From contig NZ_BOMV01000105.1 of the NCBI RefSeq assembly GCF_016862375.1, positions 1 to 64,000 of the forward strand: a stretch of DNA of 64,000 nucleotides. The letters are read 5' to 3'. The DNA comes from Paractinoplanes rishiriensis (GTDB taxonomy: Bacteria > Actinomycetota > Actinomycetes > Mycobacteriales > Micromonosporaceae). Made by a program: the position numbers and the translations under genes. How positions within the stretch are numbered: the stretch's first letter is position 1; each line of letters begins with the position of its first letter. The notes beneath the pieces are model-generated. The model was not told the origin of the DNA and made no database searches. It saw only the letters and a list, made by a program, of their open reading frames with translations. Below, in pieces: positions 1-64,000 of this stretch.

Positions 1-153
1 GATCGCGCTGTCCCGCAGCGCGGCACGGGACGGATGGCCGATCGGCATCGCGGCCATCGCGTTGAGGAGTTCGGCTGCGCTGTCGGCGGGCGCCTCAGCG
101 GCGGCCGGCACAGCCCGGCGGCTGGTCGTCTGCGACGTCTCGGTGACGGTCAT
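1..153 (-). CDS. SigB/SigF-type RNA polymerase sigma factor, N-terminal fragment
   Basis: Only the first 51 codons are inside the window; the gene runs off the left edge. An ATG at 151-153 is preceded by a good ribosome binding site (GGGAGGA on the minus strand). After a low-complexity Thr/Ala start, the peptide ends in LLNAMAAMPIGHPSRAALRD, which resembles the N-terminal part of actinobacterial SigB/SigF alternative sigma factors, just ahead of region 1.2/2. The divergent neighbours (HATPase anti-sigma and STAS antagonist) are the usual regulators of this class, so the three probably form one partner-switching module for stress or development. The family call rests on a short segment and on the neighbours. 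Confidence 0.72.
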   Translation of the reverse strand, partial: MTVTETSQTTSRRAVPAAAEAPADSAAELLNAMAAMPIGHPSRAALRDSAI

Positions 154-438
154 GCTTGGTCCTCCCTGGCACCAGTTCCGGAGAGCCCGGTTCCCTTGTT
201 GCTGAACCCGGTCGGTCGGGTGTCCCTATCAACGATCAGCGACGGCCGTTACGGCCGTCGCCGACCATGCACATTAGGCCGTTCGGTTACCAAGACCCTA
301 ACTGAGAGGACGAGGAAAGACTAGCCGAAAGTATGAGTGACTTTGAGTGACTAGGGCCCTACGCAGCAGGAATTAGGCCGTCCGGTCGCGCGGCGGGACT
401 AGTTGGGCCACTGCGTCATATCCTCCGATCCGAGCAAG
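154..438. promoter_or_regulatory. Divergent intergenic region between sigma factor and anti-sigma genes
   Basis: About 285 bases with no gene. It must carry the promoters of the minus-strand sigma factor and the plus-strand anti-sigma gene. A -10-like TATCCT lies at about 419-424, fifteen bases before the ATG at 439. A short direct repeat (GAGTGACT, twice) lies around 334-351. No convincing SigB-type promoter was recognised by eye. Confidence 0.4.
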
Positions 439-852
439 ATGGACGGTATGACCTCGCTGCCCACGTCGACGCCGCATCCGGCCGCCGTCGAGATCCGCAG
501 CTGGTCGTTGGACAGCTTCCGCGAGTTGCGCGGCCTGCGCGCGGCACTGCGCGAGATCGTGGCCGGTACCGCGGGTGAGGTCTCCGACCGGATGGCCGTG
601 GTCGCCACCGAACTGGCCACCAATGCGCTGCGGCACGGGCGGCCGCCTACAGTGGTCCGGCTGCTGCGGTCGGGCGACCGGCTGATCATCGAGGTCGCCG
701 ACCACGACCTGTTCGCCGCGCCGGAGCTGGACGAGGGTCGCCCGCTCGGCGCCGGCGGGCTCGGTTTGCAGCTCGCACGCGCCTTCGCTACCGATGTCGG
801 CTGGTATGCGACCGAGACCACGAAACATGTCTGGGCGAGCTTCCCGAGCTGA
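439..852 (+). CDS. HATPase-type anti-sigma factor / serine kinase (RsbW/SpoIIAB-like)
   Basis: A 137-residue, single-domain GHKL ATPase. The N-box is visible in TELATNALRHG, followed by a DHD motif and the G-box GAGGLGLQLARAF, so the ATP site looks intact. This short form is the actinobacterial RsbW-like type that binds a SigB/SigF sigma factor and phosphorylates a STAS antagonist. Both partners are adjacent: a sigma factor start on the other strand and a STAS gene 29 bases downstream. The start is uncertain: ATG 439, ATG 448 and an upstream codon at 403 are all possible, and none has a strong ribosome binding site. The -10-like TATCCT at 419-424 argues against the 403 start. Confidence 0.85.
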   Translation: MDGMTSLPTSTPHPAAVEIRSWSLDSFRELRGLRAALREIVAGTAGEVSDRMAVVATELATNALRHGRPPTVVRLLRSGDRLIIEVADHDLFAAPELDEGRPLGAGGLGLQLARAFATDVGWYATETTKHVWASFPS

Positions 853-881
853 ATCCCCTCGGTGCTGGTAAAAATTCTCCC

Positions 882-1193
882 GTGGCGGACTCCTACAAGA
901 TCGGCCAGGAGCGAGCGGCCGACGGGACCGCGTCCCTCCTGCGCATCGACGGTGAACTTGACATCACGGCACGTGACGATCTGCACGACGCGATCGTCGC
1001 GGCGCTGGGTCACGGCGACGTGACCGTCGACCTGGGCGGCGCGACCTTCATCGACTCCGAGGCGCTGGGTGCGCTGATCGACGGCTACAACGCGGCCCAG
1101 GCCGGCTCGGCCCGGTTCCGGGTGATCAACGCGCAGGGCCTGGTAGCCCGGGTGCTCGAAGTCTCGGGCGCGCTCGACCTGTTCGGCGGGTAA
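882..1193 (+). CDS. STAS-domain anti-sigma factor antagonist (RsbV/SpoIIAA-like)
   Basis: A 103-residue protein that is a single STAS domain. The phospho-acceptor loop reads FIDSEALGALID, with Ser59 as the expected phosphorylation site. Unphosphorylated antagonists of this type bind the HATPase anti-sigma factor and release the sigma factor; phosphorylation by the kinase reverses this. The gene begins with GTG, 29 bases after the anti-sigma gene, so the two are probably co-transcribed. A-rich sequence (TAAAAAT) lies about six bases before the GTG, and there is no clear Shine-Dalgarno, so an independent leaderless transcript is possible. Confidence 0.88.
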   Translation: MADSYKIGQERAADGTASLLRIDGELDITARDDLHDAIVAALGHGDVTVDLGGATFIDSEALGALIDGYNAAQAGSARFRVINAQGLVARVLEVSGALDLFGG

Positions 1194-1210
1194 GCGGGTA
1201 AGAGGCGGCG

Positions 1211-1844
1211 GTGCCCCTGGCTATCACGTCCGCGCTGCTCGCCGGCGTCCTCGCGTTCGCGGTGGGCCGCCCGCGCGGGCTGCCCGAGGCGGTGGTGGGG
1301 GTGCCGGCCGCGCTGCTGGTGGTTGCGGCCGGCCTGCTGCCGTGGCGGGACGCGGCTGGCGAAGTGCGCGAACTGGGTCCGACCGTCGGTTTCCTGGCCG
1401 CGATCCTGGTGCTCGAACCCGGCGTTCTGCGTCTTCGTCCTGGCCCTCGGCGTGGTGGTGCTCGCGGTCCGGCAGAACGGCCTGGACCGCCTGGTGGACC
1501 CGCTGGTGCCGACCGGCACCGGGCTGCTCCACCTGCTGGCCGCGGCCGCCCTCGCCGCGGTGCTGGCCAACCTGGTCAACAACCTGCCGGCCACGCTGGT
1601 GCTGCTGCCCGCCGTCGAGCACTCGCCCGGCCTGCTGCTGGCCGTGCTGATCGGGGTCAACGTCGGGCCGAACCTGACCTATGTCGGCTCGCTCGCCACC
1701 CTGCTGTGGCGGCAGGTGCTGCACGCCCGGGACGCCGCACCGGACGCCCGCGAGTTCCTGCGGCTGGGCCTGCTGACCGTGCCGGCCGCGCTGGTGGCCG
1801 GGGTGCTGGCGCTGTGGGTGGCGCTGCACCTGACCGGAACGTAG
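1211..1844 (+). pseudogene. Decayed ArsB/SLC13-type ion permease (internal deletion with frame change)
   Basis: A GTG-started frame encodes about 67 residues of a permease N-terminus, ending in GPTVGFLAAILVL. Near base 1410 the homology jumps to another frame that continues NPAFCVFVLALGVVVLAV and then LVNNLPATLVLLP and IGVNVGPNLTYVGSLATLLW, which are C-terminal ArsB-family landmarks. Intact relatives have roughly 400 residues; only about 210 remain, so some 200 residues of the middle are missing and the frame is broken at the junction. The most likely event is one internal deletion. It cannot make a working transporter. An assembly error at 1410 is the alternative, but it would not explain the missing middle. 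Confidence 0.8.
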
Positions 1845-1977
1845 GGACGCACCGCCACCGCCGCTGCCGGTACCGATCCGGGGAAAGATCGAGGTGACCC
1901 GGTGGGGGATCGGCGGTGGGGTGCGTCCGACGTGGTCAGTCTCGTCGATGCATTGTGTAACAGGCAAGCAATCAGGG

Positions 1978-2317
1978 TTACGGAATTCCCCGGTCTGCCG
2001 CCTGCCGCAGGTCGATCTCCTCGACGAGTCCGCGGCCGGCCTCGTCGGTGAGCCGCCGCCCGTGCACGGCCCGGGCGCCGGTCAGGATGCTGGTGACCCG
2101 TTTCGGCAACCCGATCTCGTCGCCGTCACAGCAGCGGCGGCACCACGATCGCCAGGATCAGTTCGCTCTCCAGCTCGAGTCGCGGCACGCCCGGTATGAA
2201 CGACGCGGCCGCCGCCAGCACCACGATGATCATGCCGGGTTCCAGCTTGCGGCGGCGGGCGAGAGCCGAGACCGCGATGCCCACGCCGATGATGAGCAGG
2301 AGTTGGACGCCGCTCAC
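1978..2317 (-). pseudogene. Remnant of a CPA1-type Na+/H+ antiporter
   Basis: On the minus strand a GTG at 2315-2317 opens a frame of about 63 residues with two hydrophobic stretches and LELESELILAIVVPPLL, very like LEPELVLTLVIPPLL in the intact antiporter at 39325-40935. A stop follows at 2126-2128. In another frame the downstream sequence reads IGLPKRVTSILTG, then a charged segment RLTDEAGRGLVEEIDLRQA that resembles the cytoplasmic tail, ending at a TAA at 1978-1980. About 110 residues survive of a family usually above 500. Large deletions and a frameshift make it non-functional. Confidence 0.72.
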
Positions 2318-2395
2318 GGTGATCAGGTTAGTTGCGGGTTTGCGCAACGGGGGGATGGCCGATTGCGTGTCGATGCATCGACATGCTTAATCTCT

Positions 2396-2429
2396 TGCTG
2401 CCGGGTTCTGGCCGGCAGCACGGGGGAGG
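2396..2429 (+). promoter_or_regulatory. Leader stem-loop directly upstream of the ribosome binding site
   Basis: TGCTGCCGG (2396-2404) and CCGGCAGCA (2412-2420) form a perfect nine-pair stem with a seven-base loop. The Shine-Dalgarno GGGGGAGG begins two bases later (2422-2429), ahead of the GTG at 2436. It may protect the 5' end of the mRNA or tune initiation. No ligand-binding family was recognised. Confidence 0.5.
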
Positions 2430-2435
2430 CACAAC

Positions 2436-4304
2436 GTGAAATCGCGACTCGCGGTCGCGCTGGTCGGCATGCTCGGACTCAGCACGATCGCCGTCATCGG
2501 TACGTCCACCGCCGCATCCGCGGCTACCCATTTCGACAGCCCGCCGCAGGTCCTGCTGGGCTGGACCGACTCGGCCACGCCGGCCACCGGGCACCCGTCC
2601 GACGGCGAGACCGACCTGCCGCTGGGCACCTGGCAGGACGAGGCCGGGGGCACGCACACGTCGCGGGTCTACGTGACCTGGGACCTGTCGCAGTTCGAGG
2701 GCAAGAAGATGTACGGCGGCAAGCTGTGGGTGCAGGAGCGCAGCGCCGCCGACTGCACGAAGCGGGACATCGAGATCTGGCGTACCCGGGCGGTGTCGGC
2801 GACGCCCAAGTGGCGCAACCCGCCGGCGCCGCTGACGAAACTCGACGAGATCCAGACGCCGGAATACTGCCCGCGGGCGACCATCGAGTTCGACGTGAGC
2901 GCCGCGGTTCTCGACGCGGTGCAGCGCAAGCAGCGGCTGGTGACCTTCGAGCTGCGGGTGTCGGCCGGCAACGAGGCCGATCCCGCGTACGGGCGGCGAC
3001 TGTCCACGTCGTACGGCGTGCGGTTCACCGCGGAGTACAACTCGGTCCCGCAGATCCACAACGCGAACCTCTACACCAGCGGCTTCGGGTGCACCCAGCT
3101 GAAGCCGTACCCCAAATACCCCGGCGGTCTTCTCGAGGCGCTGGGCACCGACGCGGACGCCGACGACGATCCGCGGATGCGCGTGGAGTTCGCGATCTGG
3201 CCGGTTGGCCGGCCCGAGGAGCGCACCACCCTGACCGACACCGCGTTCCCGGCCGGGCGGGTGGCGAGCGTCCGGGTCCCGGAGGCCGACCTGGTGGACG
3301 GCACGTCGTATGCGTGGCAGGCCCGGGTCACCGACGGCGTGGACACCTCGCCGTGGTCCCGGAAGTGCTTCTTCAGCTACGACGGCATCGCACCGACGGC
3401 GCCGGCGGTGACCTCGGACTTCCCCGAGGGCACCTGGGGTCCGGCCGGCAAGCTACCGACGTTCACCTTTGACGGGCAGGGCAACAAGGATGTGGCCGGC
3501 TTCCAGTACGGCTGGTGGGGCCTCGGCGTAGACGTGTGCAGCGCCGAGGGTGACGTCGGGCAGACGGTCTGCACGCCGCCGTTCTCGGGGCCGGGCACCG
3601 TGCGTGCCAACACCCCCGGTGGCACCGCCGCGGTCACCCTCAACCCGGACGCCTCCGGGCCGATCCGATTGGTGGTCCGGTCGGTGGACGCGGCCGGCAA
3701 GGTGTCGCCGACGGTGACCACCACCGTCTACATCAGCTCGTCCGAACCGAACGTCGAGGTGGACAGCGGCACCCCGGTGTGGAACCGCGAGGTGCGGCTC
3801 AAGCTGACCCCGAGGTCCGGCATCGCGGTCACCGAGTACGAAATCCAGCGGCGGGGCGTGGACGGCACCGAGACCAGGACGGCCGACGAGAGCGGGACGG
3901 CCTACTACGCGTTCACGGCCACCGAGATGGGGCCGCACATCACCGTGCGCAGCATCAGCCCCGACGGGTTCCGCTCGGCGCCGTCGACCTGGCAGCACCA
4001 CTTCGACCCGGCTCCCGGTGTGACCTCGGACATCTACGACAGCACCAGTACGGTGCCGACCGGCGGCGTCGGGGTGGAGGGCACGTTCACCTTCAGCCCG
4101 CCGCCCGGCTGGGCCGAGGTGGCCACGTACCGGTACAGGTTCGGCCGCGGTGCGCAGACCGAGGTCGAGGCCGGCCCGGACGGCACCGCCTCGATCACCT
4201 GGACCCCCACCGAGAGCGGTTCGGTCGAGCTCACGGTCCATGCGGTGCGGGCGGACGGCACCATGAGCGAGTACCCGAACTGGTACTGGTTCGAGGTGGC
4301 CTGA
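2436..4304 (+). CDS. Secreted protein with DNRLRE-like beta domain and Ig/Fn3-like repeats
   Basis: A 622-residue protein with a clear Sec signal peptide (LVGMLGLSTIAVIGTSTAA, predicted cleavage near residue 30). Residues about 30-190 resemble the DNRLRE-type beta-sandwich of secreted actinobacterial proteins (VYVTWDLSQFEGKKMYGGKLWVQ, cut here to its key part). The rest is a string of Ig/Fn3-like modules, including DGTSYAWQARVTDG and two Thr/Pro-rich boundaries. No catalytic motif and no membrane anchor are visible, so it is probably an extracellular adhesin or scaffold. The GTG start is fixed by a strong ribosome binding site at 2422-2429. Function unknown. Confidence 0.75.
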   Translation: MKSRLAVALVGMLGLSTIAVIGTSTAASAATHFDSPPQVLLGWTDSATPATGHPSDGETDLPLGTWQDEAGGTHTSRVYVTWDLSQFEGKKMYGGKLWVQERSAADCTKRDIEIWRTRAVSATPKWRNPPAPLTKLDEIQTPEYCPRATIEFDVSAAVLDAVQRKQRLVTFELRVSAGNEADPAYGRRLSTSYGVRFTAEYNSVPQIHNANLYTSGFGCTQLKPYPKYPGGLLEALGTDADADDDPRMRVEFAIWPVGRPEERTTLTDTAFPAGRVASVRVPEADLVDGTSYAWQARVTDGVDTSPWSRKCFFSYDGIAPTAPAVTSDFPEGTWGPAGKLPTFTFDGQGNKDVAGFQYGWWGLGVDVCSAEGDVGQTVCTPPFSGPGTVRANTPGGTAAVTLNPDASGPIRLVVRSVDAAGKVSPTVTTTVYISSSEPNVEVDSGTPVWNREVRLKLTPRSGIAVTEYEIQRRGVDGTETRTADESGTAYYAFTATEMGPHITVRSISPDGFRSAPSTWQHHFDPAPGVTSDIYDSTSTVPTGGVGVEGTFTFSPPPGWAEVATYRYRFGRGAQTEVEAGPDGTASITWTPTESGSVELTVHAVRADGTMSEYPNWYWFEVA

Positions 4305-4331
4305 GGTCGCTTGGCAGGGCCGCTCCCCGGG

Positions 4332-4424
4332 TATGCTCACCGACGGGCCGTGACTGGCGCGTTCGGATGGGGAACCATCGTGGAGCGGCCCCGTCGACCG
4401 ACGACCTGCCGTGCGCCTGGGCCT
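4332..4424 (+). promoter_or_regulatory. ZTP (pfl) riboswitch of glyA, with -10 element
   Basis: A -10-like TATGCT lies at 4332-4337, putting the transcript start near 4344. The next bases match the ZTP/ZMP riboswitch: GGGCCGTGACTGGCG (4345-4359), a GGGGAACCATCG joint (4369-4380), CGGCCC (4386-4391) closing the first stem with GGGCCG, and the 3' signature CCGTGCGCCTGGGC (4409-4422). Riboswitches of this class sense AICAR phosphates, which accumulate when 10-formyl-tetrahydrofolate is short, and raise expression of one-carbon genes. The glyA ribosome binding site (GGGAGG) starts about 16 bases later. Confidence 0.88.
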
Positions 4425-4447
4425 CTGCACCGTGATAGGGAGGTCCT

Positions 4448-5872
4448 ATGTCCGAGTTGAGCCGTGAGTCCGCCGCTTTCCAGTCCGCCCTCGAGGTGGT
4501 TCGCGCCGTCGAACCCCGGATCGCCGACGCGATCGCGCAGGAGCTGACCGACCAGCGCGAGTCGCTCAAGCTGATCGCCAGCGAAAACTACGCGTCGCCG
4601 GCCGTGCTGCTGGCGATGGGCAACTGGCTGTCCGACAAATATGCCGAGGGCACGATCGGTCGCCGCTTCTACGCCGGCTGCCAGAACGTGGACACCGTCG
4701 AGTCGGTCGCCGTCGAGCATGCCAAAGCCCTTTTCCATGCGCCGTACGCGTACGTGCAGCCGCATTCGGGCATCGACGCGAACCTGGTGGCGTACTGGGC
4801 GATCCTGGCCGACCGGGTCGAGGTGCCGTTCTTGAAGAAATTCGAGAAGCGGCAGGTCAACGCTCTGAATGACGCCGAGTGGGCCGAGCTGCGGCAGGCC
4901 TTCGGCAACCAGCGGATGCTGGGCATGTCGCTGGACGCGGGCGGCCACCTGACCCACGGCTTCCGGCCCAACATCTCCGGCAAGATGTTCGACCAGCGCA
5001 GCTACGGCGTCGACCCGGCGACCGGGCAGATCGACTACGCGGCCCTGCGCGCGACGGCCCGCGAGTTCAAGCCGCTGATCATCGTGGGTGGCTACTCGGC
5101 GTACCCCCGCAAGGTGAACTTCGCGACGCTGCGCGAGATCGCCGATGAGGTCGGCGCCACCTTCATGGTCGATATGGCGCACTTCGCCGGCCTGGTCGCG
5201 GGCAAGGTCTTCACCGGCGACTTCAACCCGGTCGAGCACGCGCACATTGTGACGACCACCACCCACAAGTCCCTGCGCGGCCCGCGCGGCGGCGCGATCC
5301 TGGCCCAGCCTGAACTGGCCGACCAGGTCGACCGGGGCTGCCCGATGGTGCTCGGTGGCCCGCTGGCCCACGTGATGGCGGCCAAGGCGATCGCCTTCGC
5401 CGAGGCCCGGCAGCCCTCGTTTGCCACGTACGCGCAGCAGATCGTCACCAACAGCCAGGCGCTCGCCGAGGGTTTGCTCAAGCGCGGCGTGCAACTGGTC
5501 AGCGGCGGCACCGACAACCACCTGGTGCTGATCGACGTGCACCCGTTCGGCCTCACCGGCCGCCAGGCCGAGCAGGCCCTGCTCGACTCGGGCGTGGTCA
5601 CCAACCGCAACGCGATCCCGCAGGACCCGAACGGCGCCTGGTACACGTCCGGCATCCGCATCGGCACGCCCGCCCTCACCTCACGCGGCCTGGGCGTCGC
5701 CGAGATGGACCAGATCGCCGACCTGATCCACACCGTGCTCGCGAACACCACGCCGGCCGAGGGCTCGAAGGCGAAGTTCCAGCTCGATCCCGCCCTGTCC
5801 GACCGCATCAGCAAGCAGGCGACGGAACTGCTGGCGCCGTTCCCGCTCTACCCCGCGGTCACCCTGGACTGA
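4448..5872 (+). CDS. glyA: Serine hydroxymethyltransferase
   Basis: A 474-residue PLP enzyme that converts serine and tetrahydrofolate to glycine and 5,10-methylene-tetrahydrofolate in the cytosol. The PLP lysine is K274 in [13 protein letters not shown], and the N-terminal [15 protein letters not shown] signature is intact. At 474 residues it is longer than the roughly 420 of typical bacterial enzymes; the extra sequence includes an insertion around residues 118-160 ([17 protein letters not shown]) found in a long actinobacterial SHMT form. The ATG has GGGAGG upstream. It is a single-gene unit under a ZTP riboswitch, with a perfect 13-pair terminator after it. Confidence 0.97.
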
Positions 5873-5885
5873 CATGTTCCATCGC

Positions 5886-5917
5886 CCGGCCGCCGGCTCG
5901 CACCAGCCGGCGGCCGG
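5886..5917 (+). terminator. Intrinsic terminator hairpin after glyA
   Basis: CCGGCCGCCGGCT (5886-5898) and AGCCGGCGGCCGG (5905-5917) form a perfect 13-pair stem with a six-base loop, 13 bases after the glyA stop. There is no T-run, which is usual in GC-rich actinomycetes. Confidence 0.8.
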
Positions 5918-5944
5918 GGGCCGGCTCCTGCCTATCGTGATCGC

Positions 5945-6454
5945 ATGCGTTTGGTGCTGACCAGCGACACCCACCTGCCGAAGCGGGCCCGCGACCTGCC
6001 CGCGCCCCTGTGGTCCGCGATCGACGAGGCCGACGTGGTGATCCACGCCGGCGACTGGGTGGACGCGGCAGCCTTGGACGCCCTGACCGCCCGCTCGGCC
6101 CGCCTGATCGCCTGCTACGGCAACAACGACGGCCCGGAGCTGCGGGCCCGCCTTCCCGAGGTCGCCCACGCGAACCTCGACGGCCTGCGCCTGGCGGTGA
6201 TCCACGAGACCGGCCAGTCCACGGGCCGCACCGAACGCTGCGCCGCCCGTTTCCCCGACGTGGATCTGCTGGTCTTCGGCCACTCCCACATCCCGTGGGA
6301 CACCACCGCCGCGACCGGCTTGCGCCTGCTCAACCCCGGCTCCCCGACCGACCGGCGCCGCCAGCCTTTCGCCACCTTCATGACCGCAACAGTCGGCGCC
6401 GGCACCCTCACAAACGTGGAGCTGCATCAACTACCGCCCCACCGGCCATCCTGA
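5945..6454 (+). CDS. YfcE/MJ0936-type metallophosphoesterase
   Basis: A 169-residue calcineurin-like phosphoesterase of the short YfcE type. All metal-binding blocks are present in order: LTSDTHLP near the start, HAGDW, CYGNNDG, then VIHETG and FGHSHIPWDT. Relatives hydrolyse phosphodiesters with Mn or similar metals; the natural substrate is not known. A -10-like TATCGT (5933-5938) sits exactly six bases before the ATG and no Shine-Dalgarno is present, so the transcript is probably leaderless and separate from glyA. Confidence 0.88.
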   Translation: MRLVLTSDTHLPKRARDLPAPLWSAIDEADVVIHAGDWVDAAALDALTARSARLIACYGNNDGPELRARLPEVAHANLDGLRLAVIHETGQSTGRTERCAARFPDVDLLVFGHSHIPWDTTAATGLRLLNPGSPTDRRRQPFATFMTATVGAGTLTNVELHQLPPHRPS

Positions 6455-6847
6455 CCCACCTCTCCGGGCATCTGGGGAAGCGCTCTCTCAGATCTATGGC
6501 CGTAAATGCCGGTGATGGCGTTTTTGCTGATCTGCGCCGGAACCGGTTCCGGGGTCTCCGTTATCGGCCCCTCGAAAGACCGTCGCAGGGTATGAAAGGG
6601 CATCCCGTGCAGCGGCTCCACCTGCGCAGATGCCCGATCAGGCGACGCGCCTTCCCGCACTGTTGTGACATCCGCAAGCGCCTTGGTGTTAGCGGCTGGT
6701 TCCGGAACCTGGGGGAAGCCTGGACACCGTACCGACCCTTACCTAGCGTCGATGCCGGGGGAGCGCTCTCCCCGATACACGTGGAGAGATCGGCTTCCCC
6801 CAGGGTGCAAGCAGTCCCCCTTGCTATTCCCCGCCCTAGGAGAGGCA
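6455..6847 (+). promoter_or_regulatory. Structured upstream region of the discoidin/beta-helix gene, with LacI-type sites
   Basis: This 393-base gap has no gene but several symmetric elements: an AAGCGCT-centred LacI-type site at about 6478-6490; a perfect 16-bp palindrome CCGGAACCGGTTCCGG at 6537-6552; a CebR-like site GGGGAGCGCTCTCCCC at about 6757-6772; and a 13-bp inverted repeat CCTGGGGGAAGCC (6708-6720) with GGCTTCCCCCAGG (6792-6804) that encloses the CebR-like site. CebR-type repressors bind TGGGAGCGCTCCCA and control beta-glucan use. The ribosome binding site is AGGAGAGG just before 6848. Confidence 0.6.
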
Positions 6848-9046
6848 ATGACCATCCCCGTCAGCTCCGCCGTACCGCGGAGACGCTCCCCCTGGCGCCT
6901 CGGCGCCGTCGGTGGCCTTGTGGTCGCCGTGATTGCCGGATTCGCCGCTGTCACCACCGTCGGTGCGAGCGCGGCCGAGACGCTGTTGTCCCAAGGGCGG
7001 CCGGCCACGGCTTCGTCCACCGAGGCGGCCGGTGCCTTCACCGCGGCCGAGGCGGTGGACGGCAATGCGGGCACGCGCTGGTCGTCCGCGTTCGCCGACC
7101 CGCAGTGGCTCCAGGTGGACCTCGGCAGTTCGCAGGCCGTCAGCCGGGTCGAGCTGAGCTGGGAGACGGCCGCGGCCAAGTCCTTCCAGATCCAGGTCTC
7201 CGACAACGCCAGCAGCTGGACCAACGTCTACTCCACCACGAGTTCGACCGGCGGCAATCAGTCGTTGACCGTGAGCGGCACCGGGCGTTACGTCCGGATG
7301 TACGGCACCCAGCGCACCACCGGCTACGGATACTCGCTGTGGGAGTTCAAGGTCTACGGCGGCACGACGACGACACCGACCACCGGACCGACCGTCCCCC
7401 CGGGCGGCTCCCTCGGCGCCAACGTCGTCGTGTTCGACCCGGGCATGTCGACCGCCGCGATCCAGAGCCGGGCCGACGCGATCTTCCGCGAGTCGGAGTC
7501 GGCGCAGTTCGGCACGCAACGCTATGTTCTCGCGTTCCAGCCGGGCGTCTACAACGGGCTGAACATCCAGGTCGGCTTCTACACCTCGGTGGTCGGGCTC
7601 GGGCAGAACCCGCAGGACACCCGGATCAACGGCGACATCACCGTGGACGCCGGCTGGTTCCAGGGCAACGCCACTCAGAACTTCTGGCGCTCCGTCGAGA
7701 ACCTCCAGGTCAACCCGGTTAACGGCACCAACCGCTGGGCCGTCTCGCAGGCCGCGCCGTTCCGGCGGATGGACATCCAGGGCAACCTCAACCTGGCGCC
7801 GAACGGGTACGGCTGGGCCTCCGGCGGCTACATCTCGGACTCGCGGATCACCGGGTCGCTGGGGCAGTACTCGCAGCAGCAGTGGTTCACCCGGAACAGC
7901 CAGATCGCGTCCAACACCAACGCGGTGTGGAACCAGACCTTCGTGGGTGTGCAGGGTGCACCGGCGGCCAGCTATCCGAACCCGCCGTACACCGTCATCC
8001 CCACCACCCCGGTCATCCGGGAGAAGCCCTATCTCTACCGGACCGGCGGCGACTACGCGGTCTTCGTGCCCAACCTGCGCACCAACTCGAGCGGGCCGTC
8101 CTGGGTCAGCGGCAACACCCCGGGCACCAGCCTGCCGCTCAACCAGTTCTACGTCGCCAAGCCCGGTGACACCGCCGCCCGGATCAACCAGGCGCTGGCC
8201 CAGGGGCTGAACCTGATCTTCCAGCCGGGCATCTACCACGTCAACCAGACGATCAACGTGACCCGGGCGAACACCGTGGTGCTCGGCCTCGGCTACGCCA
8301 CGGTCATCCCGGACAACGGCGTCACCGCGATGCAGGTGGCCGATGTGGACGGCGTGAAGATCGCCGGCGTGCTGTTCGACGCGGGCACCACCAACTCGCC
8401 GAACCTGCTGGTGGTCGGGCCGAGCGGCTCGTCCGCGAACCACGCCGCCAACCCCACCATGATCCAGGACGTGTTCTTCCGGATCGGCGGCTACATCGCC
8501 GGCAAGGCCACCAACAGCCTGTTGATCAACAGCAACCACGTGATCGTCGACCACATCTGGGCGTGGCGCGGCGACCACGGCAACGCCGGAACCATCGGCT
8601 GGACGATCAACACGGCGGACCACGGCCTGATCGTCAACGGCAACGACGTGACCGCGTACGGGTTGTTCGTCGAGCACTACCAGAAGGACGAGGTGATCTG
8701 GAACGGCGAGCGCGGCCGCACCTACTTCCTGCAGAACGAGCAGCCGTACGACCCGCCGTCCAACGCCGCCTGGCGCAGTGATGCGCTCGGCTACCCGGCG
8801 TACCGGGTGGCGAACACGGTGCAGAACCACGAGGCATGGGCGATGGGCAGCTACGCGTTCTTCAACGTCAACCCGAACGTGCACTCGGCCAACGGCTTCC
8901 AGGCGCCTACCCACGGCGGCGTGCGCTTCCACAACATCTTCACGATCTCGCTGGCCTCCGGAACCATCGACCACGTCGTGAACAACATCGGAGCACCGGC
9001 AGTCGGCAGCAACGTCGTTCCGTCGACCGTGACGAACTTCCCCTAG
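6848..9046 (+). CDS. Secreted discoidin (F5/8) plus right-handed beta-helix protein, possible GH55-like beta-1,3-glucanase
   Basis: A 732-residue protein. Residues 1-45 are an Arg-rich n-region and a hydrophobic signal peptide ending near ASAAET. Residues about 45-170 are an F5/8 type C carbohydrate-binding domain (QWLQVDLGSSQAVSRVELSW; GYGYSLWEFKVYGG). A TTTPTTGPTVPPGG linker leads to a long beta-helix region (190-732) with NATQNFWRSVENLQVNP, VSQAAPFRRMDIQGN and IWNGERGRTYF. This C-terminal part belongs to a common actinomycete family that I associate with GH55-type exo-beta-1,3-glucanase folds; that assignment is from memory and no catalytic residue was verified. Start fixed by AGGAGAGG. 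It ends four bases inside the convergent LacI gene. Confidence 0.72.
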   Translation: MTIPVSSAVPRRRSPWRLGAVGGLVVAVIAGFAAVTTVGASAAETLLSQGRPATASSTEAAGAFTAAEAVDGNAGTRWSSAFADPQWLQVDLGSSQAVSRVELSWETAAAKSFQIQVSDNASSWTNVYSTTSSTGGNQSLTVSGTGRYVRMYGTQRTTGYGYSLWEFKVYGGTTTTPTTGPTVPPGGSLGANVVVFDPGMSTAAIQSRADAIFRESESAQFGTQRYVLAFQPGVYNGLNIQVGFYTSVVGLGQNPQDTRINGDITVDAGWFQGNATQNFWRSVENLQVNPVNGTNRWAVSQAAPFRRMDIQGNLNLAPNGYGWASGGYISDSRITGSLGQYSQQQWFTRNSQIASNTNAVWNQTFVGVQGAPAASYPNPPYTVIPTTPVIREKPYLYRTGGDYAVFVPNLRTNSSGPSWVSGNTPGTSLPLNQFYVAKPGDTAARINQALAQGLNLIFQPGIYHVNQTINVTRANTVVLGLGYATVIPDNGVTAMQVADVDGVKIAGVLFDAGTTNSPNLLVVGPSGSSANHAANPTMIQDVFFRIGGYIAGKATNSLLINSNHVIVDHIWAWRGDHGNAGTIGWTINTADHGLIVNGNDVTAYGLFVEHYQKDEVIWNGERGRTYFLQNEQPYDPPSNAAWRSDALGYPAYRVANTVQNHEAWAMGSYAFFNVNPNVHSANGFQAPTHGGVRFHNIFTISLASGTIDHVVNNIGAPAVGSNVVPSTVTNFP

Positions 9047-10032
9047 GCGACAATTTCGCCGCTGCCGCGCGGGATCAGGGTGGTGGGAATCCTGATCTCG
9101 CGCGGTGGCCCGTCATAGCCGTCGATGCGTTCGAACAGCGCCGCGGCGGCGGTCCGGCCGATCCGGGCCGGGTCCTGCTGCACCACCGTGACGGCCGGTT
9201 CCAGCAGGTCGGCCAGCGGGAAGTCGTCGAATCCGACCAGCGCAACTCTCCGGTGCTGGTCGAGCCGGCGGAGCGCCCGCACTGCCCCGATCGTGACCAG
9301 GCCCTGCGCCGCGAAGATCGCCGTCGGTGGATCCGGCCCGCGCAGCATCGCCACCGTGGCGCGTTCGGCGGCGGCCTCGTCGCGCAGATCGTGCACCGCC
9401 GGTCCGCCCCGGCCACCGAGCGCGCGCAGATAACCCCGGTGCCGGTCGCGCTGGGTGGGCAACTCGCGCCGATCACCCAGAAAACCCACCATCCGATGAC
9501 CGTACGCGACCAGGTGGCGCACCGCTCCAGCGGCGCCCGCGACGTTGGTCGACACGACGGTGTCGGCCGCGGCCCCGGCGGCCGACCGTTCCACGAACAC
9601 CACCGGCATCCCGCGCAGCCGGCGCAGATAGGACTGGTCGCCGCCGGTGGGTGCCAGGATCAGCCCGTCGGTCTGCCGCTGGGCGAATGCGGAGGCCAGT
9701 TCCCGCTCGCGCCGCGGATCCTCGTCGAGGCTGCCGGTGAGCACGTGACTGCCCCGGGCCCGGCACTCGTCCTCGACCGCCCGGTGCACGGCGGCCGAGA
9801 ACGGATTCGACACGTCGGCCAGCAGCACCCCGATGGTCCGGGTGCGCCGGTCGTTGCGGCGCAACATGCTGGCGCCGAGGTGCGGCCGGTAGTCCAGCGA
9901 CTCCACCGCGGCCCGGACCCGGGCGGCCAGGTCGGGCGTCACGGTCGGCTCGCCGTTCACCACCCGGGAGACCGTCTTGAGGCTGACCCCGGCGGTGCGG
10001 GCCACGTCGTTCATCGTCGGTCGGTGCGCCAT
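9043..10032 (-). CDS. LacI-family transcriptional repressor
   Basis: A 329-residue LacI/GalR protein. The helix-turn-helix and hinge are at residues 1-55 (MNDVARTAGVSLKTVSRVVN; YRPHLGASMLRR), followed by a periplasmic-binding-like sensor domain with TIGVLLADVSNPF and VALVGFDDFPLADLL. The chosen ATG at 10030-10032 has AGGGAT upstream; an earlier codon at 10068 would add a non-conserved extension. The gene is divergent from the sugar ABC operon that starts at 10175. The 16-bp palindrome beside that operon's promoter is its likely operator, so the ligand is probably the imported sugar. Its 3' end overlaps the previous gene tail to tail by four bases. Confidence 0.92.
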   Translation of the reverse strand: MAHRPTMNDVARTAGVSLKTVSRVVNGEPTVTPDLAARVRAAVESLDYRPHLGASMLRRNDRRTRTIGVLLADVSNPFSAAVHRAVEDECRARGSHVLTGSLDEDPRRERELASAFAQRQTDGLILAPTGGDQSYLRRLRGMPVVFVERSAAGAAADTVVSTNVAGAAGAVRHLVAYGHRMVGFLGDRRELPTQRDRHRGYLRALGGRGGPAVHDLRDEAAAERATVAMLRGPDPPTAIFAAQGLVTIGAVRALRRLDQHRRVALVGFDDFPLADLLEPAVTVVQQDPARIGRTAAAALFERIDGYDGPPREIRIPTTLIPRGSGEIVA

Positions 10033-10086
10033 CCGTCGATCCCTGTCGATGTCGATCACTGTGCGCAACAGATTGGAAACTCATTG

Positions 10087-10133
10087 TTGACACGGGGTGG
10101 GTGCGGGCGTCTACTGCGAGACAACGTTGTCTC
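10087..10133 (+). promoter_or_regulatory. Promoter with perfect LacI operator for the sugar ABC operon
   Basis: TTGACA (10087-10092), a 17-base spacer and TCTACT (10110-10115) form a good housekeeping promoter. Two bases after the -10 lies GAGACAACGTTGTCTC (10118-10133), a perfect 16-bp palindrome with the central CG typical of LacI operators. A repressor bound there would cover the transcript start. The divergent LacI gene is the obvious candidate. Confidence 0.82.
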
Positions 10134-10174
10134 TCGATTTGTGGTCCCCAGGGCTAAATCGATTTGGAGGAGAC

Positions 10175-11206
10175 ATGCAACGAAAGGTGGTGGCCTTCGG
10201 CTGCGTGGTGATGCTGGCTCTCGGCACGTCCGCCGCGTGTGGCGGACCGGCCGCCGGCGAGACGGTCGTGGGCCTGATCACCAAGACCGACACGAACCCG
10301 TTCTTCGTCAAGATGAAGGAGGGCGCCCAGGAGCAGGCCGATCTGCATGGCCTCGACCTCCAGACCTTCGCCGGCCGTCAGGACGGCGACAACGAGTCCC
10401 AGGTGCAGGCGATCGAGACCCTGATCGCGTACGGAGCCATCGGTTTTCTGCTCACCCCGAACGACTCCAAGGCGATCGTCCCCTCGATCGACCAGGCCCA
10501 CGAGCAGGGCATGCTGGTGATCGCGCTGGACACCCCGGTGGACCCGCCGAACGCGGCGGACGCCACCTTCGCGACCGACAACTTCCAGGCCGGCAAGCTG
10601 ATCGGCCAGTGGGCCCAGGCGAAGTTCGCCAAGGACGGCAAGCAGGCGAAGATCGCCATGCTGGACCTCAACGCCAACCAGGTCTCCGTCGACGTCAAGC
10701 GCAACCAGGGCTTCCTTGAGGGCTTCGGCATCCCGCTCGGTGATCCGAACCGGATCGGTGACGAGAAAGACCCGCGGATCGCCGGGCACGACGTCACCGA
10801 CGGCAACGAGGACGGCGGCCGCACCGCCATGGAGAACCTGCTCCAGAAGGACCCGTCGATCAACCTCGTCTACACCATCAACGAACCCGCCGCGGCCGGC
10901 GCGTACCAGGCCCTCAAAGCCGCCGGCAAGGACTCCGACGTCACCATCGTGTCGATCGACGGCGGCTGTCCCGGCATCGACGACGTCGAGCGCGGCGTCA
11001 TCGGCGCCACCTCGATGCAGTTCCCGATCAAGATGGCCCAGATGGGCATCGACGCGATCGCCGCGTTTGCGAAGGACGGCACCCGGCCGCAGCCGACCCC
11101 CGGCAAGGACTTCGTGGACACCGGCACCCAGTTGATCACCGACGACCCGCAGGCCGGCGTGGAGGCGAAGGACTCCGCGTGGGGCAAGCAGAACTGTTGG
11201 GGCTGA
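10175..11206 (+). CDS. Sugar ABC transporter substrate-binding lipoprotein (RbsB/FrcB-like)
   Basis: A 343-residue periplasmic-binding protein of the pentose/hexose (type I, RbsB-like) family. The lipobox is LGTSAAC with the lipidated cysteine at C22, so it is tethered outside the membrane. Typical landmarks are [25 protein letters not shown] and [27 protein letters not shown] lies five bases before the ATG. It is the first gene of an importer operon (binding protein, permease, single ATPase). The arrangement and sequence recall fructose FrcBCA systems; the substrate is inferred only to be a monosaccharide. Confidence 0.9.
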
Positions 11207-11210
11207 CCAG

Positions 11211-12230
11211 ATGACGACCACCGCTCCCGCTCCCGATTTCGAGGTACGGCAGCACGACTCGCTCGGGCTCCGCGTTCAGCACCTGCTGCACGCCAACCCG
11301 GTCCTCGGCCCGCTCGCCGTCCTGCTGCTGGCGATCGTGGCGTTCTCGATCGTCAACGTCCGGTTCTTCTCGGCGGCCAACCTGTCCCTGGTCCTCGCCC
11401 AGGTCACCGTCATCGCGGTGCTGGCGCTCGGCCAGACCCTGATCATCCTGACCGCCGGCATCGACCTGTCGGCCGGCGCCATCGCGGTCTTCTCCTCGGT
11501 GCTGATGGCCAGCTTCTGCACCAAAGTCGGCCTGCCCGGCGTACTCGCGCTGCTTCTTGGTTTGGCCTGTGGCACCGCGATGGGTGCGCTGAACGGCGTG
11601 CTGGTGACCCGGCTCAAGCTGCCGCCGTTCATCGTCACGCTCGGCACGCTCACCATCTTCTTCTCGCTGAACGCCGTGGTCAGCCAGAGTGAGACGGTCC
11701 GCGGCTCGGACATGCCGAGAATCATGAGCTGGACCGGCAACACCATCCCGATCGGCAGCTTCCGGCTCACCTACGGCTCGATCATCATGCTGCTGCTGTT
11801 CGCGTTCTTCTTCTACGCGCTGCGCTCCACCGCGTGGGGCAAGCACGTGTATGCCACCGGCGACGACGCCGAGGCGGCCCGGCTCGCCGGCATCCAGACC
11901 AACCGGGTGCTGTTCTCGGTCTACACGGTGGCCGGCCTGCTGTACGCGGTCGGCGGCTGGATCCTGATCGGCCGGCTTGCCTCGGCCAGCCCGAACGTCG
12001 GCACCGAGTACAACCTGGACTCGATCACCGCGGTCGTGCTCGGCGGCACCAGCCTGTTCGGCGGCCGGGGCAGCGTCCTCGGCACGCTGATCGGCGCGCT
12101 CATCGTCGGCGTCTTCCGCAACGGCCTGCAGCTGGCCGGCGTAGAGGTGGTCTGGCAGGGCTTCGCGATCGGCCTGCTCGTGCTCATCGCGGTCTCGCTC
12201 GACCAGTGGATCAGGAAGGTGAAGACCTGA
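11211..12230 (+). CDS. Sugar ABC transporter permease (RbsC/FrcC-like)
   Basis: A 339-residue integral membrane permease of the RbsC/AraH type with about eight to ten hydrophobic segments. The family signature is LGQTLIILTAGIDLSAGAI, followed by GALNGVLVTRLKLPPFIVTL and VVLGGTSLFGGRGSVLGTL. It starts four bases after the binding-protein gene and overlaps the ATPase start by one base (TGATG), so translation is coupled. It forms the pore of the importer whose binding protein and ATPase flank it. Confidence 0.93.
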   Translation: MTTTAPAPDFEVRQHDSLGLRVQHLLHANPVLGPLAVLLLAIVAFSIVNVRFFSAANLSLVLAQVTVIAVLALGQTLIILTAGIDLSAGAIAVFSSVLMASFCTKVGLPGVLALLLGLACGTAMGALNGVLVTRLKLPPFIVTLGTLTIFFSLNAVVSQSETVRGSDMPRIMSWTGNTIPIGSFRLTYGSIIMLLLFAFFFYALRSTAWGKHVYATGDDAEAARLAGIQTNRVLFSVYTVAGLLYAVGGWILIGRLASASPNVGTEYNLDSITAVVLGGTSLFGGRGSVLGTLIGALIVGVFRNGLQLAGVEVVWQGFAIGLLVLIAVSLDQWIRKVKT

Positions 12231-12991
12231 TGACGACTCCCGTGTTGCAAGCCAAAAACCTGACCAAGCGGTACGGCCGGGTGGTCGCCATCGACGGCAG
12301 CGACCTGGAGCTGCTGCCCGGCGAGATCCTCGCGGTGATCGGCGACAACGGCGCCGGCAAGTCCAGCCTGATCAAGGCGCTGTCCGGCGCGCTGATCCCG
12401 GACAGCGGCGAGATCTACCTGGATGGCGAACGGGCGCACTTCAAGACGCCGATGGATGCGCGCTCGGCCGGCATCGAAACCGTCTACCAGACCCTGGCGG
12501 TGGCGCCCGGCCTGGACATCGCGGACAACCTGTTCCTGGGCCGGGAGGAGCGCAAGCCCGGCGTACTGGGCTCGGTGTTCCGGATGCTCGACCGGGGCAA
12601 GATGCGTTCCGAGGCCAAGCGGCACATGAGCGAACTGGGCGTGGCCACCCTGCAGAACATCGGCCAGGCAGTGGAGTCGCTGTCCGGCGGTCAGCGCCAG
12701 GCCGTCGCGGTCGCCCGGTCCGCCGCGTTCGGCAGCAAGGTGGTGATCCTCGACGAGCCGACCGCGGCACTGGGCGTCAAGGAGGGCAACCGGGTGCTCC
12801 AGCTGATCCGCGACGTCCGCGACCGCGGTCTGCCGGTCATCCTGATCAGCCACAACATGCCACACGTCTTCGAGGTGGCCGACCGCATCCACATCCAGCG
12901 CCTCGGCAAGCGAGCCACGGTGATCACCCCGAAGTCCCACTCCATGTCCGAAGCAGTAGCGATCATGACAGGCGCAGCACCACCGCCCTGA
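12230..12991 (+). CDS. Sugar ABC transporter ATPase, single-domain (FrcA-like)
   Basis: A 253-residue ATP-binding subunit with Walker A GDNGAGKSS, ABC signature LSGGQRQAVAVAR, Walker B VVILDEPTAALG and the switch histidine in LISHNMPHVFEVADR. Most CUT2 sugar importers have a fused double ATPase of about 500 residues (compare rhaT in this window); this one has a single domain, as in FrcA-type systems, and would work as a homodimer. Last gene of the operon: a perfect 10-pair hairpin begins 12 bases after its stop. Confidence 0.93.
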   Translation: MTTPVLQAKNLTKRYGRVVAIDGSDLELLPGEILAVIGDNGAGKSSLIKALSGALIPDSGEIYLDGERAHFKTPMDARSAGIETVYQTLAVAPGLDIADNLFLGREERKPGVLGSVFRMLDRGKMRSEAKRHMSELGVATLQNIGQAVESLSGGQRQAVAVARSAAFGSKVVILDEPTAALGVKEGNRVLQLIRDVRDRGLPVILISHNMPHVFEVADRIHIQRLGKRATVITPKSHSMSEAVAIMTGAAPPP

Positions 12992-13002
12992 GCAGGCACC
13001 GG

Positions 13003-13029
13003 GGGACGGCCCGAGGTGCGGGCCGTCCC
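13003..13029. terminator. Bidirectional terminator between the ABC operon and a small membrane protein gene
   Basis: GGGACGGCCC (13003-13012) and GGGCCGTCCC (13020-13029) form a perfect 10-pair stem with a seven-base loop. It lies between the stops of two convergent genes (12991 and 13035). Confidence 0.85.
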
Positions 13030-13034
13030 ATCGG

Positions 13035-13265
13035 TCACTTCTTGCCTTTCTTACCCTTCTTGCCGCCGCCGTTTCCGTCGGCTATCTCGGCGATCAGGGC
13101 CCGGTCCCGATCCTCGGCCGCCTCCTGCGCGGTCTTGGGCTCGGACACGGCAACTTTCCAGAACATCGCGACCAGAACAAACATCCAGGCCCACCACGGG
13201 ACCCCGGACTCCGGCCCGAAGATCTGGCTGGTCACGTTATAGGCGGTGTCGGCAATCTCGTTCAC
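13035..13265 (-). CDS. Small single-pass membrane protein with a lysine-rich tail
   Basis: A 76-residue protein that starts with GTG 13265 after an AGGAG ribosome binding site. Residues about 22-40 (VPWWAWMFVLVAMFWKVAV) form one transmembrane helix, followed by a charged segment and the end GGGKKGKKGKK. The basic tail suggests contact with lipid headgroups or nucleic acid. I do not recognise a named family. Upstream (13266-13829) there is no further gene. It is convergent with the ABC operon and shares its terminator. Confidence 0.65.
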   Translation of the reverse strand: MNEIADTAYNVTSQIFGPESGVPWWAWMFVLVAMFWKVAVSEPKTAQEAAEDRDRALIAEIADGNGGGKKGKKGKK

Positions 13266-13829
13266 GGCCGCTCCTAGTGGGCGTCAGGGACGAGCCCAAG
13301 AATCGGCCGCCCGCCCACCCGGCTTAGCCATTGCCACCCCCCACCACGCCGCTAACCAACCCGCCACCCGCCGGCACCACTCTGCTCGCGCGGCCGGGGG
13401 CTGGCGGCTGGCGGCTGGCGGCTGGCCACCCTCATCCGGTCGACCGCGGCATAACGTTTCGCGACGATCGACGTGAAGATTCGAGGACGCCTGTCCGTTA
13501 TGCGATAATAAAGACCTGTCTGGGCTTGAGAATCTTTGTCCAAGGGCTTCATCGATGACTCGCGACTCGGTAGCCTCTTCCTGCCGTCCAGGCTACGCCG
13601 AAAAGATTCCTCGAAGTTAACTTTCGTGGCCAAGGCTGTCAGCGTCGGCCGATCGGAAGCCATCCCGCGCAGGAAAAACAGATCAATGTCGATCCCCTGC
13701 TCTCGCTCCTGGTGGGTTTTCGTTCGAGTTTCTCAATTAAGTTTCGATCGCTTGGGTCGGTCGCTGGGCCAAGTGACGAGATGCCGCGCCATGGAGCACT
13801 ACCGAAACCTGACATAAGGGATGGTTCAC
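13266..13829. other. Long non-coding gap before the GH116-like gene
   Basis: A 564-base stretch with no supportable gene. The left third is very GC-rich and holds a heptamer repeat (13400-13425). The rest, from about 13450, is clearly less GC-rich than its surroundings and must carry the promoter of the 13830 gene; GTTTC occurs twice close together near 13727-13745. No operator or riboswitch could be named. Confidence 0.4.
13400..13425 (+). repeat. Heptamer tandem repeat (GCTGGCG, 3.7 copies)
   Basis: GCTGGCG is repeated three times exactly, followed by a partial GCTGG. It lies in the non-coding gap upstream of the GH116-like gene. It is a likely slippage site with no evident function. Confidence 0.75.
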
Positions 13830-16800
13830 ATGAAGCTCGACCGCCTGGTGCGGGCAAGGAGAGCAGGCGTTGCCGCGCTGCTCGGCCTGACGAGCGTTGC
13901 CGTACCGACCGCTGCTGCGGCAGCGACGCCGGCAGCCTCGACAGTGCAAACCGCTGCGGTACCGACCGGCTACGCCGATCCGGTCGACGGCACCACCGGC
14001 GCACCGCTGGGTGGCTTCGGTGCTGGCGCGGTCAAGTACGACGCCAAAACCGGCACATTCGCCGCGAACACCCGGCCTCCGGCCGACCAGACCGACTTCA
14101 CCAAGCGCGGCAAATCCCGGTTCCAACTGTTCACCTCGTCGAACGGGCAGGTCGCCACGGCAGACCAGCTCACCGCGGTGAAAAACGCCGACGGCCGCTA
14201 CGACGACGACGCTATCTGGCCCAGGCACGAGGTCAATTTCGGCACCACCAACGGCGTCAGCGTGACCATGACGGCGTTCTCGCCGACGGACAGCGCCGAC
14301 ACGCAGGCGATGAGCCTGCCGTACGCCTTCTACAACCTGCACGTCGCCAACGCCAACGACACGGACGCGACGGCGGCGCTTGCCCTGCTGTGGGACGACG
14401 CGGGGGAGACGAACGTCCGCCCGATCGCCGGCAAGGGCTTTGCCTCCGATAGGTGGGCCGTCTACGCCGACGCGCCGGGCGGCACTGTCAGCGCCGGAAA
14501 CGACGCGGGGTTCTTCACCGGCGGCACGTCGAACGACGCGCCGACCGGAACAGCCAACCGCACGTCGGTCCGGGTCGCCCTCGGCGCCGGCCAGTCCACG
14601 GACATCCGTTTCGTGCTCGCCTGGTATGACCGGAGCGACCCGGACGGCGCCTTCTACCTCAGCAGATTCGACGGTGTGGAGCCGATCGCCGCGGCCGGCC
14701 TGAGCAATTTCGGCAAGCTCAAGACGAATGCGGACACCTTCGTCGACCGGATGCGCGCGTCGAACGTACCCTCGTGGTTTCTCAACCAGACCGTCAATTC
14801 GCTGGCGAACATCAGCAACAACTCGATCTACAAGACCGACGGGCGCACCGCTTTCGCCGAGGGCCAGTGGACGACCTTCGGCACCAGCGACCAGATGTGG
14901 CACGCCCGCGAAATCGTCGGTGCCCTCTACCCCCAGCTGGCGTGGCAGGAACTGGAATATTGGGCCCGGACCCAGCGCCGGGACGGGCAGATCCACCACG
15001 ACTTCAACTACATGGCCGACACGACGTTGAAGTACAAGCTGGTTGCCTGGGACGACACCGAACACGCCGACTACCGCAACATCGACAAGTGGGTCGATCT
15101 CAACGCCGGCTTCATCGTGTCGGTCTACGAGACCTACCAGCAGACCGGAGACGACGCGAAACTCGCCTACTTCTGGCCGTATATGAAGAAGGCCGCGCAG
15201 CGCATCCTCGACCAGGTGCAGGCCTACGGCGATCCGGCCTTCCCCGGCACCTTCCGCAACAGCGAGAACTCGTACGATGCCGGTGGCGAGCCGAACCCGT
15301 TCAACGCCAGCATCTCCGCTGTCGCGTACAAAATCATGACGATCCTCGGCGGCAAACTCGGTGAAGAAACGCTCCGCGAGCAATATCAGGAGTCGTTTGA
15401 GCAGGTCGTCGACTCGTACGCAAGAAAGTATCTGAGCGACAACTTCCCGGTCGGGCGGATCTCGGAGTCCTTCTTCGGCGGTCAGTGGCTGGCAATGGAC
15501 CTCAAGCTCGGCGAGATATGGTCCGCGTCTCAGACCGACTACGTCCTCGGCCGGCTCGACAGCTATTACCACCCGCTCTACTGGGGTCTCGGCTACCCCG
15601 GGGGTACCTACGACGAGTGGACGCCCTACCTGCTCACCCACTACGGCGGACTACTGCTCAACACCCGCCGGGAAGACCAGTTCCAAACCCTGCAGAAGGA
15701 CGCCTACGAGCGTCAGTTCAACGACCGCAACAATGTCTTCAACATGCCGCTCGACATCTTGCCGCGTGTCAAGACCGCCAACTACAACGCCACCACGATC
15801 TCCGGGGACAAGCAGTACATCTCCACGCCGTCGGTCTGGCGCAGCTACAACGACGTCATCGGCTATCGGCGCGACAAGAGCACCGGAGACCTGTGGGTGC
15901 AGCCCAAACTGCTACCGGAAATGAAGCACGTCCTGACGAACGGGACGTTCGTCTCGCCCGAGGGGTGGGGCAGCATCTCGTACGCCGAGAGCGGTGCGAC
16001 GTTCCAGAATCAGCAGATCACCGTGACCAGCGACAGCCCGATCGCGGTGTCCACGCTGCACCTGCAGGACTACTTCGGCGCCGGCGACGTCGCGGTCACC
16101 GTCGACGGTCAACCGGCCACGGTCACCCGCACCGGTAGCGGCTACACCAAGGAACTCCTCGTCAAGTTCGACGGCATCATCGGCCCGGAGGGCGTCAAGG
16201 TCACCGCCACCGGTGAGCCCGGCGCCGCGCTGCCCGCCACCCCGGCCGAACCCGACGGCAGCCAGGTGCCGCCCGGACCTGCCCAGAAGAACGGCGTCGC
16301 CACCATCCAGGCCGAAACGTTCGACGCCTCCGGTGGCGTATCCACCGCCTCCGAAGACCCGACATCCTGGGTGACCCAGACCGACGACCAGGACTACGTA
16401 CGCTACGACTCGGTCGGCTTCGGCAACGGCGTCGCGGCCATCGCTCTTACCGTGCGCAGCCAGAAGGCATCGCACCTCGAGTTGGCCCTCGGCAGCGTCT
16501 CCGCCGCCACCGTCGCCACCCTCGATCTGCCCGACACCGCAGGCGCCTGGCAGACGGTCACCATCCCCCTGCCGCTCACCCTCAAAGACACTCAGAACGT
16601 CGTCTTCCGGTTCCGGGCCAACGGCAGTGACACCACCGGCCTCGTCGACTTCGACAGCTTCCGATTCCGGCCGGTCGGCTACAAGTACACCCTCGATCGC
16701 ACCACCTGGACCGCCACCGCCTCGGCCAACTCCGCGAGGGCGGCAGCCGCGTTCGACAACGACAAGTCCAGCCGGTGGAACTCCAGCTATCAGGCCGGCA

Positions 16801-17804
16801 CCGAGTGGTACCTCCTCGACACCGGGTCGGTCCAGCAGGTGAACCGGATCGTGTTCGACAACTCCACCAGGAGCAAGAACGACTATCCGCGCGGCTACGA
16901 GGTCACGGTTTCGACCGACGGCACCACGTTTTCGGAACCGGTCGCCACCGGCGTCGGGACGGTGGACGTCACCACGATCACCTTCCCGGTACAGACCGGC
17001 CGGTACATCAAAATTCGCCAGACCGGAAATGCGCCGGCCAACTACTGGAGTATCGACGAACTTTACGCCTACAACGACCCGGACACCGCGCCGTTGCAAG
17101 CCGCCGTCGACGCCGCCGCGACGCTGGCTCAGGAGAACTACACGCCCGCATCCTGGGCGCCGTTCGCCACGGCCCGTGCCGCCGCGCAGTCGACGCTCAC
17201 CGACCCGAACGCCGGGCAGGAGGACCTCGACGCCGCACTCGCCGCACTCACCACGGCAAAGTCGAAGCTGGTCGAGCAGCGTGTCACCGCGATCACCGTG
17301 ACCTCGCTACCCACCAGAACCACCTACCAGGTCGGCGAGCAGCTGGACCCTGCCGGGCTGGAAGTGACCGCCACAAAAACGGACAGCTCCACGTCGTTGC
17401 TCGCGAGCGACGAATACTCCCTTTCGGGTTTCGACGCCACGACAGCCGGCCGGAAGACGGTCACCGTCAGCCTCACTTCCGATCCGGCGGTGACCGACAC
17501 GTTCATCGTCACGGTGACCCAACCGGCGAGGCTGGTCAACAAGTCCCGGCCCACCCTGTCTGGTAGTCCGGTCGTCGGCAGCGTCCTTCGGGCATCGCGC
17601 GGAACCTGGTCGCCCAGGACCGGAATCACCTTTGCCTATCAATGGACCGCAAACGGCAAGGAGATTGCGGGCGCGACCGGTAAAGCGCTGCACCTGACCG
17701 CAGCCCTCACCGGCAAGAAGATCGGCGTCACCGTAACCGCCAGATTCGGCTCCCAGACACTGAGCGTGTCCTCGGATCCGGTCAGGGTGCGGTCCCGCCG
17801 ATGA
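13830..17804 (+). CDS. Secreted GH116-like glycoside hydrolase with CBM6, F5/8, FIVAR and Ig-like modules
   Basis: A 1324-residue modular enzyme. A signal peptide (residues 1-35) is followed by a GBA2-like N-terminal domain (GAPLGGFGAGAVKYD) and an alpha/alpha-barrel catalytic domain to about residue 710. By alignment from memory with GBA2/GH116, the nucleophile is E344 in FAEGQWTTFGTSDQMW and the acid/base D483 in NSYDAGGEPNPFNAS. Downstream are a CBM6-like domain (about 820-950), an F5/8 discoidin domain (about 955-1085), a FIVAR-like helical segment (about 1090-1150), a Big_3-type domain and a C-terminal Ig-like module. It should cleave beta-linked glucosides or xylosides outside the cell. 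ATG 13830 is preferred over 13821 because of AGGG spacing. Confidence 0.82.
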   Translation: MKLDRLVRARRAGVAALLGLTSVAVPTAAAAATPAASTVQTAAVPTGYADPVDGTTGAPLGGFGAGAVKYDAKTGTFAANTRPPADQTDFTKRGKSRFQLFTSSNGQVATADQLTAVKNADGRYDDDAIWPRHEVNFGTTNGVSVTMTAFSPTDSADTQAMSLPYAFYNLHVANANDTDATAALALLWDDAGETNVRPIAGKGFASDRWAVYADAPGGTVSAGNDAGFFTGGTSNDAPTGTANRTSVRVALGAGQSTDIRFVLAWYDRSDPDGAFYLSRFDGVEPIAAAGLSNFGKLKTNADTFVDRMRASNVPSWFLNQTVNSLANISNNSIYKTDGRTAFAEGQWTTFGTSDQMWHAREIVGALYPQLAWQELEYWARTQRRDGQIHHDFNYMADTTLKYKLVAWDDTEHADYRNIDKWVDLNAGFIVSVYETYQQTGDDAKLAYFWPYMKKAAQRILDQVQAYGDPAFPGTFRNSENSYDAGGEPNPFNASISAVAYKIMTILGGKLGEETLREQYQESFEQVVDSYARKYLSDNFPVGRISESFFGGQWLAMDLKLGEIWSASQTDYVLGRLDSYYHPLYWGLGYPGGTYDEWTPYLLTHYGGLLLNTRREDQFQTLQKDAYERQFNDRNNVFNMPLDILPRVKTANYNATTISGDKQYISTPSVWRSYNDVIGYRRDKSTGDLWVQPKLLPEMKHVLTNGTFVSPEGWGSISYAESGATFQNQQITVTSDSPIAVSTLHLQDYFGAGDVAVTVDGQPATVTRTGSGYTKELLVKFDGIIGPEGVKVTATGEPGAALPATPAEPDGSQVPPGPAQKNGVATIQAETFDASGGVSTASEDPTSWVTQTDDQDYVRYDSVGFGNGVAAIALTVRSQKASHLELALGSVSAATVATLDLPDTAGAWQTVTIPLPLTLKDTQNVVFRFRANGSDTTGLVDFDSFRFRPVGYKYTLDRTTWTATASANSARAAAAFDNDKSSRWNSSYQAGTEWYLLDTGSVQQVNRIVFDNSTRSKNDYPRGYEVTVSTDGTTFSEPVATGVGTVDVTTITFPVQTGRYIKIRQTGNAPANYWSIDELYAYNDPDTAPLQAAVDAAATLAQENYTPASWAPFATARAAAQSTLTDPNAGQEDLDAALAALTTAKSKLVEQRVTAITVTSLPTRTTYQVGEQLDPAGLEVTATKTDSSTSLLASDEYSLSGFDATTAGRKTVTVSLTSDPAVTDTFIVTVTQPARLVNKSRPTLSGSPVVGSVLRASRGTWSPRTGITFAYQWTANGKEIAGATGKALHLTAALTGKKIGVTVTARFGSQTLSVSSDPVRVRSRR

Positions 17805-17824
17805 TGCCGTAGTCGATCCGCCCC

Positions 17825-17857
17825 ACGATGGCTGCCACCGGAGGTGGCAGCCATCGT
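17825..17857. terminator. Strong bidirectional terminator between GH116-like gene and rhaI
   Basis: ACGATGGCTGCCACC (17825-17839) and GGTGGCAGCCATCGT (17843-17857) pair perfectly over 15 bases with a three-base loop. It lies between two convergent genes whose stops are at 17804 and 17878. Confidence 0.9.
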
Positions 17858-17877
17858 CATTCACCGGCCAATGTCGG

Positions 17878-19044
17878 TTACGCGCCCCAGCCGGCCTGGT
17901 TGCCGCCCACTCGGGTGGCGATGATTTTTTCGTCGTGGCCACTGCGGCGGTACGCGCCGATCGGGTCGGGGTCGAGGCCGGCGTCGGTGCGGACCTCGGC
18001 CAGCAGCGGTCGGACATCGGTGTTGTAGGCGTCCATCAGCACCGCGTTCGCCTCGAGCACGTCGCCGGCGTCCTGGGCCCGGGTCAGCGCGTCGCGGTCG
18101 ACCAGCAGGGCCTTGGCCGTTGCCTCCTGGACGTTCATCACCGAGCGGATGATCGCGGGGATCTTGCGCTCGATGTTGTGGCACTGGTCGAGCATGAAGC
18201 TGATGCCGTACGCCGGGTTCAGGGCGTCGCCGCGGACGATCTCGTACATGATGCGGAACAGCTGGAACGGGTCGGCGGAACCCACCATCAGGTCGTCGTC
18301 GGCGTAGAAGCGGCTGTTGAAGTCGAACGCGCCGAGCTTCTTCTGGCGGAGCAGGAACGCGACGATGAACTCGATGTTCGTGCCGGGTGCGTGGTGGCCG
18401 GTGTCGATGCAGACGGTGGCCCGTTCGCCCAGTTCGATGCAATGGGCGTACGACGTTCCCCAGTCCGGCACGTCGGTGGCGTAGAACGCCGGCTCGAAAA
18501 GCTTGTACTCGAGCAGGATGCGCTGGTGATCGCCGAGGCGGTCGTAGGTCTCGCGCAGCGCGGCGGCCAGGCGGTCCTGCCGGTTGCGCAGGTCGTCCTG
18601 GCCGGGGTAGTTCAGGCCGTCGGAGAACCACAGCTTCAGGTCGCGGGAACCCGTCTGGTCCATGATGTCGACGGCTTCGAGCAGGTGATCGGTCGCCTTG
18701 CGGCGGATCCGGGGATCGGGATTGGTGACCGAGCCGAGTTTGTAGTCGTCGTCCTGGAAGACGTTGGTGTTGATGGCGCCGATCTCGATGCCCAGCGACT
18801 CGGCGTAGGCGTTGAGCTTGGCGTAATCGTCGACCTTGTCCCATGGAATGTGCAGCGCGACCGCCGGCGCGACTCCGGTGTAGCGGTGTACCTCGGCGGC
18901 GTCGGCGAGTTTTTCCTCGGGATTGCGGGGGACGCCGGGCTGGGCGAACACCTTGAACCGGGTGCCGGAGTTGCCGTACGCCCAGGACGGCGTCTCGATG
19001 CGCTGCGCGGTCAGGGCGCGTTTGACTGCGGCGAGGTCAGCCAT
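17878..19044 (-). CDS. rhaI: L-rhamnose isomerase (RhaI type)
   Basis: A 388-residue TIM-barrel isomerase of the RhaI type found in Pseudomonas and actinomycetes, distinct from E. coli RhaA. It converts L-rhamnose to L-rhamnulose. Recognisable stretches include WAYGNSGTRFKVFAQPGVPR near the N-terminus, LHIPWDKVDDY, LKLWFSDGLNYPGQDD and VCIDTGHHAPGTNIEF, which carry the metal-binding acids and histidines. It is the last gene of the six-gene minus-strand operon, seven bases after rhaM, and ends at a strong shared terminator. The product feeds the kinase and aldolase of the divergent operon. Confidence 0.95.
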   Translation of the reverse strand: MADLAAVKRALTAQRIETPSWAYGNSGTRFKVFAQPGVPRNPEEKLADAAEVHRYTGVAPAVALHIPWDKVDDYAKLNAYAESLGIEIGAINTNVFQDDDYKLGSVTNPDPRIRRKATDHLLEAVDIMDQTGSRDLKLWFSDGLNYPGQDDLRNRQDRLAAALRETYDRLGDHQRILLEYKLFEPAFYATDVPDWGTSYAHCIELGERATVCIDTGHHAPGTNIEFIVAFLLRQKKLGAFDFNSRFYADDDLMVGSADPFQLFRIMYEIVRGDALNPAYGISFMLDQCHNIERKIPAIIRSVMNVQEATAKALLVDRDALTRAQDAGDVLEANAVLMDAYNTDVRPLLAEVRTDAGLDPDPIGAYRRSGHDEKIIATRVGGNQAGWGA

Positions 19045-19050
19045 GAGGGA

Positions 19051-19374
19051 TCACTTCTCTTCGGGGTCTTCGAGGTGGAAAACCTCGGTCAACAGCGGGA
19101 ATCCCTCCGTCGGCGCGGTGCCGACGAAGAACTCCGCCATCTCGGCCTGCCACCGGGTGTTGACGTCGAGCGCCTCCATTGCCGCCTGCGACGCCACTAG
19201 ATCGTCCGCTTCGACATACCCGATGAGCAGGCCGTCGGGGCGGAGGAACAGGGAGTAGTTGCGCCAGCCGGTGGCCCGAAGTGCGTCCTGCATCTCGGGC
19301 CACACGGCCTTGTGCCGCTCCACGTACTCGTCCAACCGGTCGGGATCGACCTGAAGGTTGAAGCAGTAGCGCAT
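19051..19374 (-). CDS. rhaM: L-rhamnose mutarotase
   Basis: A 107-residue dimeric alpha-beta barrel protein of the RhaM/RhaU family that interconverts rhamnose anomers, supplying the form used by the isomerase. The typical start MRYCFNLQVDPDRLDEYVER is followed by HKAVWPEM, which contains the family's catalytic histidine, then GWRNYSLFLRPDGLLIGY. Length matches the family. It lies between rhaS and rhaI with short gaps (18 and 6 bases), as in many rhamnose loci. Confidence 0.94.
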   Translation of the reverse strand: MRYCFNLQVDPDRLDEYVERHKAVWPEMQDALRATGWRNYSLFLRPDGLLIGYVEADDLVASQAAMEALDVNTRWQAEMAEFFVGTAPTEGFPLLTEVFHLEDPEEK

Positions 19375-19392
19375 GTGCGGTCCTCGTAGAAA

Positions 19393-20460
19393 CTAGAAGT
19401 TGAATTGGTCGATGTTCGCGGCGGTGAACTCGGTGGGCGGGCCGAGCACGATTTCGCCGTCCTTGCCGATGGTGTATTCGCCCAGCTTGCCGGCGCTGAA
19501 CTTGTCGCCCTCGGCGCCGGTGATCTGGCCCGAGGCGAGCGCGGCGCCCGCGTACCCGGCCAGATAGCCGATGTCGGCCGGGTTCCACAGCGCGAACTTC
19601 TTGACGGTGTCGTTCTTGACGTACTCGCGCATCTGGTTCGGCAGGCCCAGGCCGGTGACCTGCACCTTGCCCTTGTACGAGGACGACGAGATGTAGCGGG
19701 CCGCCGCCGCGATGCCGACCGTGGTCGGCGCCACGATCACCTTGAGGTTCGGGTACGACTGCAGCAGACCCTGTGCCTCCTGGAACGACTTCTGGTCGTC
19801 GTCGTTGCCGTAGGCGACCTTGACCAGCTTGAGTTTGGCGTACTCCGGCTTCTTGAGCTCCTCGGTCATGACCTTGATCCAGGCGTTCTGGTTAGTGGCG
19901 TTCGGCGTGGCGGACAGCACCGCGATCTCGCCCTCGCCGCCGGCCTGCTCGAGGGCCATCTTGGCCAGCGACTGGCCGATGCCCTCGGTGGTGGCCTGGT
20001 TGATGAACGCGTCCCGGCAGTCCTTCGACGCGTCCGAGTCGAACGTGACGACCTTGATCTTCGCAGCCCGCGCCTGGTTGAGCGACGGGCACACCGCGTT
20101 CGGGTCGTTCGCGGCGATCACGATGACGTCCTGCTGCTGCTGGATCAGCGTGTTGATGTAGCTGACCTGCGAGGAGGCCGACGCGTCGTTCGGGCCCACC
20201 TTCTTGTACTCGCCCTTGAGCTCCTTGACCGCCACCTCGCCGCCGCTGGTCTCGACGTCCGAGTACGGGTTGTTGAGCTGCTTGGGCAGGTACGCGATCT
20301 TCAGGCCCTCCTTGAGCTTGGCGTTCGCGTCCGCGCTCGCACCGGTCTGCGGGCCGGAACCCGTACCGGAATTGCTGTCTTTGGTTGTGCCACCGCACGC
20401 GCCGGCACCGAACACCATGAGGGAGGCCGCGCTGACGGCCAGAAGTTGACGACGAAGCAT
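19393..20460 (-). CDS. rhaS: Rhamnose ABC transporter substrate-binding lipoprotein
   Basis: A 355-residue type I periplasmic-binding lipoprotein. The lipobox is VFGAGAC with lipid cysteine C22, followed by a disordered Gly/Ser/Thr linker and the mature domain (LKIAYLPKQLNNPYSDVETS). Landmarks KVVTFDSDASKDCRDAFINQ and ALWNPADIGYLAGYAGAA are characteristic of RhaS. AAGGAG precedes the ATG at 20458-20460; an upstream in-frame codon at 20577 is not supported. It captures L-rhamnose for RhaPQT. It lies fourth in the operon, ten bases after rhaQ. Confidence 0.94.
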   Translation of the reverse strand: MLRRQLLAVSAASLMVFGAGACGGTTKDSNSGTGSGPQTGASADANAKLKEGLKIAYLPKQLNNPYSDVETSGGEVAVKELKGEYKKVGPNDASASSQVSYINTLIQQQQDVIVIAANDPNAVCPSLNQARAAKIKVVTFDSDASKDCRDAFINQATTEGIGQSLAKMALEQAGGEGEIAVLSATPNATNQNAWIKVMTEELKKPEYAKLKLVKVAYGNDDDQKSFQEAQGLLQSYPNLKVIVAPTTVGIAAAARYISSSSYKGKVQVTGLGLPNQMREYVKNDTVKKFALWNPADIGYLAGYAGAALASGQITGAEGDKFSAGKLGEYTIGKDGEIVLGPPTEFTAANIDQFNF

Positions 20461-20470
20461 GCACGTCTCC

Positions 20471-21502
20471 TTAGTGGGCCGCGGACTGGCGCAGTCGTCG
20501 CCGTTGCCAGTTGCCGCGGACCGCCTTGACGATGTTGGGGAGGAGGACGGAGAGCACGAGCAGGGTGCCCGTGACAATGTTCAGCGCCTGCCCGGAGACG
20601 TCTTCCAGGCGCAGCGCGTTCTGTAGTGCCGCCAGCAGCACCACACCGGCGAGGACGCCGGGCAGGCTGCCCTTCCCACCGAAGATCGAGACGCCGCCGA
20701 GCAGGACGGCCGCGACCACGGCGAGTTCGAGGCCCACACCGTTGTCGGCGCGGGCGCTGGAGTAACGCAGGGTCCACAGCACACCGACCAGGCCGGCCAC
20801 CGCGCCGCTGGCCACGTACAGCCAGAACTTGGTGCGGGCCACCCGGATCCCGGAGAAGTGCGCGGCCTGCGCGTTGGCCCCGATGGCGTACAGCGACCGG
20901 CCGACCGGCGTGGCGTGCTGGACCACCCCGAAGATCAGGGCAAGGACCACAATCAAAATCAAGACATTGGGTACGGGGCCGTCGCCGATCGTTCCGGTGA
21001 CCCAGCCGGTGAAGGCGAACGGGAAATCCGCCACCGCGCCGTCGCCGAGCACCACGAACGCGAGCCCGCGGTAGAGCGCCAGGGTGCCGATGGTGACCGC
21101 GAGCGAGGGCAGGCCCAGGCCGGTGACCAGGAAGCCGTTGAACGCGCCGAGCACCGCGCCGATCGCCACGCAGAGCGGGATGATCGTCTCCATCGACATT
21201 CCGTTGTTCCACATCCAGCCCATCAGCGAGCTGGTCAGGCCGAGCGTGCTGGCCACCGACAGGTCGATCTCGCCGGTCACGATGATCATCGTCATCGGCA
21301 GTGCGACCAGGATGATCGGGAGCAGGTCGAGGACCAGGAACGTGAAGTTGCGGCTGGTGCCGAAATTCTCCACCGCGAACGAGGCGGCGATCAGCACGAC
21401 GACGGTCAGCACGATGACGGCGGCGTCCCAGGTGGCGAGCCAGCCGGGCACCCCGCGGTTCCGCGTGGTCGCCCGATCGAGATCGATGTCAGACATGTGC
21501 AT
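20471..21502 (-). CDS. rhaQ: Rhamnose ABC transporter permease, second subunit
   Basis: A 343-residue RbsC-like permease with about eight or more hydrophobic helices. Family motifs are MTMIIVTGEIDLSVASTLGL, GAFNGFLVTGLGLPSLAVTI and AAVLLGGVSIFGGKGSLPGV. It overlaps the upstream permease by 14 bases, which suggests translational coupling, and precedes rhaS. ATG 21502 or 21496 may be used; neither has a strong ribosome binding site. Assignment as RhaQ rather than RhaP follows gene order (T-P-Q-S) only. The two permeases form a heterodimeric channel. Confidence 0.9.
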   Translation of the reverse strand: MHMSDIDLDRATTRNRGVPGWLATWDAAVIVLTVVVLIAASFAVENFGTSRNFTFLVLDLLPIILVALPMTMIIVTGEIDLSVASTLGLTSSLMGWMWNNGMSMETIIPLCVAIGAVLGAFNGFLVTGLGLPSLAVTIGTLALYRGLAFVVLGDGAVADFPFAFTGWVTGTIGDGPVPNVLILIVVLALIFGVVQHATPVGRSLYAIGANAQAAHFSGIRVARTKFWLYVASGAVAGLVGVLWTLRYSSARADNGVGLELAVVAAVLLGGVSIFGGKGSLPGVLAGVVLLAALQNALRLEDVSGQALNIVTGTLLVLSVLLPNIVKAVRGNWQRRRLRQSAAH

Positions 21503-22532
21503 CCCGCTTTCGCAGCGAGCGGGCGATCCGGACCGCCACCAGCCGGTCGGCGCAGATGGCCAGGATGATCAGGGCGCCGACGATGGCCTGCTGCCAGAAC
21601 TGGTTGATGTCGAGCACCGCAAGGGCGCTGCCGATCACCGTGAGCAGCAGGGCGCCGAGGCCCGCGCCCCAGACCGTGCCGCTGCCGCCGAACACCGCGA
21701 CCCCGCCGACCACGACGGCGGCCACCACGTTCAGCTCGATGCCGGTGCCGGCGGCCGCGTCGACCGTGCCGAACCGGGCCGCGAACAGCACCCCGGCCAG
21801 ACCGGCCAGCGCGCCGCTGAGCAGGAAGGCGCCGAGCAGGTTGCGGGCGACCTTGATGCCGGCCAGCTCGGCGGCCGGCGGGCTGGAGCCCATCGCGTAC
21901 AGCTCTCGCCCCACCCGGTAGTTGCGCATCACCAGCGAGACACCGCCGACCACGACAAGAGCAATCAAAACCAGCCACGGTACGCCGAGCAGGTCGTCAT
22001 TCGCGAAGCCGAGGAAGTGCCGGGGCAACTCGTCGGCGTTCACCTGCGAACCGCCGGCCCAGGAGTAGGTGACGCCGCGATAGATGTAGAGGGTGCCGAG
22101 CGTGACCACGAGGGCCGGGACGTTGCCGTAGCGGACCAGCACGCCGTTCACCAGGCCGCAGACCGCACCGACGCCGAGACCCACCAGGATCGCCACGATC
22201 ATCGGCAGGCCCTGGTTCTGGCTCATCAGGGTGGCGACGGTGAACGCGCTGAGGCCGAGCACCGAGCCGACGCTCAGGTCGATGTTCCGGGTGATCACCA
22301 CGACCGCCTGGCCGGCCGCCATGACGGCGAGGATGGCGGTGTTGAGCAGGTTGTCGCGGATGCTCTGGCCGGAGAGGAAGCGCGGATTGTCGATCGCGGT
22401 GTAGGCGACGAGGACCACGAGCGCCAGCACGATGCCCAGTTCACGGGTCTTCAGCAGGCCGGCGCCGCGCCTGCCGCCTCGCGGCGGCTCCGGCGCGGTG
22501 GCCGGCGCGTCCGCCGCGACGTCGGTGCTCAT
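21489..22532 (-). CDS. rhaP: Rhamnose ABC transporter permease, first subunit
   Basis: A 347-residue permease of the RbsC family. A Pro/Arg-rich cytoplasmic N-terminus leads into hydrophobic helices with AAGQAVVVITRNIDLSVGSV, GLVNGVLVRYGNVPALVVTL and AAVVVGGVAVFGGSGTVWGA. The start overlaps the stop of the ATPase gene by four bases and the end overlaps rhaQ by 14 bases, so rhaT, rhaP and rhaQ form a tightly coupled block. It transports L-rhamnose with its paralogue. Confidence 0.9.
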   Translation of the reverse strand: MSTDVAADAPATAPEPPRGGRRGAGLLKTRELGIVLALVVLVAYTAIDNPRFLSGQSIRDNLLNTAILAVMAAGQAVVVITRNIDLSVGSVLGLSAFTVATLMSQNQGLPMIVAILVGLGVGAVCGLVNGVLVRYGNVPALVVTLGTLYIYRGVTYSWAGGSQVNADELPRHFLGFANDDLLGVPWLVLIALVVVGGVSLVMRNYRVGRELYAMGSSPPAAELAGIKVARNLLGAFLLSGALAGLAGVLFAARFGTVDAAAGTGIELNVVAAVVVGGVAVFGGSGTVWGAGLGALLLTVIGSALAVLDINQFWQQAIVGALIILAICADRLVAVRIARSLRKRDAHV

Positions 22533-24034
22533 GCCGCAGCCTCCTGACCCATCGCGGCGTACATGACGGACTCCTCGGTGGCCTCGGCGCGGGTCAGCGT
22601 CGCCGCGACCCGGCCCTCGCGCAGCACCACGACCCGGTCGGCCATGCCGAGCACCTCGGGCAGTTCGGACGACACCATGACGATCGCGATGCCGTCCGCG
22701 GCCAGCGAGGACATGAGCCGGTGCACCTCGGCCTTGGTGCCGACGTCGATGCCGCGGGTGGGCTCATCGACGATCAGCAGCCGCGGGCCGGTGGACAGCC
22801 ACTTGGCCAGCACGACCTTCTGCTGGTTGCCGCCGGACAGCGTGCCGACCGCATCGGACAGGCGGCCCAGCTTGGTCTGCAGCTTCTCGGTCCAGGTGGC
22901 GGCGGCCTCGCGTTCGGCGCCGCCTGACAACAGGCCGAGGCGGGCCAGCTTGCGGGCCCGGGGGAGGGTGACGTTGCGCTCGATCGAGAGTTCCATGACC
23001 AGGCCCTGCTGGCGGCGGTCCTCGGGAACCAGGGCCATCCCGGCGGCCATCGCGGCGCGGGGCGAGCCCGGCTTCAGGCGCTTGCCGCCGACCTTGACGG
23101 TGCCCTGGTCGTAGGGATCTACGCCGAAGACGGCCTGCATCACCTCGGACCGGCCGGCGCCGACCAGCCCGGCCAGCGCGACGATCTCGCCGGTCCGGAC
23201 CGAGAACGAGATGTCGCGGAAGACGCCCTCCCGGGACAGGCCGTCGACCTCGAGCATCACCTCGCCGGGCTCGACCTCCTGCTTGGGGAAGAGGGCGCTC
23301 AGGTCACGGCCGACCATCCGGCGGATCATGTCGTCGACCGAGAGGCCGGCCAGCGGCTCGGTGGTGACGTGCTTACCGTCCCGCATGATCGTGATCCGTT
23401 CGCAGAGCGCGGTGATCTCCTCGAACCGGTGTGAGATGAACAGGATCGCGGCGCCCTCGTCGCGCAGCGACCGGACCACGGCGAAGAGGCGTTCCACCTC
23501 GACACTGGACAGTGCGGCCGTCGGCTCATCCATGATCAGGATGCGCGCCTCACTCGACAGCGCCTTGGCGATCTCGACGAGTTGCTGGTCGGCGATCGAC
23601 AGGCCGCGGGCCGGACGGGTCGGGTCGAGGTGCACGCCGAGTCGCCGGAACAGGCGTACCGCGTTCGCGTGCATGGTTTTGCGGTCTATCTGGCGAAGCC
23701 GGGTCAGCGGCTGGTTGCCCATCGCGATGTTCTCGGCCACCGACAGGTCGGGAAAGAGGGTGGGCTCCTGGTAGATGACCGCGATGCCGGCGGCCTTGGC
23801 GTCGGCCGGTCCATGGAACTCGGCGTCGGCGCCGTTCACTCGCAAGGTGCCGGTGTCCGGCCGGTGCACACCGGCCAGCATTTTGACGATCGTGGATTTT
23901 CCGGCACCGTTCTCCCCGACCAGCGCGTGTGCCTCGCCGCCGTACAACGGAAAGCTGACGCCCTGCACCGCCGCGACCGCGCCGAACGATTTCGTGACGT
24001 CGTGGACCTCGAGCAGGGCAGTTGCCTCCGCCAC
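22529..24034 (-). CDS. rhaT: Rhamnose ABC transporter ATPase, double domain
   Basis: A 501-residue fused double ATPase of the RbsA type. The N-terminal half has Walker A GENGAGKST, Walker B RILIMDEPTAAL and the switch histidine LFISHRFEEI. The C-terminal half has a degenerate P-loop (LVGAGRSEVMQ), as in this family, but keeps an ABC signature LSGGNQQKVVLAKWL and LLIVDEPTRGIDVG. The GTG at 24032-24034 follows GGAGGTG closely, so it is preferred over an upstream codon at 24100. First gene of the minus-strand rhamnose operon, behind the promoter and operators at 24058-24190. Confidence 0.94.
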   Translation of the reverse strand: MAEATALLEVHDVTKSFGAVAAVQGVSFPLYGGEAHALVGENGAGKSTIVKMLAGVHRPDTGTLRVNGADAEFHGPADAKAAGIAVIYQEPTLFPDLSVAENIAMGNQPLTRLRQIDRKTMHANAVRLFRRLGVHLDPTRPARGLSIADQQLVEIAKALSSEARILIMDEPTAALSSVEVERLFAVVRSLRDEGAAILFISHRFEEITALCERITIMRDGKHVTTEPLAGLSVDDMIRRMVGRDLSALFPKQEVEPGEVMLEVDGLSREGVFRDISFSVRTGEIVALAGLVGAGRSEVMQAVFGVDPYDQGTVKVGGKRLKPGSPRAAMAAGMALVPEDRRQQGLVMELSIERNVTLPRARKLARLGLLSGGAEREAAATWTEKLQTKLGRLSDAVGTLSGGNQQKVVLAKWLSTGPRLLIVDEPTRGIDVGTKAEVHRLMSSLAADGIAIVMVSSELPEVLGMADRVVVLREGRVAATLTRAEATEESVMYAAMGQEAAA

Positions 24035-24057
24035 GAGCCACCTCCAGACCGGGGAGT

Positions 24058-24190
24058 TGAAATGTTTCAGCGGCCGTACGGAGAACGTAGGTGGCCCCAA
24101 TCACACATGTCAAGCGTTGGATAGAAACGTTCGGGAAACACGGCGGCCGCGCTGCGGATAGGTACCGTAAGATGCTGCTTCAACGTTTCA
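24058..24190. promoter_or_regulatory. Divergent rhamnose promoter region with LacI-type operators
   Basis: For the minus-strand operon, TTGACA (complement of 24108-24113), an 18-base spacer and TACGTT (complement of 24084-24089) form the promoter; TGAAATGTTTCA (24058-24069) lies just downstream of it. For the plus-strand regulator, a -10 TAAGAT (24168-24173) is followed by TTCAACGTTTCA (24179-24190). A partial site AGAAACGTTC lies at 24123-24132. Each resembles the perfect TGAAACGTTTCA at 25919-25930, so one LacI protein probably controls all three promoters. Confidence 0.82.
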
Positions 24191-24203
24191 ACAGGAGGTT
24201 CGA

Positions 24204-25238
24204 GTGCTGAACGGCAGGACGCCGTCCGTGAAGGACGTGGCCGCCGCCGCCGGTGTCTCGCTCGGCACGGTCTCAAACGTGATGAATCGCCCCGAGGTGG
24301 TCAGCACGCGCACCCGCGAGCGGGTCGAACGCGCCATGGCCGAACTGGGCTTCGTCCGCAACGAGTCGGCCCGCCAGCTCCGCGCCGGCACGAGCCGCAC
24401 CCTGGCGTACGTGATGCTCGACGGCAACAACCCCTTCTTCCATGACGTGGCCCAGGGCATCGAACTGGCCGCCGAGGACGCCGACCTGTCCCTGTTCATC
24501 TGCAACAGCAACAGCCGGGCCGAACGCGAGGAGGTCCACCTGGACCGCCTGCTCCAGCAACGCGTACAGGGCATCCTGATCACCCCGGTCAACCCCGAGG
24601 CGACCTACCTGGACGAACTCTCCCGCCGCGGCCTGCCCCTGGTGATCGTCGACCGCCGCCGCGGCGACGAGAGCTGCTGCTCGGTGGCGGTCGACGACGT
24701 GCACGGCGGCCGGATAGCGGTCGAGCACCTGGTCGAGCAGGGCCACATGAGGGTGGCGTTCATCGGCGGCCCCGATTCGATCGGCCAGGTCCGCGAACGC
24801 TGGCAGGGCGCCAGAGAAATCTGGGACGAGCTGGGCCGATCCCCCGACGACCTGATCCACCTGCCCACCGAGGCCCTGACCGTCGCCGAAGGACGCTCCG
24901 CCGGCGAACGCCTGGCCGGCCTGCCCGCTCGCCGCCGCCCGACCGCGGCCTTCTGCGCCAACGACCTGCTGGCCCTGGGCCTGCTGCAACAGAGCATCGG
25001 CGCCGGCCTGCGAGTCCCCGACGACCTGGCCATCGTGGGTTTCGACGACATCGAATTCGCCGCCGCCGCCGCGGTGCCCCTGACCTCGGTCCGCCAGCCC
25101 CGCCAGGAACTGGGCCGAGCGGCCGCCCAGCTGGTGCTGGACGAGGCCTCCAACCCGAAACACCGCCACCAACAGCTCTTCTTCACCCCCGAGTTGGTGG
25201 CCCGGGCCTCCACCGCCACCCGTCCCCGCCAGCCCTAG
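24204..25238 (+). CDS. LacI-family repressor of the rhamnose regulon
   Basis: A 344-residue LacI/GalR regulator. The DNA-binding domain spans residues 7-60 (VKDVAAAAGVSLGTVSNVMN; ESARQLRAGTSRTLAYVMLD) and the ligand domain follows with DGNNPFFHDVAQGIE, LVIVDRRRG and LAIVGFDDIEFAAAAA. The GTG start has AGGAGG upstream. It lies between the rhamnose transport and catabolic operons and its own promoter carries the shared GTTTCA half-site, so it is very likely autoregulated and responds to rhamnose or a pathway intermediate. Target and effector are inferred from position and operators. Confidence 0.9.
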   Translation: MLNGRTPSVKDVAAAAGVSLGTVSNVMNRPEVVSTRTRERVERAMAELGFVRNESARQLRAGTSRTLAYVMLDGNNPFFHDVAQGIELAAEDADLSLFICNSNSRAEREEVHLDRLLQQRVQGILITPVNPEATYLDELSRRGLPLVIVDRRRGDESCCSVAVDDVHGGRIAVEHLVEQGHMRVAFIGGPDSIGQVRERWQGAREIWDELGRSPDDLIHLPTEALTVAEGRSAGERLAGLPARRRPTAAFCANDLLALGLLQQSIGAGLRVPDDLAIVGFDDIEFAAAAAVPLTSVRQPRQELGRAAAQLVLDEASNPKHRHQQLFFTPELVARASTATRPRQP

Positions 25239-25877
25239 CCCGTCGTCATACAGGCGGGCGCCAGGAGCACAGGCCGGTATCGGCGGCCGCATCGCGGAAT
25301 CCCGGGTGGGCGTGCTTTCCTGGCGGGAGCGCCCGTTCCCTGCCCTCGCAACCGCATCGTGGGACCGTGTCCTGCAAAATGGACAGTCATTCCATGCTCG
25401 GGGAATCGCCTGGAACAAAAGCCGCATTGCTCCGTAACGCACCGACGATTGCCAGATCTCGTAGAACTCCGGCCCATTCGGATAGCCCATTCGGAACCCC
25501 AACTCGACACAACCGCTCTTGGACACACCATCGCGGTGGCAAGTCGGTAGGCCGGTCGCAAGAACGGTGAAGTCGAGCGGTCGGGCCTGCCCAAAAGGTC
25601 GAGTTCGACATTGAGCTGGCAAGGGACTTCGGCCGGTGATCGCGCATGGGATCGGTCGCGGTGATCCTGGGCGGTGCGGTGATCCTGGGCGGTGCGGTGG
25701 GCCGTGCGGTGCGGTGCGGTGGGCGGTGCGGTGCGGTGGGCGGTGCGGTGGGCGGTGCGGTGCGGTGCGGGGGGCGGTGCGGTGCAGTGGGCGGGCGGTG
25801 CGGTGGGCCGGGCGGTGCGGTGTGTTGGGGCGAGGCGGTGGGATGGTGAGGGTCTATGTCTGGTGGGCGGGTGGGCC
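25239..25877. other. Non-coding stretch upstream of the rhamnose catabolic operon
   Basis: About 640 bases without a supportable gene. The first part (25239-25630) has mixed composition and short open frames on both strands that show no recognisable domain or codon bias. The second part (about 25667-25850) is a G-rich repeat described separately. Long minus-strand frames here have shadow-like composition. Confidence 0.4.
25667..25850 (+). repeat. G-rich low-complexity repeat (GGTGCGG/GGGCGG motifs)
   Basis: About 180 bases made almost only of G, C and T on the plus strand, built from irregular copies of GGTGCGGT and GGGCGGTGCGGT, with only a few A residues before about 25850. Many GGG and GG runs are spaced by one to seven bases, so the plus strand (non-template for the rha catabolic operon) could form G-quadruplexes. 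It ends about 30 bases before the -35 of the rhaEW promoter. Confidence 0.8.
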
Positions 25878-25942
25878 TTGACCGGGGGGATGCGGGGCCG
25901 TAATCTGGCCGCAATGTGTGAAACGTTTCATGACGGGTAAGG
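25878..25942 (+). promoter_or_regulatory. Promoter and perfect operator of the rhaEW-rhaB-lutABC operon
   Basis: TTGACC (25878-25883), a 17-base spacer and TAATCT (25901-25906) form a near-consensus promoter with a start near 25913. Twelve bases after the -10 lies TGAAACGTTTCA (25919-25930), a perfect 12-bp palindrome and the best copy of the rhamnose operator. AAGGA (25938-25942) is the ribosome binding site for the ATG at 25948. Confidence 0.87.
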
Positions 25943-25947
25943 ACGCG

Positions 25948-27978
25948 ATGACTAACCCCGCAGTGCGTGAGCTGCTGGAGCGGAGTAATCGGCTCGGGGC
26001 CGATCCGCGGAATACCAACTACGCCGGGGGGAACACCTCGGCCAAGGGGACGGCTCCGGATCCGGTTACCGGGGACTCGGCCGAGCTCGTCTGGGTCAAG
26101 GGGTCCGGTGGGGACCTCGGCACGCTCAAGGAGAGCGGGCTCGCCGTGCTGCGGCTCGATCGGCTGCGGGCGCTTACCGCCGTTTATCCGGGGGTGGAGC
26201 GCGAGGACGAGATGGTCGCGGCGTTCGACTACTGCCTGCACGGGCGGGGTGGGGCGGCGCCCAGTATCGACACGGCCATGCACGGGCTGGTTGACGTTGC
26301 GCATGTCGATCACCTGCATCCGGACTCGGGCATCGCGATTGCCACCGCGGCGGACGGGCCGGCGCTCACCAAGGAGATCTTTTCCGACCGGGTGCTCTGG
26401 GTGCCGTGGCGGCGGCCGGGGTTCCAGCTCGGGCTCGACATCGCGGCGGTGCAGCGGGCCAACCCGCAGGCCATCGGCGTGATCCTCGGCGGGCACGGGA
26501 TCACCGCGTGGGGGGCGACCAGCGCGGAGTGCGAGGCCAACTCGCTCGAGATCATCAAGACGGCCGCCGACTATCTGGCTTCGCACGGCAACCGGGAGCC
26601 GTTCGGTGCGGCCGTGCACCGGAGCCTGGGCGAGGCCGAGCGGCGGGAGCGGGCCGCAGCGCTCTTCCCGGTGCTGCGCGGGCTCGCGTCCACCGACCGG
26701 GCTCAGGTCGGCCACTACACCGACGCCGACGTGGTGCTCGACTTCGTCAACAGTGCGCGGATGCCGGAACTGGCCGCGCTCGGCACCTCCTGCCCGGACC
26801 ACTTCCTGCGCACCAAGGTCAAGCCGCTGGTGGTCGACACCGCGCCGGACGCGCCGCTCGAGGACGTCGTGGCGCGGGTCAAGGAACTGCACGCGGCCTA
26901 CCGGGACGACTACCGCGGCTACTACGAGCGCAACGCCGCACCGGACAGCCCGGCCATGCGCGGCGCCGACCCGGCCATCGTGCTCGTGCCGGGCGTGGGC
27001 ATGTTCTCGTTCGGCGCCAACAAGCAGACCGCCCGGGTGGCCGGTGAGTTCTACGTCAACGCGATCAACGTGATGCGCGGGGCCGAATCCGTCTCCAGCT
27101 ACGCGCCGATCGACGAGGCCGAGAAGTTCCGCATCGAGTACTGGGCGCTCGAGGAGGCCAAGCTTCAGCGCATGCCCAAGCCCAAGCCGCTGGCCACCCG
27201 GATCGCGTACGTGACCGGCGGCGGCTCGGGCATCGGCCGGGCCATCGCCGTCCGGCTTGCCGCCGAGGGCGCCTGTGTGGTCGTGGCCGACCGCGACTTC
27301 GCGGCGGCGCAACAAACAGCGAAAGAGATCGGCGGCAGCGACGTCGCTCTCGCGGTCGCGGCCGACGTGACGAGCGCGGACGCGATCGCCGCCTCGCTGC
27401 GGGACGCCGTGCTCGCGTTCGGCGGCATTGATCTGGTGGTCAACAACGCTGGGCTGTCCGTCTCGAAGCCGCTGCTGGAGACCACCGAGCAGGACTGGGA
27501 CCTGCAGCACGACGTGATGGCGAAGGGCTCGTTCCTGGTCTCCCGCGAGGCGGCCCGCATCATGATCCCGCAGGGGATGGGCGGCGACGTCATCTACATC
27601 TCCAGCAAGAACTCGATTTTCGCGGGACCGAACAATGTCGCGTACGGGGCGACCAAGGCCGACCAGGCGCATCAGGTCCGTCTGCTGGCGGCGGAGCTCG
27701 GGGCCTATGGCGTACGGGTGAACGGCATCAACCCGGACGGCGTGGTGCGCGGGTCCGGGATCTTCGCCGGCGGCTGGGGCGCGAAACGTGCGGCCGTCTA
27801 CGGCGTGCCGGAGGAGAAGCTCGGCGAGTACTACGCGCAGCGCACCCTGCTCAAGCGCGAGGTGCTGCCCGAGCACGTGGCGAACGCGGTGTTCGCCCTG
27901 ACCGGCGGCGACCTGACGCACACGACCGGCCTGCACATCCCGGTCGACGCCGGCGTCGCTGCGGCCTTCCTGAGATGA
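25948..27978 (+). CDS. rhaEW: Bifunctional L-rhamnulose-1-phosphate aldolase / L-lactaldehyde dehydrogenase
   Basis: A 676-residue fusion. The N-terminal half is a class II aldolase: YAGGNTSAKG near residue 30 and the zinc histidines H119, H122 and H124 in AHVDHLHPD. It cleaves rhamnulose-1-phosphate to DHAP and L-lactaldehyde. The C-terminal half is a short-chain dehydrogenase with the nucleotide motif GGGSGIG (424-430), NNAG, and the catalytic Y566 and K570 in YGATK; it oxidises lactaldehyde to L-lactate. The start at 25948 is chosen because promoter, operator and AAGGA place the mRNA start near 25913. First gene of the catabolic operon. Confidence 0.94.
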   Translation: MTNPAVRELLERSNRLGADPRNTNYAGGNTSAKGTAPDPVTGDSAELVWVKGSGGDLGTLKESGLAVLRLDRLRALTAVYPGVEREDEMVAAFDYCLHGRGGAAPSIDTAMHGLVDVAHVDHLHPDSGIAIATAADGPALTKEIFSDRVLWVPWRRPGFQLGLDIAAVQRANPQAIGVILGGHGITAWGATSAECEANSLEIIKTAADYLASHGNREPFGAAVHRSLGEAERRERAAALFPVLRGLASTDRAQVGHYTDADVVLDFVNSARMPELAALGTSCPDHFLRTKVKPLVVDTAPDAPLEDVVARVKELHAAYRDDYRGYYERNAAPDSPAMRGADPAIVLVPGVGMFSFGANKQTARVAGEFYVNAINVMRGAESVSSYAPIDEAEKFRIEYWALEEAKLQRMPKPKPLATRIAYVTGGGSGIGRAIAVRLAAEGACVVVADRDFAAAQQTAKEIGGSDVALAVAADVTSADAIAASLRDAVLAFGGIDLVVNNAGLSVSKPLLETTEQDWDLQHDVMAKGSFLVSREAARIMIPQGMGGDVIYISSKNSIFAGPNNVAYGATKADQAHQVRLLAAELGAYGVRVNGINPDGVVRGSGIFAGGWGAKRAAVYGVPEEKLGEYYAQRTLLKREVLPEHVANAVFALTGGDLTHTTGLHIPVDAGVAAAFLR

Positions 27979-29375
27979 CAAAGTTGACCGAGTTCGCGGC
28001 GGTCGACCTCGGCGCGTCCAGCGGGCGCGTCATGGTCGGCCGCGCCGGGCCGGGCGAGCTGGCGCTGACCGAGGCGCACCGGTTCCCGAACGAGCCGGTC
28101 CGCGCCGCCGGCACCCTGCTCTGGGACATCCTTTCGCTCTATCGGGGCGTGCTGGACGGCCTGGCCAAGGCGGGCCCGGTCGCGAGCATCGGCATCGACT
28201 CGTGGGCGGTGGACTACGGGCTGCTGGACTCGTCGGGTGCGCTGCTCGGCAACCCCGTGCACTACCGGGATTCGCGGACCGACGGCGTGCCGGACCAGGT
28301 GGCGCGGACTCTCGGCGACGAGCGGCTCTACGAGGTCACCGGCCTGCAGAAACTGCCGTTCAACACGATCTATCAGCTGGTGTCGGCGATCGGCACGCCG
28401 CAGTACGAGGCGGCCCAGCAGGTGCTGCTCATCCCGGACCTGCTGGCGTACTGGCTGACCGGGGAGTTGGGCGCGGAGTACACCAACGCGTCCACCACCG
28501 AACTCGTCGACGTGCACACCCGGGACTGGTCGTTGCCGCTGATCACCGGGGTGGGTTTGCGGCCGTCGTTGTTCCCGCCGATCCGTCGGCCGGGGAGTGT
28601 CATCGGCGAGCACTCGGGGACCCCGGTCGTGGCGGTGGGATCGCACGACACGGCTTCCGCGGTGGTGGGGGTTCCGGCCGAGGGGGAGCGGTTCGCCTAC
28701 ATCTCGTGCGGGACCTGGTCGCTGGTCGGGTTGGAGCTGCCGGAGCCGGTGCTGACCGAGGAGTCCCGGCGGGCCAACTTCACCAACGAGGGCGGCGTCG
28801 ACGGGACCATTCGCTACCTGCGCAACGTGATGGGCCTCTGGCCGTTGCAGGAGTGCATGCGTGAATGGGGCACAACCGACATTACGGATCTGCTCCGCGG
28901 GGCCGCGCGGGAGAAGGCGCTCCAGTCCGTCGTGGATCTTGACGATCCGGTGTTCCTGCCGCCCGGCGACATGATCGGGCGGCTGGTGCGAGCGGCCGGC
29001 CTCCAGGATCCCAGCCCGCCGGTGATTACCCGCTGCATCCTCGACAGTCTCGCGCTCGCCCAGCAGCGGGCGATCGAGCAGGCTCAGCAACTCGCCGGCC
29101 GCGACGTCGACGCGGTGCACATCGTCGGCGGCGGCGCCCGCAACGAACTGCTCTGCCAGCTCACCGCGGACGCCTGCGGACTGCCCGTGCTGGCCGGTCC
29201 GGTGGAGGCCACCGCGCTCGGCAACATCCTGGTGCAGGCCCGCGCGGCCGGGGTGATCGGCGGCGACCTGGCGGCATTGCGCGCGGTTCTGCGGCAGACT
29301 CAGCAGATCGTGCGGTACGAGCCGCGCGGTGACGCGTCCGCCTGGCGGCACGCGGCCAAACGGATCGCGGGTTAG
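27975..29375 (+). CDS. rhaB: L-rhamnulokinase
   Basis: A 466-residue FGGY-family sugar kinase that makes rhamnulose-1-phosphate. The phosphate loop is AAVDLGASSGRVMVG near the N-terminus; SIGIDSWAVDYGLLD carries the catalytic aspartate, and ISCGTWSLVGLELPEPV and HIVGGGARNELLCQL are ATP-site stretches typical of RhaB. The ATG overlaps the aldolase stop by four bases (ATGA), indicating translational coupling. It provides the substrate for the enzyme encoded just upstream. Confidence 0.95.
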   Translation: MTKLTEFAAVDLGASSGRVMVGRAGPGELALTEAHRFPNEPVRAAGTLLWDILSLYRGVLDGLAKAGPVASIGIDSWAVDYGLLDSSGALLGNPVHYRDSRTDGVPDQVARTLGDERLYEVTGLQKLPFNTIYQLVSAIGTPQYEAAQQVLLIPDLLAYWLTGELGAEYTNASTTELVDVHTRDWSLPLITGVGLRPSLFPPIRRPGSVIGEHSGTPVVAVGSHDTASAVVGVPAEGERFAYISCGTWSLVGLELPEPVLTEESRRANFTNEGGVDGTIRYLRNVMGLWPLQECMREWGTTDITDLLRGAAREKALQSVVDLDDPVFLPPGDMIGRLVRAAGLQDPSPPVITRCILDSLALAQQRAIEQAQQLAGRDVDAVHIVGGGARNELLCQLTADACGLPVLAGPVEATALGNILVQARAAGVIGGDLAALRAVLRQTQQIVRYEPRGDASAWRHAAKRIAG

Positions 29376-29386
29376 GGAGGCGGCCG

Positions 29387-30112
29387 GTGCGGATCGCTCT
29401 GTTCGTCACCTGCCTGGCCGACACCATGTTTCCGGCGGCGGCGAAGGCGACCGTGCACCTGCTGGAGCGGCTCGGGCATGAGGTCGTCTTTCCCACCGAG
29501 CAGACGTGCTGCGGCCAGATGCACATCAACACCGGCTATCAGAAGGACGCCCTGCCACTCGTACAAAGGCATGTAAAGGTTTTTGAAGAATTTGATCTGG
29601 TCGTGGCGCCGTCGGGGAGCTGTGTCGGATCGGTGCGCCACCAGCACGCGATGGTGGCTGCGGGGGATGCCGGTCTCGCGACTCGCGCTTCCGGGGTTGC
29701 TTCGAGGACGTACGAGTTGAGCGAGCTTCTCGTGGACGTGCTGGGTGTCGAGGACGTCGGCGCATATTTTCCACACCGGGTGACTTATCACCCCACCTGC
29801 CACTCGTTGCGGGTGCTGCGGGTGGGCGACAAGCCGTTGCGGCTGCTGCGGAAGGTGCGCGGTCTGGATCTTGTGGAGTTGCCGGAGGCCGAGCAGTGTT
29901 GCGGGTTCGGGGGGACGTTTTCTGTGAAAAATGCGGATACGTCGACCGCGATGCTCGCCGACAAGATGCGGCACGTGCTGAGCACCGGTGCGGACGTGTG
30001 CACGGCCGGCGACGCGTCCTGTCTCATGCACATCGGCGGCGGATTGTCCCGGTTGCGCACGGGGGTCCGGACGGTGCACCTGGCCGAGATCCTGGCCTCG
30101 ACAGAGTCGTGA
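29387..30112 (+). CDS. lutA: L-lactate utilization protein LutA (CCG-motif subunit)
   Basis: A 241-residue protein with two cysteine-rich CCG modules (EQTCCGQMHINTGY and AEQCCGFGGTFSVKN), which bind an iron-sulphur cofactor in the heterodisulfide-reductase-like subunit of the LutABC L-lactate oxidase. Length and the early VTCLADTMFP signature fit LutA. The GTG start has AGGGAGG upstream, 11 bases after rhaB. Its position in a rhamnose operon makes sense because lactaldehyde oxidation yields L-lactate. Confidence 0.94.
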   Translation: MRIALFVTCLADTMFPAAAKATVHLLERLGHEVVFPTEQTCCGQMHINTGYQKDALPLVQRHVKVFEEFDLVVAPSGSCVGSVRHQHAMVAAGDAGLATRASGVASRTYELSELLVDVLGVEDVGAYFPHRVTYHPTCHSLRVLRVGDKPLRLLRKVRGLDLVELPEAEQCCGFGGTFSVKNADTSTAMLADKMRHVLSTGADVCTAGDASCLMHIGGGLSRLRTGVRTVHLAEILASTES

Positions 30113-30157
30113 CCGACTGCACCGGAGTGAGCGAAGCGGTCGGAGGGCCAGGAGGGC

Positions 30158-30231
30158 ATGACAAAGAAAGTTCAGTCATGACCGATGGCACTGGAGCGGG
30201 ACGGCGTGACAAGGGAGGCTCATTCACGTGA
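30158..30231 (+). other. Two overlapping mini-ORFs coupling lutA to lutB
   Basis: In the 115-base gap, AGGAGGG precedes ATG 30158, which opens a 7-codon frame (MTKKVQS). Its stop overlaps ATG 30178 as ATGA, opening a 17-codon frame (MTDGTGAGRRDKGGSFT) whose stop overlaps the GTG of lutB at 30228. The tight stop/start chain suggests a reinitiation path into lutB, or peptide remnants. GGGAGG before 30228 would also allow direct initiation. Confidence 0.4.
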
Positions 30232-31655
30232 CGACTTTTCTGGGGATGCCGGCTCGGGCTCCGCGCGGTGTTGGGCACCTGCGTGGCGATGAACCGTTCC
30301 CGGTCGCCGCCCGCACCGCGCTGGCCGACCCGCAGCTGCGCCGCAACCTCAACCACGCCACCACCACGATCCGCGGCAAGTCCGGCCGGGTGATCGCGGA
30401 GCTTCCGGACTGGCAGGAGTTGCGTTCGGCGGGTTCGGCGCTCAAGGCGCACACGATGGCCAATCTGCCCGCCCTGCTGGAGCAACTCGAGGCGGCGGTG
30501 ACCGCCGCGGGCGGCGTGGTGCACTGGGCGGCCGACGCCAACGAGGCCAACCGGATCGTCACCGAGCTGGTGCAGGCCACCGGCGAGCAGCGAGTCATCA
30601 AGGTCAAGTCGATGGCCACCCAGGAGATCGGTCTCAACGAGGCCCTCGAAGAGGCCGGCATCACCCCGGTGGAGACCGACCTGGCCGAGCTGATCGTGCA
30701 GTTGGGCGACGACAAGCCCAGCCACATCCTGGTGCCGGCCATCCACCGCAACCGGGCCGAGATCCGCGAGATCTTCCTGCGCGCCATGCCCGGCGTGGAT
30801 CCGTCACTCACCGACGACCCGCCCCGGCTGGCCGGCGCCGCCCGGCAATACCTGCGCCAGACGTTCCTGAGCACCCGGGTGGCGGTGTCCGGCGCCAACT
30901 TCGGGATCGCCGAGACCGGCACGCTGGCGGTGGTCGAGTCGGAGGGCAACGGCCGGATGTGCCTGACCCTGCCGGACACGCTGATCACCGTGATGGGCAT
31001 CGAAAAGGTGGTGCCGGCCTGGCAGGACCTGGAGGTGTTCCTGCAACTGCTGCCGCGCGCGTCGACCGGCGAGCGGATGAACCCGTACACCTCGATGTGG
31101 ACCGGCGTGACCCCCGGCGACGGCCCGCAGAATTTCCACCTGGTGCTGCTCGACAACGGCCGCAGCGCGGTGCTGGCCGACGAGGTGGGCCGCCAGGCGC
31201 TGCACTGCATCCGGTGCTCGGCCTGTCTGAACGTGTGCCCGGTCTACCAGCGGACCGGCGGGCACGCGTACGGCTCGGTGTATCCCGGCCCGATCGGCGC
31301 GGTGCTGTCCCCGCAGCTGACCGGCGTGGCCGACAACGCCTCGCTGCCGTATGCGTCGTCGCTCTGCGGTGCCTGCTTCGACGCCTGTCCCGTGAAGATC
31401 GACATCCCGGCGATCCTGGTGCACCTCCGCAACGAGACCCCACACCCGCGGTCCGAGGCGGCCATGATGGCGGCTGCGGCCTACATCATGAAACACCCAA
31501 GGTTGTACGCCCGAGCCCAGCGCGCCGCCAAGCTGGCCCGCCTGGTAGGCCGCCGCGGCCGGGGCCTGCCGCCGCCGCTCAACGGCTGGTCCGCGTCCCG
31601 GGATCTGCCGGCGCCACCACCGCAGACGTTCCGGGACTGGTGGGCAAAGCGATGA
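30228..31655 (+). CDS. lutB: L-lactate utilization iron-sulphur protein LutB
   Basis: A 475-residue subunit of the LutABC L-lactate oxidation complex. An N-terminal LUD domain (VIKVKSMATQEIGLNEALE; SGANFGIAETGTLAVVESEG) is followed by two 4Fe-4S cluster motifs: C327, C330, C333 and C337 in CIRCSACLNVCP, and C380, C383 and C387 in CGACFDACP. The C-terminal tail (GWSASRDLPAPPPQTFRDWW) is typical. The complex oxidises L-lactate to pyruvate in the cytoplasm. The GTG start overlaps a mini-ORF stop; the end overlaps lutC by four bases. Confidence 0.95.
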   Translation: MTTFLGMPARAPRGVGHLRGDEPFPVAARTALADPQLRRNLNHATTTIRGKSGRVIAELPDWQELRSAGSALKAHTMANLPALLEQLEAAVTAAGGVVHWAADANEANRIVTELVQATGEQRVIKVKSMATQEIGLNEALEEAGITPVETDLAELIVQLGDDKPSHILVPAIHRNRAEIREIFLRAMPGVDPSLTDDPPRLAGAARQYLRQTFLSTRVAVSGANFGIAETGTLAVVESEGNGRMCLTLPDTLITVMGIEKVVPAWQDLEVFLQLLPRASTGERMNPYTSMWTGVTPGDGPQNFHLVLLDNGRSAVLADEVGRQALHCIRCSACLNVCPVYQRTGGHAYGSVYPGPIGAVLSPQLTGVADNASLPYASSLCGACFDACPVKIDIPAILVHLRNETPHPRSEAAMMAAAAYIMKHPRLYARAQRAAKLARLVGRRGRGLPPPLNGWSASRDLPAPPPQTFRDWWAKR

Positions 31656-32257
31656 ACTCCAAAAAACTGATCCTGGGCCGGATCCGAGCGGCGCTGGGCG
31701 AGGACGCGCCGCCGTCCCCGCCGATCCCCCGCGACTATCGGAGGGGCGAGGGCAAGGCCGACCTGGACCTGCTGGTGGAGCGCCTGGTCGACTACAAGGC
31801 CGCGGTGCATCGGGCCTTGGATTCCGCGACGCTGCCGAGCGTGATCGCCGAGATTCAGGGCTCAGGTGTCCTGGTCGTGCCGTCGGGGTTGCCGACCACC
31901 TGGCTGCCCGCGGCAGTCGAGCCGCTGGTCGACGACGGCACGTTGCCGGCCGACCGCATCGCGGCCGCCGACGGCGTGGTGACGGCCGCGGCGGTGGCGG
32001 TCGCCGAGACCGGGACGATCGTGCTGGACGCCTCGCCCGACCAGGGGCGCCGGATCATCACGCTGCTGCCAGATCTGCACATTTGCGTGCTGAGGCCGGA
32101 GCAGGTGGTGCAGTCCGTGCCGGAGGCAGTGGCGAGGCTAGACGCGACCCGCCCGCTGACGTGGATCAGCGGGCCGTCAGCGACGAGCGACATCGAGCTG
32201 AATCGCGTGGAGGGCGTGCACGGCCCCCGCAACCTGCACGTGATCCTGCTCGGCTGA
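31652..32257 (+). CDS. lutC: L-lactate utilization protein LutC
   Basis: A 201-residue LUD-domain protein, third subunit of LutABC. The motifs VAVAETGTIVLDASPDQGRR and HICVLRPEQVV are the typical core, and the end WISGPSATSDIELNRVEGVHGPRNL is diagnostic in its first part (ISGPSATSDIE). It overlaps lutB by four bases and is the last gene of the rhamnose-lactate operon. A convergent gene starts its 3' end four bases later, and no clear hairpin separates them. Confidence 0.94.
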   Translation: MNSKKLILGRIRAALGEDAPPSPPIPRDYRRGEGKADLDLLVERLVDYKAAVHRALDSATLPSVIAEIQGSGVLVVPSGLPTTWLPAAVEPLVDDGTLPADRIAAADGVVTAAAVAVAETGTIVLDASPDQGRRIITLLPDLHICVLRPEQVVQSVPEAVARLDATRPLTWISGPSATSDIELNRVEGVHGPRNLHVILLG

Positions 32258-32261
32258 CTAC

Positions 32262-32504
32262 CTATCGTTCCGGAATGTCAGTTTTGGCCGCGAGAAGCGT
32301 GGCCCGGGAGACGACCACGATCCGTTCGTAGTCCGCTCGGCCTGCGTCCGGTGGCAGATGTTGCTCGAGGGATTCCGTCGCGTCAGTGCCGATGACGGCG
32401 AAGTCGCCGTTGTCGAGCTCAAAAATATCGGGGCAGGTGCCGTTGCTGAGACTGCCGCGCTCGCGAGGTGTTAACCCGAGTCTGCGGATGATCTTCGGCT
32501 CCAT
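32262..32504 (-). CDS. Small conserved actinobacterial protein of unknown function
   Basis: An 80-residue acidic protein, KIIRRLGLTPRERGSLSNG at the start, then TCPDIFELDNGDFAVIGTD and YERIVVVSRATLLAAK. I recognise it as a common small protein of streptomycetes and relatives, often beside regulatory or accessory genes; its function is not known to me. The ATG (32502-32504) has AGGGGG upstream. It lies in a patch of visibly lower GC than the rhamnose operon, 100 bases downstream of a DUF6082 gene in the same direction, so the two may be co-transferred. Confidence 0.75.
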   Translation of the reverse strand: MEPKIIRRLGLTPRERGSLSNGTCPDIFELDNGDFAVIGTDATESLEQHLPPDAGRADYERIVVVSRATLLAAKTDIPER

Positions 32505-32604
32505 GCGGCCAGCCCCCTGAATAAAGTCCGACAAAAGGGCTGAACCGGGCGGCGCTGCCTTGAGGCAGCATCTCATGCGGACGTGCAACAGGCAACTTAA
32601 ACGC

Positions 32605-33351
32605 TCATTTGGGCGACACGATTTTGCCCAAACCCGGGTGCTCCGATCGAGTCGCTGCATTGGGCTGCTTGCGCGGCGACCGGCCCGACGATTCTTTGTA
32701 ATTCGTCACGTTCTGTTCGACGTTGCTGCTGTTGCTCGCCACTGCGTTGTAGTCTCGGCATATTCTGTCGGCTTCTTTGGCGAATAGGTACTCAGGACTG
32801 CCGGGTACCAAAGACTCACGCGCTCGTGCGGCGGCTGCCCAGTACCGCCGTATCTTTTGGCTGGTGAATAGATACTCCAAGGTGCGGAGAACGGCCTCGT
32901 TGTCGGCGTTGTCGAGCTTCAGAGATGTCCACTGAAATTGATAGATGATATTGGCATAGAGAAGCTGGCGGTTTTCTTTAGGGGAGAGGCCGGGCTCGAA
33001 GGCGGGCCAGACCTCGGCTAGTTCCTCGTCGTCGATGCTCATCCTCAGGATCTCCAGGTGCAGAGAACTCAGATCGGCTGAAGCGCTGCGTCGCAACTCG
33101 CGGAGATGGGTATGGGCGGTAACCACCACAACACATAGCGCAAAGCCGCTGATTATCGAGCTGAGTGCACCGAACGTCTGACCTACATCGCTTAATCTGC
33201 CCCAGTTCTCCGCTGTCCCGCGTTGGCCCACGATGGCGGCAAGGCCGACGCCCGACAGAAGTACGACGGCAGTCAGGAGTGCGGTCCCGAGGATCAAGAA
33301 GGGCAGGCGGGTGAAGGCGGCAGTCCGTTGTGGATGTCTTTTGTCGCCCAT
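32605..33351 (-). CDS. DUF6082-family membrane protein
   Basis: A 248-residue protein with two transmembrane helices near the N-terminus (FLILGTALLTAVVLLSGVGL and SSIISGFALCVVVVTA), followed by a helical cytoplasmic domain with LRRSASADLSSLHLEILRMS and NIIYQFQWTSLKL. This matches the DUF6082 family of actinobacteria as I recall it; the function is unknown. GGAGG lies eight bases before the ATG at 33349-33351, which is preferred over an earlier codon at 33537. Codon use is less GC-biased than in flanking genes, suggesting recent acquisition. Confidence 0.75.
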   Translation of the reverse strand: MGDKRHPQRTAAFTRLPFLILGTALLTAVVLLSGVGLAAIVGQRGTAENWGRLSDVGQTFGALSSIISGFALCVVVVTAHTHLRELRRSASADLSSLHLEILRMSIDDEELAEVWPAFEPGLSPKENRQLLYANIIYQFQWTSLKLDNADNEAVLRTLEYLFTSQKIRRYWAAAARARESLVPGSPEYLFAKEADRICRDYNAVASNSSNVEQNVTNYKESSGRSPRKQPNAATRSEHPGLGKIVSPK

Positions 33352-33653
33352 CGTCCCGACCTCCTGCCCGGCCGGTCGGGCAGGGCCCCGACCTGATCCG
33401 TTTGTGTGGTAGCCGCCTCCAGCGAGATTGCATGCGGTGTCGAACGAGGGGAGGCCCTCACGCTTATGGTGGGGCCAGAAGTCAAGAAAAGCTACGGCGG
33501 TCGCATGAGTGATATCCCAGCTTGATAACCGCCACATGGCAGATTGATGGGTAGCTGTCAGCCACCGTTCAAGACCATTAACGATCCCTAAGTCGACCGT
33601 TCCTTCATATTGCGGTACAGCGCCGGCTCTGGATCTCGGCTAGGGTCGGCGAC
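33352..33653. other. Divergent intergenic region, lower GC
   Basis: About 300 bases between DUF6082 and DUF1707 genes. It contains a small hairpin (GCCCG GCCGGT CGGGC) near 33366-33381 and a -10-like TAGGGT near 33641 for the plus-strand gene. Nothing else was recognised. Confidence 0.4.
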
Positions 33654-34220
33654 GTGGGAGATCCGGTGCGGATGCCGCCGTCTGATGGCGAGCGGGAGCA
33701 GGCAGCCGAGTTGCTTCAGCGGGCCTGCGGTGAAGGGCGTCTGACGCTCGAGGAGTTCGGGGTGCGGGTGGGGGCGGTGTGGGCCGCCGAGACCGGCGAC
33801 GAACTCGTGCGGGCCACGGCGGGGCTGGCACCTACGCCGATTGTCGGGTCGGCTCGGACGGTGGAGAGCGTCTTCACGATTTTCAGTGAGAACAAGCGGC
33901 GCGGGCGGTGGCGGCTGCGGGATCGGCGGCTCGGGCTGCGGACCATGTTCGGGGCTACCGAGCTTGATCTGCGTGAGGTGCTCACCGATCAGAGCGTCAT
34001 CGAGATCGGCGGGTTCTGCGCGTTCGGCGAAGTGAAGATCATTGTGCCGGAAGGGGTCGAGGTCGACCTGACCGGCGCGGCGGTGTTCTCGTCCAGCAAG
34101 CTGCACCTGGCGCCGGTGCCTCGGGTGCCGGGCACGCCCGAGGTGCGGATCGCGGTGTCCGCCTGGTTCAGCTCGGTCGAGGTGGTCTCCAAGCCGTACA
34201 GCCTTCCCAGGCCGAGTTAA
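33654..34220 (+). CDS. DUF1707 / LiaF-like domain protein
   Basis: A 188-residue protein. Residues about 5-60 form the DUF1707 helical domain (SDGEREQAAELLQRACGEGR; LEEFGVRVGAVWAAET), common at the N-terminus of actinobacterial envelope-associated proteins. Residues about 75-185 resemble the LiaF/DUF2154 beta-roll (GLRTMFGATELDLREVL; VIEIGGFCAFGEVKIIVPEG). No transmembrane segment is present. LiaF proteins inhibit cell-envelope stress kinases in Firmicutes, but that role is not shown here. A -10-like TAGGGT lies seven bases before the GTG, which suggests a leaderless message. It converges with the next gene, overlapping by four bases. Confidence 0.82.
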   Translation: MGDPVRMPPSDGEREQAAELLQRACGEGRLTLEEFGVRVGAVWAAETGDELVRATAGLAPTPIVGSARTVESVFTIFSENKRRGRWRLRDRRLGLRTMFGATELDLREVLTDQSVIEIGGFCAFGEVKIIVPEGVEVDLTGAAVFSSSKLHLAPVPRVPGTPEVRIAVSAWFSSVEVVSKPYSLPRPS

Positions 34221-34915
34221 CCGATCGCGACCCACACCTCGTCGAGCATTCCCTGAAACTGGTCGTTGTCGGCGAACGAGCCCTTGCCGCCGACGCTCAG
34301 CGGGATGCGGTTCCGCACGCTGAGGTCGGCCGGCACCGTGGCCACGCTGCGGCGTACGCCATCGACCAGGAGGGTGAGCGACGCGCCCGCGCGGCGGCAC
34401 TCCAGGGTGTGCCAGCGGCCGTCGGCCACGCCCACCATGCTCACCGCGCGGTGGATCTGCGGGCGGCGGTCGTCGACCAGCACGCAACTCGGCCGGCCGG
34501 CCACGCCGTCGATCTGCAGCTTGTACTGGCTGCCCACCGCGGAGTAACCCTTCTGCAGCACGTTCTCGCCGGTCGTGGTCTGGTCGGCGGACAGGCGGAC
34601 CGACGCGCCGAAGCGGATCGGGCGGCGTCCCGGGTTCAGTTCGTCGGTGGTGACCGTACGCAGGGCGATCCGTGGGCAGGGTTCGACGCGGCACGGTGGC
34701 GGGAACGCGAGTGCGCTGCCCCCGGCCCGCGCGACCGTGGTGATGGCGCCCCCGTGCCGGCTCACCGGGCTCAGGTCGTGGCCGTTGCCGGTGACGTCGG
34801 CGAACGGCGTGGCACCGTCGAAGCTGTACCGGACGGCGTCCACGGGAGCCGCCTGCGCCTCGGCACCGGCGGTGGCGGCCGTCGCCATCGCCATCGCCAA
34901 CAGAACCGAGCGCAT
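34217..34915 (-). CDS. Secreted LamG/concanavalin-like domain protein
   Basis: A 232-residue secreted protein: signal peptide (residues 1-22, ending AEAQAAPV), then a single LamG-type jelly roll with VRYSFDGATPFADVTGNGHD, VLQKGYSAVGSQYKLQIDG, WHTLECRRAGASLTLLVDG and LDEVWVAIG at the C-terminus. These are the usual strands of a concanavalin-like lectin/glucanase fold without catalytic acids, so it is likely a binding module. Its ATG overlaps the stop of the upstream propeller gene by one base, so the two are co-expressed. Confidence 0.78.
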   Translation of the reverse strand: MRSVLLAMAMATAATAGAEAQAAPVDAVRYSFDGATPFADVTGNGHDLSPVSRHGGAITTVARAGGSALAFPPPCRVEPCPRIALRTVTTDELNPGRRPIRFGASVRLSADQTTTGENVLQKGYSAVGSQYKLQIDGVAGRPSCVLVDDRRPQIHRAVSMVGVADGRWHTLECRRAGASLTLLVDGVRRSVATVPADLSVRNRIPLSVGGKGSFADNDQFQGMLDEVWVAIG

Positions 34916-36060
34916 CAGCCGAACGACGCGTAGCGCCGCTGGGGTTGCCCGCCGATCGTGGTGAAGTCACCGCCGACGGCAACCGACCCGTGATCGCGGT
35001 GCACCGCGACGGTGCGCACCCCGACGACGCCGTTCGCCTGCGGCGCCCAGCCGGCCAGCGAGCCGTCGCCGGCCACCGCGGCCAGCTTCACCCGGGACAC
35101 CGAACCGTCCGTGCAGGTGCCGTACGCGCCGGTGGCACTCGTCGTACAGGCCCGGTCGAAGTGGCCGCCCACGTACGCGGTGCCGTCCAGCGCGGCGATG
35201 GCCTGGACGTCGCCGTCGAAGACCCGGGTCCAGCGGGACTGACCGGTGGACCGCTGGTAGGCCGCGGCCCGGCCGCCCTGCCCGCCCATCGCGGCGTAGA
35301 CCCCGGTCGCGTCGGCCGCCACCGAGTAGACGACCGCGGGTGCCGACGGGCGGAAGCTCTGGTCCAGCGCGCCCGTGCTGCCGTCCACAGCGGACAACCG
35401 CAACGTGGAGCGGGTGTTGTTGGTGCGGTGGAAGCTGCCGCCCAGATAGACCTTGCCGTCCGCGTACGCCAGCGAGTAGACGGTGTTGTCCGCGCTCGGC
35501 TTCCAGGTCGCGTCCAGCTCCCCGGTGTTCAACGAGAACGCCGCCAGCCGCGACCGCACCTGCCGGTCCACCCGGGTGAACGCGCCACTCAGGTAGAGCC
35601 GCCCGTTGCCGACCGCGAGGGACCGCGGGCTGCCGTCGATGCCGTGCCGGAACGTGCCGACCGCGCCGGACGCGGCGTCCAGCCGGACGATCGAGTCCCG
35701 GGCGTGCCCGGAGACCCGGCCGAAGTCGCCGGCCGCATAGACCGCGTGTTCGGCGACGGCGAGCGCCCGGACCGTGCCGTCGGCGCGCGGTGCCCAGTCC
35801 AGCAGCGCGCCGGTGCGGGCGTCGAAGGCGGCCAGCCGTTCCCGGGCCACGGTGCGCCCGCCCACGCTGGTGCTGGTGAAGGAGCCGCCCACGTAAACGG
35901 TGTTGGCGCGGTACGCGATCGCGTACACCGATCCGTTGAACGACGGTGCCTGCCGAGCGGTCGATCCGACCGCGGCGGCGGCGGGCTGTGCGGCGGCGCC
36001 GACCGCTAGGGCCGCGACGCCGGCGACGGCTACGCGGCGTACCTGCTCTGAAATTCGCAC
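34915..36060 (-). CDS. Secreted beta-propeller (delta-60-like repeat) protein
   Basis: A 381-residue exported protein. The signal peptide ([20 protein letters not shown]) is followed by at least six repeats of a motif of the kind [46 protein letters not shown] and [12 protein letters not shown], alternating with [17 protein letters not shown]-like strands. This is the layout of the delta-60 / PQQ-like propeller proteins. No catalytic motif is seen; a role in surface binding is inference. It is the first gene of a two-gene unit with the LamG protein. Confidence 0.78.
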
Positions 36061-36120
36061 GCCGAGCTAAACGCACGTCCCGGCATTGAGGATGCGCGGG
36101 GTTGCGGAGACTATACAAGC

Positions 36121-36750
36121 GTGCAGTACGCTACACACGTGAGTAGTCAGAGCGACCTGACCGCACGAGCCCGGATCCGGGAGGCCGCGATCACCCTCTT
36201 CGCCGATCGGGGCATCGAGGGTGCGACGATCCGCGACATCGCGCAGGCGGCAAGCGTTTCGTCCGGTTTGCTGCGCCACCACTTCGGGTCCAAGGAGGGG
36301 CTGCGCGACGCCTGCGACGAGTGGGTTCTGGGTCAGCTGACCGGGATCAGTGCCCGGTTCGCCACGCTCCAGGTGTTCGACCACATCTCGCCCGAGATCC
36401 TGCTCTGGCAGCGCTACATGATCCGGTCCCTGATGGACGGCTCACCCACCGGTGCGGCGCTGTTCGACCGCCTGATCGATTTCGGGGAGCAGTGGCTCGC
36501 CGGCACCGACCTCAAGGTCCAGGACCCGCGCGCGTTCGTCGCGGTCCTCAGCGTCATGAAGTTGTCGCTTTTCACCATGCGCGACCAGCTGTCCCGAGTC
36601 CTCGGCGTCGACACCGGCGAGCCGGAGGGTTGGGTGCGGATGCTCAAGGCGTCCGTCGAGATCTTTTCGCAACTGCTGGTCACCCCCGAGCACGCCGAGC
36701 TGATGCTGCAGGCATTGGACCGCGTGCACACCCCCGAGGAGCAGCCATGA
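36121..36750 (+). CDS. TetR-family regulator of the adjacent ABC exporter
   Basis: A 209-residue TetR protein. The helix-turn-helix spans residues about 13-60 ([40 protein letters not shown]); the C-terminal ligand domain is helical. The GTG at 36121 has a -10-like GACTAT ending six bases before it, which suggests a leaderless start; GTG 36139 is the alternative. AGCGT and ACGCT flank the start region (36118-36132) as a small inverted repeat, a possible autoregulatory site. Its stop overlaps the ATPase start by four bases, so it is co-transcribed with the exporter it probably controls. Confidence 0.87.
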
Positions 36751-37640
36751 CCGAGGCCATCGATGCCGAGGGACTGATCAAACGGTTCGGTAAGGTCACC
36801 GCCCTGGACGGGCTAGACCTGCGGGTCCGGACCGGCGAGGTACACGGTTTCCTGGGGCCCAACGGCGCCGGCAAGACCACCGCCATCCGCATCCTGCTCG
36901 GCCTGATGCGTCACGACGGCGGCCGGGTCGGCCTGCTCGGCGGCGATCCGTGGGCGCAGGCCACCGAGCTGCACCGGCGTCTCGCGTACGTGCCGGGCGA
37001 CGTCACCCTCTGGCCCAACCTGACCGGCGGCGAGGTGATCGACCTGCTCGGCCGGCTGCGCGGTGGCCTCGACCCGAAACGGCGCGCCGAGTTGCTGGAG
37101 CGCTTCGAACTCGACCCGCGCAAGAAGGGCCGCACCTACTCGAAGGGCAACCGGCAGAAGGTCGCGCTGGTCGCGGCACTCGCGTCCGATGTGGAGCTGC
37201 TGATCCTCGACGAGCCGACCAGCGGCCTCGACCCGCTGATGGAGGAGGTCTTCCGCGACGTGATCCTCCAGGAGAAGCGGCGCGGCGACCGGACCGTCCT
37301 GCTCTCCAGTCACATCCTCGCCGAGGTGGAGAAGCTCTGCGACCGTCTGACAATCATCAGAGATGGCCGTACGGTCGAGACGGGCACCCTGGCCGAGATG
37401 CGCCACCTCACGCGTACGTCCATCCAGGCCGAACTGGCCGGTCCGCCGGACGGGCTCGCCACCATGGCGGGCGTGCACGACCTGCGCACCGACAACGGCC
37501 TGGTCCGCTTCGACGTCGACACCGATGCGCTCGAACCGGCCCTGCAGGCGCTGGTGAAGGTCGGCGTGCGCAGCCTGGTCAGCCAGCCGCCGTCGCTCGA
37601 GGAGCTGTTCCTGCGGCAATACCAGAGGACCGAACGATGA
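36747..37640 (+). CDS. ABC exporter ATPase (DrrA-like)
   Basis: A 297-residue ATPase of the DrrA/CcmA type with Walker [10 protein letters not shown], the ABC signature region [17 protein letters not shown], Walker [13 protein letters not shown] and the switch histidine in [16 protein letters not shown]. The signature has SKGNRQK where LSGGQ is usual; this variant occurs in this exporter subgroup. A C-terminal extension of about 75 residues ends in [11 protein letters not shown]. Four-base overlaps with genes on both sides indicate a coupled regulator-ATPase-permease operon. Likely substrates are drugs or lipophilic metabolites. Confidence 0.92.
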
Positions 37641-39211
37641 CCGGCACCGGCAAACTGATCCGGCTCATCCTGCGCCGCGACCGCTTCATCCTGCCGATCT
37701 GGGTGCTGCTGTTCGGCCTGCTCCCGGCGGCGTACCTCGCCTCGTTCGAGGGCCTCTTTCCGACCGATGCCGAACGCATCACGTACGCACAGGTCAGCGC
37801 CGACAACGCCGGCTTCGTGGCGCTGTACGGCCTGCTGCGCGGCGACTCGTTCGCGGTGCTGGCCAACTGGCGGGCCGGCTTCGTGCCCGTGATGATCGGC
37901 CTGTGTGCCCTGCTCACCGTCGTCCGGCACACCCGGGTCGACGAGGAGGCCGGCCGCTCCGAACTGCTCGGCGCGACCGTGGTGGGCCGGCAGGCACAGC
38001 TGGCCGCTGCGCTGATCACGACGGCCGCCGCGAGCCTGCTGCTCGGCCTGGTGACGTTCGCGGTGACCCTCGACCAGGGTTCGGTGGCCGGTTCGCTGGC
38101 GTTCGGCGCCGAGTTCGCGGTCAGCGGCTGGATCTTCGCGGCGGTCGCGGCCATCACGGCCCAGCTCACCAGCAGCGCCCGCAGTGCCCGGGCGATCGCC
38201 ATCGTGATCCTGGGCGCCTCGTACGCGCTGCGCGTCGGCGGCGACATCTCGGCCCTGAGCGACGGCAGCCTCTCCTGGCTGTCCTGGATCTCCCCGCTCG
38301 GCTGGGTGACCCGCATCTTCCCGTTCGCCGCCGTCAACTGGTGGCCGGTGATCCTCTCGGTCCTGTTCAGCGCCGCCGCGGTGGCGGTGGCGGTGATCCT
38401 GCGCCGGCACCGCGACCTTGGCGACGGCCTGGTCGCGTCCCGCCTCGGCCGATCCACCGCGGCCGCAACCCTGCGCACCCCGCTGGCCCTGGCCTGGCGC
38501 CTGCACCGCGGCCTGCTGCTCGGCTGGACCGTGGGCCTCGGCCTTCTCGGCCTGATCTTCGGTGGCGTGGGCGGCAGCGTCCTCGACATCGCCAAAGACA
38601 ACAAGGGCCTGAGCGACATCTTCGCCAACCTGGGCGGCTCCACCGATCTGGTGGACAGCTTCTTCGCCGGCACCGCCGGCATGGTCGGCCTGATCGCCGC
38701 CTGCTACGCCATCCAGGCCACCCTGCGCCTGCGCGACGAGGAAACCACCGGCCACGCCGAGGCGGTGCTGAGCACGGCCGCCTCCCGCGGCACCTGGGCC
38801 GCCAGCCACCTGTTGTTCTCACTGCTGGGCCCGGCACTGGCCCTGTTCGCCGAGGGCCTGGTGGCCGACCTGGCCTACCGGGGCGGCGACCCGGGCGCGA
38901 TCCTGGCCGGCACCATGATCCAGCTCCCCGCGGTCTGGGTCCTGGCCGGCGTGGCGGTCCTGCTGTTCGGCCTGCTGCCGCGCTGGTCCGCGGTCGCCTG
39001 GGCGGCGCCGGCCCTGTGCGTGCTGGTCCTGCTGGTAGGCCAGACCCTCCAACTCGACCAGTGGCTGCTGGACATCTCCCCGTTCACCCACATCCCGCAC
39101 ATGCCGGGCGGCGACCTGACCCCGGCCCCGCTGATCACCCTGACCGGCGTGGCGGTGCTGCTGGGCGCGGTGGGCTTGACCGGCCTACGCCACCGCAACG
39201 TCCCCGACTGA
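37637..39211 (+). CDS. ABC exporter permease (polyketide-antibiotic exporter type)
   Basis: A 524-residue membrane protein with about twelve hydrophobic segments in two similar halves, as in the large permeases annotated as exporters of polyketide antibiotics. The N-terminus ([20 protein letters not shown]), an internal second start-like segment ([20 protein letters not shown]) and the [17 protein letters not shown] and [19 protein letters not shown] loops are repeated landmarks of the family. ATG 37637 overlaps the ATPase stop. A long hairpin lies just after the stop. No biosynthetic cluster adjoins it, so a detoxification role is plausible. Confidence 0.9.
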
Positions 39212-39218
39212 CGGAGCC

Positions 39219-39252
39219 GGCGCCGGCCGGCGGGCCATCCGCCGCCGGCGCC
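39219..39252. terminator. Terminator hairpin after the ABC exporter operon
   Basis: GGCGCCGGC (39219-39227) plus GGCGG (39229-39233) pair with CCGCC (39239-39243) plus GCCGGCGCC (39244-39252): 14 pairs, one bulged base and a five-base loop. It lies between convergent genes ending at 39211 and 39325. Confidence 0.78.
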
Positions 39253-39324
39253 GCCCAACGTCGATAGCTCCCCGCGCGGCGCCGCCTCGCACCGCCGGGG
39301 CCGGACGCTGCGGCGCAGCGCGGG

Positions 39325-40935
39325 TCAATTCCGGTCGGGGAGGAGGCGTTCCTCGTGGTCGAGTTCGCGTTCCAGGATGCGTAGGCCCTCGTCGGTCAGG
39401 CTGCCGGCGTCGCGCCAGCGGAGTAGTTCCTCGCGCTGGGCCTCGATCACCTGGTGGCGTACGTGCAGGGCGGCCTCGTACTGCGGTGACTGGGGAATCT
39501 CGTCGGACTCGGCCTGTTCTAGCAGGTCCAGGCGGCGGCGGTAGCGCTCCAGGCGGATCTCCAGCTGGCGGCGCATGGTTTCGATGGCCTGGTCCTCGAC
39601 GTTGTCGTGCTGTTCCTGCCGGATCTCGTCGAGGCGGTCCAGGGCGGCCTGCACGGAGGCCGAGCGGGCCTCGTTGCGTTCCCGGGCCAGGTCGGCCTTG
39701 TTGGCCCGCAGGCCCAGGCGGCGCACCAGCGGCGCGAAGGTCAGGCCCTGGCCCAGCAGGGTCACCAGCACCACGATGAACGCGCAGAACTGCAGCAGGT
39801 CGCGGTCGGGGACGTTGTCCTTCAGGGTGAAGATGGCGGCCAGCGTGATCACGCCGCGGGTCCCGGCCCAGCTGAGCGCCACCACCTCCCTGCTGTTGAG
39901 CGCCTCCTCGCGGCCGGCGCCCTCGCCGCCCAGGCGCATGTGCAGCCGCCGGGGCAGCAGCTGCGTGAGCACCAGCCAGAGCGGGCGCAACAGCAGCACC
40001 ACGCCGACCGAGATGGCCACCGCGATGCCGATCGTTCCGGGGGAGTAATCGTGCAGGCTGTCGACCACCTCGGGCAACTGCTGGCCGATCAGCAGGAAGA
40101 CCATGCCCTCGAGGATGAAGTCGACCAGCCGCCACACCGCGCTGGTCTGCAGCCGGCCGGCCGCCGAGGCGTAGCGGGGTGCGTCGTGGCCGACGATCAG
40201 GCCGGCGATCACCACGGCCAGCACGCCGGAGACGTGCACCGACTCGCCGAGCAGGTAGGCGGCGAACGGGGTGATCAGCGAGATGGTGTTCGAGCTGATG
40301 GGATCGTTGCGCAGGTGGCGCAGGGCCCGGACCACGTACGCGACCAGGACGCCGGCCACCACGCCGCCCGCCGCCGAAATGAGGAACTGCAGGGTGGCGC
40401 CGGGGAACGAGAAGCCGTCGCCGTCGATGGCGGCCACCGCGACGGTCAGGATCGTCAGCGCGGTCGCGTCGTTCAGCAACCCCTCGCCCTGGATCAGCGT
40501 GATCAGGTTGCCGGGCAGCCCGGCCCGCCGCCCGACGGCCAGGGCCGCCACCGGGTCGGGCGGGGCGATCGCCGCACCCAGCGCGACACCGGCGGCCAGC
40601 GTGGCGCCGGTGACCCACAGGCTGAAGCCGAGACCCACCAGCATCGCGGTGGCCAGCACCAGCAGCACCGACAGGCTGATCACGGTGCGCAGGTTGCGGC
40701 GGATGTCGAGCAGTGAGGAGTCGAGCGCCGCGTTGTAGAGCAGCGGCGGGATGACCAGGGTCAGCACCAGTTCCGGCTCGAGCCCGACATTTTCGCCGGG
40801 AAGCTCGGCGTACACGATCCCGATGATGGTGAGCAGGGCGGCCGAGGGCAGCCCGGTTTTATGCGACAACGTCCGGATGGCGACGATCACCGCGACCGCG
40901 CACAGGACGAACAGCAGGTTTTCCTCGACGCTCAC
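39325..40935 (-). CDS. CPA1-family Na+/H+ antiporter
   Basis: A 536-residue cation/proton antiporter with about twelve transmembrane helices in the first 410 residues and a long charged, helical cytoplasmic tail. Key family stretches are PPLLYNAALDSSLLDIRRN, GAAIAPPDPVAALAVGRRAG (the DP ion-binding motif), IQGEGLLNDATALTI and SWAGTRGVITLAAIF. It would exchange cytoplasmic sodium or potassium for protons. It stands alone. It is an intact relative of the fragment at 1978-2317, so antiport activity need not be lost. Confidence 0.93.
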   Translation of the reverse strand: MSVEENLLFVLCAVAVIVAIRTLSHKTGLPSAALLTIIGIVYAELPGENVGLEPELVLTLVIPPLLYNAALDSSLLDIRRNLRTVISLSVLLVLATAMLVGLGFSLWVTGATLAAGVALGAAIAPPDPVAALAVGRRAGLPGNLITLIQGEGLLNDATALTILTVAVAAIDGDGFSFPGATLQFLISAAGGVVAGVLVAYVVRALRHLRNDPISSNTISLITPFAAYLLGESVHVSGVLAVVIAGLIVGHDAPRYASAAGRLQTSAVWRLVDFILEGMVFLLIGQQLPEVVDSLHDYSPGTIGIAVAISVGVVLLLRPLWLVLTQLLPRRLHMRLGGEGAGREEALNSREVVALSWAGTRGVITLAAIFTLKDNVPDRDLLQFCAFIVVLVTLLGQGLTFAPLVRRLGLRANKADLARERNEARSASVQAALDRLDEIRQEQHDNVEDQAIETMRRQLEIRLERYRRRLDLLEQAESDEIPQSPQYEAALHVRHQVIEAQREELLRWRDAGSLTDEGLRILERELDHEERLLPDRN

Positions 40936-41234
40936 CGGTCCATTCTTTCGAACGTTTGATGCCCTCGTGGCGGGGGATGCGAATGATCGTGGACATCGAG
41001 GGCTGGCCGGGAGCGGTCGCTGACCTGCTCGAGCCCCGGGGCCGATGGATGCCGTCCCACCCCGCTAGCCGGTCGCTTTTCATGCGGGCCGGGCCAAGCG
41101 GATCAAACCGCTGGCCGGGCGCGCCTTCAGCACGGTCACCACGCGCCTACCTGGCCGTGCTGGACGCATGGGCCGCGGGCTGGGAGCGGCGCCGACCAGC
41201 AGTGCCACCCCGGCGGCGACCCGGGGCGCCCGGC

Positions 41235-41390
41235 GCGACGGCGGCGGCCTGACCGAGATGACCCGGGCGGCCGACGCGGCAATCGGCGAGACGTTCCCCG
41301 ATGTCCGCTTCGTCACCGGTGTGCTGGCCGACCCGAACCTGGAGACCGGCGAGTTGCGGTACGTCACGCCGGGCATCCGGCACCCGAGCA
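41235..41390 (+). pseudogene. Fragment of a SpoIIE/PP2C-type phosphatase
   Basis: About 50 residues read DGGGLTEMTRAADAAIGETF then FVTGVLADPNLETGELRYVTPG, which correspond to the middle of an RsbU/SpoIIE phosphatase domain where the intact sequence continues into NAGHPPPLLLR. Here that motif is replaced by TPGIRHPS and then unrelated sequence. The rest of the gene is absent, so this is a remnant of a sigma-factor-regulating phosphatase. Confidence 0.6.
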
Positions 41391-41431
41391 GCTGCGGGCC
41401 GGGCGGGCGGTGCGGCGGCCGTTCGGGCTCG

Positions 41432-41491
41432 CCCACCGGGGCGGACCACCACGACGCCGTCGTCGCGGGAGGCGCTGATCGTGAGATGCAT
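41432..41491 (-). pseudogene. N-terminal fragment of a STAS-domain gene
   Basis: A minus-strand ATG (41489-41491) begins MHLTISASRDDGVVVVRPGG, the expected first strand and turn of an anti-sigma antagonist. After about 20 residues the similarity is lost in Ala/Arg/Pro-rich sequence. It abuts the SpoIIE-like fragment on the opposite strand, so a deletion or rearrangement probably joined two partner-switching genes. Confidence 0.45.
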
Positions 41492-41513
41492 GGCGCCCGT
41501 TGTGACCTTGAGT

Positions 41514-41543
41514 GGCCGGCCGTGCCACGGGGCACGGCCGGCC
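41514..41543. terminator. Terminator hairpin after ahcY
   Basis: GGCCGGCCGTGCC (41514-41526) and GGCACGGCCGGCC (41531-41543) form a perfect 13-pair stem with a four-base loop, ten bases beyond the ahcY stop (minus strand). Confidence 0.85.
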
Positions 41544-41553
41544 GGGTGGCGCG

Positions 41554-43014
<1,461 letters not shown>

Positions 43015-43035
43015 ACGGAGGGCTCCCTCCCTCTC

Positions 43036-43135
43036 AGGAGGCGCCCTTGCAGTCAGCAAGCCGGCGGCCGAGCGTGGCGGACACCCCATAGGAGGAAGGT
43101 CCGTTGCAGCGCCTCTCGGCCGGGCCTTTACACCT
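43036..43135 (-). promoter_or_regulatory. SAH riboswitch upstream of ahcY, with -10 element
   Basis: Read on the minus strand, a -10-like TAAGGT lies near 43130-43135 and the leader then reads CGGCCGAGAGGCGCTGCAACGG, split here as GAGAGGCGCTGCAACGG, followed by CCACGCTCGGCC closing the first stem and GCAAGGGCGCCTCC, whose GGCGCC can form the pseudoknot with GGCGC. These are the hallmarks of the SAH riboswitch, which switches ahcY on when S-adenosylhomocysteine builds up. It ends about 20 bases before the start codon. Confidence 0.87.
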
Positions 43136-43192
43136 TACCGTGAGCCTGGGATTCTTAGCCGCCCGATGTGATTCGACTGGCAGGGTAGGGAC

Positions 43193-44107
43193 GTGCCCGA
43201 GGCGCCAACCAGGGCATTTAGCCCACGCACCATCCGCATTCAGCTCACCTTCGCGGTCACCGCGGTCGTCGCCCTCGTGGTCGCGCTGTCCGGCCTGATC
43301 CTGGTGATGCGCGCGAGCGACAGCAACCGCGCCGACGTCGACCGCGCGCTCGCGACGCGAGCGGCGCAGGTCCGCTCGGCGGCGGCTAAGTCCGGCTCGC
43401 TGCCCACCGACGGCACCTATGCGGTACGCCTCCTGGACGCGACCGGCGTGCGGGCGGAGGCGGGTGCCAAGACCCAGTTCTCCACACCGGTCAAGGACGG
43501 CTACTCCACGGTCACCGCCGCGGACGGTTCGCACTGGCGCTCGTGGGCCGAGACGCTGAAGACCGGCGCGCAGATGCAGATTTTGATGAGCTTGACCGAC
43601 GTCGAGGACGAGCATTCCGGAAATGTCATGACAATTAACCTCCTCGTCCTGCTCGCCGCCCTGGTTGCCGCCGCCGGCACCTGGCTCGCCGGTGACCTGA
43701 TCCTGCGCCCGCTCGCGCGGCTGGTCGGAGGTTCCGCGGCCAGCTCGGGGGACCGTCCCATAAACCCGGCAAGCCCGGAGACCTGGAAGGGTCCGGTCGG
43801 CGCGGAGGATGCCACGGTTCTGCTGCCCCGGATAGAGCTGCCCGCGACCGATACCGGCAACGGGGTGTCGGGCCGGCCGGCCACGGCTTCCGAGCCCGCG
43901 GCCACCGAACGTTTCGCCGCGGAGGTGGGCGAACAGCTGCGGGAGCCGCTGGCCCGCCTCGGCGACGAACTCGATCAGTTGCTCGACCAGCCCGAGATGC
44001 CGGCCACTCAGCGCCACCTGATCCTCGCCGCGATCCAGACCGAACATCGCCGGATCGGCGCCATGCTCGACGACATCGAGACGCGGGCGCGCGGCACCTC
44101 TGCCTGA
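43193..44107 (+). CDS. Two-helix membrane sensor with a degenerate HisKA-like domain and no kinase domain
   Basis: A 304-residue protein. Helix 1 (residues about 18-40, TFAVTAVVALVVALSGLILV) and helix 2 (about 145-170, INLLVLLAALVAAAGTWLAG) flank an extracytoplasmic domain of about 100 residues, followed by LILRPLARLVGG, the start of a HAMP-like linker. A Pro/Ser/Thr linker leads to RFAAEVGEQLREPLARLG, which aligns with the H-box FAADVSHELRTPL of histidine kinases, but the histidine is replaced by E247. No ATPase domain follows; the gene simply stops. It keeps sensor-kinase architecture without kinase chemistry. Start GTG 43193. Confidence 0.72.
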   Translation: MPEAPTRAFSPRTIRIQLTFAVTAVVALVVALSGLILVMRASDSNRADVDRALATRAAQVRSAAAKSGSLPTDGTYAVRLLDATGVRAEAGAKTQFSTPVKDGYSTVTAADGSHWRSWAETLKTGAQMQILMSLTDVEDEHSGNVMTINLLVLLAALVAAAGTWLAGDLILRPLARLVGGSAASSGDRPINPASPETWKGPVGAEDATVLLPRIELPATDTGNGVSGRPATASEPAATERFAAEVGEQLREPLARLGDELDQLLDQPEMPATQRHLILAAIQTEHRRIGAMLDDIETRARGTSA

Positions 44108-44173
44108 CGCTCGCCCGACAATCCGGTAAGTCGTATTTGTCGAGGAGTAGGTGGTGCGGAGGCCGGGTGCGGG

Positions 44174-47065
44174 TCACCGCAGGGCGAAGGTGGCCAGCCG
44201 CAGGCCGGGACTCAGGACCAGGTAGACGTCGTGGCGGCCGGTGGTTCGGGTCAGCGTCGCTGAGGTGGTGGCGTAGGTGTAGGCGTTTCCGGTCGACGCC
44301 ACCTGGGCGGTGCCGAGCAGCTGGCCCGTCGGGGAGCCCAGACGAACCTCGATGGTGCCCGCGCCCGATGTTGCCTTGGAGGCACGGACGGTGACGGCGC
44401 TGACGTCACTCAGCTGGGCGTCCCGGTAGGCGACCCAATCACCCGCCGTGACTGCGCTGACGACTGTGCCGGCAGACTTCGCTTCGTCGGCCAGGCGCAC
44501 CGCTGGGGCGTACGCGTCGAAGGTTTCTGCTCTTGTTTCGAGCTTGAGGTCTCGGGGCGGGATGGTTTCGCCGGTTACCGACCTGGACGTGCGCTGGCGG
44601 ATGTCGGCTGCGGAGGCGCCGAGCAGGATGTCGTACTCGGATGTCTCGACCACCCACCTGGCGCGGGTCTGGTCCCAGCGGGCCAGGTCGGCGTCGCGCA
44701 GCGGCAGGCTCACGGAGGTGGAGGCTCCGGCTTTCAGGTGTACGCGCTGGAAGGCGCGCAACTGCTTGACCGCCGTGACGTCGCGGGACGTGCGCTGGTG
44801 GGTGTAGAGCTGGACCACCTCGTCGCCGTCGCGGGTGCCGGTGTTGGTGACCGTCAGCGTGACCGCGTCCGGGCTGACCTGCGGCGTCCCGTACTGGAAC
44901 GACGTGTAGGACAGGCCGTGCCCGAACGGGTAGAGCGGGGTCTGCTGCGAGTAGAGGTAGGTCTGGCCGGACGTGATGATGTCGTAGTTGTTCAGGTTCG
45001 GCGGCAGTTGGCTGTCCGCGTTGGGCCAGGTCTGGGTGAGTCGGCCGCCGGGGTTGCGGGTGCCGTAGAGGACGTCGGCGATCGCGTGGCCGGTCTCGGC
45101 GCCGGCATGTGTGGTCCAGACGATGGCCGGCACGTTCTGCTGCAGCCAGTTGATCGTCTGGGGGTAACTGGTCTGCAACACCACGACCGTGCGCGGGTTG
45201 GCCGCCAGCACCGCCCGGACCAGGGCTTCCTGGCCGGCGCCCAGGGCCGTCGAGGCACGGTCGCGGAGCTCCCGGCCGTTGATCACCGGGTTGGTGCCGA
45301 CCACCACGACCGCGGTGTCTGCGGATCGCGCCGCGGCCACCGCCTCGTCGACGCCGCTGCGCAGGAGCTCGCGGGTGAGCACCGTGGCGTTGGTCCGGGA
45401 GCTCAGGGTGAGCTGGCCGTTGCTGCTCACCGTCACGTACTGGTTCGAGTTGGCGGTGGTGTCGTAACCGACGTAGCGCAGCACGTGACCGCCGGTGACC
45501 ACCTCCAGCTTGAACTGCTGCTGCACGTTCCAGCCCTGGGGTTGATCGTCGCGAGCGGTGAACCGGCCGCCAGCGTAGCCCAGATATTTGCCGTTCCCGA
45601 CGTTGCGCAACGTGACCACGCCGTCGCCCCAGTCGACCACGTCGAACTGCGCCGCGGCCGTGGCCGTGGTGCCCGTGGCGGTGACCGTGTCCGTGGTCGC
45701 GGTCAGATACCGGCCGTTGGCGTGCAGCGCGAGCCGGTCCGCGGCCTCCGACGCCGACACCGACGCGGCCCGCTCCGTGATCCCGTCGACCGCGGTCACC
45801 TGGTACGGCAGTTTCCCGCCGTACCAGTCGCTGTACAGGGTGTCGGCCAGCGGCCCGACCACGGCGACCCGCCCGCCCGGCGCCAGCGGCAACGCGTTGC
45901 CGGCGTTCTTGAGCAGCACCATCGCCTGCCCGGCCGTCTCGCGCGCGAGTTGCCGGTGGGCGGGGCTGTCGATCACGTCGGCGCCGATGCCGGCGTGCGG
46001 GCCGCCGTCCGGGTCGAACTCGCCGAGCCGGAAACGGATGCTCAACGCGTTCCCGACTGCGGTGTTGATCTCTTGTTCGGTCAGTTGTCCCTGGGTGAGC
46101 GCCGTCCGGATCGCGGTCACCGTCTTGCTGGGGTTGGCGTCGTCGACGGTGAAGCTGGACAGGCCCGCCTTGATCGTCGCGGCGTTCGCCTCGGCCAGCG
46201 TGCTGAAGTAGCGCTGCGAGCCGATCAGGTTGTTCGGCGCCCACGCGTCGGTGACGTTGAGCAGCGGGTAGTCGGTCCAGGCCCGGGCCGCGCCGATGGC
46301 CGGGTCCACGGTGGCCGGTCGTCCGTTGATCAGGTTGTAGGACGCCATGATGCCGGTGGCCGCGTTCGCCTCCAGCGGGGTGCGGAACACCTTCTGCTCG
46401 TACTCGGCCAGCACCCGCGGCGGCACGTTCGACGAGGTGGTGTCGCGCGAGGCCTCATTGTTGTACGCCGCATAGTGCTTCAGCGTCGGCGCCGTCTTGA
46501 GGTGGTCCGGGTCGTCACCCTGCAGCCCCAGCCCGTACGCGGTCGCCATCGCGCCGGTCAGGTGCGGGTCCTCGGAGTAGCCCTCCTCGTTGCGTCCCCA
46601 CCGCGGATCGCGCAGCGGGTTGACCACCGGCGCCCACAGGTTGAGGCCGAACACCCGCGGGTTCCGGGCGTGGAATCCGCGGGCCTCGTCGCCGACCGCC
46701 GAGCCGACCCGCCGGATCAGGTCCGGGTCCCAGGTGCTGGCCATGCCCACGGCCTGCGGAAATGACGTGCCGTCGGCCATCACCACGGCGCCGCCGGCGT
46801 CGTAGTTGTTGGACCACGCCACGCCGTGCAGCGCCTCGGTGCCGGTCTTGAACAGGTTGAGGCCGAGCCGCGGGATGGCCGGCTGGTACTGGTGCAGCAG
46901 CGAGATCTTCTCGTCCAGCGTGAGCCGTGCGACCAGGTCATCGATCCGGGTCGGCAAGGGCAACTGCGGATCCTGATACGGGTACGCCTCGGCGTGCGCG
47001 ACGGCGGGGACGGCCGGCACGGCCAGCAGGGCGACCGCGAGCGCGGCCAGGGAACGCCTTCGCAT
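44174..47065 (-). CDS. Secreted GH3 glycoside hydrolase with an inserted beta-trefoil and a CBM6 tail
   Basis: A 963-residue secreted enzyme. After a signal peptide (residues 1-26), the GH3 (alpha/beta)8 domain carries LKTAPTLKHYAAYNNE, AYNLINGRPATVDP-like sequence and the nucleophile D273 in LLNVTDAWAPNNL. The second GH3 domain is interrupted at about residues 440-560 by a fascin/trefoil-like insert (HANGRYLTATTDTVTATG; GNGKYLGYAGGRFTARDD). An Fn3-like domain follows (PFGHGLSYTSFQYG), then a C-terminal CBM6 (ADEAKSAGTVVSAVTAGDWV). Likely a beta-glucosidase or xylosidase. A LacI-type operator lies just upstream. Confidence 0.9.
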   Translation of the reverse strand: MRRRSLAALAVALLAVPAVPAVAHAEAYPYQDPQLPLPTRIDDLVARLTLDEKISLLHQYQPAIPRLGLNLFKTGTEALHGVAWSNNYDAGGAVVMADGTSFPQAVGMASTWDPDLIRRVGSAVGDEARGFHARNPRVFGLNLWAPVVNPLRDPRWGRNEEGYSEDPHLTGAMATAYGLGLQGDDPDHLKTAPTLKHYAAYNNEASRDTTSSNVPPRVLAEYEQKVFRTPLEANAATGIMASYNLINGRPATVDPAIGAARAWTDYPLLNVTDAWAPNNLIGSQRYFSTLAEANAATIKAGLSSFTVDDANPSKTVTAIRTALTQGQLTEQEINTAVGNALSIRFRLGEFDPDGGPHAGIGADVIDSPAHRQLARETAGQAMVLLKNAGNALPLAPGGRVAVVGPLADTLYSDWYGGKLPYQVTAVDGITERAASVSASEAADRLALHANGRYLTATTDTVTATGTTATAAAQFDVVDWGDGVVTLRNVGNGKYLGYAGGRFTARDDQPQGWNVQQQFKLEVVTGGHVLRYVGYDTTANSNQYVTVSSNGQLTLSSRTNATVLTRELLRSGVDEAVAAARSADTAVVVVGTNPVINGRELRDRASTALGAGQEALVRAVLAANPRTVVVLQTSYPQTINWLQQNVPAIVWTTHAGAETGHAIADVLYGTRNPGGRLTQTWPNADSQLPPNLNNYDIITSGQTYLYSQQTPLYPFGHGLSYTSFQYGTPQVSPDAVTLTVTNTGTRDGDEVVQLYTHQRTSRDVTAVKQLRAFQRVHLKAGASTSVSLPLRDADLARWDQTRARWVVETSEYDILLGASAADIRQRTSRSVTGETIPPRDLKLETRAETFDAYAPAVRLADEAKSAGTVVSAVTAGDWVAYRDAQLSDVSAVTVRASKATSGAGTIEVRLGSPTGQLLGTAQVASTGNAYTYATTSATLTRTTGRHDVYLVLSPGLRLATFALR

Positions 47066-47114
47066 GACGACTCCGCATCGGATGTTGCCGAACCGCCTGC
47101 TCAGATGGGCAGAA

Positions 47115-48260
47115 TCATCGAAGCGGTTCGATTGATGGTGGTGCGCTCACGGTACCTGAGCGCCGGACCTGCTGGGCCCGTAGCTCGGCGGCGAATTCCG
47201 CTTCCTCCCACTTCTCGGCCAGTGCGCGCAGCATCAGCCCGGCCTGGGTCTCCGGGGCGAGTCCGCCGATCGGCTGGTCCCGGTCGAGATTGGTGGGGAA
47301 CGCGTAGCCCTCGGCGCTGGCCGCCACCACGTTAGCCACCGGACCCTCGAACGATCGCAGCACCGGATAGAGGGCCCGGCACATCGCGGTCCGGTCGACC
47401 GACTCCATGGCCCGGCCGAACGCCGACGAGACCTGCAGCAGGTTGGCCATCCGTCGCACGCCGGCCGACCGGTTGGTGCCGGCGCCGTGGAAGAGCGCCG
47501 GGTTGAAGAACGCGGCATCGCCCTTGCGCAGCGGCAACTGCACGTAGTTCTTCTCGAAGTACGCGCTGAACTCGGGCTGGTGGAACGCGACGTAGCCGGC
47601 CGGGTACTTCTGCGAGTGCGGCAGGTAGAGGGTCGGGCCGGTCTCCACCGGCATGTCCACGTGCGCCACCGCGCCCTGCAGGGTGAGCACCGGCGACAGC
47701 GCGTGCACGTGCGCCGGATAGCGCCGCGCCTGCTCCTGCGACATGAACCCGAGGTGGTAGTCGCGATGGGCGACCTGTGCGGTCCCGCCCGGGTTCACCA
47801 CGTTGACCTGCGAGGTGACCTGATATCCGGCGCCCAGCCAGGCGTCGGCGATCACGGCCAGGGTCTCGTTGGCGTAGTAGGCCGCGAACGCGTCGGGATC
47901 CCGTACGGCAAATTTGTCCAACGCGCCCCAGACCCGGTCGTTCGCACCCGGCTTGGCGAAATGGTCGCCGGCGGCGAGGCCGGCGGCCTTCTGCTCCTCG
48001 ATCAGGTCGCGGAACACGGCGGTCGCCCGGTCCACGATCGAGGATTCGAACGCGTGCGGGAACACCACGATGCCGGGGCCGTCGAGCAGCGCGCGGGCCA
48101 GTTCGGTGCGCATCTCGACGGTGTCGGCCACGGTTTCGTAGATCGGGACGTTACGCTCGATCCGGGCGGCGAGCGGGTAGTCGGCGGGGTCGGTGGTCTG
48201 TTCGACGAGCGCCCGGAAATCCGTCAGCCGGCAGTCGTCGGGGGTGAACCAGGTAGTCAT
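47115..48260 (-). CDS. Phytanoyl-CoA dioxygenase (PhyH) family protein
   Basis: A 381-residue Fe(II)/2-oxoglutarate dioxygenase of the PhyH family. The iron triad is visible: H165 and D167 in HRDYHLG and the distal H258 in LFHGAGTNRS, with the arginine that would bind 2-oxoglutarate a few residues after (GVRRM). Its position beside GH3 and a LacI regulator suggests a role in modifying a plant- or glycan-derived compound; the substrate is unknown. The ATG is divergent from the LacI gene, separated by 72 bases. The GH3 gene follows after 49 bases. Confidence 0.87.
   Translation of the reverse strand: MTTWFTPDDCRLTDFRALVEQTTDPADYPLAARIERNVPIYETVADTVEMRTELARALLDGPGIVVFPHAFESSIVDRATAVFRDLIEEQKAAGLAAGDHFAKPGANDRVWGALDKFAVRDPDAFAAYYANETLAVIADAWLGAGYQVTSQVNVVNPGGTAQVAHRDYHLGFMSQEQARRYPAHVHALSPVLTLQGAVAHVDMPVETGPTLYLPHSQKYPAGYVAFHQPEFSAYFEKNYVQLPLRKGDAAFFNPALFHGAGTNRSAGVRRMANLLQVSSAFGRAMESVDRTAMCRALYPVLRSFEGPVANVVAASAEGYAFPTNLDRDQPIGGLAPETQAGLMLRALAEKWEEAEFAAELRAQQVRRSGTVSAPPSIEPLR
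47117..47132. promoter_or_regulatory. LacI-type operator upstream of the GH3 gene
   Basis: ATCGAAGCGGTTCGAT: two six-base arms (ATCGAA and TTCGAT) pair exactly around a GCGG centre. It overlaps the last codons of the upstream PhyH gene and lies about 52 bases before the GH3 ATG, a typical place for a repressor site. The divergent LacI gene at 48333 is a candidate regulator. Confidence 0.6.
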
Positions 48261-48332
48261 GGCGTCACGCTAAGGTGCTAAGAAACATCAAAGACCTTCC
48301 ATAAAACCTCAAAAACCCCTCATCCTGTACGC

Positions 48333-49343
48333 GTGAAGCACCCCTACCGGATTCGAGAGATCGCCGCTCAGGCCGGCCTCAGCGAAGCCACCGTGGATCG
48401 CGTGCTGCACCAGCGGGGCGGGGTCCGGGACAGCACGGCCCGCGAAGTGCACGAGGCCATCGCCGACCTGGACCGGCAGCAGTCCCAGGTCCGCCTCGGC
48501 GGGCACACCTTCATGATCGACGTCGTGGTGCAGGCACCGCCCCGGTTCGCGGTCGCGGTCAAGGCGGCGGCCGAGGCGGCTTTGCCCGACCTGCGGCCCG
48601 CGGTGATCAGGTTCCGGTTCCATGCCGCCGATCCGGTGTCGACGCTTCCCCGGATCGGGCGGTCCCGCTCGCACGGCCTGATCCTCAAGGCGCCGGACCG
48701 GCCGGAGGTTGCCGACGCCGTGGGCAAACTGAACATTCCGGTGGTCACCCTGGTCACCGACCTGCCGTCGAGCAAGCGGGTGGCGTACGTGGGCATCGAC
48801 AACGCGGACGCCGGCGCCACCGCGGCCTACCTGGTCGAGCAGTGGCTGGCCGACCGGGCCGGCGACGTCCTGGTGGTGCGCGGAGACGGGGCGTACCGGG
48901 GTGAGGACGAGCGGGAGGCCGGCTTCCGCGCCGAGATGTCGGCCCGCAACCCGTACCGCCGGCTGCACGTGGTCGTCGACGAGGAGGACCGGGCCGACGC
49001 GGTGCACGCCCGGGTGCGTGCCGTGCTCGCCGACAACCCCTCGGTCCGGGCCGTCTACTCGCTGTACGCCGGCGCCGGTGGGAACGCCGCGGTGGTCGAC
49101 GCGTTCGCCGCCGAGCACCGCAAATACGACGTTTTCGTGGCGCACGACCTCGATGCGGAAAACACGGCGCTGCTGCGTACCCATGCCTTGTCTGCGGTGT
49201 TGCACCACGATCTGCGCGCCGACCTGCGCCGCGCGGGCCTGGCCATCATGCAGGCGCAGGGCGTGCTGGCCGGCCCGATCCGCTCCAACCCGGCCGCGAT
49301 CCAGGTGATCACGCCGTTCAACACCCCGCCGGTCGAGTTCTGA
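48333..49343 (+). CDS. LacI-family regulator with a divergent sensor domain
   Basis: A 336-residue regulator. The helix-turn-helix is IREIAAQAGLSEATVDRVLH, a variant of the LacI recognition helix in which TV.RVL is kept and the usual hinge leucine region is changed (QQSQVRLGGHTFMIDVVVQ). The sensor half resembles periplasmic-binding proteins (VAYVGIDNADAGATAAYLVE; AVYSLYAGAGGNAAVVDAF). A -10-like CATCCT ends six bases before the GTG, suggesting a leaderless transcript. It is divergent from the PhyH-GH3 pair and probably controls it. Confidence 0.87.
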   Translation: MKHPYRIREIAAQAGLSEATVDRVLHQRGGVRDSTAREVHEAIADLDRQQSQVRLGGHTFMIDVVVQAPPRFAVAVKAAAEAALPDLRPAVIRFRFHAADPVSTLPRIGRSRSHGLILKAPDRPEVADAVGKLNIPVVTLVTDLPSSKRVAYVGIDNADAGATAAYLVEQWLADRAGDVLVVRGDGAYRGEDEREAGFRAEMSARNPYRRLHVVVDEEDRADAVHARVRAVLADNPSVRAVYSLYAGAGGNAAVVDAFAAEHRKYDVFVAHDLDAENTALLRTHALSAVLHHDLRADLRRAGLAIMQAQGVLAGPIRSNPAAIQVITPFNTPPVEF

Positions 49344-49423
49344 GATTTTCTTCGCGGTGTTGTCCGGATCCGCTCGGGCCGTTCGTCACCCTGGTGAAGT
49401 CAACCTTCAGGGAGATGAGAACG

Positions 49424-49753
49424 ATGAAGTACCTGATGTTCGTCTGCGACGACACCGAGCCGGAGACCGACGAGTCCCGGGTGCCCGACATCCACGCCTG
49501 GGTCGCCGAGAACGACGCAGCCGGCCGCCGCATCACCGGCAACGTGCTGGCCGCACCGTCGGCCGCCACCACGATCCGGGTCCGCGGCGGCGAGGTGCTG
49601 CTCACTGACGGCCCGTTCGCCGAGACCAAGGAGGTGATCGTGGGCTTCGACATCCTGGAGTGCGCCGACCTGGACGAGGCGATCGCGGTGGCCGCCGCGC
49701 ACCCGATGGCACATCTGGGCCGGCTCGAACTGCGCCCGTACGCGGACCTCTGA
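49424..49753 (+). CDS. DGPF/YCII-family protein, partner of an ECF42 sigma factor
   Basis: A 109-residue ferredoxin-fold protein of the YCII-related DGPF type. The diagnostic motif is LLTDGPFAETKEVIVGFDIL; the start MKYLMFVCDD and the end HLGRLELRPY are also typical. Genes of this family nearly always sit immediately upstream of ECF42 sigma factors, as here (one base apart). The biochemical role is not established. AGGGAG lies upstream of ATG 49424, which is preferred over a codon at 49394. Confidence 0.92.
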   Translation: MKYLMFVCDDTEPETDESRVPDIHAWVAENDAAGRRITGNVLAAPSAATTIRVRGGEVLLTDGPFAETKEVIVGFDILECADLDEAIAVAAAHPMAHLGRLELRPYADL

Positions 49754-49754
49754 G

Positions 49755-50975
49755 TTGTCCTCCGTCGCTTCCGCCATCGCCGCCGGCTGGGACTCGTACG
49801 GGCGGATCGTCGCCACCCTGATCCGGGTGACCGGCGACTGGACGCTGGCCGAGGACTGTGCCCAGGAGGCGATGGCGGCCGCGCTGGAACGCTGGCCGCG
49901 CGACGGCGTACCCGACAATCCGGGCGGCTGGCTGCTCACGGTCGCCCGGAACCGGGCCGTCGACGTCCTGCGCCGCGCCGCCGTGGAGAACCGGAAACTC
50001 CAGGAGGTCGCCATGCTCTGGAACGCCGACCCACCGCCGCCCGGCCCCGAGATCGAGGACGACCGGCTCCGGCTCATCTTCACCTGCTGCCATCCCGCGC
50101 TGGCACTCGAAGCACGGGTCGCCCTGACCCTGCGCACCATCGGGGGAGTGCCGACCGCGGACATCGCCCGCGCGTTCCTGGTCACCGAGTCGGCCATGAC
50201 GCGCCGCATCACCCGGGCCAAATCCAAGATCGCCGACGCCCGCATCCCGTACCGGGTACCCACCGGTGAGGCGCTCGCCGAGCGCCTGCCGGGGGTCCTG
50301 GCCGTCCTCTACCTACTCTTCACCAGGGGGTACGACGCGGACGGCGAGCCCGCGTTCGCCGACGAGGCCATCCGGCTGACCCGGTTGCTGGCGGCGCTGA
50401 TGCCCGGCGAGTCGGAGGTGGCGTCGCTGCTGGCGCTCTGCCTGCTGCAACACTCCCGCCGCCGGGCCCGCCGCGACGCCAACGGCGACCTGGTCACGCT
50501 CGACCGGCAGGACCGCTCGAAGTGGGACCGGGCGGCCATCGCCGAGGGCTTGGAGATCCTGTTGCGCACGCCGGTGCAGGGCCCGTACGCGTTACAGGCC
50601 CGGATCGCGGCCTGCCATGCGGCGGGCGACGACACGGACTGGTTGTCGATCGCCGGCTGGTATGACGAGCTGGTCCGGATCCAGCCGTCGCCGGTGGTCG
50701 CGTTGAACCGGGCGGTGGCGCACGGCTACGCCTTCGGTCCGGCGGAGGGATTGGCGCTGCTGGCGGCGGCGCGGTCGGGCGGGGCGCTGGACGGGTACCC
50801 GGCGGCGATCGCGGTCGAGGCGGACCTGACGCTGCGGTCCGGGGACGCGTTCCGGGCGGCCGAGTTGTTCCGGGCGGCGGCGGCCGAGGCACCGTCCGAG
50901 GTGGAACGTCGGGCGTTGCTCACCCGGGCCGCCGAGGCGGTCACGGGCGGACCCGGCGCAGGGCCGCGCCGGTGA
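49755..50975 (+). CDS. ECF42-group RNA polymerase sigma factor with TPR-like C-terminal domain
   Basis: A 406-residue sigma factor. Region 2 is at residues 10-75 (DWTLAEDCAQEAMAAALERW; GWLLTVARNRAVDVLRR) and region 4 at about 115-165 (LTLRTIGGVPTADIARAFL; TESAMTRRITRAKSKI). The remaining 230 residues form the large helical extension specific to ECF42, with DGEPAFADEAIRLTRLL and PVVALNRAVAHGYAFGP. No anti-sigma factor is encoded next to it; in this group the extension is thought to regulate activity. It starts with TTG one base after the DGPF gene and overlaps the next convergent gene by 35 bases. Confidence 0.92.
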   Translation: MSSVASAIAAGWDSYGRIVATLIRVTGDWTLAEDCAQEAMAAALERWPRDGVPDNPGGWLLTVARNRAVDVLRRAAVENRKLQEVAMLWNADPPPPGPEIEDDRLRLIFTCCHPALALEARVALTLRTIGGVPTADIARAFLVTESAMTRRITRAKSKIADARIPYRVPTGEALAERLPGVLAVLYLLFTRGYDADGEPAFADEAIRLTRLLAALMPGESEVASLLALCLLQHSRRRARRDANGDLVTLDRQDRSKWDRAAIAEGLEILLRTPVQGPYALQARIAACHAAGDDTDWLSIAGWYDELVRIQPSPVVALNRAVAHGYAFGPAEGLALLAAARSGGALDGYPAAIAVEADLTLRSGDAFRAAELFRAAAAEAPSEVERRALLTRAAEAVTGGPGAGPRR

Positions 50976-53900
50976 TCACTGCGGCGAAGCCGGCGACGAT
51001 CATCCAGAGCGTCGCCGGGCCGGTCACCGGGAGAGACGCGTTGTCGTCGACGGTTTCGGCGACGGTCAGGTCGAGCCGCAGCGCCCGGAAGTTGCCGTTC
51101 TTGTCGACGCCGGCCGCCACGAACGAGTGCTTGCCGAGGCTCAGCCCGTCCGGCACCTGGATCTCCGTCTCGAACGCGCCGTTCTCGTCGGCCGTGACGG
51201 TGCCCAGGACCCGCGGCTCCGAATAGACGGCGAGGGTGACCTCGGAGAACGGCGCGTAGCCACTGCCGGACATGGTCAGCGTCCCGCCCGGTGCCGCCGA
51301 GGTGATCGGGCCGTCCGGGGTGACGAGCGGCTCGCTGGTGTCCGGCGGTGTGGTGGGCACGGTCAGTTCGGTGGGCACCGCGGCGTTCGAGGAGGCCGAG
51401 GCCGGCGAGGTGCCGGCGGCGGAGAGGGCCACCACGCTGATCGTGTACGACGTGCCGGCCGCCCCGCCCACCACGCAACTCGTGGCGCCGGTGGTGAAGC
51501 AGCTCGCGCCGCCGGGGGAGGCCGTCGCGCGGTAGCCGGTGATGACCGCGCCGTTGGCCGCGGGCGGGTTCCACGAGACGGTGATCGAGGCCAGGCCGGC
51601 GCTGGCGGAGACGCCGGTGGGTGCGCCCGGCACCACCGGTCCCGGCGTGGGGGACACGGTCGGGCTCGGCATCGGCGCCGCCGTCGTGGGCGGTGTCGTC
51701 GGCGCGGTGGTGGGCGATCTGGTCACGGGAGTGGTGGGTGAGGTCGTCGGCGCAGTGGTGGGTGGCGTCGTCGTCGGCGCTGTGGTCGGAGCGGTCGAGG
51801 TCGGAGCGGTCGAGGTCGGCGGTGTCGTCGTCGGTGCCGTGGTGACCGGCGGGGTGGTGGCTGGCGGCGGGGTGGTGGCTGGCGGCGCGGTGGTCGGTGG
51901 CGGGGTCGTGGTCGGGGTCGTGGTCGCGGGCGTCGTGGTCGCAGGCGTCGTGGTCGGCGCCGTCGTCGGGGGCGTGGTGGTGGGGGGCGTGGTGGCGGGT
52001 GTCGTGGTGGGCGGTGACGTCGGGACCGTCGCGGTCGGCGTCACCGTCGCGGTGACGAAATCGCCCGCTCCGGCGCTGTTGGCCGCCCACAACCAGATCT
52101 CGACCTCCTGATCGTTCTCCAGGTCGGCGAGGGTGGCCGTGAGCTTGCCGTCCTCGCCCGGCGTGGTGTCCACGGCGAGCCACGTCGCGCCCTCGTCGAT
52201 GCTGGCCTGGTACTGCAGGTTGTCCGGGTCGCCGCCGTCGTCCGACGGTGCGAAGTCCAGCCGCGCCGACCCGTCCCCGGCGGTGGCCGTGAACTCGCTC
52301 GGCGCCGAGGGCGGGTCCGCGACCACGGTCGGCACCTCCACCATGCCCACGGGGCCGGATTCGTTGACCGCGCGGAGCCGGAGCAGGTACCTGCCGTTGG
52401 CCACGTCCGTCAGCCGGATGCTCAGGAAGCCGTCCACCGGCTCGGGCACCTTCGGTTCCCACGGCCCCTCGTCCAGCTGCAGCTCGTAGGCGGTGGCATC
52501 GGCCGCCTCGGTGAAGTCGATCCGGATCGCGCCGTTGCCGGACCACAGCCGGGCGATGCGCAGCTGACCCGGCGGGAACTGCGTCGGGGTGACCGAATCG
52601 TGCGCGTAGACCCCGTACCCGGTGCCGTTCTGCGCCCGGACCCGAACCGACACCTCCCCGTCGTTGCTCAGCCCTTCGAGCGTCGCCGTCAGGCTGCCCT
52701 CCCGGTCGGCGACGTCGAGATCGCGCCACGGGCCGCCCGCGATGCTCACCTGATAGCCGGCAATGTCCGATCCGCCGGTCCGGCCGGGTGCCGTGAAGAT
52801 CAGAAACGCCGAGCGGTCCTCGGGCCGCAGGTCCAGCGGACCGGGTGCGCCGGGCAGATCGGGGTCCGGCGTGACGCTCGTGCCGGCCGCGTCGCCGACC
52901 ACGCTGGTGCCGTCGACCACCTGGTCGGTGACCGCGCGGAGCGACACCGTGTTCGGCGTTTCGTTGATCAGCCCGGTGACCGCGACCTCGTACTGGCCGG
53001 AGTCGAGCCGGACCGCGTCGACCAACCGCCAGTTTTCGCCGTCGGTCGAGATCTCCCAGCCGGCGACGGTGGCACCGTTGTTGTCGCCCGGCGTGAACGT
53101 CAGCGTCGCGGCCTCGTTCCCGGGCGCCGCCTGGAGCCCGGTCGGCGCATCCGGTGGCGTGTACGGCCGGACGTCCTCGGCCCATCCGGCGCCCGAGAGC
53201 CCGGTGTCGTCGGCTACCTCGGTGTTGGCCGCCCGCACCCCGATGCGGTACGCGACGCCGTTCTCCAGCCCGTCGATCTCGCAGCTGGTCTCGGTCGTCG
53301 TCCGGCAAAGGAGCCCGGTCGGGACGGGTTCGTCATCGGTGTTCCGGAACGCCTCCGCGACGTAGCGGACCACCGGCGCGCCGTCGTTGCTCTCGACCGC
53401 CTCCCAGCTGACGGTGGCTTTTCCGTCGCCGGCCACGGCCGTGACCCAGGCGGGCGGCTTAGGCACGGTCCGGGCGGCGAGCGAGGTGATCGGACCGTCG
53501 AAGTTGAGCTCGTTCGGTCCCAGGTCTTCGTCGTCCACCCGGACATGGACGTTGCCGCTGGGGAAGGCGACGAGCAGTTCGCCGCTGTCGGCCGCCGCCA
53601 GCGCGACCGGGCCCTCGTCGTAGGCCCGGGTGACGGGCTGCGGATCCTCGCCCGGAATGACGGCGTAGGCCCGTCCGGACTCGTTGTCCGCGACGTACAG
53701 GACGCCGGACCGGTCCACCGCGAGGTCGTTCGCGACCACGTCCTGCATCACCGGCACCGACGCTTCGGGCAGGTACTGGTAGACGGTTCGAGTCGCCCGG
53801 TCCGCGAAGTAGACGGCGTCGCCCGTCACGCTGGCCGCGACCGAGGACGGCGTGAGGCCCGGCGTGATCGGAAGATCTTCCGCCGGCATCGCTTCGGGAC

Positions 53901-54306
53901 GCATCACCAGCCGCCGCTCGGTGGCGGAGACCGCGTAGACGGTGTGGAAGTCGTCCACCGCGATGTCGTCCACGGCCAGCGGGCCGACGACGAGCGAGTC
54001 GCCGAGCGTACGGTCGGAATTGATCTTCAGGACGCCCTGGTCGTCGCCGAGCTTCGCCGCGACGTAGGCCGAGCCGTCCCGGGACACGGCAACCGCCGTC
54101 GCCGCGGTGACGGGAATGTCCTCGACCCGGCCGGCGCCGGGGGTGAAGCGGCTGAGACTGCCCCCGTGGACCGTGTAGACCGCGAAGTCGGTGTCCACGG
54201 TCCGGGTCTGCGCCGCGGCCGGCGTCGCTCCCACCAGCCCCACCAGGACGTTCACCAGCAGGACCAGCAGCACGGCACAACCGCGCCGCGGAATCGTTCT
54301 GACCAT
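50941..54306 (-). CDS. LPXTG-type surface protein: beta-propeller, Fn3 repeats and Thr/Pro stalk
   Basis: A 1121-residue exported protein. Residues 1-33 are a signal peptide (VLLVLLVNVLVGLVGATPAA). Residues about 35-275 are NHL/propeller-like repeats (AVAVSRDGSAYVAAK; DLAVDRSGVLYVADN). Several Fn3 domains follow (about 285-755). A Thr/Pro stalk spans about 757-889. Then come another Fn3 domain and an IPT-like domain. The C-terminus has the sortase motif LPVTG (1092-1096), a hydrophobic helix and the basic end RRVRP, so it is probably covalently linked to peptidoglycan. Start ATG 54304-54306 gives a normal signal peptide; ATG 54351 is possible. Confidence 0.85.
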   Translation of the reverse strand: MVRTIPRRGCAVLLVLLVNVLVGLVGATPAAAQTRTVDTDFAVYTVHGGSLSRFTPGAGRVEDIPVTAATAVAVSRDGSAYVAAKLGDDQGVLKINSDRTLGDSLVVGPLAVDDIAVDDFHTVYAVSATERRLVMRPEAMPAEDLPITPGLTPSSVAASVTGDAVYFADRATRTVYQYLPEASVPVMQDVVANDLAVDRSGVLYVADNESGRAYAVIPGEDPQPVTRAYDEGPVALAAADSGELLVAFPSGNVHVRVDDEDLGPNELNFDGPITSLAARTVPKPPAWVTAVAGDGKATVSWEAVESNDGAPVVRYVAEAFRNTDDEPVPTGLLCRTTTETSCEIDGLENGVAYRIGVRAANTEVADDTGLSGAGWAEDVRPYTPPDAPTGLQAAPGNEAATLTFTPGDNNGATVAGWEISTDGENWRLVDAVRLDSGQYEVAVTGLINETPNTVSLRAVTDQVVDGTSVVGDAAGTSVTPDPDLPGAPGPLDLRPEDRSAFLIFTAPGRTGGSDIAGYQVSIAGGPWRDLDVADREGSLTATLEGLSNDGEVSVRVRAQNGTGYGVYAHDSVTPTQFPPGQLRIARLWSGNGAIRIDFTEAADATAYELQLDEGPWEPKVPEPVDGFLSIRLTDVANGRYLLRLRAVNESGPVGMVEVPTVVADPPSAPSEFTATAGDGSARLDFAPSDDGGDPDNLQYQASIDEGATWLAVDTTPGEDGKLTATLADLENDQEVEIWLWAANSAGAGDFVTATVTPTATVPTSPPTTTPATTPPTTTPPTTAPTTTPATTTPATTTPTTTPPPTTAPPATTPPPATTPPVTTAPTTTPPTSTAPTSTAPTTAPTTTPPTTAPTTSPTTPVTRSPTTAPTTPPTTAAPMPSPTVSPTPGPVVPGAPTGVSASAGLASITVSWNPPAANGAVITGYRATASPGGASCFTTGATSCVVGGAAGTSYTISVVALSAAGTSPASASSNAAVPTELTVPTTPPDTSEPLVTPDGPITSAAPGGTLTMSGSGYAPFSEVTLAVYSEPRVLGTVTADENGAFETEIQVPDGLSLGKHSFVAAGVDKNGNFRALRLDLTVAETVDDNASLPVTGPATLWMIVAGFAAVITGAALRRVRP

Positions 54307-54403
54307 TTTCCGCAATCCCCACCGTGATGTCCGGTCGAAGCCGCCATTCACGTTATGGCGACGAAAGGGGCATCAGCGGGGAAACAACGGAAGCCGGCCG
54401 AGC

Positions 54404-55642
54404 CTAGGCGGCGGCGAAGCGGGTGGAGAAGTCCAGGGCGCGGGTCGACCAGCGGACCGCGTCCATGTATTGGCCGGCCAGATCGAAAGAGCCGAATTCG
54501 CCGTTCTCGTACGCGTCCACCGCGCGCAACACCCGGCCGAGCTTGCCGGTTCCCTCGGTGAGGGCGGCGACGATCGCGGGCGCCAGCGGGAACTGCTCGA
54601 CCATCGCGGCCGGCGGCACCGACAGCAGTTCGCCGACGCCGCTGATCACGCCGGCCATGAAAGCGGTGTCCGGTGCCGCGCCGAACCAGGTGGCGATGTT
54701 CTCGCAGAGCCGGGCCCGGGTGAGTACGCCGAGCATGTGCTCCTCGGTGGTGCCGCTGACGTCTTCGAGGGCCATCAGCAGCGCCCACTGCCGGATGTGC
54801 GGCAGACCGACCATGACCACCGCCTGACGCACCGACGAGACCCGGTTGGCGTGACCGGCCGCGACCGAGTTGCTGGCCCGCAGCACCCGCAGGGAGAGCG
54901 GCGGGTCGCTGCCGATGATGGTGACGATGCGCTGCAGGTCGGGTTCCTCGGCGCTGAGGGCGGACACCAGTTCGAGCCGGCGCAGCCGGGACGGGGACAG
55001 GCTGGCCACCGTCAGCACCTGGGGGTGGCTGAGCACGTACCCCTGGCGCAGCTCCATGGCGTACTTCTCGGCGAGGGCGAGTTGGTCGCCGGTCTCCAAC
55101 CGCTCCGCCACGATCTTGATGTTCGGGTACTCCCGGCAGGCCGCGACCACCTCGTCGAGGTGGGACACGTCGCCGTCGAGCAGATCCAGTTTCACGTACG
55201 CGGCCAGGCCGAACAGCCGCTCGTGGCCGGAACCCCAGACGAAGTCGTCGAGGGCGATCCGGTAACCGGCGTCGACCAGCTTGGTGATGCCTTCGATCAC
55301 CTCGTCGTCGATCTCGACGGTCTCCAGTACCTCGAGCACGACCTGTTCCGGGCCGAACGGCAGGGCCAGCGCGCCGGTGAGGAACTCCCGGGTGAGGTTG
55401 ATGAAACAGAGCCGGTCGCCGGCCACCTCGCGGATGCCGAACTCGGTGAACGCGTTGATCATGACGCTGCTGGTCGCGTACGTGTCCTGGCGGCCTGCCG
55501 CCACCGCGTCAATGCTGCCGCGGAAGAGCAGCTCGTAGGCCACCACGCTGCCCTGCACGTCGAAGATCGGCTGCCGACCGACGTGCACAAGCTGGGTGCC
55601 GTCCGCAGGCGCCGAGGATGTCACGTTGCTGCTATCGGCCAC
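54404..55642 (-). CDS. EAL-HDOD signalling protein (YuxH type) with degenerate EAL motif
   Basis: A 412-residue protein. The N-terminal EAL-like domain (VGRQPIFDVQGSVVAYELLF) has YELLF where active c-di-GMP phosphodiesterases have EALLR-type sequence, as in the YuxH family; other catalytic acids are also poorly kept, so it probably binds rather than cleaves c-di-GMP. Residues about 200-400 form an HDOD domain (DPPLSLRVLRASNSVAAGHA; MAGVISGVGELLSVPPA). Relatives act in motility or c-di-GMP signalling. GTG 55642 is preferred; a TTG at 55669 is possible. It is single-standing. Confidence 0.85.
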   Translation of the reverse strand: MADSSNVTSSAPADGTQLVHVGRQPIFDVQGSVVAYELLFRGSIDAVAAGRQDTYATSSVMINAFTEFGIREVAGDRLCFINLTREFLTGALALPFGPEQVVLEVLETVEIDDEVIEGITKLVDAGYRIALDDFVWGSGHERLFGLAAYVKLDLLDGDVSHLDEVVAACREYPNIKIVAERLETGDQLALAEKYAMELRQGYVLSHPQVLTVASLSPSRLRRLELVSALSAEEPDLQRIVTIIGSDPPLSLRVLRASNSVAAGHANRVSSVRQAVVMVGLPHIRQWALLMALEDVSGTTEEHMLGVLTRARLCENIATWFGAAPDTAFMAGVISGVGELLSVPPAAMVEQFPLAPAIVAALTEGTGKLGRVLRAVDAYENGEFGSFDLAGQYMDAVRWSTRALDFSTRFAAA

Positions 55643-55727
55643 CCCGGCGGTGACCTGATGAAAAAGCAAAGGATTGCAAGAAGAGAACAGGTTTACGAAA
55701 AAGGGCGACTGCGGCTATGGTCACGCG

Positions 55728-57692
55728 ATGGTGCGGAAATTGATCCCCCTCGTGCTGGTGGCCGGCCTGCTCGGTGTCCCGGCTGCTCCCGCGTACGCCC
55801 AAAAAGCCCAAGGCACTCGCGCCGCGCTGGACCCCGCCCTGGTGGCCGGGCGCGGGGCGACCGTGCCCTTCGTCGAGCAGGAGGCCGAGACCGCGGCCAC
55901 GAACGGGACGGTGATCGGACCGGACCGCACCGCCTACACGCTGCCGGCCGAGGCGTCGGGTCGCGCGGCGGTCCGGCTCACGCCGGGGCAGTGGGTCGAG
56001 TTCACGCTCCCGCGCGCCGCCAACGCCATCACGGTGCGCTACAGCATCCCGGACGCGCCGACCGGCGGCGGGATCACTGCGCCGCTGGCCGTCGAGGCCG
56101 GACCGGTGACCCGGACCATGATGTTGACCTCGCAGTACTCCTGGCTCTACAACCAGTACCCGTTCACCAACGACCCACATGCCGACCTGCTGCACCCGGA
56201 CTGGTGGATCACCGAGTGTGCCTGCGTGCCGGCCGCGACCACGCCGGCTCCGGTGCTGACCAAGCCGTTCCGGCCCGGCCACTTCTATGACGAGCAGCGC
56301 CTCCGGCTCGGGCGCACGCTGCGGGCCGGGGACAGGGTGCGGCTCACCGCGTCGGCGGGCGCGGCCTGGACCGTGATCGACCTGCTCGACTCCGAACTGG
56401 TCGGCCCGCCGCACGTCGAACTGCTGGCGGCCAACGTGCTGCTGTTCGGCGCCGACCCGACCGGCCGGCGGGACTCGGTCGCCGCCTTCGAGAAGGCCAT
56501 CGCGTTCGCCCGCAAGGCCCGGCTCAAGGTGTACGCGCCGCCCGGCACGTACCAGGTCAATCGGCATTTGATCGTGGATGAGGTGACGATCGTGGGCGCC
56601 GGCAACTGGTACACGGTCATCAAGGGCCGCGAGGTTGCCCTGCCGGCCCCGGCGCCGGACGGCTCGGTGCACACCGGCGTGGGCTTCTACGGCAGGTCCG
56701 CGGCCGAGGGCGGCAGCCGCAACGTGCATCTGGCCGGGTTCGCGATCGAGGGCGACGTCCGCGAGCGGATCGACACCGACCAGGTGAACGCGATCGGCGG
56801 CGCGCTGAGCGACTCCACGATCGACGGTCTCTACCTGCACCACACCAAGGTCGGGCTGTGGTTCGACGGTCCGATGTCGAACGTGCGGGTGACCGGCAAC
56901 ATCATCGTCGACCAGATCGCCGACGGCCTGAACTTCCACACCGGGGTCACCGACTCGCTGGTCCGCAACAACCTCATCCGCAACACCGGGGACGACGCGT
57001 TGGCCATGTGGTCGGAGAAGACGGCCAACGCGCGCAACACGTTCGACCGCAACACGATTCAGACGCCGACGCTGGCCAACGGCATCGCGATCTACGGCGG
57101 CACGGACATCACGGTGTCCCGCAACCTGGTGGCCGACCCGATCCGTGAGGGCAGCGGCATCCACGCCGGCTCCCGGTTCGGCGCCGAACCGTTCGCCGGC
57201 CAGCTGCGGATCACCGACAACACCACCGTGCGCGCCGGCACGTACGAGCTGAACTGGAACATCGGCCTCGGCGCGATCTGGTTCTACGCGCTGGACCGGA
57301 ACATCGACGCGGACATTCAGGTGGTCGGCGATCACTTCCTGGACAACACGTACAACGCGATCATGCTGGTGGCCGACTGGCCGGTGAAGGATCTCTATGC
57401 GATAACCAACGTCAATTTCAAGGATGTACGGGTGGACGGCGCCGGAACGAGCGTGCTGAGCGCCCGGGTGGCCGGCGGCGCCACGTTCGAGAACGTCGAC
57501 GCCCGCAACGTCGGCGCGGTCGGGGTGAACAACTGCGGGACGTTCCACTTCACGCCGGCCGGCTCGGAGTTCGCGGTCACCGACCGGGGCGGCAACGACG
57601 GCGGTTGGCTGGCCCCGTGGATGCTGCCCAACACCATCACCTGCGACGACCGGCCCCCGGTCGTGCCGCCGCCGCCCCCCGCGATCTGGTGA
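55728..57692 (+). CDS. Secreted GH87-like beta-helix glycanase (alpha-1,3-glucanase/mycodextranase type)
   Basis: A 654-residue protein. A signal peptide ends near residue 24 (APAYA). An N-terminal CBM-like domain (GQWVEFTLPRAANAITVRYS) precedes a right-handed beta-helix that starts near residue 240 (RDSVAAFEKAIAFARKA; VYAPPGTYQVNRHLIV). The adjacent acids D422 and D423 in NTGDDALAMWS match the catalytic DD of GH87 alpha-1,3-glucanases as I remember it. It ends in a Pro-rich tail. A -10-like TATGGT (55716-55721) lies six bases before the ATG, so the message is probably leaderless. Substrate inferred: alpha-1,3- or mixed alpha-glucan of fungi or bacteria. Confidence 0.78.
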   Translation: MVRKLIPLVLVAGLLGVPAAPAYAQKAQGTRAALDPALVAGRGATVPFVEQEAETAATNGTVIGPDRTAYTLPAEASGRAAVRLTPGQWVEFTLPRAANAITVRYSIPDAPTGGGITAPLAVEAGPVTRTMMLTSQYSWLYNQYPFTNDPHADLLHPDWWITECACVPAATTPAPVLTKPFRPGHFYDEQRLRLGRTLRAGDRVRLTASAGAAWTVIDLLDSELVGPPHVELLAANVLLFGADPTGRRDSVAAFEKAIAFARKARLKVYAPPGTYQVNRHLIVDEVTIVGAGNWYTVIKGREVALPAPAPDGSVHTGVGFYGRSAAEGGSRNVHLAGFAIEGDVRERIDTDQVNAIGGALSDSTIDGLYLHHTKVGLWFDGPMSNVRVTGNIIVDQIADGLNFHTGVTDSLVRNNLIRNTGDDALAMWSEKTANARNTFDRNTIQTPTLANGIAIYGGTDITVSRNLVADPIREGSGIHAGSRFGAEPFAGQLRITDNTTVRAGTYELNWNIGLGAIWFYALDRNIDADIQVVGDHFLDNTYNAIMLVADWPVKDLYAITNVNFKDVRVDGAGTSVLSARVAGGATFENVDARNVGAVGVNNCGTFHFTPAGSEFAVTDRGGNDGGWLAPWMLPNTITCDDRPPVVPPPPPAIW

Positions 57693-57706
57693 GTTAGCCT
57701 GGCCGG

Positions 57707-58600
57707 ATGTTCGAGAGCCAAACCCTGTTGGTGACCGGCGGCGCCGGATTTGTCGGAACCGCCCTCATCAAGGCCCTGCTCACGGACTTCCCCGGCGCGG
57801 CGATCGTGTCGCTCGACAACTACTTCACCGGCCGGCCGGAAAACCACGTCAACGACCCCCGGGTGACCTACCTCGACGGCGCCACCTCCGACCTCGCCAA
57901 GATCTGGGCCGACCGCGGCCTGCCCAGCCCCGAGATCGTGTTCCACCTCGGCGAATACTCCCGGATCGTGCAGTCCTTCGACGACCACGACCTGACCTGG
58001 GAGTTCAACCTGCACGGCACCAAGGAGGTGGTGAAGTTCGCGTCGGCCAGCGGTGCCAAGCTGATCTACGCGGGCTCCAGCTCCAAGTTCGGCAACGACG
58101 GACAGGACGAAAACCTCAATCCGTACGCCTGGACCAAGGCCAAGAACATCGAGTACATCCGCAACTACTCGTCCTGGTACGGCCTCGACTACGCGATCAC
58201 GTACTTCTACAACGTCTACGGCCCCGGCCAGATCACCAGCGGCCGCTACGCCACGGTGATCGGCATCTTCGAGGACCACTACCTGCGCGGCGAGCCGTTG
58301 CCGGTGGTGTCCCCCGGCACCCAGACCCGCGACTTCACCCACATCGACGACATCGTCCGCGGCATCGTGCTGACCGCCCAGAAGGGCAAGGGCGACGGCT
58401 ACCTGCTGGGGACCGGGCGGGAATGGCCCATCATCGAGGTGGCCAGGCTTTTCCAGACGCCGTACGTGCTGAAGCCCGCGTTGCGCGGCGAGCGCGTGCG
58501 CGGTCAGGCCGACACGACGCGCGCGGGTGAACTGGGCTGGCACCCCCAGCGAAGCCTGGACGAGTACGTGGCGTCGTTCCTGGCCGCCCACCCGCGCTGA
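57707..58600 (+). CDS. NAD-dependent epimerase/dehydratase (extended SDR)
   Basis: A 297-residue extended short-chain dehydrogenase. The nucleotide-binding motif is TGGAGFVGTALIKALL and the catalytic Tyr and Lys are in NPYAWTKAKN; IYAGSSSKFGNDG holds the catalytic serine region. DFTHIDDIVRG and NVYGPGQITSGRYATVIG are typical of UDP-sugar 4-epimerases and related enzymes, so it probably acts on a nucleotide sugar. A -10-like TAGCCT ends six bases before the ATG. It may be transcribed separately from the glycanase just upstream (14-base gap). Confidence 0.9.
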   Translation: MFESQTLLVTGGAGFVGTALIKALLTDFPGAAIVSLDNYFTGRPENHVNDPRVTYLDGATSDLAKIWADRGLPSPEIVFHLGEYSRIVQSFDDHDLTWEFNLHGTKEVVKFASASGAKLIYAGSSSKFGNDGQDENLNPYAWTKAKNIEYIRNYSSWYGLDYAITYFYNVYGPGQITSGRYATVIGIFEDHYLRGEPLPVVSPGTQTRDFTHIDDIVRGIVLTAQKGKGDGYLLGTGREWPIIEVARLFQTPYVLKPALRGERVRGQADTTRAGELGWHPQRSLDEYVASFLAAHPR

Positions 58601-58645
58601 GTCGCGGCCCCCCATGGGGCAACCTGCAGTGACAAGATAGTCACC

Positions 58646-59212
58646 GTGACCGATCGGGCGCGTCCACCTGGGCGCAACTGGAGCACGATCGCCGCGGTTC
58701 TCGGCGGTCTTGCTGCGCTGATCACGGCCGTCGTCGGGTTGTCCACGTTCATTGCCAATCAGTTCGGCGACGCACCCAGAGCCACGCCCGCCGCCACCAC
58801 CAAGCCGCCCGCCGTGCAACCGGCGACCGCCGCCTCGTCCGCACCCGCGGCCGGTGGCTGGCGCGAGGTCTGGAGCCGGGAGTTCGTCCTGGACACCACC
58901 GGCGTCCTGCTCGACTCCGACCAGCCGGTGCGGGGCACGGGGGCGTTCCACGTGATCTCCGGTGGCCCGATGATCTCGCCGGCCGGTGGGGCCGCGATCG
59001 CCGCACTGCCCGCCGGTCAGCCCGCCACCCCGGACGCCTGCGACGAGCGGGTCACCACCCACTCCGCCGACAACGTGACGATGGACAGCGGCAAACGGGT
59101 CTGTGTCCGGACGCCGGCCGGCCGGGTGGCGTTGCTGGTCGTCGAGGGTGCCACCGGCGACGTGAACGCCGGCTGGACGGTCCGGGCCACGGTCTGGCAG
59201 CCCGCCTCATGA
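58646..59212 (+). CDS. Membrane-anchored protein with an extracytoplasmic domain of unknown function
   Basis: A 188-residue protein: a short cytoplasmic N-terminus, one transmembrane helix at about residues 14-37 (IAAVLGGLAALITAVVGLST), a Pro/Thr/Ala linker (40-68) and a small extracytoplasmic beta domain with two cysteines (DACDERVTTHS; GKRVCVRTPAGR) that could form a disulfide. I do not recognise the family. GATAGT lies four bases before the GTG. The stop overlaps the oxidoreductase ATG by four bases, so the two are expressed together. Confidence 0.7.
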   Translation: MTDRARPPGRNWSTIAAVLGGLAALITAVVGLSTFIANQFGDAPRATPAATTKPPAVQPATAASSAPAAGGWREVWSREFVLDTTGVLLDSDQPVRGTGAFHVISGGPMISPAGGAAIAALPAGQPATPDACDERVTTHSADNVTMDSGKRVCVRTPAGRVALLVVEGATGDVNAGWTVRATVWQPAS

Positions 59213-60342
59213 CGGCGCTCGGGGTGGGGGTCGTCGGGTTCGGCTGGATGGGCCGGGTGCACACGCAGGCCTATGCGCGGGTGCCGCACCACTATCCGGA
59301 CGCGCCCCGGGTCTTGCTGGTGGCGGTGGCTGACGACGTGCCGGGGCGGGCGCGGGAGGCGGCCGGGCGCTACGGCTTCACGGCCGCCACCGAGGACTGG
59401 CGTGATCTGGTCGGCGACCCGCGCATCCAGGCCGTCAGCATCACCGTGCCGAACTTCCTGCACCGCGAGGTCGGGGCCGCCTTCGCCGCGGCCGGGCAGC
59501 ACATCTGGATCGAGAAGCCGGTCGGTCTGTCGGCCGCCGATGCCCGTGCGATCGTCGGCGACGTTCAGGTGGCCGTCGGCTTCAACTACCGGAACGCGCC
59601 CGCGGTCGAGAAGGCGCGCGAGCTCCTGCTGGCTGGACAAATCGGAAACATCACTCATGCCAGATTCCGCTTCCTCAGCGACTACGCGGCCCATCCGCTC
59701 GGTGCCCTGTCGTGGCGCTTCGAGCGGGAGCGCGGCGGGAACGGCGTACTCGGTGACCTTGGTTCGCACGGCGTCGATCTGATCCGCTATCTGCTCGGCG
59801 AGATCGACGCCCTGGTCGCCGACACCGCGGTGTTCATCGCCGAGCGCCCGCGCCCGACCGCGGCGACGGCCGGCCACCAGCGGGGGAGCGGTGCGCCCGG
59901 CCCGGTGCAGAACGAGGACTACCTCGGCGCCCTGCTGCGGATGTCGTCCGGCGCGCGGGTCACGCTGGAGGCGAGCCGGGTGGCGGTGGCCGAGCAGAAT
60001 GCGTACGGCTTCGAAATCCATGGGACCCGAGGCGCGATCGGCTGGGACTTCCGGCGCATGGGCGAACTCGCGGTGGCCGCCGGCGAGTCCTACCAGGACG
60101 AACCCGTGCGGACCCGGTTCACCGGTCCGCCGGACGGCGAGTTCGGCGCCTTCCAGCCGGGTGCCGGCATCCCGATGGGCTACGACGACCTCAAGGTGAT
60201 CGAGGCGCACCGCTTCCTGCGCTCGATCGCCACCGGCACTCCCCAGGGCGCTACGCTGGCCGACGCCATCCGGTGTGCCGAGGTCCTGGACGGCATTGCC
60301 CGGTCCGCCGAGACCGGTGCCTGGATTACTTTGCCTGCCTAG
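59209..60342 (+). CDS. Gfo/Idh/MocA-family oxidoreductase
   Basis: A 377-residue NAD(P)-dependent sugar dehydrogenase-like enzyme. The Rossmann motif is GVVGFGWMGRVHTQAY; the lysine motif IWIEKPVGLSAADA and VGFNYRNAPAVEKARELL are in place, and the helix with GDLGSHGVDLIRYLLGEI carries the usual active-site histidine. Members oxidise sugars, inositols or related polyols; no substrate can be named. It overlaps the small membrane protein gene by four bases. A weak hairpin (GACACAG / CTGTGTC, 60348-60372) follows its stop. Confidence 0.92.
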   Translation: MTALGVGVVGFGWMGRVHTQAYARVPHHYPDAPRVLLVAVADDVPGRAREAAGRYGFTAATEDWRDLVGDPRIQAVSITVPNFLHREVGAAFAAAGQHIWIEKPVGLSAADARAIVGDVQVAVGFNYRNAPAVEKARELLLAGQIGNITHARFRFLSDYAAHPLGALSWRFERERGGNGVLGDLGSHGVDLIRYLLGEIDALVADTAVFIAERPRPTAATAGHQRGSGAPGPVQNEDYLGALLRMSSGARVTLEASRVAVAEQNAYGFEIHGTRGAIGWDFRRMGELAVAAGESYQDEPVRTRFTGPPDGEFGAFQPGAGIPMGYDDLKVIEAHRFLRSIATGTPQGATLADAIRCAEVLDGIARSAETGAWITLPA

Positions 60343-60420
60343 GAAACGACACAGGATGCATCGAGCTGTGTCAATATCACAGGGTGCCCGCTCCCGTGCC
60401 GTTCGTGTCGCAACGACTTC

Positions 60421-60471
60421 TTGACTCAATTGAAACAAGTCGATACGGTGCGGGTCAGGAAAGCGCTTACC
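60421..60471 (+). promoter_or_regulatory. Promoter with a LacI/CcpA-like operator and no conventional gene downstream
   Basis: TTGACT (60421-60426), a 17-base spacer and TACGGT (60444-60449) form a promoter, followed by GGAAAGCGCTTACC (60458-60471), a near-perfect palindrome with one mismatch and the AAGCGCTT core of sugar-responsive repressors. Any transcript would enter the region described at 60529-60759. Confidence 0.7.
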
Positions 60472-60528
60472 TATGTACTCGAGTGGGCCGCTCCCCCGGT
60501 CCGGGTCCGCACCGCATCGGAGGTTCTG

Positions 60529-60585
60529 ATGTTCATGTGCACCCCCACGCGGCTGCCACTCCCGTCCCGTACCGCGCCACCCTGA
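60529..60585 (+). CDS. Candidate 18-residue small peptide ORF
   Basis: ATG 60529 opens an 18-codon frame (MFMCTPTRLPLPSRTAPP) that ends with TGA at 60583-60585. CGGAGG lies six bases before the ATG, and a promoter with a LacI-type site is upstream. The peptide has no recognisable family. It may be a leader peptide, a small secreted or regulatory peptide, or the stub of a lost gene. The ribosome binding site and the terminator 140 bases downstream are the main support. Confidence 0.35.
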   Translation: MFMCTPTRLPLPSRTAPP

Positions 60586-60655
60586 CCAGCGGGCATCGGC
60601 ATGATCTGATCCCCATCCCCCAACGCCGATCCGATCCAGCCCGCCCGTCCCCGGG

Positions 60656-60685
60656 CCGGGAGGCGAAGTCCACCACGCCTCCCGG
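60656..60685 (+). other. Ten-pair hairpin inside the small transcription unit
   Basis: CCGGGAGGCG (60656-60665) and CGCCTCCCGG (60676-60685) pair perfectly around a ten-base loop. It lies between the 18-codon ORF and the terminator, which makes the RNA highly structured. Confidence 0.6.
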
Positions 60686-60725
60686 CTCCGCCAACCCTCC
60701 ACATACCGCCGACGTCCACGGCGGT

Positions 60726-60759
60726 ACCGGGCGGCCCGAACCCGAGCGGGCCGCCCGGT
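60726..60759 (+). terminator. Strong terminator-like hairpin closing the small transcription unit
   Basis: ACCGGGCGGCCCG (60726-60738) and CGGGCCGCCCGGT (60747-60759) form a perfect 13-pair stem with an eight-base loop. No conventional gene ends here; it lies about 310 bases after the promoter at 60421. Confidence 0.75.
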
Positions 60760-60965
60760 GTGGTGGCCCGGCCAGCCATCACCACCCCATAGAAGGCCTC
60801 CTGACCAGGGGCCGACCACACCGGCCGGCTGGCACCGACCAGGCTCTGCCCTTACCTCCGCGCCGGTCGCCGCGGGCTGAGGGCAAGGCACCCAGCCGGC
60901 AGGAATCCATAGAGGTAGCCCGTCCACCACCACCACCACCAACCGACCCCGGACCCCACTCTCAT

Positions 60966-61645
60966 CGCCTCCGCGCCGACCGGGCCAAAGGCGGCGATGG
61001 GCGGTAGGGCTCCGGTTCCCGAGGCTCCGACTCCGCCTGGGCTGGCGGCGCCGGACCACCTGGGTCTCCTGACCTGTCGCTCCCCGCTGACCGGGCTGGC
61101 GGCGACGGGCCGGCGGGACCTTCGGCTCGTCGCTCCACGCCACTCCGGGCTGGCGGCGCCGAGCCGATGGGATCCCTAGCCTGTCGTCCCTTGGCATCCG
61201 GGCCCGGGGGCGACGGGCTACTGGATTCCCCGGCCTCCTCGTCATTCCCGGGCCCTCTCGTCGCATGCCTAACCGGGGCAGGCGCCGACGGGCCGGTGGG
61301 ATTCAAGGGGTTGTCGCCTCATGCCTGACCGGGGCTGGCGGCGACGGGCCGGTGGGATGGCAGGGCTTGTCGCTTCACGCCTGACCGGGGCTGGCGGCGA
61401 CGGGCCGGTGGGATGCCAGGGCTTGTCGCCTCACGCCCGACCGGGGCTGGCGGCGACGGGCCGGTGGGATGCCAGGGCTTGTCGCCTCATGCCTGACCGG
61501 GGCTGGCGGCGACGGGTCAGTCGGTTGCCCAACTTCATCGCGCCACACCGACCGGGCCAACGGCGACCGCCCGGTCGGATCCCAGGCCCATCGCCTCGCT
61601 CCAATCCGACCGGGTTGGCAGGGGCGGTGCGGCGCTTGTTCCGTT
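60966..61645. repeat. Imperfect tandem array of about eleven 56-bp units
   Basis: Units at 61259-61314, 61315-61370, 61371-61426, 61427-61482 and 61483-61538 are each 56 bases and the central three are nearly identical. Flanking units (about 60966, 61023, 61078, 61131, 61185 and 61539 on) are 53-74 bases and more diverged. The core reads GACCGGGGCTGGCGGCGACG then GGCCGGTGGGATGCCAGG and CTTGTCGCCTCA. GGCGAC and GTCGCC within each unit can pair. Because 56 is not a multiple of three, the array cannot be a protein repeat in one frame. It ends about 260 bases before the Fur gene. Confidence 0.88.
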
Positions 61646-61908
61646 GTCCCTGCCGGCGGCGGGGAACGAGGCAACCGAGGCCTGGGGCCGGCGGCATCGC
61701 AGCGACCCTGCGTACCGCGAACCACTGCTGACCGGCCGCCGCTCCAGCGGCCATCCCCGGCTCCCGCTTCCCCGAGCGCGGAGTCACTACCTCTCACCGT
61801 TTTCGACGTATTCGACCAGCACGAGCCGGGCTTCGTCGCGCCCGTGCCGGCCGACACCACCAGGGACCAGGGCCGACGGCCCACCTCCAAGCTTGTCCGG
61901 GAGATGCC

Positions 61909-62376
61909 ATGACTTCCAGCACGTATGCCAGCAAAGGGGTCGCACTTCAGACCGCACCGAACGCCTTCAGCGCCGAACGCCTGCTGCGCCGGGCCGCCCT
62001 GCGGGTCACCCGCCCGCGGGTCGCGGTGTTCAACGCGGTGCACGAACATCCCCACCTCGACACCGACTCGATCATTCGCCTCGTCCGCGGAGACCTCGGC
62101 GACGTCTCCGTGCAGGCGGTCTACGACGTGCTGCGGGCGCTCACCGCGGCTCGTCTGATCCGGCGCATCGAGCCGGCCGGTTCGGTGCCGCGCTACGAGA
62201 CGCGGGTCGGCGACAACCACCACCACGTCGTGTGCCGGTCCTGCGGGACCATCGCCGACGTCGACTGCGCCACCGGCACCGCACCCTGCCTCACGGCTTC
62301 CGACCATCACGGGTACATGATCGACGAGGCCGAGGTGGTTTTCTGGGGCATGTGCCCCGCCTGCTACCGCTCCTGA
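61909..62376 (+). CDS. Fur-family metalloregulator (FurA/CatR/PerR-like)
   Basis: A 155-residue Fur-family repressor. The winged helix is at residues 25-90 (LRVTRPRVAVFNAVHEHPHL; VSVQAVYDVLRALTAARLI). The HHHVVCRSCG segment and the end CPAC give two CxxC pairs (C109/C112 and C149/C152) for the structural zinc. The region DHHGYMIDEAEVVFWGMCP resembles the peroxide-sensing FurA/CatR group, which normally precedes a catalase-peroxidase gene; here no catalase follows. GGGAG lies five bases before the ATG. A strong terminator follows at once. Confidence 0.9.
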   Translation: MTSSTYASKGVALQTAPNAFSAERLLRRAALRVTRPRVAVFNAVHEHPHLDTDSIIRLVRGDLGDVSVQAVYDVLRALTAARLIRRIEPAGSVPRYETRVGDNHHHVVCRSCGTIADVDCATGTAPCLTASDHHGYMIDEAEVVFWGMCPACYRS

Positions 62377-62415
62377 AAGGTGGGCCGCCTTCCACGGAGG
62401 GCGGCCCAACCTTTT
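62376..62415 (+). terminator. Terminator after the Fur-family gene
   Basis: AAAGGTGGGCCGCC (62376-62389) pairs with GGCGGCCCAACCTTT (62400-62414) with one bulge, and the hairpin runs into CTTTT, giving a classical intrinsic terminator that overlaps the stop codon by one base. Confidence 0.88.
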
Positions 62416-62440
62416 CCCGGCCCCCGTGCGTTCATAGGCT

Positions 62441-62965
62441 GTGAGCACCCAGCCCGGTGGCGACGAGCAGGCCGAATTCGTCGCATTCGTTCAGGCGCGG
62501 CAGCATCGTCTGCTCCGCTCGGCCTACCTTGTCTGCGGTGATCACCACCTGGCCGAGGACCTGTTGCAGGGTGCCTTGGTCAAGCTGGCTCTGCATTGGC
62601 GCAAGGTTCGCGACGGCGAGCCCGAGGCCTTCGTCCGCACCGTGCTCTACCGAGATGCCGTCTCCTGGTGGCGGCGCTGGCGGCGGGAGCGTCTGACGTC
62701 GACGCTGCCCGACTCGGTGCGGCCGGCCCGCGACGACGAGTTGTCCACCCGCATCGTGTTCGAGCGTGCGCTGCGCCAGTTGGCGCCGCGTCAGCGGGCC
62801 GTGCTCGTCCTGCGGTATTTCGACGACCTCACCGAGACCCGCACCGCGGAGATCCTCGGTGTCTCGGTCGGCACCGTCAAGAGTCAGACCAGTGCCGCTC
62901 TGCGCCGGCTCCGTGAGCTGGCGCCCGAGCTGGGCGATTTGTTGCGCGCGGGCAGGGAGAGATGA
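62441..62965 (+). CDS. SigE-family (actinobacterial) ECF RNA polymerase sigma factor
   Basis: A 174-residue sigma factor of the short actinobacterial SigE type. Region 2 is at residues about 15-75 (RLLRSAYLVCGDHHLAEDLL; FVRTVLYRDAVSWWRRWRRE) and region 4 at about 105-160 (QLAPRQRAVLVLRYFDDLTE; ILGVSVGTVKSQTSAALRRL). It begins with GTG 62441. The next gene starts one base after its stop and encodes a single-pass membrane protein that is likely its anti-sigma partner. A -10-like TAGGCT directly abuts the GTG, so the true promoter is unclear. Confidence 0.92.
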   Translation: MSTQPGGDEQAEFVAFVQARQHRLLRSAYLVCGDHHLAEDLLQGALVKLALHWRKVRDGEPEAFVRTVLYRDAVSWWRRWRRERLTSTLPDSVRPARDDELSTRIVFERALRQLAPRQRAVLVLRYFDDLTETRTAEILGVSVGTVKSQTSAALRRLRELAPELGDLLRAGRER

Positions 62966-62966
62966 C

Positions 62967-64000
62967 ATGGGGCACGGCGAGTTGGGCGAGTTGTTGGCGG
63001 AGGCGGCGTCCGAGGTCCAGCCGCGCGCCTATGCCGATTGGGCCTGGACGGAGGCGGGCCGCACCCGCCGGCGTCGCCGGGTGACGGTGGTGAGTGCCTC
63101 GTTCGTGGCGGTGGTGCTGGTGGCGGTCGCGGGCTATCTCCTCGTACCCGCACAGCGCGGTGCCGAGCCCGACCCGGTGACCCACCGGCCGCCGCCTCCG
63201 CCGTCGACCCCGGTGCCGGCCGTCCAGCAGGTGCCCGACGCCCTGCCCCGGCATGTCGTCCCGCCGTTGCCGCTCAACGCGGTCGATTTCATGCCCGACC
63301 CGGCCAGGAAGCTGTCCGACGGGCCCATCGACGGCGCGGTCGCGGTCGTTCAGCCGTACGGTTCCCTGGGCTTCTGCGTGCTGAGCACGAGCGGTGAATG
63401 GGTCGACATCGACGTGGTGCAACTGTCGACCACGCACGACGCCGGCGGCAACCACGCCGATCCGCTGCGCTCGACCGCCCTGTCGCCCGACCGCAAACGG
63501 ATCGCCTTCCCGCAGCCCGGCTCCGTGATCGTCGTCGACCTGACCACGGCGAAGGCGCATCGCGTCCCGGTGCCGGGCCTCAACGAACAGGTGCTCTGGC
63601 AGGGTGACCGCACGGTGCTGGTGGGTGCGGGCGGGCCGGGTGCGGTGGCGGTCGACTGGGCCGCCGGCCGGGCCGCGCCGGTCGTCGCCGGCCTGTCGAC
63701 CTGGAACAGCGCGGCCCAGCGCGCCGAGGGCGCGCTGGTCCCGGAGCTGCCGGATGAGACCCGCACGGTCCGGCTGTGGGACCTCGCCAAGGCCGATCCC
63801 GTACGCGAGACGCCGGTGACCGACGCTCGCCTGGACGGTTATCAGGTGAACGAGTGGTACGGCCCGACCGTGAGCAACGGCGCCGACCTCGTGGTGCGGG
63901 CCGGTTGGGGGAGCAGCAGTTCATTCAGCGGCCTCGAGATGGTCGCCGTGGTCAACACCCGGACCGGCGTGGTGGAACGCATGCTCGACCTCGGCCGCGA
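62967..64000 (+). CDS. Probable membrane anti-sigma factor with beta-propeller ectodomain (runs off the right edge)
   Basis: At least 344 residues, incomplete at the window end. A cytoplasmic N-terminus of about 38 residues (MGHGELGELLAEAASEVQPR) is followed by a basic RRRRR stretch, one transmembrane helix at about 40-62 (VTVVSASFVAVVLVAVAGYL), a Pro-rich linker and an extracellular WD40/TolB-like propeller (STALSPDRKRIAFPQPGSVI; VRLWDLAKADPVRET). This is the usual layout of the protein encoded after SigE-type ECF genes. An AGGGAGAG ribosome binding site lies within the sigma gene end. The ATG at 62967 sets the frame; ATG 62962 is out of frame. Confidence 0.82.
   Translation, partial: MGHGELGELLAEAASEVQPRAYADWAWTEAGRTRRRRRVTVVSASFVAVVLVAVAGYLLVPAQRGAEPDPVTHRPPPPPSTPVPAVQQVPDALPRHVVPPLPLNAVDFMPDPARKLSDGPIDGAVAVVQPYGSLGFCVLSTSGEWVDIDVVQLSTTHDAGGNHADPLRSTALSPDRKRIAFPQPGSVIVVDLTTAKAHRVPVPGLNEQVLWQGDRTVLVGAGGPGAVAVDWAAGRAAPVVAGLSTWNSAAQRAEGALVPELPDETRTVRLWDLAKADPVRETPVTDARLDGYQVNEWYGPTVSNGADLVVRAGWGSSSSFSGLEMVAVVNTRTGVVERMLDLGR

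Follow-up and report, generated by a model that had tools for sequence, protein, structure and literature searches.

A transcription unit without a gene body: the very probable remnant of a pectate lyase gene in Paractinoplanes rishiriensis

Elements of the interval and their surroundings

What is a transcription unit that appears complete, from promoter to terminator, and yet has no room for a gene of conventional size? The stretch of DNA analysed here, 64,000 nucleotides long and hereafter called the window, poses this question at 60421-60759. A first-pass annotation described there a promoter, a LacI-like palindrome, a Shine-Dalgarno sequence with an 18-codon open reading frame (ORF) and two hairpins, and proposed a sugar-regulated small RNA, a micro-peptide or the orphaned promoter of a lost sugar operon. 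We found all of these reported elements in the sequence, and compared them with the corresponding loci of five relatives (genomes G004, G009, G013, G020 and G088). The features, with the assignments argued for below, are as follows.

59209-60342, + strand: intact gene for a Gfo/Idh/MocA oxidoreductase, the upstream neighbour (Pfam PF01408/PF02894/PF22725)
60421-60449, + strand: promoter TTGACT-N17-TACGGT, assigned to the lost lyase gene (sequence; alignment with five relatives)
60458-60471, + strand: putative pectin-regulon operator of LacI type, GGAAAGCGCTTACC, which overlaps the expected start of transcription, 6 of 7 pairs matching
60472-60528, + strand: 5′ leader with Shine-Dalgarno sequence, kept ahead of the lyase in the relatives but mostly absent in G013 save for the Shine-Dalgarno part (alignments)
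60529-60535, + strand: start codon of the lyase frame and the bases just after it, ATGTTCA (ATGTCCA or ATGTCTA in the relatives)
60536-60588, + strand: interior of the scar, comprising most of the 18-codon ORF and its TGA at 60583-60585 (weak alignment)
60589-60609, + strand: final six lyase codons with the stop, GCGGGCATCGGCATGATCTGA, 19 of 21 bases matching, in the same frame as the ATG
60655-60686, + strand: lyase terminator hairpin, 11 perfect pairs, arms GCCGGGAGGC and GCCTCCCGGC (fold z −2.97)
60726-60759, + strand: second hairpin, 13 perfect pairs, GC-rich, without a T-tail (fold z −4.7)
61909-62376, + strand: gene for a Fur-type regulator, the downstream neighbour

Alpha-1,3-glucanase-like and sugar-epimerase-like genes lie further upstream of the Gfo gene. 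On the other side, the Fur-type gene, which has relatives in all 67 of 67 genomes, starts 1.3 kb beyond the scar, past both strong hairpins of the interval and a repeat array, a 56-base tandem repeat of 4.5 copies at 61264-61516. Inspection by eye also revealed a perfect 7-base inverted repeat, GACACAG/CTGTGTC, at 60348-60372 between the Gfo stop codon and the promoter, which is possibly a terminator or a regulator site. Far from the interval, a ZMP/ZTP riboswitch at 4340-4429 scores above the Rfam gathering threshold. The ORF listing contains longer frames that run across the interval, and the one crossing frame put to Pfam (116 aa, minus strand) gave no match.

Judged by motif statistics inside the window alone, the unit would remain unconvincing. 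Specifically, the −35 hexamer TTGACT (60421-60426) and the −10 hexamer TACGGT (60444-60449), 17 bases apart, agree with the consensus at 8 of 12 bases (5/6 and 3/6), and a scan of 59400-62400 for consensus forms returned no sigma-70 promoter and no T-tailed terminator. The operator pattern, with two mismatches or fewer allowed, occurs once in the 64-kb window against 0.35 occurrences expected, and at least once in 32 of 100 shuffles. Perfect stems of at least 10 pairs (loop 3-14) number 11 in the 64 kb, including both stems of the interval. That the unit stands above chance is instead settled by its conservation in relatives.

Both ends of a pectate lyase gene

A search of 60343-60800 against 60 genomes yielded a promoter-leader match in four genomes of the same genus, and the leader of one relative, searched against 300 family genomes drawn evenly from a larger group, had a match in 6, the genome of the window included. 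In all five relatives named above, the promoter, operator, Shine-Dalgarno sequence and ATG run straight into a PL1 gene encoding 287 to 334 residues, and PF00544 (pectate lyase) was present in all three of the lyases put to Pfam. The promoter of the window, found as first described, aligns with those of the five relatives, G013 and G020 carrying the variants TTGACG and TACCGT ahead of the lyase. The Shine-Dalgarno sequence, inside CATCGGAGGT (60515-60524), and the 18-codon ORF (60529-60585, from the ATG at 60529 to the TGA ending at 60585) likewise stand as reported, the ATG following the end of GGAAAGCGCTTACC by 57 bases. The first-pass annotation had itself set an intact sugar gene behind the same promoter against a functional reading, and the lyase in other species of the genus is such a gene; because it lies directly behind the same promoter there, the interval reads as a deletion scar.

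Two further features of the leader may be recorded. The stretch at 60485-60506, GGGCCGCTCCCCCGGTC-GGGT, is strongly kept before the lyase in four relatives as well as in the window and is absent in G013; it is a possible extra regulatory element. The Shine-Dalgarno sequence and start codon also pair as a small hairpin (60515-60531 in the window), and their sequence is nearly invariant among most relatives.

How specific is the association between leader and lyase? The closely related PL1 lyase type occurs in 5 of 66 other genomes of the genus (G013 included), in all five behind the leader. When the G013 lyase served as query, the other four genes behind the leader showed 70-93% amino acid identity. 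A second PL1 gene of G020 shares 74% identity with the G013 lyase and has no leader, so identity alone fails to define the ortholog. The remaining PL1 matches listed reached at most 70% identity, and the longer ones at most 67%.

The surroundings of the lyase differ among the relatives. In G013 and G020, two of the five, an orthologous Gfo gene (79-80% identity; L133/L134, L024/L028) lies directly upstream of the lyase, as it lies upstream of the interval in the window; this is not so in G004, G009 and G088. Among the best 80 of 438 Gfo loci, some of which end early at contig ends, the exact operator and the lyase are both found in the same two only (L024, L028). The gene 3′ of the lyase in G004, G009, G020 and G088 has only a distant match, at 42% identity, in the genome studied here.

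The 3′ end of the gene is present as well. The last 21 bases of the lyase are identical in all five relatives, and the next best place for them in the 64 kb matches at 15 of 21 bases on that strand and at 16 on the opposite one. When 60586-60700 was aligned with the lyase 3′ ends, the score was reached by 0 of 500 shuffles for G004, G009, G020 and G088 and by 1 of 500 for G013. The hairpin arms GCCGGGAGGC and GCCTCCCGGC recur after the lyase stop codon, identical in G004 and G009 and one base off in G088; the spacer before them is 21 to 25 bases longer in the window than in these three. What had been described as a 10-pair hairpin is therefore real, with 11 perfect pairs, and it is the terminator of the lyase. 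The "perfect 13-pair terminator" does have its 13 perfect pairs at 60726-60759, but it lacks a T-tail and has no match at the lyase loci of the relatives, and as far as seen it appears to lie outside the ancestral lyase unit. The stretch around it, 60706-60786, has short GC-rich matches elsewhere in its own genome and contributes 14 of the 23 matches listed in the 60-genome search, as if similar hairpins were common.

By eye, the terminator hairpin of G013 (L133, 8592-9584) and G020 (L134, 9027-10019) is unrelated to that of G004, G009 and G088, which suggests that the lyase 3′ flank may have been exchanged. Counting against the lyase reading, the interval shares its Gfo context with G013 and G020 and its terminator with G004, G009 and G088, where the lyase sits elsewhere. 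Since the relatives that share the Gfo gene and those that share the terminator are different ones, the history of the locus includes rearrangement.

Between these ends, the body of the gene is missing. When four of the five lyases were searched against 60343-61908 by tblastn, no credible match to the body appeared, the lowest E being 0.10. The genome as a whole contains 14 PL1 matches, the best at 60% amino acid identity to the G013 lyase and the top DNA match at 70%, and hence no equally close copy elsewhere in the draft assembly. The ATG and the stop of the remnant are in one frame and span 81 bases, compared with 993 to 1005 in the full-length relatives, so the net loss amounts to 912 to 924 bases. 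A TGA now breaks this frame after 18 codons.

The scar interior is less legible. Global alignment with the lyase gave a z of 2.65 for G009 and of 0.7 to 1.5 for the other four. Aligned with the signal-peptide stretch, 60532-60588 reached a score that was also reached by 4 (G009), 35 (G004), 46 (G013), 91 (G088) and 121 (G020) of 500 shuffles; for windows of the same length in the lyase body, the corresponding numbers were 0 for G004, G009 and G013, 2 for G020 and 3 for G088. The interior at 60536-60588 is possibly an eroded signal-peptide stretch. With no secure alignment to the lyase, it leaves the left breakpoint undefined and makes more than one event probable in the history of the scar, which weighs against the lyase reading.

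The lyase gene of G009 (L137, 7139-8002, C95) is itself damaged. About 47 codons are lost in frame near its C-terminus, the joint of this loss is the word GCGGGC, which is also found at the right end of the loss in the window, and an internal stretch of unrelated residues points to possible frameshifts. With this separate loss and unrelated stretch in G009, damage has struck the lyase gene on more than one occasion; as a guess, the deletions may stem from recombination between short repeats.

The operator and a predicted pectin regulon

The LacI-like palindrome noted after the promoter proved to be a recurrent site in the genome. Its exact sequence occurs at six sites in the 10.9-Mb genome, against 0 for the reversed control. 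The five sites outside the interval adjoin two PL1 lyase genes, one PL3 lyase gene, a gene resembling rhamnogalacturonan-lyase family 11, and the intergenic region between a LacI-family gene and a Gfo-Idh gene. At the family 11-like gene, the operator lies within the originally called frame and before a plausible later start; at the LacI-family/Gfo-Idh site, a PL1 gene is 11 kb away. The latter locus (L132; G000 C71:106000-125500) has the appearance of a pectin-use cluster, combining the LacI/Gfo operator with the PL1 gene, and by a guess from inspection it may also hold pectinesterase-like and uronate-reductase-like genes.

In eight relatives we counted 45 operator sites, whereas the reversed control gave 0 in seven of them and 1 in G034. 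The sites examined were the 16 of 45 for which loci were returned, and all 16 lie at pectinolytic genes or at the LacI/Gfo pair: 10 beside genes for pectate or rhamnogalacturonan lyases, 5 at the LacI/Gfo pair, and 1 at the intact G088 counterpart of the interval. The Pfam check of these sites covered one coding-like frame per site, with its start less than 450 bases away and pointing away from the operator; at some sites, L157, L160, L166 and L169 among them, it took in one of the two sides that carry a frame. The LacI proteins at the five LacI/Gfo sites of relatives share 71-85% identity. Since copies of the operator adjoin pectinolytic genes or a LacI gene both in its own genome and in relatives, its gene neighbours support its assignment as a pectin-regulon site.

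In a published analysis of LacI-family regulators, in the portion available to us (PMC4052901), more than 75% of sites lie 140 to 30 bases before the start codon, and ExuR, KdgR, UxaR and UxuR are listed for glucuronate and galacturonate. The predicted regulon resembles the LacI-family sugar regulons described there in its even palindrome with a central CG, in its position within the 140-30 base range and in the presence of a site at the LacI gene itself. We found no description of a LacI pectin regulon for Actinoplanes in the titles and abstract openings searched. As a by-product, the analysis thus offers a usable prediction: a compact pectin regulon in Actinoplanes, with GGWAAGCGCTTWCC as its marker and a LacI gene at one of its sites.

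A gene very probably eroded from within

Taken together, we consider it very probable that the interval is the remnant of a gene for a secreted PL1 pectate lyase, belonging to a LacI-controlled pectin regulon of an Actinoplanes-type genome, that underwent an internal loss of ~0.9 kb net. Established directly are the homology of both ends to intact genes and their order, the absence of the body, the absence of an equally close copy and the regulon neighbours of the operator. The internal loss would have taken nearly all of the coding region. The promoter, operator, leader, Shine-Dalgarno sequence and ATG would have remained 5′ of it, and the final six codons with the stop and the terminator hairpin 3′ of it. 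The suggestion of an orphaned promoter of a lost sugar operon was thus right in kind, but the loss concerns a single pectate lyase gene, not an operon, and it is internal: the promoter, the start and end of the gene and the terminator are all still there.

Under this reading, the C71 LacI protein would repress the promoter and pectin breakdown products would release it, and a short transcript of ~0.2 kb, containing the 18-codon frame and ending at the lyase terminator, would then still be made. Pectin-induced transcription of this kind is plausible because the surviving signals carry no lineage-specific change. The transcript would be without function, and the remnant may survive either as a recent deletion or as a harmless one. 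The draft state of the assembly (181 contigs, 5.56% estimated contamination) counts against the deletion reading, as does the fact that the lack of genome-specific changes in the elements (0/53, see below) is also predicted by a functional one. We regard the unit as securely explained by ordinary gene decay, which has left an unusually well preserved remnant.

It is very unlikely that the shell has been kept by selection, whether as a pectin-induced short RNA or peptide or as an operator that titrates the pectin LacI repressor. Less likely again is the narrower form, in which selection retains the remnant for a working product, a pectin-responsive small RNA or an 18-residue peptide; such a product would be compatible with a deletion origin and opposes only the lack of function. 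In its favour, 0 of 53 element columns are changed in the window compared with 23 of 111 in the remaining aligned columns (Fisher p 7e-5), the 53 being the positions shared by three relatives in the promoter hexamers, operator, Shine-Dalgarno sequence, ATG and stem arms. However, these elements were already under constraint in the intact gene, so that most of the constraint, and the contrast with it, is older than the deletion; the 3′ spacer part of the contrast also depends on an alignment that is itself uncertain. The one clear measure of change since the deletion is given by the C-terminal codons and stop, where 2 of 21 bases differ, and compared with these the 0/53 is not significantly lower (p 0.08). 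The column test is too weak for a claim of function, and recent loss explains 0/53 equally well.

The small RNA and the micro-peptide of the first-pass annotation both lack positive evidence: the first hairpin is the lyase terminator, and the 18 codons, including the ORF interior, have no counterpart in the relatives searched, five of which encode lyase there. A new small-RNA family was considered as well and rejected, with no Rfam family at gathering score in the interval and with the leader, and the leader plus ORF, folding no better than shuffles (z 0.8 and 1.9). If the shell were nevertheless transcribed and selected, it would amount to a dead enzyme gene recast as a regulatory element, one acting on the regulon to which that gene once belonged.

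Lower still we place an assembly artefact, in which the lyase body was dropped when similar PL1 genes collapsed in the draft. Such a collapse is conceivable with 181 contigs and 14 PL1 matches, but it is expected to join near-identical stretches. The scar instead has 53 bases in its interior with no clear counterpart in the relatives, a stop in frame, two C-terminal codons that have changed and, relative to G004, G009 and G088, a 3′ spacer lengthened by 21 to 25 bases. A negligible chance is left for the promoter, operator and hairpins being unrelated, through coincidence or in the service of the Fur-type gene at 61909: motif scans alone do not raise the promoter and terminator above chance, but both ends of a known lyase gene occur in their proper order, and the Fur-type gene is 1.3 kb on, past the two hairpins and the repeat array.

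The locus illustrates how a gene that has lost its middle can pass for a "complete transcription unit without a gene", and how a comparison of the two ends with relatives decides such cases. The titles and abstract openings searched held no description of this lyase-gene remnant. With the Actinoplanes PL1 genes of G004, G009, G013, G020 and G088 it has the promoter, operator, Shine-Dalgarno sequence, start and C-terminal codons in common, with three of them also the terminator and with two the upstream Gfo gene; unlike them, it is without the coding body. In the part of Kuo and Ochman 2010 (PMC2916853) available to us, most young bacterial pseudogenes are described as having ~100% identity upstream, regulatory regions as being small mutational targets, and deletions as the main force of pseudogene erosion. 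The window resembles the eroded pseudogenes described there, with a gene broken by deletion and an upstream region that is near-intact. Unlike them, as far as that part describes them, it has lost more than 90% of the coding length and kept both regulatory ends.
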